Assembly: GCA_947474395.1 (NCBI GenBank)
Contig: CANJID010000020.1
Span: 1 to 55,697 of the forward strand
Reading direction: 5' to 3'
Source: Caulobacterales bacterium
Lineage (GTDB): Bacteria; Pseudomonadota; Alphaproteobacteria; Caulobacterales; Caulobacteraceae
DNA: 55,697 bases
Below, one piece after another: positions 1-55,697 of the stretch. Below the pieces are notes generated by a model. The model made no database searches. It worked only from the letters and a program-made list of their open reading frames with translations, and was not told the DNA's origin. Every line of letters starts with the position of its first letter. The stretch's first letter is position 1. The position numbers and the translations under genes are program-made.

Positions 1-722
<722 letters not shown>

Positions 723-794
723 CACTGGATCCTTCGGCATGGCGCGACGCGCCAGGCGGAGATGTCTCGGGCGGCTAGCTTTAGCCTCTGAGCC

Positions 795-2162
795 TCAAGA
801 TAGGATGACCGCGGCTTCGGCGCCATGTCCGGCTTCGAGCTTGGCGGGGGATAGGGCGCTTTCCTGCGCGATCAGGCCGCAGGCGGCGGCCAGCCTGCCC
901 CCCGCCAGGGCGCGGATTCGCCCTGCCCCGCTCCCGAGGGGGCCGGGCAGGGCGACGCTGCCGGCGTCGTCGCTCAGCACCGGCAGGGCGGGCCGGAACG
1001 CCGCGGCGATCGCGGTTAGCGCCGCCCTGTCCGTCTTCGACAGCCTTGCCGCGAACCCGGCAAGGGAGCGCAGGGTCAGGCCTGGCGCATCGGCCTGCAC
1101 CTCGAACCGCCCGTCCCAGACCTGCATCCGGCCGGGGTCCAGCGCCCGGGATTCCAGCCCCTTGCGCCCCGCTTCCCGCCCGAACCGCACCGTTTCGCCT
1201 TCTGCCACGACGCGCGAACCCGCCAGGGTGGCGGTCACGGTTTCCTCCGCGGCCAGCCGAGCCAGCAGCCGGTCGAGCGCGACGGTCCTCGGCGGCCGAA
1301 CCCCGCCCGAGGCGCACAGCAGCGCCGCCGCCAGGAACCGCCGCGCGGCCTCGGGATCGGCGTGGACGATCGCCTGGCGGGGAATGGAAATCGATCCGTC
1401 CGGCCCTACGACCGCCTCACCCCCCAAGTCCCGCTCAACCCGGCGAAAGCCGGGCCCCAGGTTTTTTCTGAAACCCGCTCGCTCGCCAAAAAAAACGCCT
1501 GGGTCCCGGCTTTCGCCGGGATGAGCGGTTGAAAGAGCTGTTCTGGCTCGCGCCCTGGCGAACCGCTGATCCTCGTTTGCCGGGTCCTCGAGCCAATCCA
1601 GCTTGCGCGCCTGCAGCCAGCCGCGCAGGGCCCCCCGCGAAATCCCAAGCAAGGGCCGCAGCAGGAACACCCCGCGCCCCTCGGGCCAGGCGGGGGAGGG
1701 GGACCATTCGCGTAAAGTCCCGAGGTCGGGGACATCGGTCGCGCGCATCAGGGCGGCCTCCGCCACGTCGTCGGCGGTGTGGCCGAACAGGACCACGCCT
1801 GCCCCCGCCTCGCGGGCGGCCTCGGCGATCAGGGCGTGGCGGACGGCGCGGGCGGCGGCGGGCAGGCCGGTTGAAGGCTTGGGGCCGTCCCAGGAAAGGC
1901 CGCGCCACTGCGCCCCGGCGGCGCGGGCGGCGTCGGCGGCGAAGCGGGTCCAGTCGGCGCTGTCGGGGTTCAGGCGGTGGTCGAGGGTCAGGGCCAGGAC
2001 GGGCCGGCCGCCCTTGCGGGCCCAGGCGCAGGCGAGGTGCAGGAGGGCGAGGGAGTCTCCACCGCCGGAAAGGGCCAGGGCGAGGGGCGCGGGCGAGGCG
2101 GCGTCCAGACGGCGGTGAAACGCCGCGAAGGCGACCTCCGCGACCGGGTCGGTCAGGCGCAC
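795..2162 (-). CDS. tilS: tRNA(Ile)-lysidine synthase TilS, carrying an in-frame palindromic repeat
   Basis: Converts C34 of tRNA-Ile2 (CAU anticodon) to lysidine with ATP so that the tRNA reads AUA; normally essential. The 455-residue product has the N-type ATP pyrophosphatase loop SGGGDS at residues 32-37 and the typical DHRLNPDS and GHTADD motifs. The start is GTG at 2160-2162, overlapping the end of the upstream ybgF gene by 10 bases, so translational coupling is likely. Residues about 212-244 are encoded by a 98-bp inverted-repeat element and do not look like TilS; the frame continues into a normal-looking C-terminal region beginning near residue 249. In family members this place is usually a helical linker, so the repeat may have replaced native residues. 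Activity of this version is unproven. Confidence 0.9.
   Translation of the reverse strand: MRLTDPVAEVAFAAFHRRLDAASPAPLALALSGGGDSLALLHLACAWARKGGRPVLALTLDHRLNPDSADWTRFAADAARAAGAQWRGLSWDGPKPSTGLPAAARAVRHALIAEAAREAGAGVVLFGHTADDVAEAALMRATDVPDLGTLREWSPSPAWPEGRGVFLLRPLLGISRGALRGWLQARKLDWLEDPANEDQRFARARARTALSTAHPGESRDPGVFFGERAGFRKNLGPGFRRVERDLGGEAVVGPDGSISIPRQAIVHADPEAARRFLAAALLCASGGVRPPRTVALDRLLARLAAEETVTATLAGSRVVAEGETVRFGREAGRKGLESRALDPGRMQVWDGRFEVQADAPGLTLRSLAGFAARLSKTDRAALTAIAAAFRPALPVLSDDAGSVALPGPLGSGAGRIRALAGGRLAAACGLIAQESALSPAKLEAGHGAEAAVILS
1431..1528. repeat. 98-bp palindromic element, family A copy 1 (inside tilS)
   Basis: Two 31-bp arms (1431-1461 and 1498-1528) are inverted repeats matching at 29 of 31 positions, around a 36-base centre. 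The arm core reads CCCGGCGAAAGCCGGG, itself a palindrome. The same 31+36+31 structure recurs at 26175-26272 between genes, with much of the centre conserved. This copy lies inside tilS and is translated. Confidence 0.92.
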
Positions 2163-3139
2163 TTGGCGCGGCGCCGCACGCTCGCCGCGCGGGTCTTGGC
2201 GGCGGCCGAGGCGCGAGCGGCGTAGGTCTTTTCGAACTCATCGGCGGCGGCGCAGGCCTGGGCGTTCTGGTTGGTCTGCACCAGGGATTCGCCCAGCCGC
2301 ACCATGGCGTCCGGCGCCCAGGTGGTCTTGGGCTTGGACTTCAGGGCCGCGGCGTAGGCCCCCGTCGACTGCCGGTAGGCCTCGCGCAGGTAGTAGGTCT
2401 CGCCCAGCCAGTAATAGGCCTCGGGCGCGCGGGCGGCCTCGGGGTAGCGGGCCACATAGTCCTGGAAGGCGGCGGTGGCGGCGGCGTAGTCGCCGGAGGT
2501 CAGGAGGGCCCGCGCGTCGCGATAGGCCCCGGCCTCATCGCTGACGGGGGCGGCTGCGGCGGGGCGTCCCGGCAGTGTCCCGAGCACGCCGGTGTCGCCG
2601 GCCTGGGCGCGGGCGGTGGCGTCGGCGCCGAGGCGCGCGCGGGCCGAACCCGGAGGCGGCGGAGCGGCGGGCAGTTCGGCTTCAGGGCCGGTCGCGAAGG
2701 CCTGGGCCTGGGCCTGGGCCGCGGCGGCCTGCTGGGCGGCGACGGCCGCCGCCAGCTGGGTCTCCAGCCGGGCGATGCGATCGTTCAGGGCCTTGATCTG
2801 GGCATCGGCGGCGGCGCGGTCGGCGGTGCGGTTGCGGGCGGCGTCCTGCAGGTCGCGGCTCAGGCTCTCGGCCTGGCCGACATCGCCCCGGCGGCTTACC
2901 TCCAGGTCGTCCAGGCGCTGGCGCAGGCCCGCGACCTCGGGATCGGCGCCTTCGGGTTTGACCACCACCGGCTGGCCGGTGGCCTGGCCCTGGAAGATGA
3001 TCGACTGCAGGGTCTTGACCGTCTGCTCCAGGCGGCTGATCCGGCGCTCGGCGTCGGACTGGGCCTTGGCCGGGAGGGCGGCAAGGGTGGCCGACAACAG
3101 GCCGGCGACGGCGAAAATGCTTAGGGCGCGCACGATCAT
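2153..3139 (-). CDS. cpoB: Tol-Pal system protein YbgF/CpoB, periplasmic TPR protein
   Basis: Periplasmic factor that coordinates Tol-Pal outer-membrane constriction with septal peptidoglycan synthesis in characterised species. From the ATG at 3137-3139 the product is about 328 residues: a signal peptide ending near AKA-Q, a coiled coil (trimerisation region, about 25-130), an Ala/Pro-rich linker, then TPR repeats to the C-terminus (motif AYYWLGETYY). An upstream TTG at 3157 would add six residues before the signal peptide, and I consider it less likely. It follows pal by about 150 bases and overlaps the tilS start by 10 bases. This is the usual last gene of the tol-pal cluster. Confidence 0.93.
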   Translation of the reverse strand: MIVRALSIFAVAGLLSATLAALPAKAQSDAERRISRLEQTVKTLQSIIFQGQATGQPVVVKPEGADPEVAGLRQRLDDLEVSRRGDVGQAESLSRDLQDAARNRTADRAAADAQIKALNDRIARLETQLAAAVAAQQAAAAQAQAQAFATGPEAELPAAPPPPGSARARLGADATARAQAGDTGVLGTLPGRPAAAAPVSDEAGAYRDARALLTSGDYAAATAAFQDYVARYPEAARAPEAYYWLGETYYLREAYRQSTGAYAAALKSKPKTTWAPDAMVRLGESLVQTNQNAQACAAADEFEKTYAARASAAAKTRAASVRRRAKCA

Positions 3140-3250
3140 GGGGTCGTCTCTAGCCAAAGGGTCGCCGCCCGACCATGCGGCGCGTCGAGGCGAAACTGAA
3201 GCGCAAAACCATGGCCGACGTTAGGCCGACTTCACGCTTAAGCCGCGACC

Positions 3251-3278
3251 GGGAGGGAACGCGGGCGCGTCCCCTCCC
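3251..3278. other. Stem-loop between pal and ybgF
   Basis: An imperfect hairpin pairs GGGAGGGAAC (3251-3260) with GTCCCCTCCC (3269-3278). A T-run follows only on the plus strand, where there is no gene to end, so for the minus-strand tol transcript it lacks the U-tract of an intrinsic terminator. It may instead act as an RNA stability or processing element. Function unknown. Confidence 0.35.
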
Positions 3279-3290
3279 TTTTTAGCGCGT

Positions 3291-3845
3291 TCAGCGAGCG
3301 CCGCTGACCAGGGTGGTGTGGCCGTTGCGGTTCTTGGCCCAGGCGTCCTCGTTCGTGCCGGAGTCGATGGGCCGCTCCTTGCCGTACGAGATGGTGGTGA
3401 TGCGCGAGGCGTTGACGCCGCGGCTCACCAGATAGGCCCGCACCGACTCGGCCCGGCGGGCGCCGAGGGCGAGGTTGTATTCGCGTGTGCCGCGCTCGTC
3501 GCAATTGCCTTCGATCCGCACCTGCACGCCGGGATAGCGGTTCAGCCAGGCGGCCTGCAGGTCCAGCACCAGCCGCCCGTCGGGACGGACCGAGTACTGG
3601 TCGAAGTCGAAGTAGATGCGGTCGCCGGCGGAGACCACGAAGTCCTCCACCGAGCCCGGGATCGGGCCGCGGGCGATCGGCGGCTGGGCGGGCGGGAGCG
3701 GACGGGCCGGCGGCGGGGTCGGGGCCGTGGGCGGCGGCGGAACGGGCGCGGGCCCCTCCGGCTTCGGCGTGGCGCAGGCGCCGAGGGCCAGGAGGGCCGC
3801 GAGGACCACGACCGAGTTAACGGCGGAACGCAGGGTTAGGGGCAT
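3291..3845 (-). CDS. pal: Peptidoglycan-associated lipoprotein Pal
   Basis: Outer-membrane lipoprotein that binds peptidoglycan and TolB, linking outer membrane to cell wall at division. The 184-residue product starts with a lipoprotein signal peptide and lipobox LGAC (acylated Cys at about residue 23), followed by a Pro-rich linker and an OmpA-like C-terminal domain of about 110 residues with the peptidoglycan-binding pattern YNLALGARRAESVRAYL. A strong ribosome site, AGGAGG, sits just before the ATG. It lies 111 bases downstream of tolB. The length suits alphaproteobacterial Pal. Confidence 0.96.
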   Translation of the reverse strand: MPLTLRSAVNSVVVLAALLALGACATPKPEGPAPVPPPPTAPTPPPARPLPPAQPPIARGPIPGSVEDFVVSAGDRIYFDFDQYSVRPDGRLVLDLQAAWLNRYPGVQVRIEGNCDERGTREYNLALGARRAESVRAYLVSRGVNASRITTISYGKERPIDSGTNEDAWAKNRNGHTTLVSGAR

Positions 3846-3956
3846 GACATCCTCCTAAGGTTGCGACGCCCCACTCGGCGCCAATTTCCCCCCGGCGAGC
3901 GGGCCGGGAATTCGAATCAACTCACGATCTAGCTACTCATCACCTCAAAATACTTA

Positions 3957-5288
3957 TCACTTCAGAAGCGGAGACCACGCGGGATCGCTTCCCGCGCTTG
4001 GATAAGGCGCCAGTTGGGCGTTTCGGCCCGAAATATCCACAGTCCACAAACGCGACGCTCCACCCTCGGTTTCGCGGAAGAACATCAGCACCCGTCCGTT
4101 GGGGGCCCAGGTGGGGCCTTCGTCGAGGTAGCTGGTGGTCAGAATCCGCTCGTCCGAGCCGTCGGGGCGCATCACCCCGATGTGGAACTGGCCGCCGGTC
4201 TGTTTGGTGAAGGCGATGAAGTCCCCCTTCGGGCTCCACACCGGTGTGGTGTAGCGGCCCGAGCCCGGGGGGGAGATGCGCCTCGCGCCCGAGCCGTCGG
4301 CGTTCATCACATAGAGCTGCGGGCTGCCGCCCCGGTCGGAGTTGAAGGCGATCCTGGTCCCGTCCGGCGAGAAGGAGGGCGAGGTGTCGATGGAGGGGTC
4401 GTTGGTCAGCCGGGTGCTCTGGCGGCTCCGAAGGTCCATCAGATAGACGTCCGAATTGCCGGCCCGGTCCACCGAGAAGGCCACCTTGGCGCCGTCGGGC
4501 GAGAAGCGCGGGGCGAACACCACCCCGGGGAAGTCGCCGATGGTCTCCTGGCGGGCGGTCTCGATGTTGAAGAGGTAGACCCGCGCAGAGTCGGCGCGCA
4601 GGGCCATGTAGGTGATCTCCTGGTCGGTGGTGGAGAACCTCGGCGTCATGACCATGTAGCTGCCGTCGGTCAGGTAGCTGGGGTTGGCCCCGTCCTGGTC
4701 CATGATGGCGAGCCGCTTGACCCGGGCGGTCTTGGGGCCGCTCTCGGCCACGAAGACGATGCGGGTATCGAAATAGCCCTCTTCGCCGGTCAGGCGCTTG
4801 TAGACCACGTCGGAGATCTTGTGGGCGATCCGCCGCCAGTTCTCGGGCGTCGAGAGGAACTGCAGGCCCTGCAATTGCTGGCCGTTGTAGACGTCCCAGA
4901 TGCGGAAATCGACGCGCAGGCGTCCGTCCGCCTCGGTGGTCACCGACCCGTTCACCAGGGCCTGGGCGTTGATCACCTTCCAGTCCTCGAACTTCGGCTG
5001 GACGCTGACGTCCAGGTTCCGCTCGATGAAGCTGTTGGGGTCCAGCGGCCGGAAGAAGCCTGACCGCTGCAGGTTGGACGAGATCACCTGGGCCAGTTGC
5101 GCCCCCACATTCTGGGAGCGCTGGTCACGGCCTGCGAAGGGCGGAATGGCGATCGGCAGGGGTTCGACGTTGCCTTGGTTGATGTTCACCTCGACCGCCG
5201 CCGTGGCGGGCGAGGCCGAGCCGGACAGCACCGCCAGCGCCAGGGCGAAGGGCAGGATCAGGGCGGCGAACAGCGAACCAGGACGCAT
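3957..5288 (-). CDS. tolB: Tol-Pal system translocation protein TolB
   Basis: Periplasmic beta-propeller protein that shuttles between Pal and TolA. The open frame extends further upstream, but the ATG at 5286-5288 gives a proper signal peptide (cleavage near ATA-AVEV) and a 443-residue protein of normal TolB length. An N-terminal TolB domain (about 30-160) is followed by WD40-like repeats, visible as recurrent [15 protein letters not shown]-type motifs. Expressed with tolA upstream and pal downstream. Confidence 0.96.
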
Positions 5289-5371
5289 CGGACAACTCCT
5301 CGGATGCCAAGCTAGGCGTGTTTCGCCTCTGGGGCGTAGCAAATGCGCGTGACGCGCGAACCGGGCCGCGC

Positions 5372-6214
5372 TCATCGGCAGGCGTCCCGCGCGTTGAAGG
5401 TGAAGATGATGTCGCGCCAGAACGCGTAGGTGTCGCGCGACAGCTCGCTGTAGGGCTGGCCGCGGGCTACGGCGCTGAGCGCCCGCGCCGAGGCGGCCGA
5501 GAGCACCGGATGGCTCTGGTTCTTGTCGGCGTCGAGGTCCACCGCCTCGATCACCCGCCCGTCGGGGGTCAGGCGCATCTCCACCCGGATCAGGACGTTG
5601 GCGGCGCCCTCGACCCCGCAGTTGGGGTTCCACAGCTTGATCAGCTTGGAGCGCAGGGCGTCGATCTCGCTGCCCGAAAGGCCCTGCGCCGCCCCGACGG
5701 CAGGACGGGCCTTGGTGTCGGTCTCCACGCGGGCGGGACCCTGGGCGGCGTTGGCGCGGGTCGGGCCGGCGCGGGGCTGGGGCGGGGTGCGGACGTTGGC
5801 GGCCAGGGCCTCGAGGTCCAGGGCCGGACGGCGCGGCTGGGGCTTCGGCTTGGGCAGGTTCGCCGCCAGGGCGTCCAGGTCGAGGGTCGGCTTGGGCTTG
5901 GGCGCAGGGGCGGGCGCCACCTTCGGCGTGGGGGCAGGAGCGGGGGCGGCCTGCACCGGAGCGGGGGGCGCGGGCACGGCCTCCGGGGTCGGCTCGGGGA
6001 CCGCGGCGGTCTCCTGCACGTCGGCCTCGACGGCGGGGCGGATGTCGGCGACCGGCGCGGAAGTCACGATGGTCACCGGCACGGCGGAGGCCTTCATCAG
6101 CACGGTGGGGGTGTCATGCGGCCAGACGATGAAGCCCGCGCCGACGGCGGCCACGTGCAGGGCCGCCGAAGCGATCAACGCCGGGGTCAGGTTGGCTGAG
6201 CGCACCCGGTCCAT
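5372..6214 (-). CDS. tolA: Cell envelope integrity protein TolA (TonB C-terminal-like)
   Basis: Inner-membrane protein that carries energy from TolQR across the periplasm to TolB and Pal. The 280-residue product has one N-terminal membrane segment (about 10-30), a long Ala/Pro/Lys-rich periplasmic stretch (about 60-170) with repeated [15 protein letters not shown]-like units, and a C-terminal TonB/TolA domain containing [20 protein letters not shown]. It starts 6 bases after tolR. It is shorter than enterobacterial TolA because the helical arm is short. Confidence 0.92.
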
Positions 6215-6220
6215 GGCCCG

Positions 6221-6730
6221 CTAGCCCCCTCCGGGAGGCTGGGCGGCGGCGGCGGCGGGTTTGGGCGCGGCGGGCGGCGTGGAGCCGCCGGTGTCGGTGA
6301 TCAGGTTGATGGCGGTGAAGCCCGAGGTGGAGAGCCGGGCCATGACCTGGGCCACCCGCCCGTAGGGGGCGGCGGCGTCGGCGCGGACGTAGATCGGCTT
6401 GTCGAAGCCGTCCCCGGCCAGGGTCTTCAGCCGGACCGCCAGCTGGTCGTAGGGGGTCTCGGTCTCCTGCAGGAAGATCTGGCCTTCCTTGCGCACCGTG
6501 ATGGTCAGGGGCTCGCTGGGGGTGTCCACCGTGGCGGCCTCGGTGCGCGGCAGGTCCACCGGCACGCCCACGGTCAGCAGCGGCGCCGAGACCATGAAGA
6601 CGATCAAGAGGACCAGCATCACGTCCACCAGAGGCGTGACGTTGATCTCGGACAGGGCCGCGCGGCTGCGCGTGCGGCGGCGCCGGCCGCGGCCGCCGAT
6701 GGAGAGGGCGTCGTGGGTGGAGAGCGCCAT
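6221..6730 (-). CDS. tolR: Protein TolR (ExbD/TolR family)
   Basis: Proton-channel partner of TolQ. The 169-residue product has a basic cytoplasmic start, one membrane helix containing the conserved Asp (INVTPLVDVMLVLLIVFMV; the Asp of LVD is the proton-binding position in the family), and a periplasmic ExbD domain. The C-terminus is an Ala/Pro-rich tail. It lies 3 bases downstream of tolQ and 6 bases before tolA, so the three are cotranscribed. Confidence 0.95.
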   Translation of the reverse strand: MALSTHDALSIGGRGRRRRTRSRAALSEINVTPLVDVMLVLLIVFMVSAPLLTVGVPVDLPRTEAATVDTPSEPLTITVRKEGQIFLQETETPYDQLAVRLKTLAGDGFDKPIYVRADAAAPYGRVAQVMARLSTSGFTAINLITDTGGSTPPAAPKPAAAAAQPPGGG

Positions 6731-6733
6731 GGC

Positions 6734-7468
6734 TCAGTTTTCCGGGATCGACTTCTCGGCGAGCCGATCGCCGAGGCGCCGGGTCACCGCCGCCGCCAGC
6801 TCGTCGGCGAAGGCCTCCAGCCGGCCGGTGAACTTGCCCGCGTCGGTGGAGAACTTGTTGTAGGCGATATAGGCCGGGATGGCCGCGATCAGGCCGATGG
6901 CCGTGGCGAAGAGGGCGTGGGCGATCGAGGGCGCGACCACCGCCAGGTTGGTGTTGCGCTGGATGGCGATGGCCTGGAAGGCGGTCATGATCCCCCAGAC
7001 CGTGCCGAAGAGGCCGACGAAGGGCGAGGCGGTGGCGACGATGGCCAGACTGCCCAGCCCCTCCTCCACCCGGCGGGTCTCGCGGGCGATGACGCTGTCG
7101 AGGCCCCGGTCGATGCGCTGGATCAGCAGCGCCGTCTGGGTCTCGGTCATGCCGTTGCGGCCGCCCTTGGCCTCGCGCCATTCGCGTAAGGCCGTCTGCA
7201 GCATTCGCGGCAGGGCGTGGCGGGGGCGTTCCCCCGCCTCGGCGGCGATGTCCTCCAGGCTGCGGCCCGAGGCGACGGCGTCCTCGAAACGGTCGGCGCG
7301 GCGGTTGAGGGACGACAGGCGGAACGACTTGTCGACGATGATCGCCCAAGACCACAGGGAGGCGAGGGCGAGGCCCACCATCACTGCCTTCACCACCCAG
7401 TCGGCGCTGAGGAAGATGGCGACGAGGCCGAAGCTCTCGGGCGTCAGGACATTGGCGTCTGGGGTCAT
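6734..7468 (-). CDS. tolQ: Protein TolQ (MotA/TolQ/ExbB proton channel)
   Basis: Inner-membrane proton channel powering Tol-Pal. The 244-residue product has three membrane segments (about 28-48, 145-165 and 182-202) and the family signature GLFGTVWGIMTAF in the MotA/TolQ/ExbB domain. It is the second gene of the ybgC-tolQRAB-pal-ybgF run; ybgC ends 52 bases before the tolQ start. Confidence 0.96.
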   Translation of the reverse strand: MTPDANVLTPESFGLVAIFLSADWVVKAVMVGLALASLWSWAIIVDKSFRLSSLNRRADRFEDAVASGRSLEDIAAEAGERPRHALPRMLQTALREWREAKGGRNGMTETQTALLIQRIDRGLDSVIARETRRVEEGLGSLAIVATASPFVGLFGTVWGIMTAFQAIAIQRNTNLAVVAPSIAHALFATAIGLIAAIPAYIAYNKFSTDAGKFTGRLEAFADELAAAVTRRLGDRLAEKSIPEN

Positions 7469-7520
7469 GGGCCGCTGAATTCCGTGAGGGGGTCGAAGAG
7501 GGCCGACGGGATTGACGAAA

Positions 7521-7988
7521 CTAAGGCGCTAAAGGGCTTTCGGCCGGAAGGAGATAGGGCTGCAAGCCCTGGACCAAGGCCGCCGGGGGACGTCGTGGAC
7601 GCTTGTCGAGGCCGATGCACGCCACCTGTACAGACGCGCTGACCAATGGCTCATCCCCGCGCAGCAGCCGCTGGCGGATGGTCACCCGCGCCCCGGCCAG
7701 ACCGTCGAAGGTGGTGGCCACGATCAGGGCGTCGTCGATCCGCGCCGGGCGGTGGTAGTCGACCTCGATCCGGGTGACGGCGAAGGCCAGGGGATCGTCC
7801 CGCTCCAGCAGGGCCGAATGGCCGGGGCCGGCCAGGCGCAGGAAGTCCGAGCGGCCGCGCTCGAAGAACTTCAGGTAGTTGGCGTAATAGACCGCCCCGG
7901 TGAAGTCGGTGTCCTCGTAATAGACCCGCACCGGCAGCCGGTGCTCGCGCCCCTCGAACCAGCCGGCGGTGGGTTCGGCGCCGCTCAT
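7521..7988 (-). CDS. ybgC: Tol-Pal associated acyl-CoA thioesterase YbgC
   Basis: Hotdog-fold thioesterase encoded in tol-pal clusters; characterised members hydrolyse short- or long-chain acyl-CoA. The 155-residue product contains the catalytic-Asp motif [19 protein letters not shown] typical of the 4HBT family. Its start overlaps the ruvB stop by 4 bases (7985-7988), tying the ruv and tol runs into one transcript by position. The C-terminal Pro-rich tail is not conserved in the family. Confidence 0.94.
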
Positions 7989-9016
7989 GCGTCTTCCTCG
8001 AACAGGCCCGCCTGGGCGGGGGGCTTGGCGGGGGAGGGCAGGCCGAGGTGCAGGTAGGCCTTGCCGCCGGCGACGCGCCCGCGGGGGGTGCGCAGCACGA
8101 AGCCCTGCTGCAGCAGGAAGGGCTCGATCACGTCTTCGACGGAGTCCCGCGCTTCGGCCAGGGCCGCCGCCAGGGTCTCGGCGCCGACCGGGCCGCCGCC
8201 GTAGGTCTCGATCAGGGCGCGCAGGTAGCGCCGGTCCAGGCTGTCCAGCCCGGCCTCGTCCACTTCCAGTCGGGCCAGCGCCCGGCTGGCGCAGGCGCGG
8301 TCGATCACCGCCGCGCCCTCGGCGCCCGCGAAGTCGCGCACCCGGCGAAGCAGGCGTCCCGCCACTCGCGGCGTGCCCCGCGCCCGGCCGGCGATCTCGG
8401 CGGCGCCCTCTTCGGAAAGCTCGACCCCCATCTTGCGGGCAGCCTGGGTCAGGACCGACTTCAGCTCGGCCGGCGTGTAGAATTCCAGGCGCAGCGGGAT
8501 GCCGAAGCGGTCCCGCAGGGGCGTCGCCAGCAATCCAGCCCGCGTCGTGGCCGCGACCAGGGTGAAGGGCGCCAGATCGATGCGGATCGAGCGCGCCGCC
8601 GGGCCCTCGCCGATGATCAGGTCCAGCACATGGTCCTCCATGGCCGGATAGAGGATCTCCTCCACGGCAGGCGGCAGGCGGTGCACCTCGTCGATGAAGA
8701 GGACGTCCCGGGGCTCCAGGTTGGTCAGGATCGCCGCCAGGTCCCCGGCCTTGGCCAGGACCGGGCCGGAGGTAGCGCGGAAATTCACCCCCAGCTCGCG
8801 GGCGACGATCTGGGCCAGGGTGGTCTTGCCCAGGCCCGGCGGGCCGAACAGCAGCACGTGGTCCAGGGCCTCGGCGCGCTCCCGGGCCTGGTCGATGAAG
8901 ACCTTGAGGTTGGCCTTGACCGGCGCCTGGCCGACGAACTCGGCCAGGGTCTGGGGACGCAGCGCCTTGTCCGCGCCTTCGAAGGCGGCCGGATCGCCGG
9001 AGACCAGCCGGGTCAC
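7985..9016 (-). CDS. ruvB: Holliday junction branch migration helicase RuvB
   Basis: AAA+ motor that drives branch migration of Holliday junctions with RuvA. The 343-residue product has Walker A GPPGLGKT, Walker [10 protein letters not shown], the sensor region [17 protein letters not shown] and a C-terminal winged helix. It overlaps ruvA by 4 bases upstream and ybgC by 4 bases downstream. Length is normal for the family. I saw no clear alphaproteobacterial LexA site (GTTC-N7-GTTC) in the gap ahead of ruvC. Confidence 0.98.
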
Positions 9017-9633
9017 CGGGCGGTCTCCTGCAGGGCGGCCTTGATCAAGGCCGCCAGCGGGGTGTCATCGCCGAGACGGGCGTGAGCGGTCTCCACGGCC
9101 CGGCGGGCCAGGGGTTCGGCGATCCCCAGGCCCATCAGGGCGGCGGTGGCCTCGCCCGAGGCGGAAGGCTTGGCGGCGATGGTGGGGGCGCCGCGCACGG
9201 CGGCGTCGAACTCGCCGACGGTCAGGCCGGGGCCGAGGGGCTTGTCCTTCAGCTCCACCACGATGCGCTGGGCAAGACGGGGCCCGATGCCGTTGGCGCG
9301 GCCGACGGCGGCCTTGTCCTCGCGGGCGACGGCGACAGCGAGTTCGCCGGGGCTCATCACGTCGAGCAGGGCCAGCGCGGCCTTGGGGCCGACGCCCTGC
9401 ACGGTCTGCAGGGTGGCGAAGGCCGAGCGCTCCTCGCGGGTCAGGAAGCCGTAGAGGCGCGTGCCGTCCTCGCGGGTCTGGCTCTCGATATGGGCGGTGA
9501 TCTCCTCGCCGATGGGAGGCAGGCGCGAGAGGGTGCGCGATCCGCAGCGGACCACATAGCCGACCCCCATGACGTCGATCAGGACCTCGTCCTCGCCGAT
9601 CTCGGCGACGCTGCCGCGCAGGCGCCCGATCAT
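9013..9633 (-). CDS. ruvA: Holliday junction branch migration protein RuvA
   Basis: Tetrameric junction-binding subunit that recruits RuvB. The 206-residue product starts [20 protein letters not shown] (OB-fold domain) and carries helix-hairpin-helix motifs ([32 protein letters not shown]) and a C-terminal RuvB-binding three-helix domain. It starts 10 bases after the ruvC stop, with a 14-bp tandem duplication at the junction, and overlaps ruvB by 4 bases. Confidence 0.97.
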
Positions 9634-9657
9634 GCCGCGCCCCTCATGCCGCGCCCC
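9630..9657. repeat. 14-bp tandem duplication at the ruvC/ruvA junction
   Basis: The sequence TCATGCCGCGCCCC occurs twice in direct succession (9630-9643, 9644-9657). On the coding strand one copy carries the ruvC stop with an overlapping ATG and the other carries the ruvA start, each as ATGA. Confidence 0.9.
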
Positions 9658-10144
9658 TGAGGCGGGCGGCGCGCAGGTTCGCGTGGGTGATGGCGACGGC
9701 CAGGGCGTCGGCCGCGTCCTCGCAGGTCGCCCCCGCGGTCGGCAGCAGGCGGCGGATCATGAAGCCGACTTGCGCCTTGTCTGCGGCGCCGGCGCCGACG
9801 ACCGACTTCTTCACCAGCCGGGCGGCGTACTCGGCCACGGGCAGGCCGGCCTGGGCCGGGGCGATCAGGGAGGCGGCGCGGGCGTGGCCGAGCTTGAGGG
9901 TCGAGGACGGGTTCATGTTGACGAACACCTCCTCCACCGCGGCCTCGTGCGGGGCGTGCTCGGCGATCACCTGGACGATGGCCTCGAACAGGAACAGCAG
10001 CCGGTCGGAGAAGGCCAGGGTCTCGCGCGGAGCGATCACCCCATGGGCCACGTGGGACAGGCGCGCGCCCTCCGAGATCACCACGCCCCAGCCGGTGCGG
10101 CGAAGCCCTGGATCGAGGCCGAGGATGCGAATCGCGTTCATCAT
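9644..10144 (-). CDS. ruvC: Crossover junction endodeoxyribonuclease RuvC
   Basis: Resolves Holliday junctions cut after RuvAB migration. The 166-residue product has the RNase-H-like active site: first Asp in [14 protein letters not shown], Glu in AAVEEVFVN and the C-terminal acidic pair in [14 protein letters not shown]. Two ATG codons stand side by side at the start (10142-10144 and 10139-10141). It is the first gene of the minus-strand ruv run, with a 64-base gap to the dioxygenase gene upstream. Confidence 0.96.
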
Positions 10145-10208
10145 GCGTTCCGGAGCATCGCCTGCGGGGGCGCAATCCGAAAGCCGCCTTGAAAGCCTTT
10201 ACGGAAGG

Positions 10209-11054
10209 TTAATTTCCCGAGTTCCGGAAACGCTCGGCGAGGGCCAGATACTGCCGTTCGGGATGCTTCATGCTGGCCGGATCGACGAAGAAGTCGATGG
10301 AGACCGCCCGCCGGCCATAGAAGATCTGGTGCGCCCGCTGCCGGCTGTCCACGGCCCAGACGTCGCCCGGATCGAAGTAGGCGACGTGGCGGGGCCGGCC
10401 GTCCCACCAGACCCGCGACCCGGCGCCGAACGCCGCGCGGTTCAGCTCCAGGAAAACCTCGCTGCCGTTCCCCGCGCGGAGGATCTCCGCCGAGGCCTCA
10501 TGGCCGAACAGGGCGACGATCTCCTGGATCGAATAGCTGGTCTGCCAGATGCGAGGCTGGTTATCGAGATTGATGAAAAGCCGCGCGAAGTGATCCGGAA
10601 AGAGCTCGTTGTAGGTGTCGACGTGCAGGTTCTCGTTGCGGATGGTGTTCAGCCGCCACACCACCTGGCGCCGGGTGAACACATAATCCCCGAACAGGTG
10701 CTCGTAGACGGGCAGGACCTGCTCGTAGACCCGGCGGATTTCCCGGCGCAGGTCCGCCTCCATCTCCGGCGGCAGGGCGGCGAGTTCCAGGCTGCGGTCC
10801 AGCCGGCGGTCGTCGTCCAGGTCGCCGGGGGCGGCGGCCGATGAAAGCTTCTTCAGCTTGGGATAGGCGTCGGCCGGCAGGGCGGCCCAAAAATCGTGGT
10901 CGATGTCGAACTTCAGGTCCGGGAAGGACAGCACCTTGCCGTCCTCGTAGGGGTCCGTGACCGGCTTGATCGCCCCGAGCGGCGTGTCGGCCGTGATCCC
11001 GCCCACCTCGACGAAATAGTCCTCGAGGTTCGGGTTCCTGAAGATGGTCGCCAT
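10209..11054 (-). CDS. Fe(II)/2-oxoglutarate dioxygenase resembling Kdo 3-hydroxylase (KdoO)
   Basis: A 281-residue protein with an iron-binding triad pattern: H144-x-D146 in ENLHVDTYNE and H242 in QRAHQIFYGRR, with R248 as candidate 2-oxoglutarate ligand. The stretch around RNENLHVDTYNELFP plus LFINLDNQPRIWQ resembles the Kdo hydroxylase family, whose members add a hydroxyl at C3 of Kdo in LPS. That function is an inference from motif memory, but lpxK and waaA lie a few kilobases away. It sits between yebC (24 bases upstream) and ruvC. The alternative is another cupin-type oxygenase of unknown substrate. Confidence 0.6.
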   Translation of the reverse strand: MATIFRNPNLEDYFVEVGGITADTPLGAIKPVTDPYEDGKVLSFPDLKFDIDHDFWAALPADAYPKLKKLSSAAAPGDLDDDRRLDRSLELAALPPEMEADLRREIRRVYEQVLPVYEHLFGDYVFTRRQVVWRLNTIRNENLHVDTYNELFPDHFARLFINLDNQPRIWQTSYSIQEIVALFGHEASAEILRAGNGSEVFLELNRAAFGAGSRVWWDGRPRHVAYFDPGDVWAVDSRQRAHQIFYGRRAVSIDFFVDPASMKHPERQYLALAERFRNSGN

Positions 11055-11077
11055 CGCCGGCCCCCCGACCGCTCGTC

Positions 11078-11824
11078 CTAACCCGCCAGCCGGCCGAACT
11101 CCTCGTCGCTCATCTCGAAGTTGGCGTAGACGGTCTGGACGTCGTCCTCGTCGTCGAGGGCGTCGATCAGCTTCATCAGGGTCCCCGCCTGGTCCCCCGC
11201 GATCGGGGTGGTGGTCTTGGGCCGCCAGATAATGGCCGTGGACTTGGGCGGGCCGAGCTTGGCCTCCAGGGCGTCCACCACCGCCGACAGGTCCTCGAAG
11301 GCGGAGTAGATGGTGTGGGTCTCCTCGTCGGATTCCACGTCGTCGGCGCCGGCCTCGATGGCGGCTTCCATGGCCGCGTCCTCGGATGCGGTCTTGGCCG
11401 GGTAGACGATCTGGCCGACCCGTTCGAACATGAAGGCCACCGAGCCGGTCTCGCCCATGGCCCCGCCGTTCTTGCCGAAGGCGGTGCGGACGTTGGCGGC
11501 TGCGCGGTTGCGGTTGTCGGTCAGGACCTCGACGATCAGGCCGACGCCGCCGGGGCCGAAGCCCTCGTAGCGGATCTCTTCCATATTGTCGGTCTCGCCG
11601 GAGATCGCCTTCTTGATCGCCCGGTCGATATTCTCCTTGGGCATGGACTCGGCCTTGGCGGCGATGATGGCCAGGCGCAGGCGCGAATTGGCGGCGGGAT
11701 CGGGCAGGCCCTGCTTGGCGGCGAGGGTGATGTCCCGCGACAGCTTGGAGAAGACCTTGGAGCGCGCCTTATCCTGGCGGCCCTTGCGGTGTTGGATGTT
11801 CTTGAATTTTGAATGTCCGGCCAT
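11078..11824 (-). CDS. yebC: YebC/PmpR family DNA-binding transcriptional regulator
   Basis: The 248-residue product begins [19 protein letters not shown], the hallmark of the TACO1/YebC family. Members act as DNA-binding regulators or, as shown more recently for some, as ribosome-associated factors that help translation of difficult (for example proline-rich) stretches. Its position next to ruvCAB is conserved in many bacteria. The ORF is complete, of normal length, and diverges from the MetE-like gene across 172 bases. Confidence 0.97.
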
Positions 11825-11996
11825 GCCTGCGATTTAGCCTCAGCTTCGGACGAAGGCCAGAGGGTGAAAGTCGGCCTTTCCGCCCCGCCCCGCCCTTAGC
11901 AGTGTTGACGGCGCGCGCTGCGGCCCCGCCAATGGCCTCCGCTGAATTCATGGAGGCCGGGGTCCGCTCGGTCCGCTTCGAGAGGAAACCTTGGTG

Positions 11997-13022
11997 ATGT
12001 TGTTCCCGACTTCGCTCGTCGGCAGTTACGCGCAGCCCGAATGGCTGATCGACCGCAAGGCCCTGGCCTCTCGCTTCCCGCCCCGCACGCCGACCCCGTC
12101 CCTGTGGCGCGTGCCGGAGGAATGGCTGGAGGAGGCGCAGCAGGACGCCACCATCATGGCCGTCGAAGCGCAGGAGCGCGCCGGACTCGACATCATCACC
12201 GACGGGGAGATCCGCCGGGAGAGCTACTCCAACCGCTTCGCCAATGCGCTCGAAGGGATCGACCTCGCCAACCCCGGCCAGGCATTCGACCGTTCGGGCC
12301 ACCCCGTCTCGGCGCCCCGCGTCGCCGGCAAGATCCGCCGCAAGCGCTCGGTGGAGGTGGACGCCCTGAAGTTCCTGAAGACCCTGACCGACAAGCCGGT
12401 GAAGGTGACCGTGCCGGGGCCCTTCACCATGCAGCAGCAGGCCCAGAACGACTTCTACAAGACCGACAAGGAACTGGCGCTCGCCTACGCCGAGGCGGTC
12501 AACGAGGAGATCCGCGACCTGTTCGCCGCGGGCGCGGCGGTGGTGCAGATCGACGAGCCCTACATGCAGGCCCGCTCCGAGAAGGCCCGCGAGTACGGCC
12601 TGGAAGCCCTGAACGCGGCCCTGGACGGGGTCGGCGGAACCACGGCGGTGCACATCTGCTTCGGCTACGCCCACCTGATCCACGAGCGCCCGGCGGGCTA
12701 CAACTTCCTGCCGGAGTTCTGCAACTGCTCGGTCGACCAGATCTCCATCGAAACGGCCCAGTCGAACCTCGACACCACCGTACTGGAGAAACTGCCGGGC
12801 AAGACCATCATCCTGGGCGTGCTCGACCTCTCCACGCCCGAGATCGAGACCCCCGAGACCGTGGCCGCACGCATCCGCCGGGCCCTGCCGCACATCGATG
12901 CGAGCAAGGTGGTGGTCGCTCCTGACTGCGGGCTGAAGTACCTCCCCCGCGAGGTCGCCTTCGGCAAGATGAGGGCGATGGTCGAGGGGGCGAAAATCGT
13001 TCGCCAGGAACTTGGCGGCTAG
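11997..13022 (+). CDS. Cobalamin-independent methionine synthase core (MetE C-terminal-type) methyltransferase
   Basis: A 341-residue protein made of only the catalytic barrel of MetE. The likely zinc ligands are present: H219 and C221 (AVHICFGY), E252 (ISIETA) and C311 (PDCGLKYLPRE). Single-domain members transfer methyl groups to thiols such as homocysteine, some with other donors than folate; the substrate here is unknown. The frame also allows TTG (11991) or GTG (11994); I prefer the ATG because GAGGAA lies about 10 bases upstream of it. The stop codon overlaps a strong hairpin at 13021. Confidence 0.88.
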   Translation: MLFPTSLVGSYAQPEWLIDRKALASRFPPRTPTPSLWRVPEEWLEEAQQDATIMAVEAQERAGLDIITDGEIRRESYSNRFANALEGIDLANPGQAFDRSGHPVSAPRVAGKIRRKRSVEVDALKFLKTLTDKPVKVTVPGPFTMQQQAQNDFYKTDKELALAYAEAVNEEIRDLFAAGAAVVQIDEPYMQARSEKAREYGLEALNAALDGVGGTTAVHICFGYAHLIHERPAGYNFLPEFCNCSVDQISIETAQSNLDTTVLEKLPGKTIILGVLDLSTPEIETPETVAARIRRALPHIDASKVVVAPDCGLKYLPREVAFGKMRAMVEGAKIVRQELGG

Positions 13023-13069
13023 AGCCTTTCAGGATCAGATGGCTTCATCTGATCCGTTAGAAAGGCTCT
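13021..13069 (+). terminator. Long stem-loop after the MetE-like gene
   Basis: AGAGCCTTTC (13021-13030) pairs with GAAAGGCTCT (13060-13069), and the inner GGATCAGATG pairs with CATCTGATCC around a GCTT loop. The stem begins inside the TAG stop codon. The tail TACATTTTGCATTTT is T-rich. It is a probable terminator or a repetitive extragenic palindrome acting as one. Confidence 0.6.
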
Positions 13070-13083
13070 ACATTTTGCATTTT

Positions 13084-13133
13084 AGAGCGCGTCCGGGCGG
13101 CGAAACCGCTCACACTTTCGCCTGACGCGCTCT
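13084..13133. repeat. Palindromic repeat family B, copy 1
   Basis: AGAGCGCGTC (13084-13093) and GACGCGCTCT (13124-13133) are perfect inverted ends; inside are GGCGAAA and TTTCGCC. A core of about 35 bases (CGGCGAAACCGCTCACACTT then TCGCCTGACGCGCTC) recurs exactly at 34361-34395, and in inverse orientation with changes at 29306-29352. Confidence 0.88.
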
Positions 13134-13195
13134 GCGCCGGAACGTCGGCGCTCCCGCGGTCGTTGAATCGAAGTTGGCGCCGCGGGAGGCCTCTC

Positions 13196-13465
13196 ATGAA
13201 CGAATCCGAGTTGGACGACGAAGCCGAAGCCCCGGAAATCGTCCACTGGTACCCGTCCCGCCACCGCTTCGGCCTGCCGACGCCCGGCTCTCCGCAAGCC
13301 CTGACCGCGGTGGCGCTGGCCGCCACAGCCCTCGGCGCTCTCGCCATTGGGGCGCTCGCCATCGGCGCCCTGGCCATCGGCCGGCTGGCGGTCGGCAAGG
13401 CCCGCTTCCGCCACCTTGAGATCGACGACCTGATCGTTCGCCGCCTGACGGTGCTGGAGCCTTAG
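13196..13465 (+). CDS. Small pentapeptide-repeat protein
   Basis: An 89-residue product from the ATG at 13196, preceded by GGGAGG about 8 bases upstream. Residues 47-86 form eight consecutive five-residue units (GALAI three times, then GRLAV, GKARF, RHLEI, DDLIV, RRLTV) with Leu or Ala at the central position. That is the spacing of pentapeptide-repeat right-handed beta-helices and would build about two coils. Residues 1-35 are acidic and Pro-containing. The Ala/Ile-rich part could also be read as a membrane segment. It converges on lpxK with a 4-base overlap of the stops. Function unknown. Confidence 0.7.
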   Translation: MNESELDDEAEAPEIVHWYPSRHRFGLPTPGSPQALTAVALAATALGALAIGALAIGALAIGRLAVGKARFRHLEIDDLIVRRLTVLEP

Positions 13466-14460
13466 AGCCCTAGCAACCTGTCCACGGCCGCCTCGTCCTC
13501 GAACCTCACCCGCACGGGCCAGGCTGTGACGCGCTCGCGCCACTCGGGGGTCAGGCGGGCCCAATCCTTCTCGGTGGTGACCAGGCCCGCGTCGAACAGG
13601 GCCGCGCGGTGGGCCAGGAACTGCAGCGTCTGCTCGTCGAAGGCGGCGTGATCGGGGAAGGGCGCGAAGTCCACCAGGCTACAGCCGGCATCGGTCAGGG
13701 CACGCTCGATCTTCCAGGGCTTGGCCACGCCCGCGAAGCCGACCTGCGGGCCTGGCGGGGGCGGGGCGGCGGCTTCAAGCCGGGCGATCAGGACAGGTTT
13801 GGGAGCGAACAGGGCCATCAGCGCTGCGTCAGGTTCCGCGACGCCCGCGGGCATCAGCACCACCACCGCGTCGGCGCGGGCGAGGCCGACCTTCAGGGGC
13901 TCGCGCATGGGGCCCGAGGGGAACACGGCCCCGTCGCCGAAGGGCCACTCGCCGTTGCGGGTTTCCCCGTCCACCACCACCAGGGACAGGGTCTTCTTCA
14001 GGCTGGGGTTCTGGTGGCCGTCATCCAGCACCAGCGCCTTCGCCCCCGCCGCCGCGGCCGCCTTCGCGCCTTGCGCCCTGTCGCGGGCGATCCAGACCGG
14101 AACGTCGCGGGCCAGCATCAGGGGCTCGTCCCCGACCTGGGCGGCGATATGCACGGCCGGGTCGACCCGCAGGGGGCCGGCCTCGGCGCCGCCGTAGCCG
14201 CGGGACAGGCCTTGCGCCTCCACCCCGGCCGCCCGCATCCGGCGCAGGATCTCGCGGGCGACCGGGGTCTTGCCCGTGCCGCCCATGGTCAGGCCGCCGA
14301 CGCAGATCACCGGCACGCCGGGATCGAACGGCTGGGCGCGGGCGATGCGGTTGGCGGTGACGGCGGCCCACACCCAGGACAGGGGCAGCAGCAGCAGCCT
14401 CGCCAGCGGGGCGGGGGCGCCCGAGCGGACGTACCACCAGCGCGGCGTGGCGAGCTTCAT
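13462..14460 (-). CDS. lpxK: Tetraacyldisaccharide 4'-kinase LpxK
   Basis: Phosphorylates the 4' position of the lipid A disaccharide using ATP, at the inner membrane. The 332-residue product has the membrane-proximal N-terminal helix, the P-loop GGTGKTP in VGGLTMGGTGKTPVAREIL, and the motif LVLDDGHQNPSL, where the family's usual aspartates and Gln occur. Its start overlaps the stop of the upstream DUF374-WaaA gene by 4 bases, so both are translated from one mRNA. Confidence 0.96.
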   Translation of the reverse strand: MKLATPRWWYVRSGAPAPLARLLLLPLSWVWAAVTANRIARAQPFDPGVPVICVGGLTMGGTGKTPVAREILRRMRAAGVEAQGLSRGYGGAEAGPLRVDPAVHIAAQVGDEPLMLARDVPVWIARDRAQGAKAAAAAGAKALVLDDGHQNPSLKKTLSLVVVDGETRNGEWPFGDGAVFPSGPMREPLKVGLARADAVVVLMPAGVAEPDAALMALFAPKPVLIARLEAAAPPPPGPQVGFAGVAKPWKIERALTDAGCSLVDFAPFPDHAAFDEQTLQFLAHRAALFDAGLVTTEKDWARLTPEWRERVTAWPVRVRFEDEAAVDRLLGL

Positions 14461-16390
14461 GCCAGCAGCTCCGCCAGTCGGTCGGCCGTTGGGGCGACGG
14501 ACTGGACCGCGCGGTCGGCCATGGCGCGGGCGCGGTGGGCTTCAGCCGCCAAGGCCTCGCTCCCCTCCAGCGCCTCGGCGAAGAAGCCCGCGAGGCCGGG
14601 GACGCCGACCATCCGCACGGCCCCGGCGGCGGCCAGGTCGTCATAGACTCCCTGCCAGTTGGCGACGTGCCTGCCCGAAGCGGTAGGGCAGTCGAGCCGT
14701 CCGGCCTCCAGGGGATTGTGCCCGCCGATCCCGTCGACCAGGGAGCCGCCGATGAAGGCGGCGCGGGCGACGCGAAACCACAGGCCCAGCTCGCCCAGGG
14801 TGTCGGCGACATAGACGTCCACATTGGTGCGCGGCGTCTCTCCGGCGCTGCGCAACGCCATGCGGAAACCCTCGATGGCGGCGACCTCCTGGCCCCGGTT
14901 CGGGTGGCGGGGGACGATCACCAGCAGAGGTCGCTCAGGACGGTCCTTCAGGTAGGAGAAGACCTCCAGCACCTGCTCGTCCTCCCCCGGATGGGTGGAG
15001 GCGGCCAGCAGGACGGGGCGGTCACCGAGGGCCGCGCGCAGGGCCGCCAGGGCGTCCTCGTTCACCGGCAGGGGCTCGCCCACCAGCTTCAGGTTCAGCC
15101 GTCCGTCGTCGCGGGCGCCCAGCCGCGCCAACCGCCGGGCCGCGTCGTCGTCCTGGGCCAGGACGAGGTCGAAGGCGCTTAAGGTCGCCCGCGCGGCGGC
15201 GGGGCTGCGCTCCCAGCCTTTGAGGCTCTTCTGCGAGAAGCGGGCGGAGATCAGGGCCAGCTTCACCCCCCGGTCCCGCGCCTCGCCGACAAGGTTGGGC
15301 CAGAGTTCGCTCTCCACAAACACCCCGAGGTCCGGGCGCCAGTGGTCGAGGAAGCGGCCGACGGCGCCGGGGGTGTCGACGGGCACGAACTGGTGGATCA
15401 CGCCGCGCGGCAGGCGAAGGGCCAACAATTCCGCCGAGGTGACGGTACCGGAGGTGACAAGGAGGCTCAGCTCAGGATGACCGGTCCGCAGGGCGTCGAT
15501 CAGGGGCAGGAGCGACAGGCTCTCGCCGACGCTGGCGGCGTGCAGCCAGGCGAGCTTGCCTTCCGGCCGCGCGTGTGAGGCGATCCCCATGCGCTCACCG
15601 ATCCTACCCGGCATCTCCTTGGCCTTGCGGGCGCGGGCGCGAAGCAGCGCAGGCGCGAAAGGCTGGATGATCCGCGTGCCCAGCCGGTAGAGCTTCAGGG
15701 AAAAGGGATCGCCCGTGGCCATGGCCTCGGCCCGGGCGGTGACGGCGCGCAGGCGCCCCTGCCATTCGACGGTCAGGGCCTTGGCGTCGGCCTGGCGGGC
15801 GGCGAACTGCGGCTCGGCATAGGCGATGGCGCCGCGCCCGAAGGGCAGGGGGATCACCTGCCGGTCCCAGCTCCTCAGGCGGATGCAGGGATGGGCGGCC
15901 ATGCCGACGAAGATGATCTGCGCCGCCGAGGCCTTGGCCAGGCTCGGGGTGCCCTCCGTCATCACCTCGGCAGGGCCGCGCGGGCCGTCGGGGGTGACGG
16001 CCATGGCGCCGTCCGCCTTCAGCCACTTCAGCATGCCGAGGAAGGCCCCGGTCCCGCCCTTGGCCTTGTCGGGAGCCTCGGCCTTGGCGGTGGAGCCGCG
16101 CACGGCGGGAAAGCCCAGCTCGGCCATGGCCCCGGCCACGAAGGCCCCGTCCCGCGACAGGGAGATCAGGGCCCGCCCCGGCTGGGCCTTTTCGAGGGGC
16201 CAGGAGAACGGGGAGAGGCTGATGCGGGAGTGCCAGAAACAGACGATCACGCCCTGCCTGTTGGCCCAGACGGCCTCGGCGTGATGCAGGCCCGCCCGCC
16301 GCCAGGTCATGGTGGCGTAGCAAAAGCGCAGGTAGGCGGCCAGGATCGAGGCCAGCGCCGACTGGACCTGGTCTCGTCGAAACAGCCCCT

Positions 16391-16394
<4 letters not shown>
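14457..16394 (-). CDS. waaA: Fusion: DUF374 lysophospholipid-acyltransferase-like domain + Kdo transferase WaaA
   Basis: A single 645-codon frame joins two proteins that are usually separate. Residues 1-225 are DUF374/LPLAT-like (CFWHSRISL with the HX4D-like site, SRDGAFVAG, AVTPDGPRGP). Residues about 232-645 are WaaA (KdtA), which transfers Kdo from CMP-Kdo to lipid IVA; the family's catalytic Glu is E291 in HAASVGES, and the C-terminal half has the GT-B motif GGHNPLEAG. I chose the ATG at 16392-16394 because it overlaps the msbA stop (ATGA); an open stretch further upstream is inside msbA. No stop or frameshift separates the halves. The acyltransferase-like half may add a secondary acyl chain; this is inference. 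Confidence 0.93.
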
Positions 16395-18187
<1,793 letters not shown>

Positions 18188-18299
18188 GGCCGAGGGGTCG
18201 GCTGAATGCGAGCAGGTGTCAAGGCAAGCGCTGCGGGCGGGCGCTTCCCATCCGTCGTCGCCACGCCTACCTAGGGCCGCTCGGCTTCTAGGATCACCC

Positions 18300-18971
18300 T
18301 TGTCCAGATTCGACCTCACCACCCGGCTCGGACGCCTGAAGACCATCCTGGACTACCTCTGGACGGACCACGCCTTCCTGCGCGTCGGCTTCCAGAACGC
18401 CCACTGGATCGGCGAGGACCTGGTCCGCACCAACCAGCCCTGGCCGTTCCAGCTGAAGTGGTGGCGCGATCACGGGGTGAGGACTGTCGTGAACCTGCGC
18501 GGCGGGGATTACGACACCAGCTTCTACGCCCTGGAGAAGCAGGCGTGCGCCGACCTGGGCCTGGAGCTGATCAACCTGCCGATGGGCTCGCGGGAGGTCC
18601 CCAGCCGCGAGCGCGTGCGGGCGGCCAAACACACCTTCGAGACCATGGCCTATCCGGCGGTGATGCACTGTAAGTCCGGGGCGGACCGCACCGGGCTGAT
18701 GGGCGTGCTCTACCGCCACTTCCACCTCGGCGAGCCGATCCGCGAGGCCCTGGGCAAGGAACTGGGATTGCGCACCCTGCACGTCCGCCACGGCAAGACG
18801 GGGGTGCTGGACTATCTGTTCGAGCGCTATCTGGCCGAGGCCGAGCCGCAAGGGATCAGCTTCATGGACTGGGTGGAAAGCCCCGCCTACGACCCGGCCC
18901 GCATCAAGGCCGACTTCCAGGCCGGCTGGTGGGGCACGCTGCTGACCGAGAAGCTGCTCAGGCGCGAATAA
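18300..18971 (+). CDS. Tyrosine/dual-specificity phosphatase-like protein
   Basis: A 223-residue protein with the phosphatase loop HCKSGADRTG (C124 nucleophile, R130) and an upstream conserved region TVVNLRGGDYDTSFY. The start is TTG at 18300-18302; the frame is open further upstream but that part overlaps msbA on the other strand. It diverges from msbA and converges on DUF4170, so it lies inside the lipid A neighbourhood. Caulobacter has a tyrosine-phosphatase-like protein, CtpA, needed for normal envelope and lipid A; whether this gene is its orthologue is my inference. It could dephosphorylate a sugar phosphate or lipid instead of a protein. Confidence 0.82.
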   Translation: MSRFDLTTRLGRLKTILDYLWTDHAFLRVGFQNAHWIGEDLVRTNQPWPFQLKWWRDHGVRTVVNLRGGDYDTSFYALEKQACADLGLELINLPMGSREVPSRERVRAAKHTFETMAYPAVMHCKSGADRTGLMGVLYRHFHLGEPIREALGKELGLRTLHVRHGKTGVLDYLFERYLAEAEPQGISFMDWVESPAYDPARIKADFQAGWWGTLLTEKLLRRE

Positions 18972-18976
18972 GCGAC

Positions 18977-19231
18977 CTAGTGATCGTGGTCGTGATCCGT
19001 GTCGGTGGCGGGATCGAGCAGCTTGTGCGCGTGGACGATGAAGTAGCGCATGTGGGCGTTGTCGACGGTGGACTGGGCCTTGGACTTCCAGGCCCGGTGC
19101 GCCTCGGCGTAGTTGGCGAAGGCCCCGACGAAATCGACCTTCGACAGGTCGCGGAACTCGATCCCCTGAAGGTCGGTCAGCTCGCCGCCGAACACCACGT
19201 GCAGCAGCTGTTTGGCGGGGGCGTCAGACAT
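18977..19231 (-). CDS. DUF4170 domain protein
   Basis: An 84-residue soluble protein with the DUF4170 pattern (HVVFGGELTDLQGIEFRDL; AHRAWKSKAQSTVDNAHMRY). It ends in a DTDHDHDH tail that could bind metal. In alphaproteobacteria such genes commonly sit beside cysQ-like phosphatases and LPS genes, as here (cysQ ends 14 bases upstream). The biochemical role is not known. Confidence 0.85.
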   Translation of the reverse strand: MSDAPAKQLLHVVFGGELTDLQGIEFRDLSKVDFVGAFANYAEAHRAWKSKAQSTVDNAHMRYFIVHAHKLLDPATDTDHDHDH

Positions 19232-19244
19232 GGTCGAATCACCT

Positions 19245-20039
19245 TCAGGGCCGGTCGTCTGGCAGGTCGATAGGACGGGTCCGGTCCAAGATCAACGGGT
19301 GCACCCCGGGGGCGGCGCAGATCAGGCTGGGGTTCCTGGCATGGGGCGTGTTGAAGACGAGCCTGCCGCCTTTGTGATCCGTGGCCAGCGCCCCAGCCTC
19401 GCGGCAGATCAGGGCCCCGGCGCAGATGTCCCAATCGGCTTTCGGTCCAAGCGCCACGGCGGCGTCGTAGGCGCCCGCGGCTGTCAGGGCCATGCGGTAG
19501 GCGATGGCGTTGCGGCTGGTCAGCTGCATCGCCGGCCAGGGCGTCGCCCAGGTGCGGCGGTTGAACAGGGCCGCCTCCGCCAGCATGGCGCAGTTCTCCA
19601 GCGCCTTGGTGGCGCTGGCGTGGATCGGCTCGCCGTTGAGGCGCGCCCCGCCGCCCGCCGTCGCCTCATAGGTCTCGTCCTGGACGGGAGCGTGGATCAC
19701 CGCGGCGGTCGGCTGGCCGTCCTCGACCACCGCGAGCGCCACCACCCACCAGTCGCCGCCCTTCATGAAGGAGCGGGTCCCGTCGATCGGGTCGACGATG
19801 AAGAGGCGCTTCGCGTCCAGCCGGGCCGGGTCGTCCGCGGTCTCCTCCGACAGCCAGCCGTAGTCGGAGCGGGCGCCGCGCAGGCTTTGTTTGACCATGG
19901 CGTCCACGGCCATGTCGGCGTTGGTCACCGGCGAGCCGCCGGGCTTGCTCCAGATCTCCAGGCCCTTCTCGCGCAGTTCCAGGGCCAGCCTTCCCGCCGC
20001 CTTGGCGCAGTCGCGCAGGAGGTCGAGGTCGGGGGTCAT
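19245..20039 (-). CDS. cysQ: 3'(2'),5'-bisphosphate nucleotidase / inositol-monophosphatase family protein (CysQ-like)
   Basis: Magnesium-dependent, lithium-sensitive phosphatase family. The 264-residue product has all three family motifs: WLSEET (first metal ligand), DPIDGTRSF, and DWDICAGALICREAG. Family members hydrolyse PAP to AMP in sulfate assimilation or inositol phosphates. Next to lipid A genes it might act on another phosphomonoester; the sequence does not decide this. The start overlaps the pmbA stop by 4 bases. Confidence 0.88.
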   Translation of the reverse strand: MTPDLDLLRDCAKAAGRLALELREKGLEIWSKPGGSPVTNADMAVDAMVKQSLRGARSDYGWLSEETADDPARLDAKRLFIVDPIDGTRSFMKGGDWWVVALAVVEDGQPTAAVIHAPVQDETYEATAGGGARLNGEPIHASATKALENCAMLAEAALFNRRTWATPWPAMQLTSRNAIAYRMALTAAGAYDAAVALGPKADWDICAGALICREAGALATDHKGGRLVFNTPHARNPSLICAAPGVHPLILDRTRPIDLPDDRP

Positions 20040-21367
20040 CGTCCGGCGATGGCCAGTCCGTCCACCAGGAGGGAGGGGGCGTTGTTGGCCCCGCGCAGCT
20101 CCAGGTCGCTGGCCGGGATCAGCCGGGCGTAGATGTCGATCAGGTTGCCCGCCACGGTGATCTCGGTGACCGGATAGGCGAGCTCGCCGTCCTCGAACCA
20201 GAAGCCCGACACCCCCGCCGACCAGTCGCCGGTGTTGTTGTTGAGCGAGGGCCCGAACATGGAGGTGACCAGAAGCCCCTCCTTCGCGTCGCCCATCAGG
20301 TCGGCGAGGCTGCGACGCCCCGGGACCAGGGTCAGGTTGTGCGGGCCGGTCCCCGGCGGGGACGCGCCGCCGCGCGAGGCGTGGCCGGTGGTCTGCATGC
20401 CGAGCTGCTTGGCGGCCGAGGTGTTCAGGAGCCAGGTGGTCAGGACGCCCTTTTCGATCAGCGAAAGGTCGCTGGTGACCACGCCTTCGTCGTCGAAGGG
20501 GGTGGAGCCGAGGCCGCGGACTCGGTGCGGTTCGTCGATGATGTCGATGTGGTCGCCGAACACCCGCTGGCCCAGCTTGTCCTTCAGGAAGGAGACGCCC
20601 CGGGCCACGGCCGGGCCGGAGACGGCGCCGACGAAGGGGCCGATGATCGAGGTCGCCAGGCGGTTCTCGAAGATCACCGGCGCGGTGCGGCTTTCGATCT
20701 TGCGCGCGCCCAGCCGATCCACCGCCCGCTTGCCGGCCTCCAGTCCGATGGAGGTCGCGCCCGGCAGGTCCTCCAGGTGGCGGGTGTGGCGGCCCTCGCC
20801 GCCGCGTTCCATCTCCGCGCCCTCGCCGGCGATGGCCGAGGCGGAGATGGCGAAGGCCGAGGCCTGGTGCGCCCCGTCGAAGCCGGCGCTGGTGACGTGA
20901 CGCCAGGCGGCGGAGGTCCAGCTTGCCGAGCCGCCGTCGGTGTTGGACACGCCCTCGACCCCGCGGGCGGCGGCCTCGGCCTCGTGGGCCTGGCGCTCTA
21001 GGGACTCGGGGGAGAGCTCGGTGTCGTCGTAGAGGTCCAGGGCCGGCCCCGGGCCCTTGGCGAGACGGTCTTCCGGTGCGAGGCCGCAGTAGGGGTCCTC
21101 GGGCGCGAGGCGGGCCATGGCCACGGCCCGCTCCACCAGCTTGGCCCGCGCGGTGGCCGACAGGTCCGAGCCGGACACCACCGCCTGCTGGGTCCCGATA
21201 AAGACGCGCAGGGAAAGGTCGCGGGCCTCTTCCCGCTCGACTTCCTCGAGCTCGCCAAGACGCACCGTGACGGAGAGGGAGGATCGCTCGGCGCCCACCG
21301 CCTCGGCCGCGTCGGCGCCGGCCCTCAAGGCGGCGGCCACGACATCGTGCAGCAGGCCGGAATCCAT
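20036..21367 (-). CDS. pmbA: TldE/PmbA family metalloprotease subunit
   Basis: A 443-residue TldD/PmbA-family protein taken from the ATG at 21365-21367 (upstream ATG-like starts to 21400 add an unlikely extension). It lacks the HEXXXH zinc motif of TldD, which marks it as the TldE/PmbA partner; TldD-TldE heterodimers degrade unfolded peptides and mature some bacteriocins. Motifs seen include GAVSGPAVARGVSFLKDKLG and a C-terminal ITVAGNLIDI. TldD itself is not in the window. It is the first gene of the pmbA-cysQ-DUF4170 run. Confidence 0.93.
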   Translation of the reverse strand: MDSGLLHDVVAAALRAGADAAEAVGAERSSLSVTVRLGELEEVEREEARDLSLRVFIGTQQAVVSGSDLSATARAKLVERAVAMARLAPEDPYCGLAPEDRLAKGPGPALDLYDDTELSPESLERQAHEAEAAARGVEGVSNTDGGSASWTSAAWRHVTSAGFDGAHQASAFAISASAIAGEGAEMERGGEGRHTRHLEDLPGATSIGLEAGKRAVDRLGARKIESRTAPVIFENRLATSIIGPFVGAVSGPAVARGVSFLKDKLGQRVFGDHIDIIDEPHRVRGLGSTPFDDEGVVTSDLSLIEKGVLTTWLLNTSAAKQLGMQTTGHASRGGASPPGTGPHNLTLVPGRRSLADLMGDAKEGLLVTSMFGPSLNNNTGDWSAGVSGFWFEDGELAYPVTEITVAGNLIDIYARLIPASDLELRGANNAPSLLVDGLAIAGR

Positions 21368-21444
21368 GACGCTTTCCTCAACCGCGAGAGAGCGTCGCAT
21401 ATGGCCGAGCGACGAGGTCGCCGCAAGCGCGGCGGGGCCGCGCG

Positions 21445-21852
21445 TCAGATGATGGCGTAGGAGAGCAGGATCACCGCGGCGAACAGATAGGACAGCCAGG
21501 TCAGGATCGCGCCGATGGTGCGTCCGATGGAGACCCCGGCGTTGAGGCTCAGGCCCCAGGCGTGCGCCACCCGTCCCAGGAACAGGATCAGGCCGATCCC
21601 GTGCACCAGCGCATAGGGCGCGCCGACCAGGGCCAGCACCGCCAGGGCGGCCATGCCGGCGGGCACATATTCGGCGGCGTTGCCGAACGCCCGGCGCGCG
21701 CGGACCAGCTCGGGCACGCCTTCATCGCCGATCAGCACCCGATGACGCTGGCGCTGGCGGGTGACCAGGACGGCCAGAACCAGCAGCAGCATCAGGTTCA
21801 GGGCGACCCACAGGGCCGCCGCGTGCGCTGCCGGGCTTACGACCGTATCCAT
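21445..21852 (-). CDS. MAPEG family membrane protein
   Basis: A 135-residue protein with four predicted membrane helices (about 10-30, 58-78, 80-98, 112-132) and the MAPEG-like stretch RRAFGNAAEYVPAGMAALAV plus GRVAHAWGL. Bacterial members are glutathione-dependent or of unknown activity. It stands alone, 77 bases upstream of the pmbA start on the same strand and divergent from the epimerase-like gene. Confidence 0.88.
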   Translation of the reverse strand: MDTVVSPAAHAAALWVALNLMLLLVLAVLVTRQRQRHRVLIGDEGVPELVRARRAFGNAAEYVPAGMAALAVLALVGAPYALVHGIGLILFLGRVAHAWGLSLNAGVSIGRTIGAILTWLSYLFAAVILLSYAII

Positions 21853-21959
21853 GGTCGGTGGTTTCCTCGGGTTGCAGGAGGCGCCATTAAGGCCGCGCTT
21901 CGCGAACGGCGGTCAAGATGCTTGCGGTTGCGCCGGTTCGCGGCCTGGGGGAGCCATAG

Positions 21960-22832
21960 GTGGCGAAGGCGTCGGCCAAGACCGGCCTGCAGGGCCCCGT
22001 GCTGGTGTTGGGGGCGACCAGCCTGATCGGCGGTTTCCTGTTGCCGCGCATGGCTTCGGCGGGTGTTGACGTCATCGCCGTCAGCCGCGCCCCACGGGCC
22101 GAGGCCAGGGGCCTGACCTGGCTTCAGGCCGACCTTATCACCCTCGCCGATTTCACCGCCCCGTCGGCCGCCACGGTGCTGAGCCTGGTCCCCATCTGGC
22201 TGCTGCCCCCGGTCCTGCCCGCCCTGATCGCGGGCGGGATGACGCGGCTCGTGGCCTTCTCGTCGACCAGCCGCTTCACCAAGACCGCCTCTTCCGAAGC
22301 CGGGGAGCGCGCCGTCGCCCGGCGCCTCGCCGAGGCGGAGGACGCCACCATCGCGGCCTGCGAGGCCGCTCGCGTCGCCTGGACCATCTTGCGGCCCACC
22401 ATGATCTACGCCGAAGGGCGGGACCGGAACGTCAGCCGCCTCGCCGCCCTGATCGGGCGTTGGAAAGTGCTGCCGCTGTCCGGGGGAGCCAGGGGCCTGC
22501 GCCAGCCCGTCCACGCCGACGACCTCGCCGCCGCGGCCCTGGCCGCCGCCGCCGCGCCCGCCGCCGCCAATCGCGCCTACGACCTGCCGGGCGGCGAGAC
22601 CCTGAGCTATCGGGCCATGACCGAGCGGCTGTTCGAGGCCCAGGGGCTGACGCCGCGCATCCTGTCGGTCCCGCCGCCCCTGTGGCGCTTCGCGCTGACC
22701 CTTGCGCGCCCCATCCTGCCCGGCGCCACGGCGGCCATGGGGGACCGCATGGCAGAGGACCTGACCTTCGACTCCGGCCCGGCGGTGCGGGACTTCGGCT
22801 GGTCGCCCAGGCCCTTCCGGCCCTCTTTCTAG
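21960..22832 (+). CDS. NAD(P)-binding epimerase/dehydratase-like protein (extended SDR type)
   Basis: A 290-residue Rossmann protein with a nucleotide-binding loop VLGATSLIGGFLLP at its N-terminus and a late RQPVHADDLAAAAL motif typical of nucleoside-sugar epimerase-like and NmrA-like proteins. The start is GTG at 21960. A canonical YxxxK is not evident, so catalysis is uncertain. The C-terminal LPGGETLSYRAMTERLFEA region resembles complex I assembly/NDUFA9-like SDRs. It converges on the methyltransferase gene with a 4-base overlap. Substrate unknown. Confidence 0.8.
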   Translation: MAKASAKTGLQGPVLVLGATSLIGGFLLPRMASAGVDVIAVSRAPRAEARGLTWLQADLITLADFTAPSAATVLSLVPIWLLPPVLPALIAGGMTRLVAFSSTSRFTKTASSEAGERAVARRLAEAEDATIAACEAARVAWTILRPTMIYAEGRDRNVSRLAALIGRWKVLPLSGGARGLRQPVHADDLAAAALAAAAAPAAANRAYDLPGGETLSYRAMTERLFEAQGLTPRILSVPPPLWRFALTLARPILPGATAAMGDRMAEDLTFDSGPAVRDFGWSPRPFRPSF

Positions 22833-23479
22833 TCCATTACCGCCCAGACGCCGCAGCGCTTGACCTCGGCGTCCTCCAGTTCGCGGGTGGTGGGGACCTG
22901 GTACTCGGCGAGCAGGGTCAGTCCCTCGCGGGGCAGGTAGGAGCGGCCGGGATCGCCCACCAGGACGCGGATTCCGCGGGCGTGGGCGGCGCGCAGCCAG
23001 GCGTGGACCCGGCCGGCCATCGGTCCTTCGTAGGAGACGTCGCCGGCGCAGATCAGGTCGACGTCGGGCGGGTCGGAGGCCAGCAGGTCCTCCGAGGTGA
23101 AGCGCACCGTCACCCCGTTGGCCTCCGCGTTGAGGGCCACGGCCGTCTCGCAGAAGAGGTCGATGTCGCTGCCCAGGACATCCGCCGCCCCCGCCCTGGC
23201 GGCGGCGATGGCCACCAGGCCCGAGCCGGTGGCGAAGTCGAGCACGCGCTTGCCGGCGACCTCCTCCGGATGATCGAGCAGGTAGCGCGCCACGGCCTGT
23301 CCGCCGGCCCAGGCGAAGGCCCAGAAGGGCGGAGGAACGCCCTGCCTTTCGAGTTCGTCTTCGGTCAGCCGCCAGATCGGGGTGATCTCGTCGGCGAGGA
23401 GCAGGACCAGTTCGGGAACGTGGGGCGGGCGCTGCGGGCGGGCGTGCTCCAGGATGAATCCCCGCCGGTCGGCGATCAC
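22829..23479 (-). CDS. Class I SAM methyltransferase, EtfB lysine methyltransferase-like
   Basis: About 216 residues from a GTG start at 23477-23479 that overlaps the ubiA stop (GTGA). It has the SAM-binding motif VLDFATGSGLVAIAAARAGA, the preceding PPPFWAFAWAGGQAVARYL and a GDVSYE post-I motif. This pattern fits the METTL20/EtfB lysine methyltransferase group, often mislabelled as ribosomal L11 methyltransferase. The electron-transfer flavoprotein genes are not in the window. The frame is open far upstream through ubiA in another frame, which I reject as coding. Confidence 0.82.
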   Translation of the reverse strand: MIADRRGFILEHARPQRPPHVPELVLLLADEITPIWRLTEDELERQGVPPPFWAFAWAGGQAVARYLLDHPEEVAGKRVLDFATGSGLVAIAAARAGAADVLGSDIDLFCETAVALNAEANGVTVRFTSEDLLASDPPDVDLICAGDVSYEGPMAGRVHAWLRAAHARGIRVLVGDPGRSYLPREGLTLLAEYQVPTTRELEDAEVKRCGVWAVMD

Positions 23480-24405
23480 CACGGCAGTTGCTTGATCGCC
23501 CCCAGGGCGAGGCCCGCGAACAACAATAGCCCCGCGCCCCGGTTGGAGCGGAACAGGGTCAGGGCGCGAGCCGGGTCGTCCAGCTTCAATCCGCGAGCCT
23601 GCAGGATCAGGTGCACGGCGTAGAGCAGCCAGAGGGGATAGAAGGCGACGCCCTCGCCGGCGAGGGCCCCGGCCGCCAGGGCCAGGATGGCGGCGGTCAC
23701 GTAGAACCCCAGGATCGCCTGCGGGGCCGCCGCGCCCAGCCGCCGGGCGGTGGACTTCACTCCGGCCAGGGCGTCGTCCTCCAGATCCTGCACCGCGTAG
23801 ATGGTGTCGTAGCCGAGGGTCCAGAACAGGCCGCCGGCGTAGAGCAGCAGGGCTGGCCAGCCGAGGGAGCCCTTGGCCGCCGCGTAGCCGACCAGGGCGC
23901 CCCAGTTGAAGGTCAGGCCCAGCCAGGCCTGGGGCCACCAGGTGATCCGCTTCATGAAGGGATAGGCAGCCACGAGGCCGAGACTGGCGACCCCGAGGGC
24001 GATGGCCACCGGCCCCATGGTCAGGAGCACGGCGAGGCCCACCAGGCTGCAGCCCGCGAGAAAGGCCCAGGCGCCCTTGACGGTGATCTGCCCCGAGGGG
24101 ATCGGGCGCCCGGCGGTGCGGGCGACCTTGGCGTCGATGTCGCGGTCGACGATGTCGTTGTAGGCGCACCCCGCGGCGCGCATGGCCGCCGCTCCGATGG
24201 CGAGCAGGACGACCAGGGCCCAGTCGGGGAAGCGCCCCTCGGACGCGCGGGCCAGGGCCACGCCCTGCCAGCAGGGCAGCAGCAGGAGCCAGATTCCGGC
24301 CGGCCGATCGAAGCGGCCGAGCTTGAGCCAGGGGCGCAAGGGGGGCGGGGCGAACCGGTCGACCCAGTTGTCCGGCGCGGCGTCGGGCAGGGGGGCTGCG
24401 GTCAT
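23476..24405 (-). CDS. ubiA: 4-hydroxybenzoate polyprenyltransferase UbiA
   Basis: Integral membrane prenyltransferase that joins the polyprenyl chain to 4-hydroxybenzoate in ubiquinone synthesis. The 309-residue product has both Asp-rich motifs: NDIVDRDIDAKVARTAGRP and YAVQDLEDDALAGVKSTA, with about eight hydrophobic helices. It is divergent from ubiK, another ubiquinone gene, across 103 bases, and its stop overlaps the methyltransferase start. Confidence 0.96.
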   Translation of the reverse strand: MTAAPLPDAAPDNWVDRFAPPPLRPWLKLGRFDRPAGIWLLLLPCWQGVALARASEGRFPDWALVVLLAIGAAAMRAAGCAYNDIVDRDIDAKVARTAGRPIPSGQITVKGAWAFLAGCSLVGLAVLLTMGPVAIALGVASLGLVAAYPFMKRITWWPQAWLGLTFNWGALVGYAAAKGSLGWPALLLYAGGLFWTLGYDTIYAVQDLEDDALAGVKSTARRLGAAAPQAILGFYVTAAILALAAGALAGEGVAFYPLWLLYAVHLILQARGLKLDDPARALTLFRSNRGAGLLLFAGLALGAIKQLPW

Positions 24406-24508
24406 GAGTTTTCTTTACGGCGAAAAGCCGCAGCCGACGAGGCCCTGTCGCAGCGCAGCAAACAGGCCCATATAGGGCAGGATCACCTTCTCGCCGGGAT
24501 GCGCCCAG

Positions 24509-24772
24509 ATGCAGACAAAAAACCCCTTCCTCGACGAAGTCGCCAAGGCGATGGAGGGCGCCATGAGCGTGGCCCAGGCCGCGGGCGAGGAGGCCAAGGC
24601 CGCCTTCCGTTCGCAGGCGGACCGCTTCGTGGCCGAGATGGACTTGGTGCGCCGCGACGAGCTGGAGGCCGTCAAGGCCGCCCTCGGCGGGGAGATTGCG
24701 CAACTGCGTGAACAAATCGCGCGATTGAATACCTCCACAGATAGTTCTCGCCCATCGGACGACGCCGGTTGA
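24509..24772 (+). CDS. ubiK: Ubiquinone biosynthesis accessory factor UbiK (BMFP domain)
   Basis: An 87-residue BMFP-family protein: MQTKNPFLDEVAKAMEGAM at the start, an amphipathic helix and a C-terminal coiled coil (about 45-75, LVRRDELEAVKAALGGEIAQ). Members form coiled-coil trimers, promote membrane association, and help assemble late ubiquinone enzymes in Escherichia coli. Its place opposite ubiA supports that role here. Confidence 0.87.
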   Translation: MQTKNPFLDEVAKAMEGAMSVAQAAGEEAKAAFRSQADRFVAEMDLVRRDELEAVKAALGGEIAQLREQIARLNTSTDSSRPSDDAG

Positions 24773-24845
24773 GCCCGCCCGCCCGAAGCAGCTAGTTTCA
24801 TTTCGGGACGCGATTCATCCGCGCCCCCAAAAGGATCGACGCCAG

Positions 24846-25349
24846 ATGGACAGCTCGCAGCCTGAAGACGTCGACATCGGTTTTGACCCCCTGGACGTGG
24901 TCGAACACGTCCTGTCGGCGGAAAACCTGGAATTCGACCGCACCGACGACGGCGACCTCGCCTTCGCGCTGGCGGGCGACTGGAAGGACTACGAACTGTG
25001 GTTCGCCTGGCGCCCGGAGGCCGACTGCCTGCAGCTGTGCCTGTCGCTGGACCTGCGCGTCGCCAAGGGTCGGCGCAACGCCAGCCATGAGCTGCTGTCC
25101 CTGATCAACCAGCGCATCTGGCTCGGCCACTTCGAGGTCTGGGCCGAGGACGGCGAGGTGGTGTTCCGCCATTCGCTCGCGGTGCCGACGGGCGAGCGCC
25201 CGACCATCGCCCAGGCGGCCTCGATGATCGACGCGGCGGTGGAGGCGGCTGACCGCTTCTTCCCGGCCTTCGACTTCCTGATCCGCGGCGCCAAGTCTCC
25301 CTCGGACGCCATGGCCGCCTGCATGTTCGAGACGGCCGGCGAGGCCTGA
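24846..25349 (+). CDS. YbjN domain-containing protein
   Basis: A 167-residue soluble acidic protein of the YbjN family (type III secretion chaperone-like fold), with the pattern DVVEHVLSAENLEFDRTDDG near the start and ELLSLINQRIWLGHFEVW in the middle. Members have been linked to motility and stress effects but have no defined biochemical role. It precedes proC by 10 bases and follows ubiK by 73 bases. Confidence 0.86.
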   Translation: MDSSQPEDVDIGFDPLDVVEHVLSAENLEFDRTDDGDLAFALAGDWKDYELWFAWRPEADCLQLCLSLDLRVAKGRRNASHELLSLINQRIWLGHFEVWAEDGEVVFRHSLAVPTGERPTIAQAASMIDAAVEAADRFFPAFDFLIRGAKSPSDAMAACMFETAGEA

Positions 25350-25359
25350 GGCGCTACCC

Positions 25360-26154
25360 ATGACGGTTCCGATCCTGATGCTGGGCGCCGGCCGCATGGG
25401 CGGCGCCATGGTGGACGGCTGGCGGCGGGGTTCGGCCTTCGCCCCCGCCGACCTGATCCTCTGCGACCCGATGCCGGGCGCCGCCGCCCTGAAGGCGGCG
25501 CAGGCCGGGGCGACCCTCAACCCGCCGCTCGCCACCCTGATGCGGGCCAAGACCGTGGTCCTGGCGGTCAAGCCGCAGATGTGGCGCGAGGCCGCCGCGG
25601 CCTATGCCGACAAGCTGGCCATCGACGTGGTGGTGGTCTCCATCGCCGCCGGGGTGAAGGCGGGCGACATCGAGGCGGCGTTCTCGCGCCCCGTGGCGCG
25701 GGTGATGCCGACCACCGGCGCGGCCATCGGCAAGGGCGTCGCCAGCATCTATTCGGCTAGCCCCGAGGCGCGGGCGCGGGCCCACGCCCTGTTCGATCCC
25801 GTCGGGGTCTCGGTCGACCTGGCCGACGAGGACCTGATGGACGCGGCGACCGCCGTATCCGGCTCCAGCCCGGCCTATCTCTACGCCTTCGTCGAGGCCC
25901 TGGAGGCAGCCGGCGTCACCGCGGGCCTGGCGCCCGACGCTGCCCGGACCCTGGCGCGGGCCACCATCGCCAGCGCGGCGGCCCTGATGGAGGCCAGCGG
26001 CGAGGAACCCTCCGAGCTCCGCCGCCAGGTCACCTCGCCCGGCGGCACCACCGAGGCGGCCCTGAAGGTGCTGCTCTCCGACCGGGGCTTGCCTACCCTG
26101 ATGCGCGACGCGGTGGACGCGGCGGCGGCCCGGGCGAAAGAACTCGGCGGCTGA
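25360..26154 (+). CDS. proC: Pyrroline-5-carboxylate reductase ProC
   Basis: Catalyses the last step of proline synthesis with NAD(P)H. The 264-residue product starts with the Rossmann loop LGAGRMGGAM and ends with the family signature VTSPGGTTEAALKVL. The motif GSSPAYLYAFVEALEAAGV is the dimer and substrate-site region. It is cotranscribed with ybjN by spacing, and family A repeat copy 2 follows 20 bases after the stop. Confidence 0.97.
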   Translation: MTVPILMLGAGRMGGAMVDGWRRGSAFAPADLILCDPMPGAAALKAAQAGATLNPPLATLMRAKTVVLAVKPQMWREAAAAYADKLAIDVVVVSIAAGVKAGDIEAAFSRPVARVMPTTGAAIGKGVASIYSASPEARARAHALFDPVGVSVDLADEDLMDAATAVSGSSPAYLYAFVEALEAAGVTAGLAPDAARTLARATIASAAALMEASGEEPSELRRQVTSPGGTTEAALKVLLSDRGLPTLMRDAVDAAAARAKELGG

Positions 26155-26174
26155 TTTTTCGATTCTTTCAAAAC

Positions 26175-26272
26175 CCGCTCACCCCGGCGAAAGCCGGGGC
26201 CCAGGTTTTTTTCTGCAACCCGCTCGCTCTACGATAAAAAGCCTGGGTCCCGGCTTTCGCCGGGATGAGCGG
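26175..26272. repeat. 98-bp palindromic element, family A copy 2 (intergenic)
   Basis: Arms at 26175-26205 and 26242-26272 are inverted repeats of 31 bp around a 36-base centre, the same architecture and length as the copy in tilS (1431-1528). It separates proC from the TetR gene. Either arm can fold as CCCGGCGAAAGCCGGG, and the whole can form one long hairpin. Confidence 0.92.
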
Positions 26273-26289
26273 ATTTCAGTGCTGATCCC

Positions 26290-26883
26290 ATGACCGATGA
26301 AGCCGTGCGCAGCCGGACAGAGCTGACCATCGCCCCACCCGATCTCTTGGACCGGGCGGCCGAGGCTGCGTTGGAGCTTGCGGGGGACCGGCCGTGGAGC
26401 CAGATCGCGCTGCGCGACATCGCGCGCGCCGCCGGGGTTTCCCTGGTCGAACTCTACGCCCGCGCTCCGTCCAAGGGCGCGCTGCTGGACCGCCTCTCCA
26501 CCCAGCTCGACGCCCTGGCGATCGAGGCGGGAGAGGTCGAGACCGCCCCCGATCCCCACGACCGCCTGTTCGAGGTGACCATGGCCCGGCTGGAGGCCAT
26601 GGCGCCGCGTCGGGTGCTGCTGATCGCCATCGGTCGGGCCGAAGGGGTGATCGCCATGGCCCCGCGCCTCGCCCGCACCGCCCGGGCGCTCCTGGAAGCG
26701 GCCGGGCTCGACACCAGCGGCCCCGAGGGGCGCTTGCGCGTGGTCGCCATGACGGTGGTCTGGGCCCGCACCCTGCAGGTCTGGCGCGACGACGAGGGGG
26801 CGCTCAACCGCACCATGGCCGAGATCGACCGCCGCCTGAAACAGATGCGGGATCAGCTGGGGCGCATCGGGGCGGGGTTCTGA
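26290..26883 (+). CDS. TetR family transcriptional regulator
   Basis: A 197-residue protein with an N-terminal TetR helix-turn-helix (about 15-60: WSQIALRDIARAAGVSLVELYARAPSKGALL) and a helical effector region ending MRDQLGRIGAGF. The target is unknown; it sits alone between two repeats and no inverted repeat that I trust as an operator lies in front of it. The effector half also resembles COQ9-like TetR relatives, and ubiquinone genes lie nearby, but the match is not firm. Confidence 0.8.
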   Translation: MTDEAVRSRTELTIAPPDLLDRAAEAALELAGDRPWSQIALRDIARAAGVSLVELYARAPSKGALLDRLSTQLDALAIEAGEVETAPDPHDRLFEVTMARLEAMAPRRVLLIAIGRAEGVIAMAPRLARTARALLEAAGLDTSGPEGRLRVVAMTVVWARTLQVWRDDEGALNRTMAEIDRRLKQMRDQLGRIGAGF

Positions 26884-26890
26884 GCCGTTC

Positions 26891-27026
26891 ACTCTGCCCC
26901 CCTGGGGGAAGTGTCCCGAGCTTGCCTCGGGACGACGGGGGCTGAAGGGCGCTGCCGTCGCCCGCGCGTCGCGCGGCCCCCTCAGTCAGGCCGTTCGGCC
27001 TGCCAGCTCCCCCAGAGGGGGCGCAG
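26891..27026. repeat. Repeat family C, copy 1 (about 135 bp)
   Basis: The ends form an inverted repeat (CCCCTGGGGGAAGTG near 26900 and CAGCTCCCCCAGAGGGGG near 27004). Inside are local hairpins GTCCCGAGC/GCCTCGGGAC and AGGCCGTTCGGCCT, and the string GGGGGCTGAAGGGC. Related copies are at 44652-44790 (opposite orientation) and 51699-51834. This copy fills the space between two convergent genes and may act as a bidirectional terminator. Confidence 0.85.
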
Positions 27027-27896
27027 TTACTCCTCCAACCCGCCCGCCATCGCCACCAGTCTCTCCGCCTGGACCAGGTGCAGGTGTTCGGCCATGCGGC
27101 CGCCCACGCGGATGGCGCCCTTGCCCTGGTTGGCGGGGGCGGCGAAGGCCTCGATGACGGCGCGGGCGTCCGCCAGGGCTTCGGGAGAGGGGCTGAAGAC
27201 GCGGTTGCACGGCCCGACCTGGCGGGGGTGGATCACCGTCTTGCCGTCGAAGCCGAAGATCGCCCCCTGCTCACATTCGGCGATGAAGCCCGCCTCGTCC
27301 TCCAGATCGGCGAACACCCCGTCGAGGATCGCGACGCCGTGGGCGCGGGCGGCGGCGACCGAAAGGGCCAGGGCGGGGGCGAAGGCCTCGCGGGCGGGGG
27401 TCAGCCGGGCGCCGGTCTCCTTGGCGAGGTCGTTCAGGCCCATGACCATGCAGGAAAGGCGCGAGGTGCGGGCCGCAGCCCCGATGCCGTCAAGGTGGAA
27501 CAGGCAGCGGGCGGTCTCGATCATCACCCACAGGCGCGTCGTGGCGGGGGCGTGGGACAAACGGGAATCGTAGCGGGCCACGTCTCCGGCGTCGGTGATC
27601 TTGGGGGCCAGCACCGCGTCCGGCCCGGCCTCGGCCATGGCCTTCAGGTCGGCCTCGCCGTAGGGGGTGTCGAGGCCGTTAACCCGCACCACCAGCTCGC
27701 GGCGGCCGAACCCGCCGGCCTTGACCGCGGCGACGGCGGCCTCGCGGGCGGCGGCCTTGGCCTCGGGAGCGACCGAGTCCTCCAGGTCGATGATCACCGC
27801 GTCGCAGGCGAGCGCTCGGGCTTTCTCCAGCGCGCGCGCGTTGGCGGCGGGCAGGTAGAGGGCGCTGCGGCGGGGGCGGAACGGGGTCTCGGTCAC
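27027..27896 (-). CDS. HpcH/HpaI aldolase / citrate lyase beta-like CoA ester lyase
   Basis: A 289-residue CitE-like protein: RRSALYLPAANARALEKA at the start, catalytic-region motifs VIIDLEDSVAPEAK (metal-binding acid), LWVMIETA and the C-terminal FGFDGKTVIHPRQV. Family members cleave malyl-CoA, beta-methylmalyl-CoA or citramalyl-CoA. The substrate cannot be read from sequence, and no citrate lyase alpha or gamma subunits are nearby, which favours a stand-alone CoA-ester lyase or thioesterase. Confidence 0.9.
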   Translation of the reverse strand: MTETPFRPRRSALYLPAANARALEKARALACDAVIIDLEDSVAPEAKAAAREAAVAAVKAGGFGRRELVVRVNGLDTPYGEADLKAMAEAGPDAVLAPKITDAGDVARYDSRLSHAPATTRLWVMIETARCLFHLDGIGAAARTSRLSCMVMGLNDLAKETGARLTPAREAFAPALALSVAAARAHGVAILDGVFADLEDEAGFIAECEQGAIFGFDGKTVIHPRQVGPCNRVFSPSPEALADARAVIEAFAAPANQGKGAIRVGGRMAEHLHLVQAERLVAMAGGLEE

Positions 27897-27918
27897 GGAA
27901 TGCGTTCCTTTTGCCGCC

Positions 27919-28482
27919 TTAGAACAGGGGGTATTCGCGTTCCAGGTCGTAGCGCGAGCCGTCGCTTCCGAGCCAGCTCGAATAGAGGCCGAACCAGGTG
28001 GCGCGCCAAGTCGGGGATTTGAGCAGGTTGTGGCCGGCGATCCAGGCGGCGACCCGGTCCGGCGGCGGGCGTCGCAGATAGGCCAGGGTCACGTGTGGGC
28101 GGTAGAGGCGCTTGTCGGGTTGGAGCCCGCACCGGCGGGCGGCGGTGTCGCACCGGGCGGCGAGGCGCCGGAGCGGCTCGCTCTCGCCCACGCCGGCCCA
28201 GACGGCGCCGATGTCGTCGCCCTCGCCGAAGCTGCCGACGCCCTCCAGGTTCAGGTCGAAGGGCGGGGTCGCCGCGACGGACAGGGCCGCGTCGATGTCG
28301 GCGGCGACCGTCTCGGAAACCTCACCGAAGAAGCGCAGGGTGATGTGCAGCTGCTCCAGGTCGCGCCAGCGGGCGCGGGGGATTCCCTGCTGTCGCCTGG
28401 ACAGCCGTTCGCCGATCTCGAAGGGCACCGGCAGGGCGGCGAACAGCCGGATCAAGGACGCCTCCAAAAAGCCATTCCGCAA
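27919..28482 (-). CDS. thpR: RNA 2',3'-cyclic phosphodiesterase (2'-5' RNA ligase family) ThpR
   Basis: A 187-residue 2H phosphoesterase with two HxTx motifs, HITLRFFGEV and HVTLAYLRRP, and the start LIRLFAALPVPFEIGERL. The family hydrolyses 2',3'-cyclic phosphates on RNA ends. It is 22 bases upstream of the CoA-ester lyase in the same direction and divergent from the Bax-inhibitor gene. Confidence 0.92.
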   Translation of the reverse strand: MRNGFLEASLIRLFAALPVPFEIGERLSRRQQGIPRARWRDLEQLHITLRFFGEVSETVAADIDAALSVAATPPFDLNLEGVGSFGEGDDIGAVWAGVGESEPLRRLAARCDTAARRCGLQPDKRLYRPHVTLAYLRRPPPDRVAAWIAGHNLLKSPTWRATWFGLYSSWLGSDGSRYDLEREYPLF

Positions 28483-28489
28483 TGTTCCC

Positions 28490-28518
28490 TTGCGTGCTGC
28501 GGCTAAGCCGCCAATATC
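28490..28518 (+). promoter_or_regulatory. Candidate promoter of the Bax-inhibitor-1 gene
   Basis: TTGCGT (28490-28495) and AATATC (28513-28518) are separated by 17 bases, a plausible housekeeping -35/-10 pair. Transcription would start near 28525, at the edge of the palindrome that follows. Seen by eye only. Confidence 0.35.
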
Positions 28519-28525
28519 TTCTCTG

Positions 28526-28550
28526 CGTCAGAAACTGACGTTTGATCAAA
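28526..28550. promoter_or_regulatory. Two adjacent perfect palindromes before the Bax-inhibitor-1 gene
   Basis: CGTCAG-AAA-CTGACG (28526-28540) is followed directly by TTTGATCAAA (28541-28550), 13 bases before the ATG. Their placement at a predicted start site suits an operator or an mRNA leader hairpin. Confidence 0.4.
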
Positions 28551-28563
28551 GGGCTTCATAGCG

Positions 28564-29307
28564 ATGAGCGACTATAATCGCAGCGGCGTACGCTCGATCC
28601 CAGCCGGCCGCGCCGACGTGGCGGTCGACGCCGGGCTGCGCACGTTCATGCTCGGCGTCTACAACAAGCTGGCGGCGGGCCTGATCCTGTCGGCGGCGCT
28701 CTCCTGGCTGACCAGCCACGAGCCGGTCATCAACTACCTGTTCAAGGTCACTCCGGACGGCCGCTTCGCCGGCTACACCGTCGCCGGGATGATCGTCAGC
28801 TTCGCCCCCCTGGCGCTGGTGCTGTTCGGCGCCTTCAGCAAGGTGTCGCCGCGCAGCTCGGGGGTCATCTACTGGGGCGTGGTGTCGGCCATCGGCGCTT
28901 CGATGGGCGCGATCCTGCTGGTCTATACGGGCGCCTCGGTGGCCTCGACCTTCTTCGCCACGGCGGCGGCCTTCGGCGGCCTGAGCCTGGTGGGCTACAC
29001 CACCAAGAAGGACCTGAGCGGCTTCGGCTCGTTCCTGATCGTCGGGCTGATCGGCCTGGTGATCGCTTCCCTGGTGAACATGTTCCTGCACTCCTCGGCC
29101 ATGCAGTTCATCATCAGCGCCATCGGCGTGCTGATCTTCGCCGGCCTGATCGCCTACGACACCCAGCGGCTGAAAATGACCTACTACCAGCTCGGCGGGG
29201 ACCAGGCGGCCATGGGCGTGGCCACCAACATGGGCGCGCTCAACCTCTACCTCGACTTCATCAACCTGTTCCGCTTCCTGCTCTACTTCATGGGCAACCG
29301 CCGCTAG
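28564..29307 (+). CDS. Bax inhibitor-1/YccA family membrane protein
   Basis: A 247-residue protein with seven predicted membrane helices from residue about 35 to the C-terminus and the BI-1 motif FAGLIAYDTQRLK in the sixth/seventh helix region. Bacterial homologues (YccA, YetJ) are pH-sensitive calcium leak channels or modulators of FtsH; ftsH in this window is far away, so no link is implied. The TAG stop overlaps repeat B copy 2, and a strong terminator follows at 29395. Confidence 0.93.
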   Translation: MSDYNRSGVRSIPAGRADVAVDAGLRTFMLGVYNKLAAGLILSAALSWLTSHEPVINYLFKVTPDGRFAGYTVAGMIVSFAPLALVLFGAFSKVSPRSSGVIYWGVVSAIGASMGAILLVYTGASVASTFFATAAAFGGLSLVGYTTKKDLSGFGSFLIVGLIGLVIASLVNMFLHSSAMQFIISAIGVLIFAGLIAYDTQRLKMTYYQLGGDQAAMGVATNMGALNLYLDFINLFRFLLYFMGNRR

Positions 29308-29352
29308 AGCGCGTTAGGCGAAAGTGTGAGCGGTTTCGCCGCTCGCACGCGC
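29306..29352. repeat. Palindromic repeat family B, copy 2
   Basis: Begins inside the TAG stop of the Bax-inhibitor gene: AGAGCGCGTTAGGCGAAAGT followed by GTGAGCGGTTTCGCCG, the inverse of the core at 13084-13133 and 34361-34395. The right end is degenerate (CTCGCACGCGC). Confidence 0.8.
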
Positions 29353-29394
29353 GCCAAGGCGTAAAGTCGGCAGGCGAACAGCCAGAGATAGAAG

Positions 29395-29430
29395 CGCCCC
29401 GGCGGTCACCCGCCGGGGCGTTTTTCTTTT
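29395..29430 (+). terminator. Intrinsic terminator after the Bax-inhibitor-1 gene
   Basis: A perfect 10-bp stem CGCCCCGGCG/CGCCGGGGCG with loop GTCACC is followed by TTTTTCTTTT (29421-29430) on the plus strand. This is the clearest intrinsic terminator in the window. Confidence 0.92.
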
Positions 29431-29447
29431 GTCCGAGGCGTGCTCTC

Positions 29448-32177
29448 TCAGCCCGTGCCGGTCTTCAGGTCCGCCTCGGGCTCATGCAGCGTCCCGGCCA
29501 GTCGCGCGGCCTCGCTGTAGAGGGTGAGGGCGTCCACCGGCTTGGCCACCACCCCGTCCATGCCGGCCGCGCGGTAGGTGGTGCGCTGGTGGGCCATGAC
29601 GTTGGCGGTCAGGGCGATGATCGGGGTCTGGGCGACGGGGGACGTGAGGGCGCGGATGCGGCGGGTGGCCTCCACCCCGTCCATCTCCGGCATCTGCACG
29701 TCCATGAAGATGAGGTCGAAGCCGCCGATGATGGCCGCCTCGACGCCGCGCTTGCCGTTCTCGGCGGTCTCCACCGAGACCCCGAAGGCCTCCAGCAGGC
29801 GCGAGATGATGGTCCGATTGGTGGCGTTGTCGTCGACCACCAGGGCGCGCAGGCCGTCGAGTTCGGAGGTCTGATCCTCCTCCTCGGCCGCAGCTTCCGG
29901 TTCGGCGATCTGCGGCGCCTCGATGTCGATCCAGAAGGTGGAGCCCTTGCCGGCGCGGCTGGTGAAGCCGACGTCCCCGCCCATCATCTCGGCGAGGCGC
30001 TTGGTGATCGACAGGCCCAGGCCCGAGCCGGAGAACCGCCGGGTGGCCGAGCCGTCGGCCTGGTAGAACCGCTCGAACAGGCTTTCCTGTGCGCCGGCGG
30101 CGATGCCGACCCCGGTGTCCTGGATCTCGAAGCGCAGGCGCCGCACGCCCTCGCCCAGGCGGGAGACGAGGCGCGCCTCGATCCCGCCGCGGGTGGTGAA
30201 CTTCACCGCATTGCCGAGGAGGTTGAACAGGGCCTGGCGCAGGCGGATCGGGTCGAGCTCGGCCCAGCCGAGGTCCGGATCGCAGCGCACCCGCAGCCAA
30301 AGCCCCTTGGCCTCGGCCTGGGGGCGCAGCATGGAGGCGACGCCCTCGAGCAGGGCGGCGGGGTCCATGGGCTCGGGGGATAGCTCGAGGCGGCCGGCCT
30401 CGATCTTGGAGAAGTCCATCACGTCGTTGAGCAGCTCGGCCAACATGCGACCGCAGGCGAGGGCCTCGTTCAGCATCCCCTGGCCCTTTTCCGAGACGGT
30501 CTCGGCCTTGAGCAGCTGCAGGACGCCCAGCACGCCGTTCATGGGCGTGCGGATTTCATGGCTCATGTTGGCGAGGAAGCGCGACTTGGCCTCGGTTGCG
30601 GCCAGGGCCAGCCTTTCGGCCTCGACCAGGGCCAGCTCCTGGCGCTTGCGCTCGTCGATGTCGAGCATCAGGCCGACGCTCTTGCGCACCTTGCCGCGGG
30701 CGTCGTTCTTGAGCTCGTAGTAGAGGCGGACCCACCGCTCGCCGCCGCCGGGTAGGGCCAGGCGCGCCTCGATCGGGAGCGGATGGTCAGCGGTCCAGGC
30801 GGCGACGGCCTCGCGAACCATGGTCACGTCCTCGGGGTGGAGGAAGCTCCAGGCGGGGGTCTTCACGTCCTCGTAGGCGACGGGCCCGCCGGCCACGGTC
30901 AGGAATTCGGGCGAGCACCAGAAGGTCTTGTCGGCGTAGTCGATCTCGAACACCCCCGCCTGGGCGGCGCGCATGGCCAGCTTCAGGCGCTGGGCGTTGG
31001 CGTGGGCTTCGCGGCGGGCGGTGACCAGGTCGGAGATGTCGTCGACGTAGGCGATCACCCCGCCGATCGCGCCCGAGGCGTCGAGCCACGGCCGCACTTC
31101 CCAGCGCACCCAGAAGCTGGCCCCGTCATAGGCGACGAAGCGGTCCTCGGCACGGCTCACCACCTCGCCCGCGAGGGCGCGGCGCTGGGCGGCCATGAAG
31201 GGGCGGCGGATGGTGGGGAAGACGGCGTCGAGCGGGCGGCCGAGGTAGTCGCCGCGGGACAGGCCGAACACCGCCAGCCACTGCGGGCTGACGACGATGT
31301 GCCGGAGCTGGTTGTCGTACATGGCCGCGGCGAAGGGTGCGGCCTCGACCAGCTGGCGCGCCTGGCGCTCGCTGCCGAGGGCCGCGTCGCGGGCCTCCGC
31401 CAGCTCGGTGATGTCCTGGCAGAGGGCGTGCAGGACGAACCGGCCGGAGGGATGCGGCTCGGTGCGATAGGTCATCCGCAGGTGCAGCCTGCGCCCACCG
31501 GGGCACAGCAGCCGATGCTCGAGGGAGCCGGAGCGGCCGGTGTTCACGGCCTCGGTTATCAGCCGGTGGACCTCGGGCTGGTCGTCGGGATGGATCAGGG
31601 CGAGGAAGGTCTCGGGGGTGTCGTGTTTGAGGGCCTCCTCGCCGAGGATGCTGACCATCTCGGGGGACCAGTGCAGCCGCCGCTCGCCGGGATCGTAGCT
31701 CCAGCCGGCGATGCCCGCGGCTTCCGAGAGCATCTCGCGCACCCGGCGCAGGTTCTGCAGCTCGGCCTGGTAGGAGCGGTCGTCGGTGATGTCGCGCAGG
31801 ACCGAGATCAGCCGCCGGTCGCCGGTCAGGCGGGTCTGTCCCTGCAGCCAGCGCCATTCGCCATCCTTGCAGGGCAGGCGGAAGGTGTGACGGGCGAAGC
31901 CCTCGCCGCGGATCCTGAGGCCGCTGACCTTGACGTCGTTGCGGTCGTCCTCGTGCACCAGGCTGGGGATCGTCCTGCCGCGCAGCTCGCCGGACTGCCA
32001 GCCGAGGGTGTCCGTCCAGGCCGGATTGAGCTCGAGGATCCGCCCTTCGTAGTCGGTGACCGCGAACAGGTCCCGGCTGTTCTCGAAGAACAGGGCGGCG
32101 ATGTCCGGCGACACGTGCCCGTCTCCCGCCGCCGTGGCAGAAGCGATGTCGGCCTCGGGCGGCGTGTCGACGATCAT
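29448..32177 (-). CDS. Hybrid sensor histidine kinase with four PAS domains and a receiver domain
   Basis: A 909-residue cytoplasmic sensor. In order: PAS/PAC repeats at about 25-135, 145-260, 270-390 and 395-520; a HisKA helix with phosphorylatable H540 in [15 protein letters not shown]; a HATPase domain (N-box NLLGNAVKF near 655, DTGVG near 689, GSGLGLSI); and a C-terminal receiver ([10 protein letters not shown], phosphoacceptor D826 in [11 protein letters not shown]). I see no membrane helix, so it should sense an internal signal. No response regulator or phosphotransfer gene is next to it, so the downstream partner is unknown. Confidence 0.95.
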
Positions 32178-32236
32178 CCCGTCAGATTAGCCGGGCATTG
32201 GTAAAGTTACGGTTCCAACCAACGTTCGTGCGGCGA

Positions 32237-32920
32237 TCAGACCTCGGCCCACATGCGCAGCAGGTTGTGGTAGCTGGCGGTGAGCCCGAGCACGGCCGGG
32301 TCGCGGTCGCCGAGGGCCTGGCGGGCCTGGCCGATGGACATGTCCAGCTCGTAGAGCAGGGCGCGCCGGCCGTCGTCCCGGACCATGGACTGGATCCAGA
32401 AGAACGAGGCCCAGCGCCTGCCGCGCGTGACGGGTTCGACCCGGTGCAGGCTGGTGGAGGGGTAGATGACGAGGTCGCCCGCGTCCCCCTTCACCTGGTG
32501 CTCGCCGTAGGCGTCCTGGATCACCAGTTCGCCGCCGTCGTAGTCGGAGCCGTCCGACAGGAACAGGGTGGCCGAGACGTCGGTGCGGTAGCGAACCCCC
32601 GCCGTCTTGGAGAAGCGGATGGCGTTGTCGACGTGGGGGTCGAAACGCATGCCCTCGTCGTAGCGGTTGAACAGGGGCGGGAAGACCTTCAGCGGCTGGG
32701 CGGCGGAGACGAAGGTCTCACTTACGCCAAGAGCCTGAAGGATGATCTCCCCCAGCTCGCGCGCCTCGGGGGCGGTCTCGGGGACCTGGAGGTTGTGCTT
32801 GGCCAGGGCCGACTGGGCTCCCGCGGTCGTGCGCCCATCGACCCAGGCTGTCCGTTCCAGCACCTCCCGGCAGCGCGCCGTCTGGTCGGGATCGAGCAGT
32901 CTGGGGATCAGGACCAGCAT
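32237..32920 (-). CDS. piuC: Fe(II)/2-oxoglutarate-dependent PKHD-type hydroxylase PiuC
   Basis: A 227-residue prolyl-4-hydroxylase-like oxygenase. Iron ligands are H96 and D98 (RFDPHVDNA) and H159 (TSLHRVEPV); R169 should bind 2-oxoglutarate. PiuC/YbiX genes are paired with TonB-dependent siderophore receptors such as PiuA/Fiu in many bacteria, and here the ATG overlaps the receptor stop by one base. The native substrate is not established. The partner receptor is broken at its 5' end, so expression of piuC from that operon is in doubt. Confidence 0.93.
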
Positions 32921-34360
32921 CAGAAGGCGGCGCTTAATGAGAAGACCACGCTGCGCCCCGGCGCCGGGACGCCCCGGTTGCCGAACACCTGGCTGTAGTT
33001 CAGCCGATCGGTCAGGTTGTTGGCGTTGAGCGCCAGCCGGACGTTGCGGACGCGGTACTCCACCAGGGCGTCCACCGAGTAGCTCTCCGGGGCCTGGGCG
33101 ATCTTGGAGGCGACCAGGGTGGAGCGGGCGGCGTAGGAGGACGAGACCGCCGTGTAGCCCAGGTAGACGCGGCTCTGGTAGCTCACGCCCCCGCCGACGG
33201 AGAGGCCTGGAACGACCGCCTTCAGATCGTAGGTGGTCCAGAACGAGGCGGAGTGCTTGGGCGTGAAGGTCACCTGCCGGCCGACCGCCACGGTGTTGAG
33301 CACCGGGATCGCCGCCGTGACGCCGACCGCGCAGACCACATTGGTCGGGGCCCCAGTGGGGCTGGCCGCCGGCACGGTGCAGTTGGAGAAGGACTCGCGG
33401 ATCTCCGCGTCGATGTAGGCGTAGGCGGCGTTGACGCTCCAGGCGCGGGTGATCCGCCCCGTGGCGCCGAGTTCTACCCCGCGGATGCGCTGGCGCTCGC
33501 CCGACTGGGCCTGGATGAAGCCGGTCGAGGGATCGGTCTGCAGGGCGTTGTCCTTCTTCACCTGAAAGATCGAGCCGGTGAGGCCGAGCCGCCCCTGCGC
33601 TACGGAGACCTTGGCCCCCGCCTCCCAGGTCTGGTTGACCTCGGGCTCCAGGTCCTTGGTGGCCACAGCAAGCGCCGTGGCCGAGGCGACGGCCCCCGTG
33701 CCCTGCGGGTTGGCCGAGCGGCCCCACGAGGCGTACCAGGTCTGGCTCTCGTTCGGCTCATAGACCAGGCTGACCCGCGGATTGGTCAGGTCGGACTTGG
33801 ACTTGAGGGTCGCTGAGGCCGCCGCGACGGTCACGCTGTCGTATTGCACCCGGTACTTGTCGAGGCGCAGCGAACCGATGACCGACCAGGCCTGGCTGAG
33901 CCAGAGGCGGTCGGTGAAGAAGACGCCGTCGTCCGTGCTCTCGGCGGCGGTCGTGACCACGCTGGTCAGGGTCGCGGTCGTGTTGGCGATGTTGGCCGGC
34001 GTCGGGGCGAACACCCGGTAGCCGGCGGGCATGCGCGCGTCGGGGGTGATCAGGTTGCGCGGGATCAGGTTGCGGGCCGTGATCCCGGTCGGCAGGGTGT
34101 AGAAGAAGAAGGTCTTGTCGTTGGACTGGTACGACAGGTCCACCCCCGCGATCAGCCGGTTCCGCAAACCTCCGACGGGCGCGTCGATGCGCACCGTCGA
34201 GATGTTCTGCGCGCCCCAGGCGTCGGTGTCGTAGGGGCCGCCGCCGCCCATGGCCCCGAAGGGGATGGTGGCCGGATTGTTGTCGAACAGGGCCGTGGTG
34301 CAGGCCGCGCCGCAATTGTCGGTGTTGCTGTACTGGAAGTAGCGCGAATAGACGCCCAGG
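32920..34360 (-). pseudogene. TonB-dependent receptor, 3' part only (beta-barrel), truncated at a repeat
   Basis: The reading frame codes for the barrel and ends with a normal outer-membrane terminus (VVFSLSAAF). It opens with receptor-like sequence (GVYSRYFQYSNTDNCG) from 34360, but signal peptide, plug domain and early barrel strands are missing: about 480 residues remain, where siderophore receptors have 700-800. The receptor sequence stops exactly where repeat B copy 3 begins (34361); beyond it lie a terminator and DUF1328. An internal ATG at 34251 could start a 443-residue protein, but it would have no signal peptide. Likely an iron-siderophore receptor remnant, given piuC. Confidence 0.8.
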
Positions 34361-34395
34361 CGGCGAAACCGCTCACACTTTCGCCTGACGCGCTC
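34361..34395. repeat. Palindromic repeat family B, copy 3 (partial), at the receptor break
   Basis: Contains the 35-base core CGGCGAAACCGCTCACACTT then TCGCCTGACGCGCTC, identical to the right-hand part of the copy at 13084-13133. Its left edge coincides with the loss of receptor-like coding sequence. Confidence 0.88.
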
Positions 34396-34432
34396 AACGA
34401 AAACCGCCCGCCCCCTGGTCGGGAGCGGGCGG
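34396..34432 (-). terminator. Intrinsic terminator of the DUF1328 gene
   Basis: Read on the minus strand, CCGCCCGC (34432-34425) pairs with GCGGGCGG (34411-34404) and is followed by TTTTCGTT. It lies 28 bases after the DUF1328 stop. Confidence 0.78.
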
Positions 34433-34459
34433 CCTGTCTTCAGCCTGTTGGAAGGGTCG

Positions 34460-34630
34460 CTAAACCCCTCGGCCCCGGACCGCGTTGGCGATCAGCGAGA
34501 CCACGAACAGCACCAGGAACACGAAGAACAGGATCTTGGCGATGTCGATCGAGGCGCCGGCGATGCTGGTGAAGCCCAACACGCCCGCGACCAAGGCCAC
34601 CACCAGGAAAATCAAGGCCCACCGCAGCAT
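34460..34630 (-). CDS. DUF1328 small membrane protein
   Basis: A 56-residue protein, [20 protein letters not shown] onward, with two hydrophobic helices (about 4-22 and 30-50) and a basic end VRGRGV; this is the typical DUF1328/YtjA length and pattern. A perfect AGGAGG lies 6 bases before the ATG. An EcfG-type promoter lies about 55-80 bases upstream and a terminator follows, so it is a single-gene transcription unit, probably induced by general stress. Molecular function unknown. Confidence 0.92.
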
Positions 34631-34683
34631 CTAAACCTCCTGAAATCTAGGCGCTCTTGTCTGACGCCGGTCTATGAAGCTCC

Positions 34684-34709
34684 AACGCGCTTGCCCGGCG
34701 CTACGTTCC
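34684..34709 (-). promoter_or_regulatory. EcfG-type (general stress sigma factor) promoter of DUF1328
   Basis: On the minus strand GGAAC (34709-34705), 17 bases, then CGTT (34687-34684). This matches the alphaproteobacterial EcfG/SigT consensus GGAAC-N16/17-CGTT. Predicted start is near 34677, leaving a leader of about 45 bases. Confidence 0.75.
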
Positions 34710-34726
34710 TTTAACCACAAGGGATT

Positions 34727-35389
34727 TCACGCGGCCTGACCGACGTGATCTTGGGCCGTGGACGGAGGATAGTGGTAGCCCTCGCCACGCCCCGTCGCGG
34801 CGGCGAACTGGGCCTCGGCGAAGCGCCAGTTGGCCAATCGGTCGAACCAGGCCTCCAGGAAGCCCGCCCTGTCGTTCTTGTGGTCGAGGTAGTAGGCGTG
34901 CTCCCACAGGTCGCAGGTCAGGATCGGCGTGACCCCGTCCTGGATCACCGGGGTCTCGGCGTCATGCAGGGAGGTCAGCTCCAGCGCGTCGCCCCTGGCC
35001 GTGAGCCAGACCCAGCCGGAGGCGAAGTGGGCGGCGCCCTCTTCGACGAACTTGGTCTTCAGCTTGTCGAGCCCGCCGAAGGCGCTGCCGATGGCCGCCT
35101 CCAGTGGGCCTGCCGGCGGGGCGTGATCGGGGTGCATGCATTCCCAGAAAAAGCCGTGGTTCCAGGCCTGGGCGGCGTTGTTGAAGAGCTTGTGCTCGTG
35201 GCCGGCGGCTGCGGCGCGGATCACCGCCTCAAGCGAGCCGGCGCGGTGGGCCGCCGCCTGGCCGAGAAGTTCGTTCGTGGTCTCCACGTACTTGGCGTGG
35301 TGCTTGTCGTGGTGGGTTCGCAGGGTCTGCGCCGACAGCACAGGCTCCAGCGCGTCGGCGGGATAGGGAAGCTCGGGCAGTCTGAACAT
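34727..35389 (-). CDS. sodB: Superoxide dismutase, iron type
   Basis: A 220-residue Fe/Mn superoxide dismutase converting superoxide to hydrogen peroxide and oxygen. Metal ligands are H26 (RTHHDKHH), H78 (AQAWNHGFFW), D160 and H164 (CDLWEHAYYLDH). Q74 in the NNAAQAWNH segment is the FeSOD-type glutamine, which favours iron. The C-terminal tail after residue 205 is longer than usual. It lies between two EcfG-controlled units but has no such site of its own that I can see. A hairpin at 35402-35430 precedes it. Confidence 0.94.
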   Translation of the reverse strand: MFRLPELPYPADALEPVLSAQTLRTHHDKHHAKYVETTNELLGQAAAHRAGSLEAVIRAAAAGHEHKLFNNAAQAWNHGFFWECMHPDHAPPAGPLEAAIGSAFGGLDKLKTKFVEEGAAHFASGWVWLTARGDALELTSLHDAETPVIQDGVTPILTCDLWEHAYYLDHKNDRAGFLEAWFDRLANWRFAEAQFAAATGRGEGYHYPPSTAQDHVGQAA

Positions 35390-35401
35390 GGAACTCTCCT
35401 C

Positions 35402-35430
35402 GGCGGTCGAGGGACAAACCCTCGAGCCGC
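35402..35430. other. Stem-loop between the holin-like gene and sodB
   Basis: GCGGTCGAGGG pairs imperfectly with CCCTCGAGCCGC around ACAAA. It has no T-run. It could end the DUF883-holin transcript or lie in the sodB leader. Confidence 0.4.
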
Positions 35431-35453
35431 GGAGAAGGTTCAGAAGAGAAGGC

Positions 35454-35849
35454 TCAGCGGCGCTTGCGATCCTTGGCGCCCGCGCGGGAGGCGAGGAACG
35501 CGCTGAGCATGGTGGTGACCAGCTTGGGATTCTTCAGGGCCACGATGCCGGCGAGCAGGGCCGCCCCGGCGCCGAGCACCGGATGCTCGCTCATCAGCGA
35601 GGTCACGCGGTCGACAAGGTTGGACTCCGAGGGGGGCGGACGGCGCCCCTTCAGGGCCAGGGCCAGGCCCGCAAGGCCGAGAACCACGGCTGCGATCAGG
35701 GCCACCAGGCCGGCGGCGCCGGCGGGGCCCAGCCCGCCCTGGTCACGCGCCAGGGCGAACAGGGCGTAGGCGCCCGCCACCACCAGCACGGCGGCCGCCG
35801 CCCCGAAGGCGGAGGCGGCCGCGACGGTCAGGAAGACGCGTTTGATCAC
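35454..35849 (-). CDS. Holin-like (phage_holin_3_6 type) two-helix membrane protein
   Basis: A 131-residue protein with hydrophobic helices at about 8-33 and 46-68, a short charged segment (KGRRPPPSESNLVDRV), a weaker hydrophobic stretch at about 92-105 and a basic tail. The arrangement matches 'putative actinobacterial holin-X/phage holin family' proteins that are commonly encoded with DUF883 genes in stress operons; there is no sign of a prophage. The start overlaps the DUF883 stop by 4 bases (ATGA). Confidence 0.72.
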   Translation of the reverse strand: MIKRVFLTVAAASAFGAAAAVLVVAGAYALFALARDQGGLGPAGAAGLVALIAAVVLGLAGLALALKGRRPPPSESNLVDRVTSLMSEHPVLGAGAALLAGIVALKNPKLVTTMLSAFLASRAGAKDRKRR

Positions 35850-36175
35850 CGACGATTGCCGGCGAACAGCAGGCCGATCAGAAAGCCCGCGCCCAAGGCC
35901 GCCAGGGTGGTGGTGAAGGGGCGCTCCTGCACCCGCTCGACCACGTAGTGGCGGGCGCTGTCCAGCTGCTCGCTGGTGACGCCGAGCTTGTCGCGGGCCT
36001 GGGTCTTCAGGTGGCCCACGCTTTCCTGGAACACCCGCTCCGCCCGGCGGGCGATTTCGGGGATGGCGTCCTCGATGTCATCGACCGTGCGGCGCGCGGA
36101 GGCGGCGGTCTTCTTGGCGTCATCGACGGTCTTCTTGGCGCCGTTGACGGTTTGGGCGGCATTGCTCGCAGCCAT
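35846..36175 (-). CDS. DUF883 (ElaB/YqjD-like) membrane-anchored protein
   Basis: A 109-residue protein with a long charged helix (about 10-80, repeated KKTVDDAKKTAASARR heptads), then ERPFTTTLAALGAGFLIGLLF, the C-terminal membrane anchor with glycines typical of ElaB/YqjD. Family members associate with inactive ribosomes at the membrane in stationary phase in Escherichia coli. The EcfG-type promoter at 36217-36242 supports stress expression. First gene of a two-gene operon with the holin-like gene. Confidence 0.88.
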   Translation of the reverse strand: MAASNAAQTVNGAKKTVDDAKKTAASARRTVDDIEDAIPEIARRAERVFQESVGHLKTQARDKLGVTSEQLDSARHYVVERVQERPFTTTLAALGAGFLIGLLFAGNRR

Positions 36176-36216
36176 GGGGAGGGCCTCCTGGAAGGGCGGG
36201 GAAAAGTCGCTATCGG

Positions 36217-36242
36217 AACGCGGCCAAGGTCAAGCAGGTTCC
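36217..36242 (-). promoter_or_regulatory. EcfG-type promoter of the DUF883-holin operon
   Basis: On the minus strand GGAAC (36242-36238), 17 bases, then CGTT (36220-36217), an exact match to GGAAC-N17-CGTT. Predicted start is near 36210, with a leader of about 35 bases to the DUF883 ATG. Confidence 0.75.
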
Positions 36243-36374
36243 GATGTGGGCGAGCTTGGCGGTGAACGCAAGACGGTGCGCGCCGATGCGGGCTTGCGAA
36301 GCCGCGCGAGAGTGAAGATATCAGCCGCGACGGGGCGGTTCGCCTCACGCGCTCACAGTCGAGAGGCCGCCCCA

Positions 36375-36866
36375 ATGATCGGATCCATGGTCGCCCTGGC
36401 CCTGTTTGGAGGCCTGTTCAACCGCACCCCGCCCGCCAATGCGCCGGTGCAGAGGTTCCAGGTGCAGGGCTGGACCGCCGAGGTGAAGACCGACGGCTTC
36501 AACGGGGCGGTGAGCTGCCGCCTCCGCGCGCCGCGCGTGACCGTCGCCCGCGGGGCGGCCCGGTTCGACTTCGGCCGTTGGGCCAACACCTCGGCCGCCG
36601 AATACCGGATCGACGGCGCCCCGGCGCGCACCGGCCGCGCGGCAATGACCGACGTCGCCATGCTGGGGGTGCGCACCATCACCAACAACGCCGCCAACCC
36701 CAGCAACGGCCTCGTGCACATCGCCGCGGTGGAGCTGGCCAACGCCAATGCGGTGGAAATCCGCTCGGCTCCCGGCGCCCGGGTGCGGACCTTCCCCGTC
36801 GCGGGCCTGCAAGCGGCGCTGGACGCGGAAAAGGAGCGCGGCTGCGACCTCGCCCGCGCCTACTAG
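36375..36866 (+). CDS. Exported protein of unknown function
   Basis: A 163-residue product with a short signal-like start (MIGSMVALALFGGLF, possible cleavage after ANA at about 23). The rest is predicted beta-rich (QRFQVQGWTAEVKTDGF; EYRIDGAPART), with a single internal Cys pair possible (SCRL and GCDL). I recognise no family. It converges on the porin gene, the two stops being directly adjacent (36864-36866 and 36867-36869). Confidence 0.68.
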   Translation: MIGSMVALALFGGLFNRTPPANAPVQRFQVQGWTAEVKTDGFNGAVSCRLRAPRVTVARGAARFDFGRWANTSAAEYRIDGAPARTGRAAMTDVAMLGVRTITNNAANPSNGLVHIAAVELANANAVEIRSAPGARVRTFPVAGLQAALDAEKERGCDLARAY

Positions 36867-38240
36867 CTAAAAAGTCGCCAGCAGGCTGAGCGCCAGGAAG
36901 CTGGAGTTTCCGCCCGCAGGGGCGTCGGGCGCGGTCTTCAGGAAACGGCCCTTGATCAGATAGGCGGCGTTGGCCTCCAGCCGCAGCCGGTCCTGCGCCA
37001 GCCAGTAGCGGACGCGCGCGTCGACGTCGTGGCCCGCGAAATTGCCCGAGGCCCCCGTCGGATCGCGCACCCCCGTGAAGGAGAAGGCGTCGGTGCGCGA
37101 AGCCAGCCACAGCGCCTCGTAGTGCAGCAGGATGTCGGTGCGCCGGTTGGGGGTCAGCTCCAGGTGCACGCCCGGGGAGATGATGTTAGCCCGGCCGATG
37201 GCGAAGAACAGGCCGGGGACGCTGAAGTCCCCCCGCCGGCTGCCCAGCAGGGTGTCGAAGTGGCCGTAACTCGCCGCCCCGTGGTCGCCGCTGGCGTAGT
37301 CGTAGTCGACCTCGACGCGGGGGCGCCAGGCGCCGGCGAAGCTGTAGCCCACCTCGAAGTGCATGTAGGAGGCCGAGACGTCCAGGGGGACGGCGATCGG
37401 CGACAGGCTGTCGCGAATGGTCCCGTACTGGTAGCCGCCCTCGAACTCGAAGTCGAAGCGCCCTGGCGCGGGGTCGCGGATCAGGCGGGCGTCGGCGGTG
37501 CGCAGGTGGCGGTTGCGCGTCGGATGGCCGGGAAAGTCCCGCTCGTCCAGGCCGAGGTAGGTGACGTCCGCGGCGGTCCTGAACGGCAGGCCGGTCTTGG
37601 TGACGATCCCGCCCCAGAGCCTCAGGTCATTGCTTTCGCGGTCGAAGGCGATCTCGTTCTTCAGCAGGGAGGGGATGTCGTCCGGCAGGCGGACCTGGGG
37701 CAGGGTGTAGACCAGGGTGGCGGTCAGGCCGGCCCTCGGCGCGGCGATGTCGACCCGCGCGCCGGTGTAGCTGTTGCTGGTGTTGCGGAAGTCGTCCCCC
37801 GCGATTAGCCGGCGCGAACCCAGGAGCATGGTGAAGCGGCCCGCCTGCACCGTGGCGGTGGTGTCGGGGCCCAGCGGCCCCCGCAGGCCCGCCTGGACAT
37901 AGGCCTCGGTGAGCTCGACCGCGTTGACGTCGTAGGTGGAGAGGGGGCTGCCGCCGTTGGCTCCGTAGGCGCGGCTGTCCTGCAAGGTCCCGACGACCTT
38001 GACCGAGCCCTTGTCGTATTCGGCCGTCACCCCGGTGCGGACGGCGACCAGGGTGTCGCCCTTGTTGAGGCCGGTGCGCGGCTGGTTGCCGATGGTCTCG
38101 TAGCGGACCCGCGCGCTGCCGGTGAGCTTCAGTCCCTCGGTGGCCTTTGGGGCGGCTTCGGCCGCCGCGGCCGTCGTGGGGCCGAGGGCGGGGAGCGCCA
38201 GGAGGGCGAGCCACAGAAGACCGGCGCGCGGTCGGCGCAT
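36867..38240 (-). CDS. Alginate-export-family outer-membrane porin
   Basis: A 457-residue protein with a signal peptide (cleavage near AAA-AEAAP), then a beta-barrel of the alginate_exp type: SARVRYETIGNQPRTGLN, QAGRFTMLLGSRRLIAGDDF, VEVDYDYASGDHG and the terminal Phe (LSLLATF) used by the BAM complex. Family members are anion-selective 18-strand channels; some export alginate and many are simply of unknown substrate. No alginate synthesis genes are here, so the name is by family only. Confidence 0.87.
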   Translation of the reverse strand: MRRPRAGLLWLALLALPALGPTTAAAAEAAPKATEGLKLTGSARVRYETIGNQPRTGLNKGDTLVAVRTGVTAEYDKGSVKVVGTLQDSRAYGANGGSPLSTYDVNAVELTEAYVQAGLRGPLGPDTTATVQAGRFTMLLGSRRLIAGDDFRNTSNSYTGARVDIAAPRAGLTATLVYTLPQVRLPDDIPSLLKNEIAFDRESNDLRLWGGIVTKTGLPFRTAADVTYLGLDERDFPGHPTRNRHLRTADARLIRDPAPGRFDFEFEGGYQYGTIRDSLSPIAVPLDVSASYMHFEVGYSFAGAWRPRVEVDYDYASGDHGAASYGHFDTLLGSRRGDFSVPGLFFAIGRANIISPGVHLELTPNRRTDILLHYEALWLASRTDAFSFTGVRDPTGASGNFAGHDVDARVRYWLAQDRLRLEANAAYLIKGRFLKTAPDAPAGGNSSFLALSLLATF

Positions 38241-38347
38241 GCAAACTCCTCAGCGCGGCGGCGCCCTCCGCCTGCGCCGCTCGTCAAGGCAGGGGAGACC
38301 GATCCGGTAAGGACTTTGTTAACCGTGCGGGGCCCGGGCCCCCGAGG

Positions 38348-38530
38348 TCATTGGGTGGCGAAAAGGGCGAACAGGCTGGCGACGCCCAGGATCAGGGCGA
38401 CGAAACCCGCCAGCATCAGGCCGACGCCCGATCCTTCGGCATTGCCGGTCACGAAGGCGGTGGCGACGGCGGCGAAGCCGGCGACGGCGACCAGGCCGCC
38501 TCCAACGGTGACGATCTTGCGGTTTCCCAT
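38348..38530 (-). CDS. Small two-helix membrane protein, unknown
   Basis: A 60-residue product (MGNRKIVTVGGGLVAVAGFA onward) with two hydrophobic helices (about 7-26 and 36-57) linked by NAEGSGVG. The ATG is at 38528-38530. It stands alone between the porin and the HNH gene. The 233 bases upstream of it hold no other gene that I can support. No family recognised. Confidence 0.55.
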   Translation of the reverse strand: MGNRKIVTVGGGLVAVAGFAAVATAFVTGNAEGSGVGLMLAGFVALILGVASLFALFATQ

Positions 38531-38763
38531 GACGGTCTTCCAAACTAGGGGCGGCGACTCTGCAAGAGCCAATAGGTTCTCAGGCAAGTACGGGCGTCCG
38601 GCGTCCGCCCCTCTATCGAGGGCGCTGCGGCGTGACCATCCACTAGAGGAATCCCGGCCGCCGGTCGATTCCCGCCCGCCGCCGCGGGCCCCGATCCTTC
38701 GCCCCCGGCTCTGCTCACCACCGAGCCGGGGGTCGGCTACCGCTGGATGGGCTGAGCGCGCCC

Positions 38764-39324
38764 TTAAGCCTCCAGCTCGATGTCCCAGTAGAGGTAGTCG
38801 AGCCAGCTGGCGTGCAGGTGGTTCGGGGGGAAGCGGCGCCCCAGGTCCTGCAGCTGGTGCATGGTCGGGCGGCGCGCCGGCTTGGCGGGGAACATGTGCG
38901 CCTCGCGGGGGGTGCGCCCGCCCTTGGTCAGGTTGCAGGGGGCGCAGGCGGTGACGATGTTCTCCCAGGTGGTGCGCCCGCCCCGCGAGCGCGGGACGAT
39001 GTGGTCGAAGGTCAGCTCCTCCCCCGCCCCGCAGTACTGGCAGGCGAAGGAGTCGCGCAGGAAGAGGTTGAACCTCGTGAAGGCCGGCGCCCGGTCCTGG
39101 GCCACGTAATGCTTGAGGGCCACCACGCTGGGCAGGGCCATCTCGAAGGTCGGGGAGCGGACCACCTGGTCGTAGGTCGAGACCACCTCGACCCGCTCCA
39201 GGAACACGGCCTTGATCACCTCCTGCCAGGGCCACAGCGACAGGGGATAGTAGGACAGGGGCCGGAAGTCGGCGTTCAGCACGAGGGCGGGCGATCCCGA
39301 CGGCGGGCGGCTAAGCACCTGCAT
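38764..39324 (-). CDS. HNH endonuclease family protein
   Basis: A 186-residue protein with an HNH nuclease fold: two zinc-binding CxxC pairs (FACQYCGAG and CAPCN) around the catalytic motif LTFDHIVPRSRGGRTTWENIV. The N-terminal ALVLNADFRPLSYYPLSLWP is typical of a widespread chromosomal HNH family not tied to phage or restriction systems. The biological role is unknown; no methylase or restriction partner is adjacent. Confidence 0.9.
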   Translation of the reverse strand: MQVLSRPPSGSPALVLNADFRPLSYYPLSLWPWQEVIKAVFLERVEVVSTYDQVVRSPTFEMALPSVVALKHYVAQDRAPAFTRFNLFLRDSFACQYCGAGEELTFDHIVPRSRGGRTTWENIVTACAPCNLTKGGRTPREAHMFPAKPARRPTMHQLQDLGRRFPPNHLHASWLDYLYWDIELEA

Positions 39325-39492
39325 CGGACGACCCTTCGGCCCTCGGCGAGCCTTGATCTATTACGCGGACGCCACTGAAGACGAGGACCTCCTCGAGTGG
39401 GATGCAAGCGTCAGAATCGCTTCTCTTGCGACGAAGCGTGGCCGGTATAGGCGATTTTGCAAGACACCTCCATGACGCGTGGAGCGGCCTGC

Positions 39493-40188
39493 CTAAGGCT
39501 TGCGCACGGTTTCCGCCGGGGCCCAGCCGCGGAATTTCCCGGCGAAGGCGCTTCGCAGGAAGCTGTCGCCCAGGGCCAGGGCGTCCTCGGCGATGGTGTG
39601 GCCGGCGCCGGGGCTGATCCGCCACATACACGGCGTCCGGGCGGCGGCGAGGCCGTCGATGGTGGCGAAGAGGCCGCCGATGGGGATGACGTCGTCGCGG
39701 TCCCCGTGGGCCAGGGCGATGGGCGGGCGGCTCTTGATCTCGGCGGCGAGGGTCTCGGGCGCGGCCAGCAAGCCCGAATAGCCGAGGATGGCGCCGAGCG
39801 GCTCGGGACGGCGCAGGCCCACATGCAGGGACATCATGGTCCCCTGGCTGAAGCCGACCAGGGCGCAGTCGGCGGCCGTCAGGCGGTAGCGCGTCAGCTC
39901 GGCGTCGATGAAGCGGTCCAGGCTCGAGGCGGCGCTACGAACGCCCGCGCCCATCAGGTGCGGGTCGAGGCGCGAGATCGGGAACCACTGGTATCCGCCC
40001 GGATAGCCGGGGACGGGCTCGGGGGCGTTGGGCGCGACGAACACCGCGTCGGGCAGGGCGCGGGAGAGGTAGGGCGCGAGGCCGATCAGGTCCTGGCCGT
40101 TGGAGCCGTAGCCGTGGGCCAGGATCACCAGTTTCTTGGCCGCCCCGCCGTTCGCCGGCGGCATGCGCGGCCCGTCCAGACGCAGCAT
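39493..40188 (-). CDS. Phospholipase/carboxylesterase family alpha/beta hydrolase
   Basis: A 231-residue serine esterase of the acyl-protein-thioesterase-like family. It has LAHGYGSNGQDLI (oxyanion region), the nucleophile elbow GFSQGTMMS, Asp in AHGDRDDVIPI and His in GAGHTIAED. The ATG at 40186-40188 overlaps the stop of the upstream glycosylase gene by one base (TGATG). The frame is open further upstream inside that gene, which I reject. Substrate is probably a short-chain ester. Confidence 0.9.
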   Translation of the reverse strand: MLRLDGPRMPPANGGAAKKLVILAHGYGSNGQDLIGLAPYLSRALPDAVFVAPNAPEPVPGYPGGYQWFPISRLDPHLMGAGVRSAASSLDRFIDAELTRYRLTAADCALVGFSQGTMMSLHVGLRRPEPLGAILGYSGLLAAPETLAAEIKSRPPIALAHGDRDDVIPIGGLFATIDGLAAARTPCMWRISPGAGHTIAEDALALGDSFLRSAFAGKFRGWAPAETVRKP

Positions 40189-40841
40189 CAGATACTCCCT
40201 GCAGGCAGGGAGACCTCGCCCCGCCGAACCATGCCGTAATAGGCCCACAGCAGGTGGGCGGCCACCCCGCGAAAGGGGCGCCACGCTTCCGCGCGGGCGT
40301 AGAGGGATTTTTCGTTCAGGCGCGCGGGCGCGGCCTCGGCCATGCGCACCGCCTCCTGCAGGGCGACGTCGCCGGCGGGGAACACGTCCAGCCGACCCTC
40401 GCAGAACATCAGGTAGGTCTCGGCCGTCCAGCGGCCCACGCCTTTGATCGCGGTGAGCGCCGCGACGGCGTCCTCGTCGGAAAGATTGGGAAGATTGTCG
40501 AAGTCGAAGCCCGCGTCGGCGATCGCCCGGGCGTAGCGGACCTTCTGTCCGGAGAGGCCGAAGCTGCGAAGCCCGGCCTCGTCCATTGCCAGCACCGTTT
40601 GCGGCGTGACAACGACGAGGCCGGCCTCGAACCGCCCCCAGATCGCCGCCGCGGCGGCGACCGAGACCTGTTGCTCGACGACCATTTTCACCAGGCCCGC
40701 GAAACCCGCGGGCCGGATGCGCCACTCGAATTCAGGAACCGCCGCGTCCGCCGCGGCCAGGGCCGGATCCAGCGCCGATAGTTCGGCGCGGGCAGTTTTC
40801 AGTTGGGCGGGGCGAGGGGCGGACACCGCCCCTCTATCCAT
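40188..40841 (-). CDS. DNA-3-methyladenine glycosylase II (AlkA-type, HhH-GPD)
   Basis: Base-excision repair glycosylase removing alkylated bases. The 217-residue product has the helix-hairpin-helix GPD motif: LTAIKGVGRWTAETYLMF, then the catalytic Asp in GRLDVFPAGDVALQ. It lacks the N-terminal extra domain of Escherichia coli AlkA, as many short homologues do. Translationally coupled to the esterase downstream. Confidence 0.92.
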   Translation of the reverse strand: MDRGAVSAPRPAQLKTARAELSALDPALAAADAAVPEFEWRIRPAGFAGLVKMVVEQQVSVAAAAAIWGRFEAGLVVVTPQTVLAMDEAGLRSFGLSGQKVRYARAIADAGFDFDNLPNLSDEDAVAALTAIKGVGRWTAETYLMFCEGRLDVFPAGDVALQEAVRMAEAAPARLNEKSLYARAEAWRPFRGVAAHLLWAYYGMVRRGEVSLPAGSI

Positions 40842-40872
40842 TGCGGCCCATCACCCCGCAAGGGCGCTTCGC

Positions 40873-40980
40873 TTAGCCCAGAAGGACCAGAGCGAAGGCC
40901 GAGGTGAGGCCCAGACCGAGCATCAGGATCTGGCCGAAGCCGTCCAGAGCGCGTTCGACCTTCACAAGATTGGTAGCCAT
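40873..40980 (-). CDS. 35-residue membrane peptide
   Basis: ATG at 40978-40980 and TAA at 40873-40875 encode MATNLVKVERALDGFGQILM and a further 15 residues (one hydrophobic helix, about 16-34, ending LVLLG). GGAG lies 9 bases before the ATG, and a near-consensus promoter lies upstream (41047-41074). It is divergent from a TetR gene. No family recognised; the strong signals argue that it is a real gene. Confidence 0.62.
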   Translation of the reverse strand: MATNLVKVERALDGFGQILMLGLGLTSAFALVLLG

Positions 40981-41046
40981 TTCAATTCTCCAAAAAACAC
41001 ACACAAGAGGGGCGAGCCCCTTACCCACCCCGATCTTGACGCGGTT

Positions 41047-41074
41047 TAGATAAGAATGAACTAATCGATGTCAA
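41047..41074 (-). promoter_or_regulatory. Near-consensus housekeeping promoter of the 35-residue peptide gene
   Basis: On the minus strand TTGACA (41074-41069), 16 bases, then TATCTA (41052-41047). The leader of about 60 bases contains a small GGGGC/GCCCC hairpin (41009-41020). It is the best sigma-70-like match in the window. Confidence 0.65.
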
Positions 41075-41096
41075 GATTCTGGGCGACGTTTAGTTC
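41058..41096. promoter_or_regulatory. Inverted repeat GAACTAA-N25-TTAGTTC, candidate TetR operator
   Basis: Half-sites at 41058-41064 and 41090-41096 are perfect inverted repeats about three helical turns apart. The left half lies inside the spacer of the peptide-gene promoter and the right half is 22 bases before the TetR ATG, which suits control of both genes. Confidence 0.45.
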
Positions 41097-41117
41097 GGGT
41101 GTTAAGATGGGTGTTGC

Positions 41118-41726
41118 ATGAAGCCCACACGCGCCACCCCGAAGCCGTACCATCACGGCGACCTCCGGCGGGCCCTGATCGAGGCCTCCCGTCGGATTCT
41201 GGAAACCGAAGGCATCGCCGCCCTGTCCCTGCGGGCCGTGGCCCGCGAGGCCGGCGTCAGTCCTGCCGCCCCTTACCATCACTTCCGGGACCGGACCGAG
41301 CTGCTCTCCGAAGTGGCCCATGAGGGCACCGCGGAGCTGCTTGAGTCACTTAAGCGGGCGCGGGCCGAGAACAAGGCCGGGCGCGAACGGATGATCGCCG
41401 TCGGCGCGGCCTACGTCGGCTACGGCCTCAACAACCCGGCCCTCTACCGGCTGATGTTCGAGACCATCCGGGTGCTGGAAACCGGCCCCCTGCCGGTGGA
41501 TGTGCACGAATCCATCCCCGGCATCCTGGTGGACGCCTTCGCCGAGGCCATGCCCCCGGACGTCTCGCCCACGGACCGGCGCCTGGCCGGGATCGCCGGC
41601 TGGGCGGCCCTGCGCGGCCTGACCGACATCCTGCGCTACCGCCAGCTCGACCCGCTTAAGACCGAACTCGGCGGCGACGAGGGCTTCATCCGCGCCGTGC
41701 TCGAGCACCTCAGCTTCGGCCGGTGA
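41118..41726 (+). CDS. TetR/AcrR family transcriptional regulator
   Basis: A 202-residue repressor-type protein: HTH at about 12-60 (GIAALSLRAVAREAGVSPAAPYHHFRDRTELL) and a helical ligand domain of the WHG type (NNPALYRLMFETIRVLE; IAGWAALRGLTDIL). The divergent 35-residue peptide gene and the inverted repeat between them are its likely targets. The stop overlaps the gluQ start (GTGA), so gluQ is translated from the same mRNA. Confidence 0.92.
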   Translation: MKPTRATPKPYHHGDLRRALIEASRRILETEGIAALSLRAVAREAGVSPAAPYHHFRDRTELLSEVAHEGTAELLESLKRARAENKAGRERMIAVGAAYVGYGLNNPALYRLMFETIRVLETGPLPVDVHESIPGILVDAFAEAMPPDVSPTDRRLAGIAGWAALRGLTDILRYRQLDPLKTELGGDEGFIRAVLEHLSFGR

Positions 41727-42574
41727 GCCGCTTCACCACCCGCTTCGCTCCCTCGCCAACCGGCCTCTTACACCAGGGCCACGCCTTCTCCGCCCTGACC
41801 GCCTACCAGGCCGCGAAGGCTGCGGGCGGGCGCTTCCTGCTGCGGATCGAGGACATCGACACGACACGTGTGCGCCCGGCCTTCGAGGCGGCGATCTGCG
41901 AGGACCTCGCCTGGCTGGGCCTTGAGTGGGAAGAGCCGGTCCGCCGCCAGTCCGAGCACATGGGCGACTACGCCGCCGCCGTGGAGCGGCTGCGGGGACG
42001 CGACCTCGCCTACCGCTGCTTTCGCACCCGCCGCGAGGTGCTGGACGCCATGGCCAGCGCCCCCCATGGCCCGGAGGAGGTGTTCCGCGGAGGAGCCCTG
42101 CCGCAAGCGGAGGAGGCGGCCCTGATCGCCGAGGGCAAGCCCTTCGCCTGGCGGCTGTCCCTTGACCGGGCGCGGGAGGTGCTGGGGGCCGACTGGGATC
42201 GTTTGAGCTTCCTCGAGGAAGGCGCCGGCCCTGACGGCGAGACCGGCGAGATCCGCGCCGACCCCGGGCGTCTGGGCGACGTGGTCCTGGCCCGCAAGGA
42301 CGTGGGCGTGGCCTACCACCTGGCGGTGACGGTGGACGACGCCCTGCAGGGGGTGACCCATGTGGTGCGGGGAAACGACCTGTTCGAGGCGGCCCACATC
42401 CAGCGCTTGCTGCAGGCCCTGCTCGGCCTGCCCGCCCAGGTCTATCGCCACCACCGCCTGCTACTGGGCCTCGACGGCAAGCGCCTGGCCAAGCGCAACG
42501 GAGCGGAGTCCCTGGCGGAGCTGCGCACGCGGGGCGTGACGGCGCCCGAGGTCCGGCGGGAACTGGGGTTCTGA
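41723..42574 (+). CDS. gluQ: Glutamyl-Q tRNA(Asp) synthetase
   Basis: A 283-residue truncated glutamyl-tRNA synthetase paralogue without the anticodon-binding domain; it charges the queuosine base of tRNA-Asp with glutamate. Seen are the HIGH-like APSPTGLLHQGHAFS, the LLRIEDID motif and the KMSKS-like GKRLAKRNGA. The start is GTG at 41723, overlapping the TetR stop by 4 bases, so the family's usual partner dksA is absent here. Confidence 0.94.
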   Translation: MSRFTTRFAPSPTGLLHQGHAFSALTAYQAAKAAGGRFLLRIEDIDTTRVRPAFEAAICEDLAWLGLEWEEPVRRQSEHMGDYAAAVERLRGRDLAYRCFRTRREVLDAMASAPHGPEEVFRGGALPQAEEAALIAEGKPFAWRLSLDRAREVLGADWDRLSFLEEGAGPDGETGEIRADPGRLGDVVLARKDVGVAYHLAVTVDDALQGVTHVVRGNDLFEAAHIQRLLQALLGLPAQVYRHHRLLLGLDGKRLAKRNGAESLAELRTRGVTAPEVRRELGF

Positions 42575-42582
42575 AATGCGAA

Positions 42583-42610
42583 ACGGGCGCCGGCTCGCGC
42601 CGACGCCCGT
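42583..42610 (-). terminator. Stem-loop between gluQ and the cold-shock gene
   Basis: ACGGGCG (42583-42589) pairs with CGCCCGT (42604-42610), with GCCGGC inside the loop. On the minus strand it is followed by TTCGCATTT. It sits between two convergent genes and probably ends the cold-shock transcript. Confidence 0.55.
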
Positions 42611-42635
42611 CCGAAGTCCGTGGCCCTTCGAAGCC

Positions 42636-42839
42636 TTAGAGGGCCTTGAGGTTCACCGCGGCGGTGCGGCCGCGTTCTTCCTGCATGTCGTAGGATACGC
42701 GCTGACCTTCATTGAGGCTGCGCATGCCCGCCTTCTCCACGGCGCTGATGTGCACGAACACATCGGAGCCGCCGGCTTCGGGCTGGATGAAGCCGAAGCC
42801 CTTGGTGCTGTTGAACCATTTGACCGTACCGTTGGCCAT
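42636..42839 (-). CDS. Cold-shock domain protein (CspA family)
   Basis: A 67-residue single cold-shock domain with RNP1 GFGFIQ and RNP2 DVFVHIS, preceded by the typical [13 protein letters not shown] start. It binds single-stranded nucleic acids. The frame is open upstream to 43067, but the ATG at 42837-42839 with GGAGACACC before it gives the family length. The upstream 150-base leader is long, as in cold-regulated csp genes. Confidence 0.96.
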
Positions 42840-42992
42840 GTGGGTGTCTCCTGAACTCACCGTTCCAGATATGCGGTCGGCGAGACGCCTTCCGCGGGTC
42901 GACAACATCAATTTCTGGGTAGCGGCGGTTCCGGCCGGGGCGGGCCCCGAACGAGACGTGTCGGTAGGCCAAGACATCGAGTTGCGGGCAAA

Positions 42993-43021
42993 AATGTGCC
43001 TGCGACGCTTGCGACGGTCAA
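42993..43021 (-). promoter_or_regulatory. Candidate promoter of the cold-shock gene
   Basis: On the minus strand TTGACC (43021-43016), 17 bases, then CACATT (42998-42993). It would give a leader of about 150 bases. The -10 is weak, so this is tentative. Confidence 0.3.
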
Positions 43022-43063
43022 TCCAAAAATCCAGGCGAAATCCCTGGCCCGGTATGGCCTCGC

Positions 43064-43825
43064 TCACCGGCAGAAGCGGTCCGGCCCCATGTCCAGGTGA
43101 AGGTGCGCGGCGTGGGCGCGATTGTACTGGGGCGACAGGGTGGTGTGGAAAATCTGGCAGGCCCCGCCGTAGACCGTGTGGACGAAGGCGGACTCAGCTC
43201 CGTTGCCCTTCCAGCTCTTCTCGATCGACAGGGTGCGCCCGTCGGCCAGGCGGAAACCGGCCACGTCGATGGCGTCGGCGCGGGAGTGGGCGCTAGGGGC
43301 GATGGCGGCCTCGCTGCGCATGCGCCGGCAGGTGTAGGTCCCCACATGGTCGAGCCCCACGGCCTCGGTCCCCAGGATGCGCCGCGCCGCCGGGACCACC
43401 GACTGCCGCTCCCACAGGACGAAGGCGGCGGCCATCGGACAGCTCATCAGGGGATTGGGGGTCTGCAGGGTCAGGTCCGCGTCGCCGAGGCGCACCGGAT
43501 TGGCCACCACGCAATAGTCCTGCTCGTCCTGGTAGGGCAGGGGACGGAAGGCGACGCCGTTGTCCGCCAGGAACGCGAGGCAGGTGGTCGGGTTGGCGGT
43601 GGCCTGCTCGAGCTTGTAGGCGGTGGCGAGGCCGATCGGGTCCGACAGCCGCAGGGGCTTCCAGGGCAGGTCCTGGGCCGGGGCGTAGGCGTTGACCGCG
43701 CCGAACAGCAGCATGACCCCGAAGAAGAGATCGAGCAGGACGTCCAGGCGCATGAGCGTCGACGCCCACAGCCGGCGCAGGAGCCGGCGGGCCAAGCTGA
43801 GGACCTGTTCCACCCGCTCGTGCAT
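43064..43825 (-). CDS. Extensin-like C-terminal domain protein (copy 1)
   Basis: A 253-residue protein with one N-terminal membrane helix (about 28-46) and a periplasmic extensin-like domain with four to six Cys. It has [12 protein letters not shown] and [13 protein letters not shown], the HxxxxxxD and HxH pattern of LAS-type metallopeptidases that cut peptidoglycan peptides; enzyme activity has not been shown for the family as far as I know. The adjacent upstream gene (43889) is a paralogue with the same layout. Confidence 0.87.
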
Positions 43826-43888
43826 CGGGGACTGGTAGCAAACCGAGAGGCCGTGCGCGCGCCGCCTTCCCCTGGCAGGAGAAGATCG

Positions 43889-44590
43889 TCAGCGGCAGAG
43901 GCTGTAGGGGCTGAGGTCGAGGTGCAGGTGGTTGTGGTGGGCCGCGTTGTAGTCGGGGGAGAGCACCGCCCCGAAGAGGCCGCAGCCTCCGTCCCGCACC
44001 CGGCGCAGGAAGGCCGCCTCGGGCCCGCCCTTGTTCCAGCCTTCCAGGACCGTGACGCGCCGCCCATCGGCGAGGCGGAAGGCGGCGATGTCGACGGCGG
44101 CCCCGCGGGCGTGCTCGCTCGGCCTGGCGCCGGGTTGGCCGTAGAGGGTGCGGCAGGAATAGGCCCCGAAATGCTCGACGCGGGCCAGGTCCGAGCCCAG
44201 CAACTCGCGCGCGGCAGGTTCGACCACCTGGCGCTCCCAAAGGGCGTAGCGGGCGGCGAGGGCGCAATCCATCACGGGCGGGGTGGAGAGGCGGGCCGCC
44301 CCGTCGCGAAGCTGCACCGCCCCGTCCAGTACGCAGAACCCTTGCGTCCTGTCGGCCACGGGGGAGAAGGCGATGCGGTTCTGCGCCAGGAAGGTCCGGC
44401 AGGTCCCCGGCTCATCCAACGCCCGGTCCAGCTTCCAGCGCGTCGCCAGCCCGACCGGCTGGTCCAGATTCAGGGGCTTCCACGGGACGTGCTGGGCCGG
44501 GACGTAGGCGTTCAGCACGCCGATCAGCAGCACGGCGGATGTCGCCGCCGTCAGCACCCCGGCGAGGAACTCCGCGAGGGGGCGGCTCAT
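43889..44590 (-). CDS. Extensin-like C-terminal domain protein (copy 2)
   Basis: A 233-residue paralogue of the neighbouring protein: N-terminal membrane helix (about 8-28), the shared YVPAQHVPWKPLNLDQPVGLA region, HARGAAVDIAAF and NHLHLDLSPYSLC. The start chosen is the ATG at 44588-44590; an ATG at 44635 would add 15 residues ahead of the helix. The two copies are 63 bases apart and clearly arose by tandem duplication, now well diverged. Confidence 0.86.
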   Translation of the reverse strand: MSRPLAEFLAGVLTAATSAVLLIGVLNAYVPAQHVPWKPLNLDQPVGLATRWKLDRALDEPGTCRTFLAQNRIAFSPVADRTQGFCVLDGAVQLRDGAARLSTPPVMDCALAARYALWERQVVEPAARELLGSDLARVEHFGAYSCRTLYGQPGARPSEHARGAAVDIAAFRLADGRRVTVLEGWNKGGPEAAFLRRVRDGGCGLFGAVLSPDYNAAHHNHLHLDLSPYSLCR

Positions 44591-44651
44591 GTGGATAGGC
44601 GACTTCACAGGAGGAGAACGGGTGAGCGCGGCCAAGGTTCGGCGGCGTAGT

Positions 44652-44790
44652 CGCTCCCCGTTTGGGGGAGCTGTCAGGCCGAACGGCCTGACAGAAGGGG
44701 CTCATGGGCGCGACGGCGAGGGGACAGCGCCCTTCAGCCCCTATCGTCGGCCCGTTCGGGCCGACACTTTCCCCAGAGGGGAAAGGACTG
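44652..44790. repeat. Repeat family C, copy 2 (reverse orientation)
   Basis: Read in reverse it shares with the copies at 26891 and 51699 the order: CCCCTCTGGGGAAAGTG, a variable hairpin, GGGGCTGAAGGGC, then AGGCCGTTCGGCCT and CAGCTCCCCC. It separates the extensin-like genes from the prephenate dehydrogenase gene. Confidence 0.82.
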
Positions 44791-44798
44791 GGTGGCAG

Positions 44799-45725
44799 CT
44801 ACTTCCGGTCCCGTCCGAAGTTGGGCTCGGGGCTTTCCTGGCCGGCGTCGATGACACCGCGGCGGATGGCGCGGGTGCGGGTGAAGTGGTCCTGCAGGAC
44901 GTCGCCCTCGCCCCGGCGGATGGCGCGGGCGAGGGACAGCAGGTCCTCGTTGAAGCGGGCCAGCATCTCCAGCACCGCCTCGCGATTCAGCAGGAAGACG
45001 TCGCGCCACATCACCGGGTCGGAGGCGGCGATGCGGGTGAAGTCGCGAAAGCCCCCGGCGGAGAACTTCATCACCTCGCCCTCGGAGACCTGCTCCAGGT
45101 GCTCGGCGGTGCCGACGATGTTGTAGGCGATCAGGTGGGGCAGGTGGCTGGTGATGGCCAGCACCATGTCGTGGTGCTTGTCCTCCATCAGCTCGACCTG
45201 GGCGCCCAGGGCTTCCCAGAAGCGGGTCAGGCGGTCCACCGCGGCCGGGTAGGCCGGATCGGTCGAGGCCTGCGGGCAGAGGATGGTCCAGCGGTTCTGG
45301 AACAGCTCCGCGAAGCCCGCATCGGGGCCGGACTGCTCGGTGCCGGCGATGGGGTGGCCGGGGATCACGAACACGCCCGCCGGGGCGGCGGCGGCCATGG
45401 CGACGGCGACGGTGTGCTTGACCGAGCCCACGTCGGTCAGCGTCGCGCCGGGCTTGAGGGCGGACGCCAGGGCCTTGGCGGCCTCGCCGATGGCCGATGG
45501 GGGCGTGGCCAGCACGACGAGGTCGGCGTTGCGGACAGCCTCGGCCGGGTCGCCGGTCACCAGGTCGCCGAGGCCGAGCGCGACGATCCGGGCGCGGGCC
45601 GCCTCGCTGGCGTCGGCGATGGCGATCTCGCCGACCACCCCGGCGGCTCTGGCGGCGCGGATCACCGAGCCGCCGATCAGGCCGCAGCCGATCACGGCCA
45701 TACGGGGATAGATCAGCTCGGCCAT
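44799..45725 (-). CDS. tyrC: Prephenate/arogenate dehydrogenase
   Basis: Oxidative decarboxylation in tyrosine synthesis. The 308-residue product has the NAD loop VIGCGLIGGSVIRAARAAG and the catalytic-His region ITSHLPHLIAYNIVG. It lacks a chorismate mutase domain, which is encoded two genes upstream. Two bases separate it from hisC. The TyrA/TyrC distinction (prephenate or cyclohexadienyl specificity) cannot be made from sequence alone. Confidence 0.93.
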   Translation of the reverse strand: MAELIYPRMAVIGCGLIGGSVIRAARAAGVVGEIAIADASEAARARIVALGLGDLVTGDPAEAVRNADLVVLATPPSAIGEAAKALASALKPGATLTDVGSVKHTVAVAMAAAAPAGVFVIPGHPIAGTEQSGPDAGFAELFQNRWTILCPQASTDPAYPAAVDRLTRFWEALGAQVELMEDKHHDMVLAITSHLPHLIAYNIVGTAEHLEQVSEGEVMKFSAGGFRDFTRIAASDPVMWRDVFLLNREAVLEMLARFNEDLLSLARAIRRGEGDVLQDHFTRTRAIRRGVIDAGQESPEPNFGRDRK

Positions 45726-45726
45726 G

Positions 45727-46845
45727 TCAGCGCTTCACGAAGGCGGCCAGCGCCTCGACCAGGGCGCGATTATGCTCTTCCAGTCCCACTGTGACGCGCA
45801 GGCAGTCGCCCATGGAATAGTTGACCAGGTCGCGCACGAGGATGCCCCGTCCGGCAAGGAAGGCCTCGGCGTCGAGGGCGGTCCCGCCCGGCTCGTTGGG
45901 GAACCGGACCACCACGAAATTGCCCTGGGACGGGTTCACCTCCAGCCCCAGCCCGCCGATCTGCTGGGTCAGCCAGGGCCGCCAGGTCTCGACCAGGGCG
46001 ATGGAGCGCGCCACGAAATCCTGGTCGGTCAGGGCCGCCACGGCCGCGGCTTGCGCCGGCACGCTGGTGTTGAAGGGCGGGCGGATGCGGTCGATGGCGA
46101 AGACGATCTCCGGCGCGCCATAGCCCCAGCCGACCCTCAGGCCCGCCAGGCCGTGGATCTTGGAGAAGGTGCGGGTGACGATGACGTTGGCCTTGTCCCG
46201 CGCGTAGTCGAGCCCGTCCTCGTAGGCCGGGTCGGTGCAGAACTCGGCGTAGGCGTAGTCGAGCACCAGCACCACGTCGGCCGGCAGGCCCTCGTGCAGC
46301 CGCACCACCTCCGAATGAGGCAGCCACGAGCCGCTGGGATTGTCGGGGTTGGCCAGGAAGACGATGCGGGTTCGCTCGTCCACCGCGGCCAGCAGCGTAT
46401 CGACGTCCAGGCGCAGGTTGGGCTGGGCCGCGAACTTCACCTCGCCCCCGGCGGCGCGGGCGGCGATGCGCCAGGCCATGAAGCCATGCTCGCCCTGGAC
46501 GATGTTGTCGCCGGGCTCGACGTAGACGTTGCAGAGCAGGCCGAACAGTTCGTCCGAGCCGCAGCCGAACACCAGCCGGTCCGGCTCCAGCCGGTAGCGG
46601 GCGGCCAGGGCTGCGCGCAGGGCGCTGGCCCGCGGGTCGGGATAGAGGTTCATGGCCGCCGCGGCCTCGAGATAGGCGGCCCGGGCGGCCGGGCTGCAGC
46701 CCAGCACGTTCTCATTGGCGGAGAGCTTCAGCGGATGCGCGTGACCCACGGCCTTGGCCTTGCCCGCCACATAGGGGGCGATGTCCAGAATGCCCGGCTT
46801 GGGGGCCGGCCGGTCGGGCCGGTCTATGTCGGCGACTTCGGTCAT
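45727..46845 (-). CDS. hisC: Histidinol-phosphate / aromatic aminotransferase HisC
   Basis: A 372-residue fold-type I PLP aminotransferase. The PLP lysine lies in TRTFSKIHGLAGLRVGWG; also present are FLANPDNPSG and the phosphate-binding Arg near the C-terminus. Its position between chorismate mutase and prephenate dehydrogenase suggests it works mainly on aromatic substrates (phenylpyruvate, 4-hydroxyphenylpyruvate or prephenate), as HisC paralogues in such operons do. Confidence 0.93.
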   Translation of the reverse strand: MTEVADIDRPDRPAPKPGILDIAPYVAGKAKAVGHAHPLKLSANENVLGCSPAARAAYLEAAAAMNLYPDPRASALRAALAARYRLEPDRLVFGCGSDELFGLLCNVYVEPGDNIVQGEHGFMAWRIAARAAGGEVKFAAQPNLRLDVDTLLAAVDERTRIVFLANPDNPSGSWLPHSEVVRLHEGLPADVVLVLDYAYAEFCTDPAYEDGLDYARDKANVIVTRTFSKIHGLAGLRVGWGYGAPEIVFAIDRIRPPFNTSVPAQAAAVAALTDQDFVARSIALVETWRPWLTQQIGGLGLEVNPSQGNFVVVRFPNEPGGTALDAEAFLAGRGILVRDLVNYSMGDCLRVTVGLEEHNRALVEALAAFVKR

Positions 46846-46855
46846 GGGGCGATCC

Positions 46856-47647
46856 TTACAGATCGAACGGGGTGGGCGCAGCCCCGATCACCCCGGTGAG
46901 CCGTCCGGGCGCCCGCGCCAGGCGCTCGTCGTGACGCTGGAAATAGCCCGCCAGGCAGAAGAGCTTCAGTCCGCCGCTCTCGGCGATCAGGCTGGCGGCG
47001 ACCCCGTCGCGGCTGAGGGATTCGATAATGGCCTCGTTGGCGCGGGGAGCATCGGTGACCCAGAAGGTCTGGTCGCCGCCGGAAGGCTCGACCTCGACCT
47101 CGGCCACGGCCATGGCCCCGCCGGGACCCCAGGCGGTCAGGTCGGGCAGGCAGGCGAAGATGTTGAGCTTGGGCTCGACCAGCATCCGCGCCCACCACCG
47201 GGCGTTGGGCTCCAGGGCCAGGACCGCGACGCCGCCGGGCTCGTGGGTCGCGGCGATGGCGGCCTCGGCGGTTTCGGCCATGGCGAGCGGCGGGGCCACG
47301 CCGAAGCGCTGGCGGGCCAGCTCCACCGTGCGGGCGGGCCGGGCGCCGCCCCAGACGGTCAGGTTGAAGGGACCCTGGATGCGCAGGCTCTCGCCGATCA
47401 GCTCGCGCCAGACGCTGACCACAAGGCCGTTGCTGGCCGCCTGGCGGGGGCGGGCGAGGGCAGTGCGGATCACCTGGGCTTCCCGCGCCGAGCGGATGCC
47501 GAGCTTGCCGTCGCCCCCGCTCTCGCGCTTGGCTTCGGCCACGGCATGGGCAAGCGCCGCCCGCTCGTCCAGCAGGGCCAGGAGCTGGGCGTCGATGGCG
47601 TCGATACGCGCGCGGACCTCTTCAAGCGTGGGACGCTCTGCGTCCAT
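46856..47647 (-). CDS. Chorismate mutase (AroQ) with a divergent C-terminal prephenate-dehydratase-like region
   Basis: A 263-residue protein. Residues 1-90 are AroQ-type chorismate mutase (RARIDAIDAQLLALLDERA; the second helix carries IRSAREAQVI). Residues about 95-260 look like a worn prephenate dehydratase: LTVWGGARPA at the start and GGDQTFWVTD, where an active enzyme has a TRF motif. So dehydratase activity is doubtful, and phenylalanine synthesis may need another gene. The start is the ATG at 47645-47647; an open upstream stretch looks non-coding. It lies 10 bases upstream of hisC. Confidence 0.8.
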   Translation of the reverse strand: MDAERPTLEEVRARIDAIDAQLLALLDERAALAHAVAEAKRESGGDGKLGIRSAREAQVIRTALARPRQAASNGLVVSVWRELIGESLRIQGPFNLTVWGGARPARTVELARQRFGVAPPLAMAETAEAAIAATHEPGGVAVLALEPNARWWARMLVEPKLNIFACLPDLTAWGPGGAMAVAEVEVEPSGGDQTFWVTDAPRANEAIIESLSRDGVAASLIAESGGLKLFCLAGYFQRHDERLARAPGRLTGVIGAAPTPFDL

Positions 47648-47775
47648 GATCTCCCCCGGGGACAGAACGGGGCGGACCATAAGGCGAGCGAGCGGGAGCG
47701 CAAGCGCCGCGTCTGGACCGGCCTGCGAGCCCAAACTAGGTTGGCCGTTTCCCGACGATCGACGACCCCAGGACC

Positions 47776-50058
47776 ATGACGGACGCGCCACCCGCCCGCA
47801 CCGCCGAGCTTTTCAGGACGGCGATGCAGCAGCACCAGGCGGGCCGCATGGCCGAGGCCGAGGCGCTCTACCGGCAGGTCCTGGCCGCCGAGCCCGGCCA
47901 TGCGGACGGTCTCCACGGGATGGGGGTCCTGGCCTACCAGAACGGCCGGCTCGAGGAGGCGGCGGACCTGATCGGCCGGGCGATCGCCGCGCTGGACGCC
48001 CCTGAGTTCCAGACCAACCTGGGCGCCGTGCTGCACGACCTGGGCCGGTTCGACCAGGCGGCGGCAGCCTACCGACGGGCCATAGCCGCCAAGCCGGCCT
48101 CACCCCAGGCGCACAACAACCTCGGCAACACTCTCCAGACCCTGGGCGACGTGGCGGGGGCGGAGGCCGCCTACCGGCGCGCGTTGGAGCTGCACGCCAG
48201 CTACCCGGCCGCCCTCATCAACCTCGGCGGCCTGCTGCAGGCGCAAGGCAAGCTGCCCGAGGCGGCGGCGGCCTTCGGACGGGCGGCGGCGCTTGTCCCC
48301 AACGATCCGCAGGGACATTTCCACCTGGGCCTCGTGCTCCAGGCCCAGGGCAAGCTGGAGGCGGCGGCGACGGCCTACCGGAGGGTGGTCGCCCTCGGGC
48401 CCAATCTCGCCAACGGGCACGGCAACCTCGGCGTGGTGCTGCAGCTTCTGGGGCGCCCATCCGAGTCTGAAGCCGCCTATCGCAAGGCCCTGGCCCTCGA
48501 GCCGGAAACGGCGGCCCGGCTGGTCGGGCTGGGACTGGCCCTGCAGGACCAGGGCAAGGTGGACGAGGCGGAAAGCTCCTATCGCCGCGCCATCGCCCTG
48601 GCCCCCGACGATGCGGAGGCCCGCAACAACCTCGGCAATGTGCTGATGGTGCAGGGGCGCCTGACCGAGGCCCTGGCGGCCTACGACGAGGCCCTGGCCC
48701 TGCGGCCGGACTTCGTGGAGGCCATGGTCAACCGGGCCGGCGCCCTGCACGACCAGGGACGCACGGGTGAGGCCGTGGGTGCTTACGACCGCGCCGTGGC
48801 CCTGCGTCCCGACCTCGCCGGGGCCGGGAGCAACCGGCTGATGTCCCTGGCCTATGGCTCCGAAATTTCCGCCGAAACCCTGGCGCGCGAACACCGGGCC
48901 TGGGGCGAGCGCCACGCCCGCCCAGCGGGGGCGCCTCACGCCAACAATCGCGATCCGGAGCGGCGCCTGCGAGTCGGCTTCGTCTCGGGCGACTTCCGCG
49001 CCCACTCGGTGGCCTATTTTCTCGAGCCCCTGCTGGAGGCCCGCGACCGGTCGGCGGTGGAGGTGTTCTGCTACGCCCAGACCCCGCGCCCAGACCGCGT
49101 GACCGAGCGGCTGATGAAGCTCTCCGACCCCTGGCTCTTCACCGTCGGTATGAGCGAGGAGGCCCTGGCGAATCGCATCCGCGCCGACCGGATCGACGTG
49201 CTGGTGGACCTGGCGGGCCACACCTCGGGCAATCGCCTGGGCGTCTTCGCGCTGAAACCCGCGCCGGTGCAGGCGACCTGGCTCGGCTATCCCAACACCA
49301 CGGGCGTTTCCGCTATCGACTACCGGCTGGTGGACGCCGTGACCGATCCCGAAGGTCCCGCCGACGCCCTGGCCGCCGAGACCCTGCTGCGCCTCGACGG
49401 GGGTTTTCTCTGCTACGCGCCGTCGAAGGACGCCCCGGAGGTCGCGCCGGCGCCCGTGCTCGTCAGCGGGGCCGTGACCTTCGGCTCGTTCAACAACCCG
49501 GCCAAGCTCTCCGACGCGACGGTGGAGACCTGGGTGGAGTTGCTCCGGCGGGTTCCGGAGGCCCGGCTGAAGCTGAAGGGAAACGCCTTCGCCGACTCGG
49601 GCGCCCGCGATCTCTGCCTCGCCCGCTTCACCCGCCTTGGGGTCGACCCCGAACGGATCGCCATGCAGGGCTGGACCGGAAGCCTCGACGCCCACCTGCG
49701 CGCCTATGCCGAGGTGGACATCGCCCTGGACCCCTTCCCCTACAACGGCACGACCACGACCTGCGAAGCGATGTGGATGGGCGTCCCGGTGGTGTGCCTG
49801 ATGGGCGAGCGTCATTCCGCCAGGGTGGCGGCGAGCCTGCTCACGGGTGTCGGACTTCAGGCGCTCATCGCCCCCGACCGGGACGCCTACGTCGCCATCG
49901 CGGCGGGCCTCACCGCGGACACCGAGCGCCTCGCGGACCTGCGCGAGGGTCTGCGGCCCCGGATGGCGGCCTCACCCCTGTGCGACGCCCCGGCCTTCGC
50001 CCGCAGCTTCGAGGCCGCCCTGCGGCGCATGTGGCGGGGCTGGGCGGCCCCTCAGTAG
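47776..50058 (+). CDS. TPR protein with GT41 (SPINDLY/OGT-like) glycosyltransferase domain
   Basis: A 760-residue protein. Residues about 10-370 form roughly ten TPR units (recurring AAYRRALEL, NNLGN and LQAQGKLPEAAAAF). Residues about 395-750 are a GT41 catalytic domain: RLRVGFVSGDFRAHSVAYF, DLAGHTSGNRLGVFALKPAP, FGSFNNPAKLSD, DPFPYNGTTTTCEAMWMGVP. GT41 enzymes attach sugars to Ser/Thr of proteins. In Caulobacter a TPR-GT41 protein, FlmG, glycosylates flagellins; that role here is an inference, with no flagellin gene in view. Confidence 0.92.
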   Translation: MTDAPPARTAELFRTAMQQHQAGRMAEAEALYRQVLAAEPGHADGLHGMGVLAYQNGRLEEAADLIGRAIAALDAPEFQTNLGAVLHDLGRFDQAAAAYRRAIAAKPASPQAHNNLGNTLQTLGDVAGAEAAYRRALELHASYPAALINLGGLLQAQGKLPEAAAAFGRAAALVPNDPQGHFHLGLVLQAQGKLEAAATAYRRVVALGPNLANGHGNLGVVLQLLGRPSESEAAYRKALALEPETAARLVGLGLALQDQGKVDEAESSYRRAIALAPDDAEARNNLGNVLMVQGRLTEALAAYDEALALRPDFVEAMVNRAGALHDQGRTGEAVGAYDRAVALRPDLAGAGSNRLMSLAYGSEISAETLAREHRAWGERHARPAGAPHANNRDPERRLRVGFVSGDFRAHSVAYFLEPLLEARDRSAVEVFCYAQTPRPDRVTERLMKLSDPWLFTVGMSEEALANRIRADRIDVLVDLAGHTSGNRLGVFALKPAPVQATWLGYPNTTGVSAIDYRLVDAVTDPEGPADALAAETLLRLDGGFLCYAPSKDAPEVAPAPVLVSGAVTFGSFNNPAKLSDATVETWVELLRRVPEARLKLKGNAFADSGARDLCLARFTRLGVDPERIAMQGWTGSLDAHLRAYAEVDIALDPFPYNGTTTTCEAMWMGVPVVCLMGERHSARVAASLLTGVGLQALIAPDRDAYVAIAAGLTADTERLADLREGLRPRMAASPLCDAPAFARSFEAALRRMWRGWAAPQ

Positions 50059-51110
50059 ATTTTCGGCGAAGGCCCAATCTGCACGGGTCCGAGGGTGACG
50101 ACGCCGGCCTGGAACACCAGGTTCAGAGAGGCCGTGCCGCCGCTGTCGCGGGCGGCGGCCACCGCCGCGGCGCTGCGGGCGGCGGTCTCGTCCAGGGGCG
50201 CGCCGGCCAGGGCGGTGAGGCCCTGCACGCCTTGCCGGAGTTCCAGAGGCGCCGAGCCCGAAACCCTGCCGTCGGAGCCGACGCTGAGGGTCCCGCTCTT
50301 GGCCCAGAGGGAGGTGACCCCGCCCTGCATCTCGGCCTTGAGCAGTTGCACCTGTCCGCCCCCGTCGGTCCAGGCGCGGACCGCCTCGGCCCAGCTTTTC
50401 CCCTTGAAGGCCGCGGGCTTGACCACGCGGGCGTCCAGGGTCGCGGCCACCGGCCTGTCGTTGGCCAGGCGCCAGAGCACCGTCTGCGGCGCGGCCTTGC
50501 CCCCCGTGATCTGCAGGCCCGCCTCGCCGTCAGCGCCGCCGTCGGGGGCCGGGCGCAGGCCAAGGGTCAGGCTGTCCATGGTGGCGAAGGAGAAGGGCAG
50601 GGCGCCGGGGCCCGGGGTGAAGGCCAGCTTGCTGCCCTCGATGGTGATCCGCCAGGGCGCGCGATTGACCCCTGCGATGCTGGCCCGCAGCGCCTGGCCG
50701 CGCACGGCCAGGGTCCCGCCCTTGGGCCGGGTCACCGTCAGGCCCTCCGGAGCGACGATCACCCAGTGGCCGAGGTCGTGCAGATAGGCTTCGGCCTTCA
50801 GCCCGGGGGCCTCCGCCGCCCAGCCGGAGGGCGCGCCAACGCGCACCTGCTTGAAGGCCACCCGCATGCGGAAGGGGAAGCCGTCGATCCGCAGGCCTTC
50901 GACGCTCGTCTGGTAGCCCGCCTGCCGCAGGCCCTCCGCGCGATTTTCGATCCCGGCCTCAAGCCGGCTCCTCGCCACCAGCCAATAGGCGCCGTAGAGG
51001 GCGAGGGCGAGGACGATGAGGGCGAAGGGCGTTATCAACACCCAGAGCCGCGGCTTGCGGCGCGGGGGCGACTCGGCGTCGGGTTCGGCGGATTTGTTGT
51101 CGAGGGTCAT
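50052..51110 (-). CDS. DUF2125 domain protein
   Basis: A 352-residue protein with a basic N-terminus, one membrane helix (about 23-46) and a long beta-rich periplasmic domain of the DUF2125 family (YQTSVEGLRIDGFPFRMRVAF is characteristic). The layout resembles AsmA-like or lipid-transfer bridge proteins, but I would not assign a role. The stop overlaps the GT41 gene stop by 7 bases, and its ATG shares bases with the ATG of the divergent ChaC-like gene. Confidence 0.88.
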   Translation of the reverse strand: MTLDNKSAEPDAESPPRRKPRLWVLITPFALIVLALALYGAYWLVARSRLEAGIENRAEGLRQAGYQTSVEGLRIDGFPFRMRVAFKQVRVGAPSGWAAEAPGLKAEAYLHDLGHWVIVAPEGLTVTRPKGGTLAVRGQALRASIAGVNRAPWRITIEGSKLAFTPGPGALPFSFATMDSLTLGLRPAPDGGADGEAGLQITGGKAAPQTVLWRLANDRPVAATLDARVVKPAAFKGKSWAEAVRAWTDGGGQVQLLKAEMQGGVTSLWAKSGTLSVGSDGRVSGSAPLELRQGVQGLTALAGAPLDETAARSAAAVAAARDSGGTASLNLVFQAGVVTLGPVQIGPSPKIY

Positions 51111-51693
51111 GGACGCGCTAGGCCAATCGCGTTGGGTGTTCGGCTACGGCTCGCTGATGTGGCGACCGGGCTTCGCCTATGTAGAGCGCATCCCCGCAAC
51201 CCTCCACGGGCGGCGGCGGGCTTTCTGCATCTTTTCCGTCCACCACCGCGGCACGCACGACCGGCCGGGGCTCGTGCTGGGCCTGGCGCCGGGGGGCTCG
51301 GTGCGGGGCGTGGTGTACCGGGTCGCCGAGGAAGACTGGGCCGAGACCCACGCCTATCTGATCGACCGCGAGCAGCCGACCGAGACCTATGTCGAGGCCT
51401 GGGAGCATGTGCGCCTCGCTGACGGACGGCGGGAAAAGGCCCTCGTCTTCCTGTCCGATGTCGCCCATCCGCAGTGGGCCGGGGTGATGGACATCGAGGA
51501 CCAGGCGCGGCTGATCGCCGGCGCCCATGGGTTGTCCGGGCCCAACATCGCCTACCTGCGCGACCTCGTCATGCACCTGCGCGAGGAGGGCGCCCGCGAC
51601 AGCGGCATGGAGCGCTTGCTGCACCGGGTGGAATCCATGGAGCTGGCCGACCGCGAGCGCGCCATCGGCGGGCGGCGTAAGACGCCGCGCTAG
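51109..51693 (+). CDS. ChaC-like gamma-glutamylcyclotransferase
   Basis: A 194-residue protein of the ChaC family, which cleaves glutathione to 5-oxoproline and Cys-Gly. It has the substrate loop VFGYGSLMWRPGF and YIDREQ-like acidic motif LIDREQPTETYVEAW with the catalytic Glu expected there. The ATG at 51109-51111 overlaps that of the divergent DUF2125 gene (the four bases CATG serve both). An in-frame upstream start would lie inside DUF2125. Confidence 0.9.
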   Translation: MDALGQSRWVFGYGSLMWRPGFAYVERIPATLHGRRRAFCIFSVHHRGTHDRPGLVLGLAPGGSVRGVVYRVAEEDWAETHAYLIDREQPTETYVEAWEHVRLADGRREKALVFLSDVAHPQWAGVMDIEDQARLIAGAHGLSGPNIAYLRDLVMHLREEGARDSGMERLLHRVESMELADRERAIGGRRKTPR

Positions 51694-51698
51694 CCCTA

Positions 51699-51834
51699 AC
51701 TCTTCCCCTCTGGGGGAAGTGTCGTCGCGAACGCGGCGACGAAGGGGGCTGAAGGGCATTGACGTAAACCGCGCGCCGCGCGGCCCCCTCAGTCGCCCCG
51801 TTCGGGGTGCCAGCTCCCCCAAGAGGGGAGCAGT
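51699..51834. repeat. Repeat family C, copy 3
   Basis: Starts with TTCCCCTCTGGGGGAAGTG, contains GTCGCCGCG-type hairpins and GGGGGCTGAAGGGCATTGAC, then CCCCGTTCGGGGTGCCAGCT and CCCCCAAGAGGGGAG. Same order and orientation as the copy at 26891. It fills the gap between the convergent ChaC-like and asnB genes. Confidence 0.85.
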
Positions 51835-51841
51835 TTGGCGG

Positions 51842-53566
51842 TCACACCCGCCCTGCCACCGCTTCCATGGCCTCGGCCGGCGAAGCGCCGCCGACGTGGA
51901 TGGTCCACCACAGGGCGTAGAACATCAGCGGCCAGCGGTTGTGCTCCTGGCCCGGCCGTTCGAACACGGCGCGAACGGCGTCGGTGTCGCAGACCTCCGC
52001 GATCCCCTGGACGGCGGCAATGCGGGGGGCCAGATCGGCCGCGCGGGGGCCGATCCAGTCGGCCACGGGCACGGTGAAGCCGCGCTTCTTCGCCCAGGGC
52101 TCCGCGGCGGGACAATGCCGCTCGAGCCACTTGCGCAGGATCCACTTGCCGTAGCGGCCGCGGATTTTCATGCGGTCGGGCAGGCCGAAGGCGAAGGCCG
52201 CGACCTCGCGGTCGAGGAAGGGCGTGCGCCCCTCCAGCCCATGGGCCATCAGGCAGCGGTCGAGCTTCAGCAACAGGTCGTTCGGCAGCCAAGTCACGAT
52301 GTCGGCCCATTGTGCCTGCTGCAGCAGCGTCAGGCCCTCTGGCGCCTTGGCCATCGTGCGCCAGCGCTCCAGGGCGCCCGCGCCCCCGTCCTTCAGGAAG
52401 GGCGCGTCGATCTGCGGCTCGGCGGGCCGGCCGCCGAGCAGGGCGGGCCGCAGGGCGCGGCGGTAGCGGCCGTAGCCGGCGAAGAGCTCGTCCCCGCCCT
52501 CGCCGGTTAGCACGACCGTGAGCGTTCCCTTGGCCGCCTCGGCCAGTTTGTAGGTCGGAAGCGTCGCATAGTCCGTGGTCGGATCATCCAGCGCCCAGGC
52601 GACCTGCGGCGCTATCCGCCAGAAGTCCTCCTCGCCGAAACTGATCTCGCGCCAGTCGAGGTCGAGCGCCCGCGCGACCTTTTCCGCTGCGGCGCGCTCG
52701 TCGCTGGCGCCGGGTGCGTCGAAGCCGCAGGTGAAGGCGGTCACAGGACGCTCGTTCAGCCGGCTCATCAGGGTGGCGATAGCGGCTGAGTCTATGCCGC
52801 CGGAGAGGAACAGGCCGTAGGGCACGTCGGAGCGCTGGTGCACCCGCACGCTGTCTTCAAGCACGGCGTCGAGGTCTGCGAGCAGTTGCTCCTCAGTCCC
52901 TTCGGTTTTCGCCGGGGGGAAATGGATGGGGGGGCGGCTGAGACCGCCAGCACCGCCGTTACGAAACGCCTCGACCACCATGCCAGGCATGATGCGCATC
53001 TCCTCCAACGGCGCATCGAAATCGGGCAGGGTCACATAGCCGAGCGCGAGCAGATCCTTGGCCGCCGCGGGTGTGACCTCACGCTGGCGGCCTACGGTGA
53101 AACTCCGCGGTTCCGAGGCGAAGGCCAGCCCGTGGACCATGGATTGCATGTAGAGGGGCTTGATCCCGAACGGGTCGCGCACCAGCCAGGTGCGTCCGTC
53201 GTGGCCGACCAGGCAGAAGGCGTACATGCCGCGCAGGCGGTCGAAGGCCCTTTCGCCCTCCATCGCATAGAGGTGCAGCAGGGGCTCGAAGTCGGAGCCG
53301 GTGGCGAGTTTGTCCTTGAGGCCGAATTCCTCGATCAGCTCGAGGTAGTTGTAGATTTCGCCGTTGCCGACGACGGTCGAGCCCGCCGCATGAAGGGGCT
53401 GCCAGCCGTGCTCCAGGTCGATGATCGACAGGCGCGCGTGGGCGAGGGTGGCGTCGCCGACATCCTCGACGCGGATGCCGTCCGGGCCGCGATGCGCCAG
53501 GGCGGCGATCATGGCCTCGACCCTGGCGTGGTCCGCCGTCCCGATGAGGCCCGCGATCCCGCACAT
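51842..53566 (-). CDS. asnB: Asparagine synthase (glutamine-hydrolysing)
   Basis: A 574-residue two-domain amidotransferase. Residues 1-210 are the class II glutaminase (Cys2 nucleophile in MCGIAGLIG, RGPDG, NGEIYNY). Residues about 230-560 are the synthetase with the PP-loop FLSGGIDSAAIATL. The ATG at 53564-53566 is required to expose Cys2. It lies 3 bases after a GT4 glycosyltransferase gene, and AsnB paralogues in such places often amidate sugars of surface polysaccharides rather than make free asparagine. Confidence 0.93.
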   Translation of the reverse strand: MCGIAGLIGTADHARVEAMIAALAHRGPDGIRVEDVGDATLAHARLSIIDLEHGWQPLHAAGSTVVGNGEIYNYLELIEEFGLKDKLATGSDFEPLLHLYAMEGERAFDRLRGMYAFCLVGHDGRTWLVRDPFGIKPLYMQSMVHGLAFASEPRSFTVGRQREVTPAAAKDLLALGYVTLPDFDAPLEEMRIMPGMVVEAFRNGGAGGLSRPPIHFPPAKTEGTEEQLLADLDAVLEDSVRVHQRSDVPYGLFLSGGIDSAAIATLMSRLNERPVTAFTCGFDAPGASDERAAAEKVARALDLDWREISFGEEDFWRIAPQVAWALDDPTTDYATLPTYKLAEAAKGTLTVVLTGEGGDELFAGYGRYRRALRPALLGGRPAEPQIDAPFLKDGGAGALERWRTMAKAPEGLTLLQQAQWADIVTWLPNDLLLKLDRCLMAHGLEGRTPFLDREVAAFAFGLPDRMKIRGRYGKWILRKWLERHCPAAEPWAKKRGFTVPVADWIGPRAADLAPRIAAVQGIAEVCDTDAVRAVFERPGQEHNRWPLMFYALWWTIHVGGASPAEAMEAVAGRV

Positions 53567-53569
53567 GGC

Positions 53570-54598
53570 TCAGTCCTCCCCGAAACCGGCGAAGATCTCC
53601 CGCCAGCGGGCCACCACGGGGGCGGGGGAGAACTCGGCGGCCACGCGGGCCAGTCCGGCCTCCGACAGGCGCGTGCGCAGGGCCTTGTCGTCGGCGAGGC
53701 GCCGGGCGGCTTCGGCCAGGGCGGCGGGATCGTCGATGGGCAGCAGCAGCCCGTCCTCCTCGTTGCGGATCAGGACCCCCGGGCCCTGGCTGGCGGCGGC
53801 GACGATGGGGATGCCGTGGGCCCAGGCCTGGATCACCGTATTGCCGAGCGGCTCGTAGCGCGACGGGAAGAGGCAGATGTCGGCGGCGCGGTAGAGGGCG
53901 GATGCGTCCTTGCGCCAGCCCAGGAAGCGCACCCGGTCCGCCACCCCCAGCTTTTCGGCCAGATGCTTCAGGCTGTGTTCCAGGGGGCCTTCCCCGGCGA
54001 TCCACAGATATGCCTCTGGGAAGAGGGCCAGGGCCTTCAAGCTGGCGTCGTGGGCCTTGACCTTGTGCAGCCGCCCCATGCCCAGCAGCAGGGGCGCGTC
54101 CTCGGGAGTGTCCAGCGCGCTGCGGGACTGGGGCGCGTCTCCCGCCGGGGCCGCGAAGTTGGGGATGTGGACCACGCGGGTCACGGGCCAGCCCTTGGAG
54201 ACGATGTAGGTCTCGATGTCCCGGGTGTTGGCGACCAGCAGGTCGCAGCCACGATAGTATTTCAGGTCGTAGTAGCCCCCGAGCCGGCCGATCCGCGCCC
54301 AGGGCCCTTCGCGGGGAACCACGCGCCCGGCGCGGTTCATCCACTGCAGCAGCACCCGCGCCGGCAATTCCTTGGCGTAGGCGGCGATCCTGGGGCCGGT
54401 GACGAAGTCGAAGGGGGCGCCGAAGGGCATGACCCGCGTGGGGATGTTCAGCCGCGCCATGGCGGCCTCGCGCCCCGGATTGGCGTGCATCGCCACAGCC
54501 TGGGAGAGGCCATCCTTCGCCAGGGCCTCGGCGAGGCTCAGGAAATAGGTTTCCGCCCCGCCCTCGCCGGGAGATCCGAGAAGATGCAGCACGGTCAT
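53570..54598 (-). CDS. GT4 family glycosyltransferase
   Basis: A 342-residue GT-B enzyme: N-terminal acceptor-domain motif HLLGSPGEGGAETYFLSLAE, and C-terminal nucleotide-sugar domain with LLGMGRLHKVKAHDASLKAL and the EX7E motif region FPSRYEPLGNTVIQAWAHGIP. It probably adds a sugar during LPS or polysaccharide assembly. Overlapping function with the adjacent asnB gene is suggested by the 3-base spacing. Confidence 0.93.
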   Translation of the reverse strand: MTVLHLLGSPGEGGAETYFLSLAEALAKDGLSQAVAMHANPGREAAMARLNIPTRVMPFGAPFDFVTGPRIAAYAKELPARVLLQWMNRAGRVVPREGPWARIGRLGGYYDLKYYRGCDLLVANTRDIETYIVSKGWPVTRVVHIPNFAAPAGDAPQSRSALDTPEDAPLLLGMGRLHKVKAHDASLKALALFPEAYLWIAGEGPLEHSLKHLAEKLGVADRVRFLGWRKDASALYRAADICLFPSRYEPLGNTVIQAWAHGIPIVAAASQGPGVLIRNEEDGLLLPIDDPAALAEAARRLADDKALRTRLSEAGLARVAAEFSPAPVVARWREIFAGFGED

Positions 54599-54652
54599 GC
54601 GGCGCGGACCCTAGCCCTATCCGGGCTCGCGCCCAAGGCTTGGCTCAGGTCG

Positions 54653-54682
54653 CTTGAGGGGTGGGGCGCCTTCGGCTATATC
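54653..54682 (+). promoter_or_regulatory. Candidate promoter of the tRNA gene
   Basis: TTGAGG (54653-54658), 18 bases, TATATC (54677-54682). Predicted start near 54689, about 23 bases before the tRNA. Confidence 0.45.
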
Positions 54683-54711
54683 CCGCCGCTCTCCGGAACG
54701 CCGGAACCCGT

Positions 54712-54788
54712 GGCTGGGTAGCTCAGATGGTTAGAGCGGAGGATTCATAACCCTCAGGTCGGCGGTTCGATCCCGCCCCCAGCCACCA
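54712..54788 (+). tRNA. tRNA with CAT anticodon (tRNA-Met; tRNA-Ile2 possible)
   Basis: Acceptor GGCTGGG (54712-54718) pairs with CCCAGCC (54778-54784); D-arm GCTC/GAGC; anticodon CAT at 54746-54748 in loop TTCATAA; T-arm GGCGG-TTCGATC-CCGCC; CCA encoded at 54786-54788. The first base pair G-C excludes initiator tRNA. Elongator Met is the default call. Ile2 (the TilS substrate) has the same anticodon and cannot be ruled out by eye. The anticodon stem has one A-C mismatch next to the loop. Confidence 0.95.
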
Positions 54789-54802
54789 CTCTCCCGCCCG
54801 AC

Positions 54803-55537
54803 CTAGTCCAGCAGCGCCTGGATCAGGGACGCCTCGTAGGTCGTCACCCCCGCGTGGGACAGGACCTCGTCCACCAGCATCTGGATCTCGCCGCCGGCGT
54901 CGATCCACCGGCGGCAGAAGGACACGTCCTCGCCCATCAAGAGGCCGTCTTCGCGCTGGTAGGGGCTGAAGCACTGCAGCACCAGGCCGCGCTCCGGCAT
55001 GCCGAGGTACTCCGCATCCTGCAGCACCAGCTCGGGGTGGCGCTCCACGAGGGTCTCGAACACCTCGCGCTTGATCAGCATCAGGCCGGTCGGCGCCTGC
55101 TTCACCTTCATCCAGCCCTCGACGATGTCGATCGTGTCGCCGTCGGCCTCGCCGAGCGTCGGAAACGTCAGGGCCTTGGCCAGGGCCTTGGCCACGTCCT
55201 CGGTCTTGCGGGCCTGTTCGGCGAAGGCGGCGAGGTTGAGCTGGCGGCTGGGATAGGTGCAGGCGGCCACGGCCGTGTCCTTGGCGATCATCCGCAGCAC
55301 CGCCTCGGGGCGGAAGCCCACATCGGAATCGATGAACAGCAGATGGGAGTAGCCGGGCTCGCGCAGGACCAGGCTGGCCAGGAGGTTGCGCGCCACCTCG
55401 ATCCGCGCCACCGAAACGAAGCGCATCTCCGCCTCGATCCCATAGGCCCGGAGCTGCTCGGCCAGCGCCATGAGCGCCGCCACGCAGTTCACCCTGAGAT
55501 AGTCGCCGTAGGTCGGCAGCCCGATCAGAATCCGCAT
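54803..55537 (-). CDS. GT-A fold glycosyltransferase-like protein
   Basis: A 244-residue protein starting MRILIGLPTYGDYLRVNCVA, with the DXD-type motif FIDSDVGFRPEAVLRMIA and a late GEDVSFCRRW. This is a family 2-like GT-A arrangement, seen in a group of alphaproteobacterial proteins without known products. It ends 15 bases after the tRNA, on the opposite strand. Sugar and acceptor are unknown. Confidence 0.8.
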   Translation of the reverse strand: MRILIGLPTYGDYLRVNCVAALMALAEQLRAYGIEAEMRFVSVARIEVARNLLASLVLREPGYSHLLFIDSDVGFRPEAVLRMIAKDTAVAACTYPSRQLNLAAFAEQARKTEDVAKALAKALTFPTLGEADGDTIDIVEGWMKVKQAPTGLMLIKREVFETLVERHPELVLQDAEYLGMPERGLVLQCFSPYQREDGLLMGEDVSFCRRWIDAGGEIQMLVDEVLSHAGVTTYEASLIQALLD

Positions 55538-55697
55538 GCTTCGCTCATAGCATAGCTCCCGCCGCCCGCTCGACGTCTGCGCGAGGCGCCAAATCGCGCC
55601 GGGCCGGCTCGCCGGGCCAAGTCGTTCATCGACCGATACTGCAAAGCTTCCGGCCGCGAGCTTGGCTGTTGTTAAGGATAAGAGACGTCTCGATGAA
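55538..55697. other. Window end: non-coding, possible start of a plus-strand gene
   Basis: No gene is complete here. An ATG at 55693-55695 is preceded by AAGGATAAGAGACGTCTCG, with a weak, distant ribosome site and the palindrome AGACGTCT. It may begin the next gene, but only five bases are visible. Confidence 0.25.

Follow-up and report, generated by a model that had tools for sequence, protein, structure and literature searches.

A REP-like palindrome in the reading frame of TilS, and different palindromes in the same linker of related Caulobacteraceae

The palindromic element within tilS

The window analysed here is the whole stretch of 55,697 nucleotides from a Caulobacterales bacterium (contig CANJID010000020.1). 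The tilS gene, listed with a GTG start, is located at positions 795–2162 on the minus strand, and the open reading frame list and profile matches assign it to tRNA(Ile)-lysidine synthetase of 455 residues. The protein matches NCBIfam TIGR02432 with 115 bits (cut-off 93.6) and PF01171 with 108 bits. TilS is normally an essential enzyme. According to the alignment of 141 distinct TilS sequences of the family, the interdomain linker corresponds to residues 208–281 (positions 1320–1541, minus strand). A 98-bp palindromic element lies in this linker at positions 1431–1528, and codes for residues 212–244 (TAHPGESRDPG...GFRRVER). The earlier note had placed a 98-bp palindrome entirely within the tilS frame, and our analysis agrees, as the frame is open throughout. 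The repeat search detected two inverted arms (1431–1467 and 1492–1528) of 37 nt each, which are 89% complementary and separated by 24 nt; the 31-bp arms and 36-base centre described previously are the same object. The length of 98 is indivisible by three, and the element together with base 1529 makes up 33 codons. The RNA of the element folds at −71.9 kcal/mol, against a mean of −38.9 for 200 shuffles (z −9.2).

The structure model of TilS has a mean pLDDT of 90.5, and residues 221–234 fall below 50. The best structural matches are 2e89, 2e21, 1ni5, 1wy5 and 3a2k (Z 20.8–23.6), which include TilS of Aquifex and E. coli and the 3a2k TilS. A helix is predicted at residues 237–249 (positions 1416–1454, minus strand), and the first eight of its 13 residues are encoded by the repeat. 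The mean pLDDT is 94 for residues 241–250 and 56 for residues 231–240. In the TilS model of Caulobacter sp. SLTY, residues 222–264 are under 50. In the best reading of these models, the repeat peptide would be a disordered spacer, a few residues of which are recruited into the flanking helix. As the predicted helix uses repeat-encoded residues, the insert may not be a pure spacer. The third-position G+C of tilS is 0.87 on one side of the element and 0.86 on the other, and the conserved TilS motifs are intact. The possible second tilS copy, raised previously, was not found: the genome gave one TilS match, and the seven other matches were short and overlapped copies of the repeat.

A second copy of the element is present in the window at positions 26174–26272 (91% identity). 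Several copies of another palindromic repeat family are located at 26931–27041, 44636–44783 and 51703–51835. A third repeat type, AGAGCGCGT(T/C)AGGCGAAAGTGTGAGCGGTTTCGCCGC, occurs at three places of the window (13082–13133, 29306–29357 and 34360–34395). In addition, a pair of direct repeats of 182 nt, 70% identical and 819 bases apart, was observed at 43532–43713 and 44351–44532.

Copies of the element in the genome

The genome consists of 103 contigs (3.58 Mb) and is rated 99.65% complete. The element was found at about 40 places, and the nearest copy is 93% identical to that in tilS. The 75 match rows, counted on both strands, were merged by hand into 40 places, three of which are clearly partial. 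In the copy alignment, the similarity between copies stops at the two ends that had been proposed for the element in the earlier note. The consensus consists of two inverted units, each CCGCTCA(T/C)CCCGGCGAAAGCCGGG(A/G)CCCAGG, with a variable spacer between them. The right arm contains the stem-loop ATCCCGGC-GAAA-GCCGGGA(C), whose outermost pair is often mismatched; the stem of 8–9 bp and the loop of 4–5 bases are those of CGTC REPs. CCCAGG follows the stem in most copies, and corresponds to the short unpaired CCA tail of CGTC REPs. Apart from the three partial places, most of the 40 copies are head-to-head dimers with the tails inward, and in tilS, likewise, the GCTC tags are located outside and the CCCAGG tails inside. 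The terminal tag of CGTC REPs is CGTC, with variants TGTC and CCTC, whereas the consensus here starts with CCGCTCA and has the tag GCTC. Because of this tag, the element is named CGTC-like and is not filed as a member of the CGTC REPs.

No RAYT/TnpA-REP gene was detected by PF01797 in this genome (zero matches), whereas 5 of 14 control genomes were matched. The missing PF01797 Y1 transposase agrees with the CGTC REPs, which have no dedicated transposase in the description of PMC3733652. Mobilization by a RAYT of this genome was thus rejected, RAYT being the only type sought. A known RNA family was also rejected, since eight loci gave no Rfam match at the gathering score. No target-site duplication was evident by eye next to the copies, and an exact empty site is lacking for this genome.

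According to the test of open frame and third-position G+C, 3 of the 40 copies are clearly intragenic and 37 are outside clear genes, some of them, near gene ends, being ambiguous. The intragenic copies are those of tilS, addB and a fused MFS/spermidine-synthase gene, and HPGESRDPG opens the insert reading in all three. The copy in addB (L021:1501–1606, contig C17) is in frame and codes for SAHPGESRDPG; the host gene matches TIGR02786 with 950 bits. The copy in the fused gene (L002:1501–1599, contig C90) is also in frame. At the AddB site, taken as a control, the HPGESRDPG-type peptide was found in 0 of 29 relatives, in which the linkers are shorter and variable. AddB was thus rejected as an equally recurrent site.

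The TilS linker in Caulobacteraceae

TilS sequences were gathered from 199 family genomes, of which 196 gave a match, and from 80 named loci. In total 167 TilS loci were read, including 60 family genomes and 29 loci from the family search. The shared loci bear the names Caulobacter, Brevundimonas and Phenylobacterium, which identifies the family as Caulobacteraceae. After 26 duplicate rows were removed, 141 distinct sequences were obtained; L086, L140 and L143 were left out, as the motif pattern had no match in them, and the comparison over the order was made without L249, L256 and L266. The linker following the DPANxDxRFARARAR motif is hypervariable (41–95 residues in the 141 sequences). The peptide HPGESRDPG occurs in only one of the 141 linkers; the alignment with related TilS, which had been proposed as a check of strain specificity, thus indicates a lineage-specific insert.

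The helical linker expected in TilS had been described as seemingly missing here, as if owing to the insert. This is not supported by the family comparison. The median fraction of Pro and Gly in the first 35 linker residues is 0.23 in Caulobacteraceae (121 linkers with no repeat evidence), versus 0.09 in the other families of the order (n = 22), where the sequence is amphipathic and looks helical (Mann–Whitney 7.5e-13, uncorrected for relatedness). Since Caulobacteraceae generally lack the helical stretch and other families keep it, the repeat of this genome did not remove the helix. As judged from these sequences, the lack of the helix characterizes the whole family and predates the repeat. 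Besides the element, the linker of this genome keeps 41 residues, which equals the family minimum, and the linkers of near relatives in the tree total 51–95 residues. There is no close tilS with an empty site, because the genus comprises this genome alone.

The linkers of relatives were searched against their own genomes, each query being the linker flanked on either side by about 300 bp of tilS sequence, which served as an internal control. The row counts are lower bounds, and include both strands and partial matches. Caulobacter sp. SLTY (G181) gave at least 48 extra rows at query 320–505, within the linker at 301–567. G046 (at least 73 rows, query 301–511), G190 (at least 69, query 315–442) and Brevundimonas sp. 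H1_MAG_00001 (G185; at least 18, query 306–470) showed extra rows in the linker only, among the matches listed. G115 gave at least 58 extra rows, at 308–430 in the linker and at 619–697, the latter being a second repeat in the same tilS. The elements of G181, G046, G190, G185 and G115 are about 139, 197, 103, 154 and 108 bp, respectively. G126 (L064) was nearly negative: one other place with 72% identity was present among the matches listed, and its sequence is not clearly multi-copy. Among six elements (A–F), the CGTC-like A, B and D resemble each other to a limited extent, and C, E and F have TTCTCCC/GGGAGAA-type arms in common but differ in full sequence. The elements of G181 and G190 have TGTC-type ends.

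The second repeat-derived stretch of G115 (L067) lies between REPGEARR and VVWDGR, about 340 bases past the linker start, and is multi-copy in that genome. By inspection, similar peptides are present between these motifs in L148, L152, L153 and L155.

The linkers were also compared with 1.67 Mb of pooled flanking DNA, using upstream and downstream segments of equal length as controls. At E ≤ 1e-6, 19 of the 141 linkers match non-tilS DNA, against none of the 141 upstream and none of the 141 downstream segments. At E ≤ 1e-5 the numbers are 28 linkers versus 2 and 4 control segments (of 141 each), and E ≤ 1e-3 separates poorly (58, 32 and 52 of 141 for linker, upstream and downstream). One positive, the 45-residue linker of L177, may be fortuitous. 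In the in-gene test, 17 of the 19 tilS linkers pass and 0 of 45 flanking repeat places do, which compares places and not rates, because the queries were picked for lying in tilS. The inverted-repeat test at p ≤ 0.005 gave 10 linkers, 2 upstream and 0 downstream segments (104/106 linkers, near-duplicates kept).

A quick tree was calculated from 139 TilS rows with the linker excluded (L114 and L195 were dropped as short), with SH-aLRT values as the only branch support. The repeats are scattered over this tree. L049, with the 197-bp element, is the sister of L130, which has a repeat-free linker of 44 residues (support 96), and L052, with the 139-bp element, is the next row beside them (support 99). 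The sisters L043 and L067 carry different elements (support 98). Counting this genome and the Brevundimonas-type clade, the sequences point to at least six insertions. As a wider result, this one linker has been filled by selfish-looking DNA on several separate occasions.

When the element is subtracted, 43 residues are left in L052 and 41 in this genome, both within the native range; 33 are left in L043, and 24, 21 and 23 in L049, L054 and L067, against the native minimum of 41. These remainders thus point to partial replacement as well as to clean insertion. Apart from the 108-bp element, none has a length divisible by three, so that in most entries the frame must have been restored by a compensating change. 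The alignments of sister linkers yielded no base-exact insertion points.

Among eight Brevundimonas-type sequences, the repeat part has a pN/pS of 0.95, versus 0.23 and 0.41 for the domains, and its pS is lower (0.13 versus 0.41 and 0.34). The constraint on the peptide is weak in this one old clade. The low pS is not predicted for a pure passenger, and may reflect homogenization among copies or constraint at the nucleotide level. The inverted-repeat score of the tilS copy is 25 in G181, versus 36–64 in ten other copies examined, and 30 in G185, versus 37–55 in ten others. As both score below each of the ten sister copies, the pairing is decaying within the gene, and selection maintaining the hairpin was rejected. 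The folding energies of these two tilS copies are less extreme, being lower than most but not all. The tilS copy of this genome ranks 16th of 40 as an inverted repeat. The decay in the two older cases speaks for passengers that are tolerated rather than for a hairpin kept by selection.

Origin of the insert and comparison with known repeats

We consider it very probable that an ancestral loss of the helix made the linker tolerant, and that REP-like elements were then repeatedly inserted as near-neutral passengers. The linker of Caulobacteraceae would first have lost its helical stretch, and become a short, Pro/Gly-rich connector tolerant of sequence change. A copy of the REP-like dimer, of which this genome has about 40, would then have lodged in the segment that joins the catalytic N-terminal domain of TilS to its C-terminal domain. 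Copies that keep the frame may persist as near-neutral passengers, presumably also in this genome, and in other lineages at least five further palindromic elements have separately entered the same permissive linker. We infer this order of events.

The insert might instead have been recruited for a function, the hairpin slowing translation between the domains or the longer linker tuning tRNA binding. The occurrence of several palindromes, unrelated to each other, at a single domain boundary, the low synonymous divergence of the repeat part in one clade and the strong hairpin predicted in tilS of this genome are consistent with such a role. However, the pN/pS near 1 in the repeat part, the inverted-repeat scores of the G181 and G185 copies below those of ten other copies, and the 122 of 141 sampled relatives with no repeat detected at E ≤ 1e-6 argue against it, and we regard recruitment as unlikely. 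Target-directed insertion, in which a mobile system prefers a DNA site in the linker and the recurrence reflects targeting and not tolerance, seems distinctly unlikely: two sequence types (CGTC-like and TTCTCCC/GGGAGAA-like) do share the linker, but unrelated elements would need a shared target, the sister-linker alignments show no conservation of the linker DNA, and most other copies in this genome (37 of 40) are outside clear genes.

It is most improbable that tilS is an inactive or decaying gene and the insert a mark of it. An insert within a normally essential enzyme is unusual, but the 455 codons are open, the third-position G+C and the motifs are preserved, the fold is confidently predicted, and no other TilS is present in the nearly complete genome; TilS is thus probably working. 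A bolder form of the history, in which the linker is a standing evolutionary port where palindromes have been captured, decay and are replaced after the helix loss, so that the connector is largely former mobile DNA whose hairpins or length are at times useful, appears rather unlikely. One linker of a normally essential enzyme, entered separately by at least six different elements, offers an experiment replicated by nature. Comparing sister species that carry different repeats, or none, makes it possible to measure the passage of mobile DNA into protein, the rate of hairpin loss and the tolerant sites of proteins.

Palindromes in frame are known mainly as scattered events over many genes, in Rickettsia and as REPs in several species. 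What appears new, as judged from the sequences compared, is the breadth: within one family, at least six elements have entered a single linker that had presumably lost a conserved segment before. We found no report of recurrent palindromes in the TilS linker in the open-licence literature; the intragenic-REP supplement of PMC3733652 may contain a TilS entry.

The Caulobacter CIR repeats, as described in PMC2229807, are about 110 bp with an inverted organization, occur in Caulobacter and relatives, carry GANTC and stops in all frames, and do not lie in genes. The tilS element is similar in size and inverted organization, but was rejected as a CIR repeat, since positions 1431–1528 contain no GANTC site and three of the six frames are open. 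The CGTC REPs of alphaproteobacteria, according to the main text of Di Nocera (2013, PMC3733652), have a short GC-rich stem, a GAAA loop, a CCA-type tail, head-to-head dimers and intragenic members, and lack a transposase gene. The tilS element is alike in all these features; it differs in the tag (GCTC in CCGCTCA, instead of CGTC, TGTC or CCTC) and in the host, Caulobacteraceae, the word Caulobacter being absent from that main text. The same paper describes different REPs at about the same recB site in two Xanthomonas species, and its author suggests that linkers or loops tolerate REPs, whereas here at least six different elements occupy one linker. Rickettsia palindromic elements (see also PMC2229807) are about 100–150 bp and lie in frame in conserved protein genes, and Gmk with such an insert is reported to be active with altered substrate affinity. 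The earlier note had drawn this analogy, and it is apt, as the repeat has joined TilS, and likewise AddB, in frame. Host and sequence differ, the Rickettsia elements being compared by description only. In Rickettsia, as far as described, the same families are found across many genes, whereas here many families are found in one gene.
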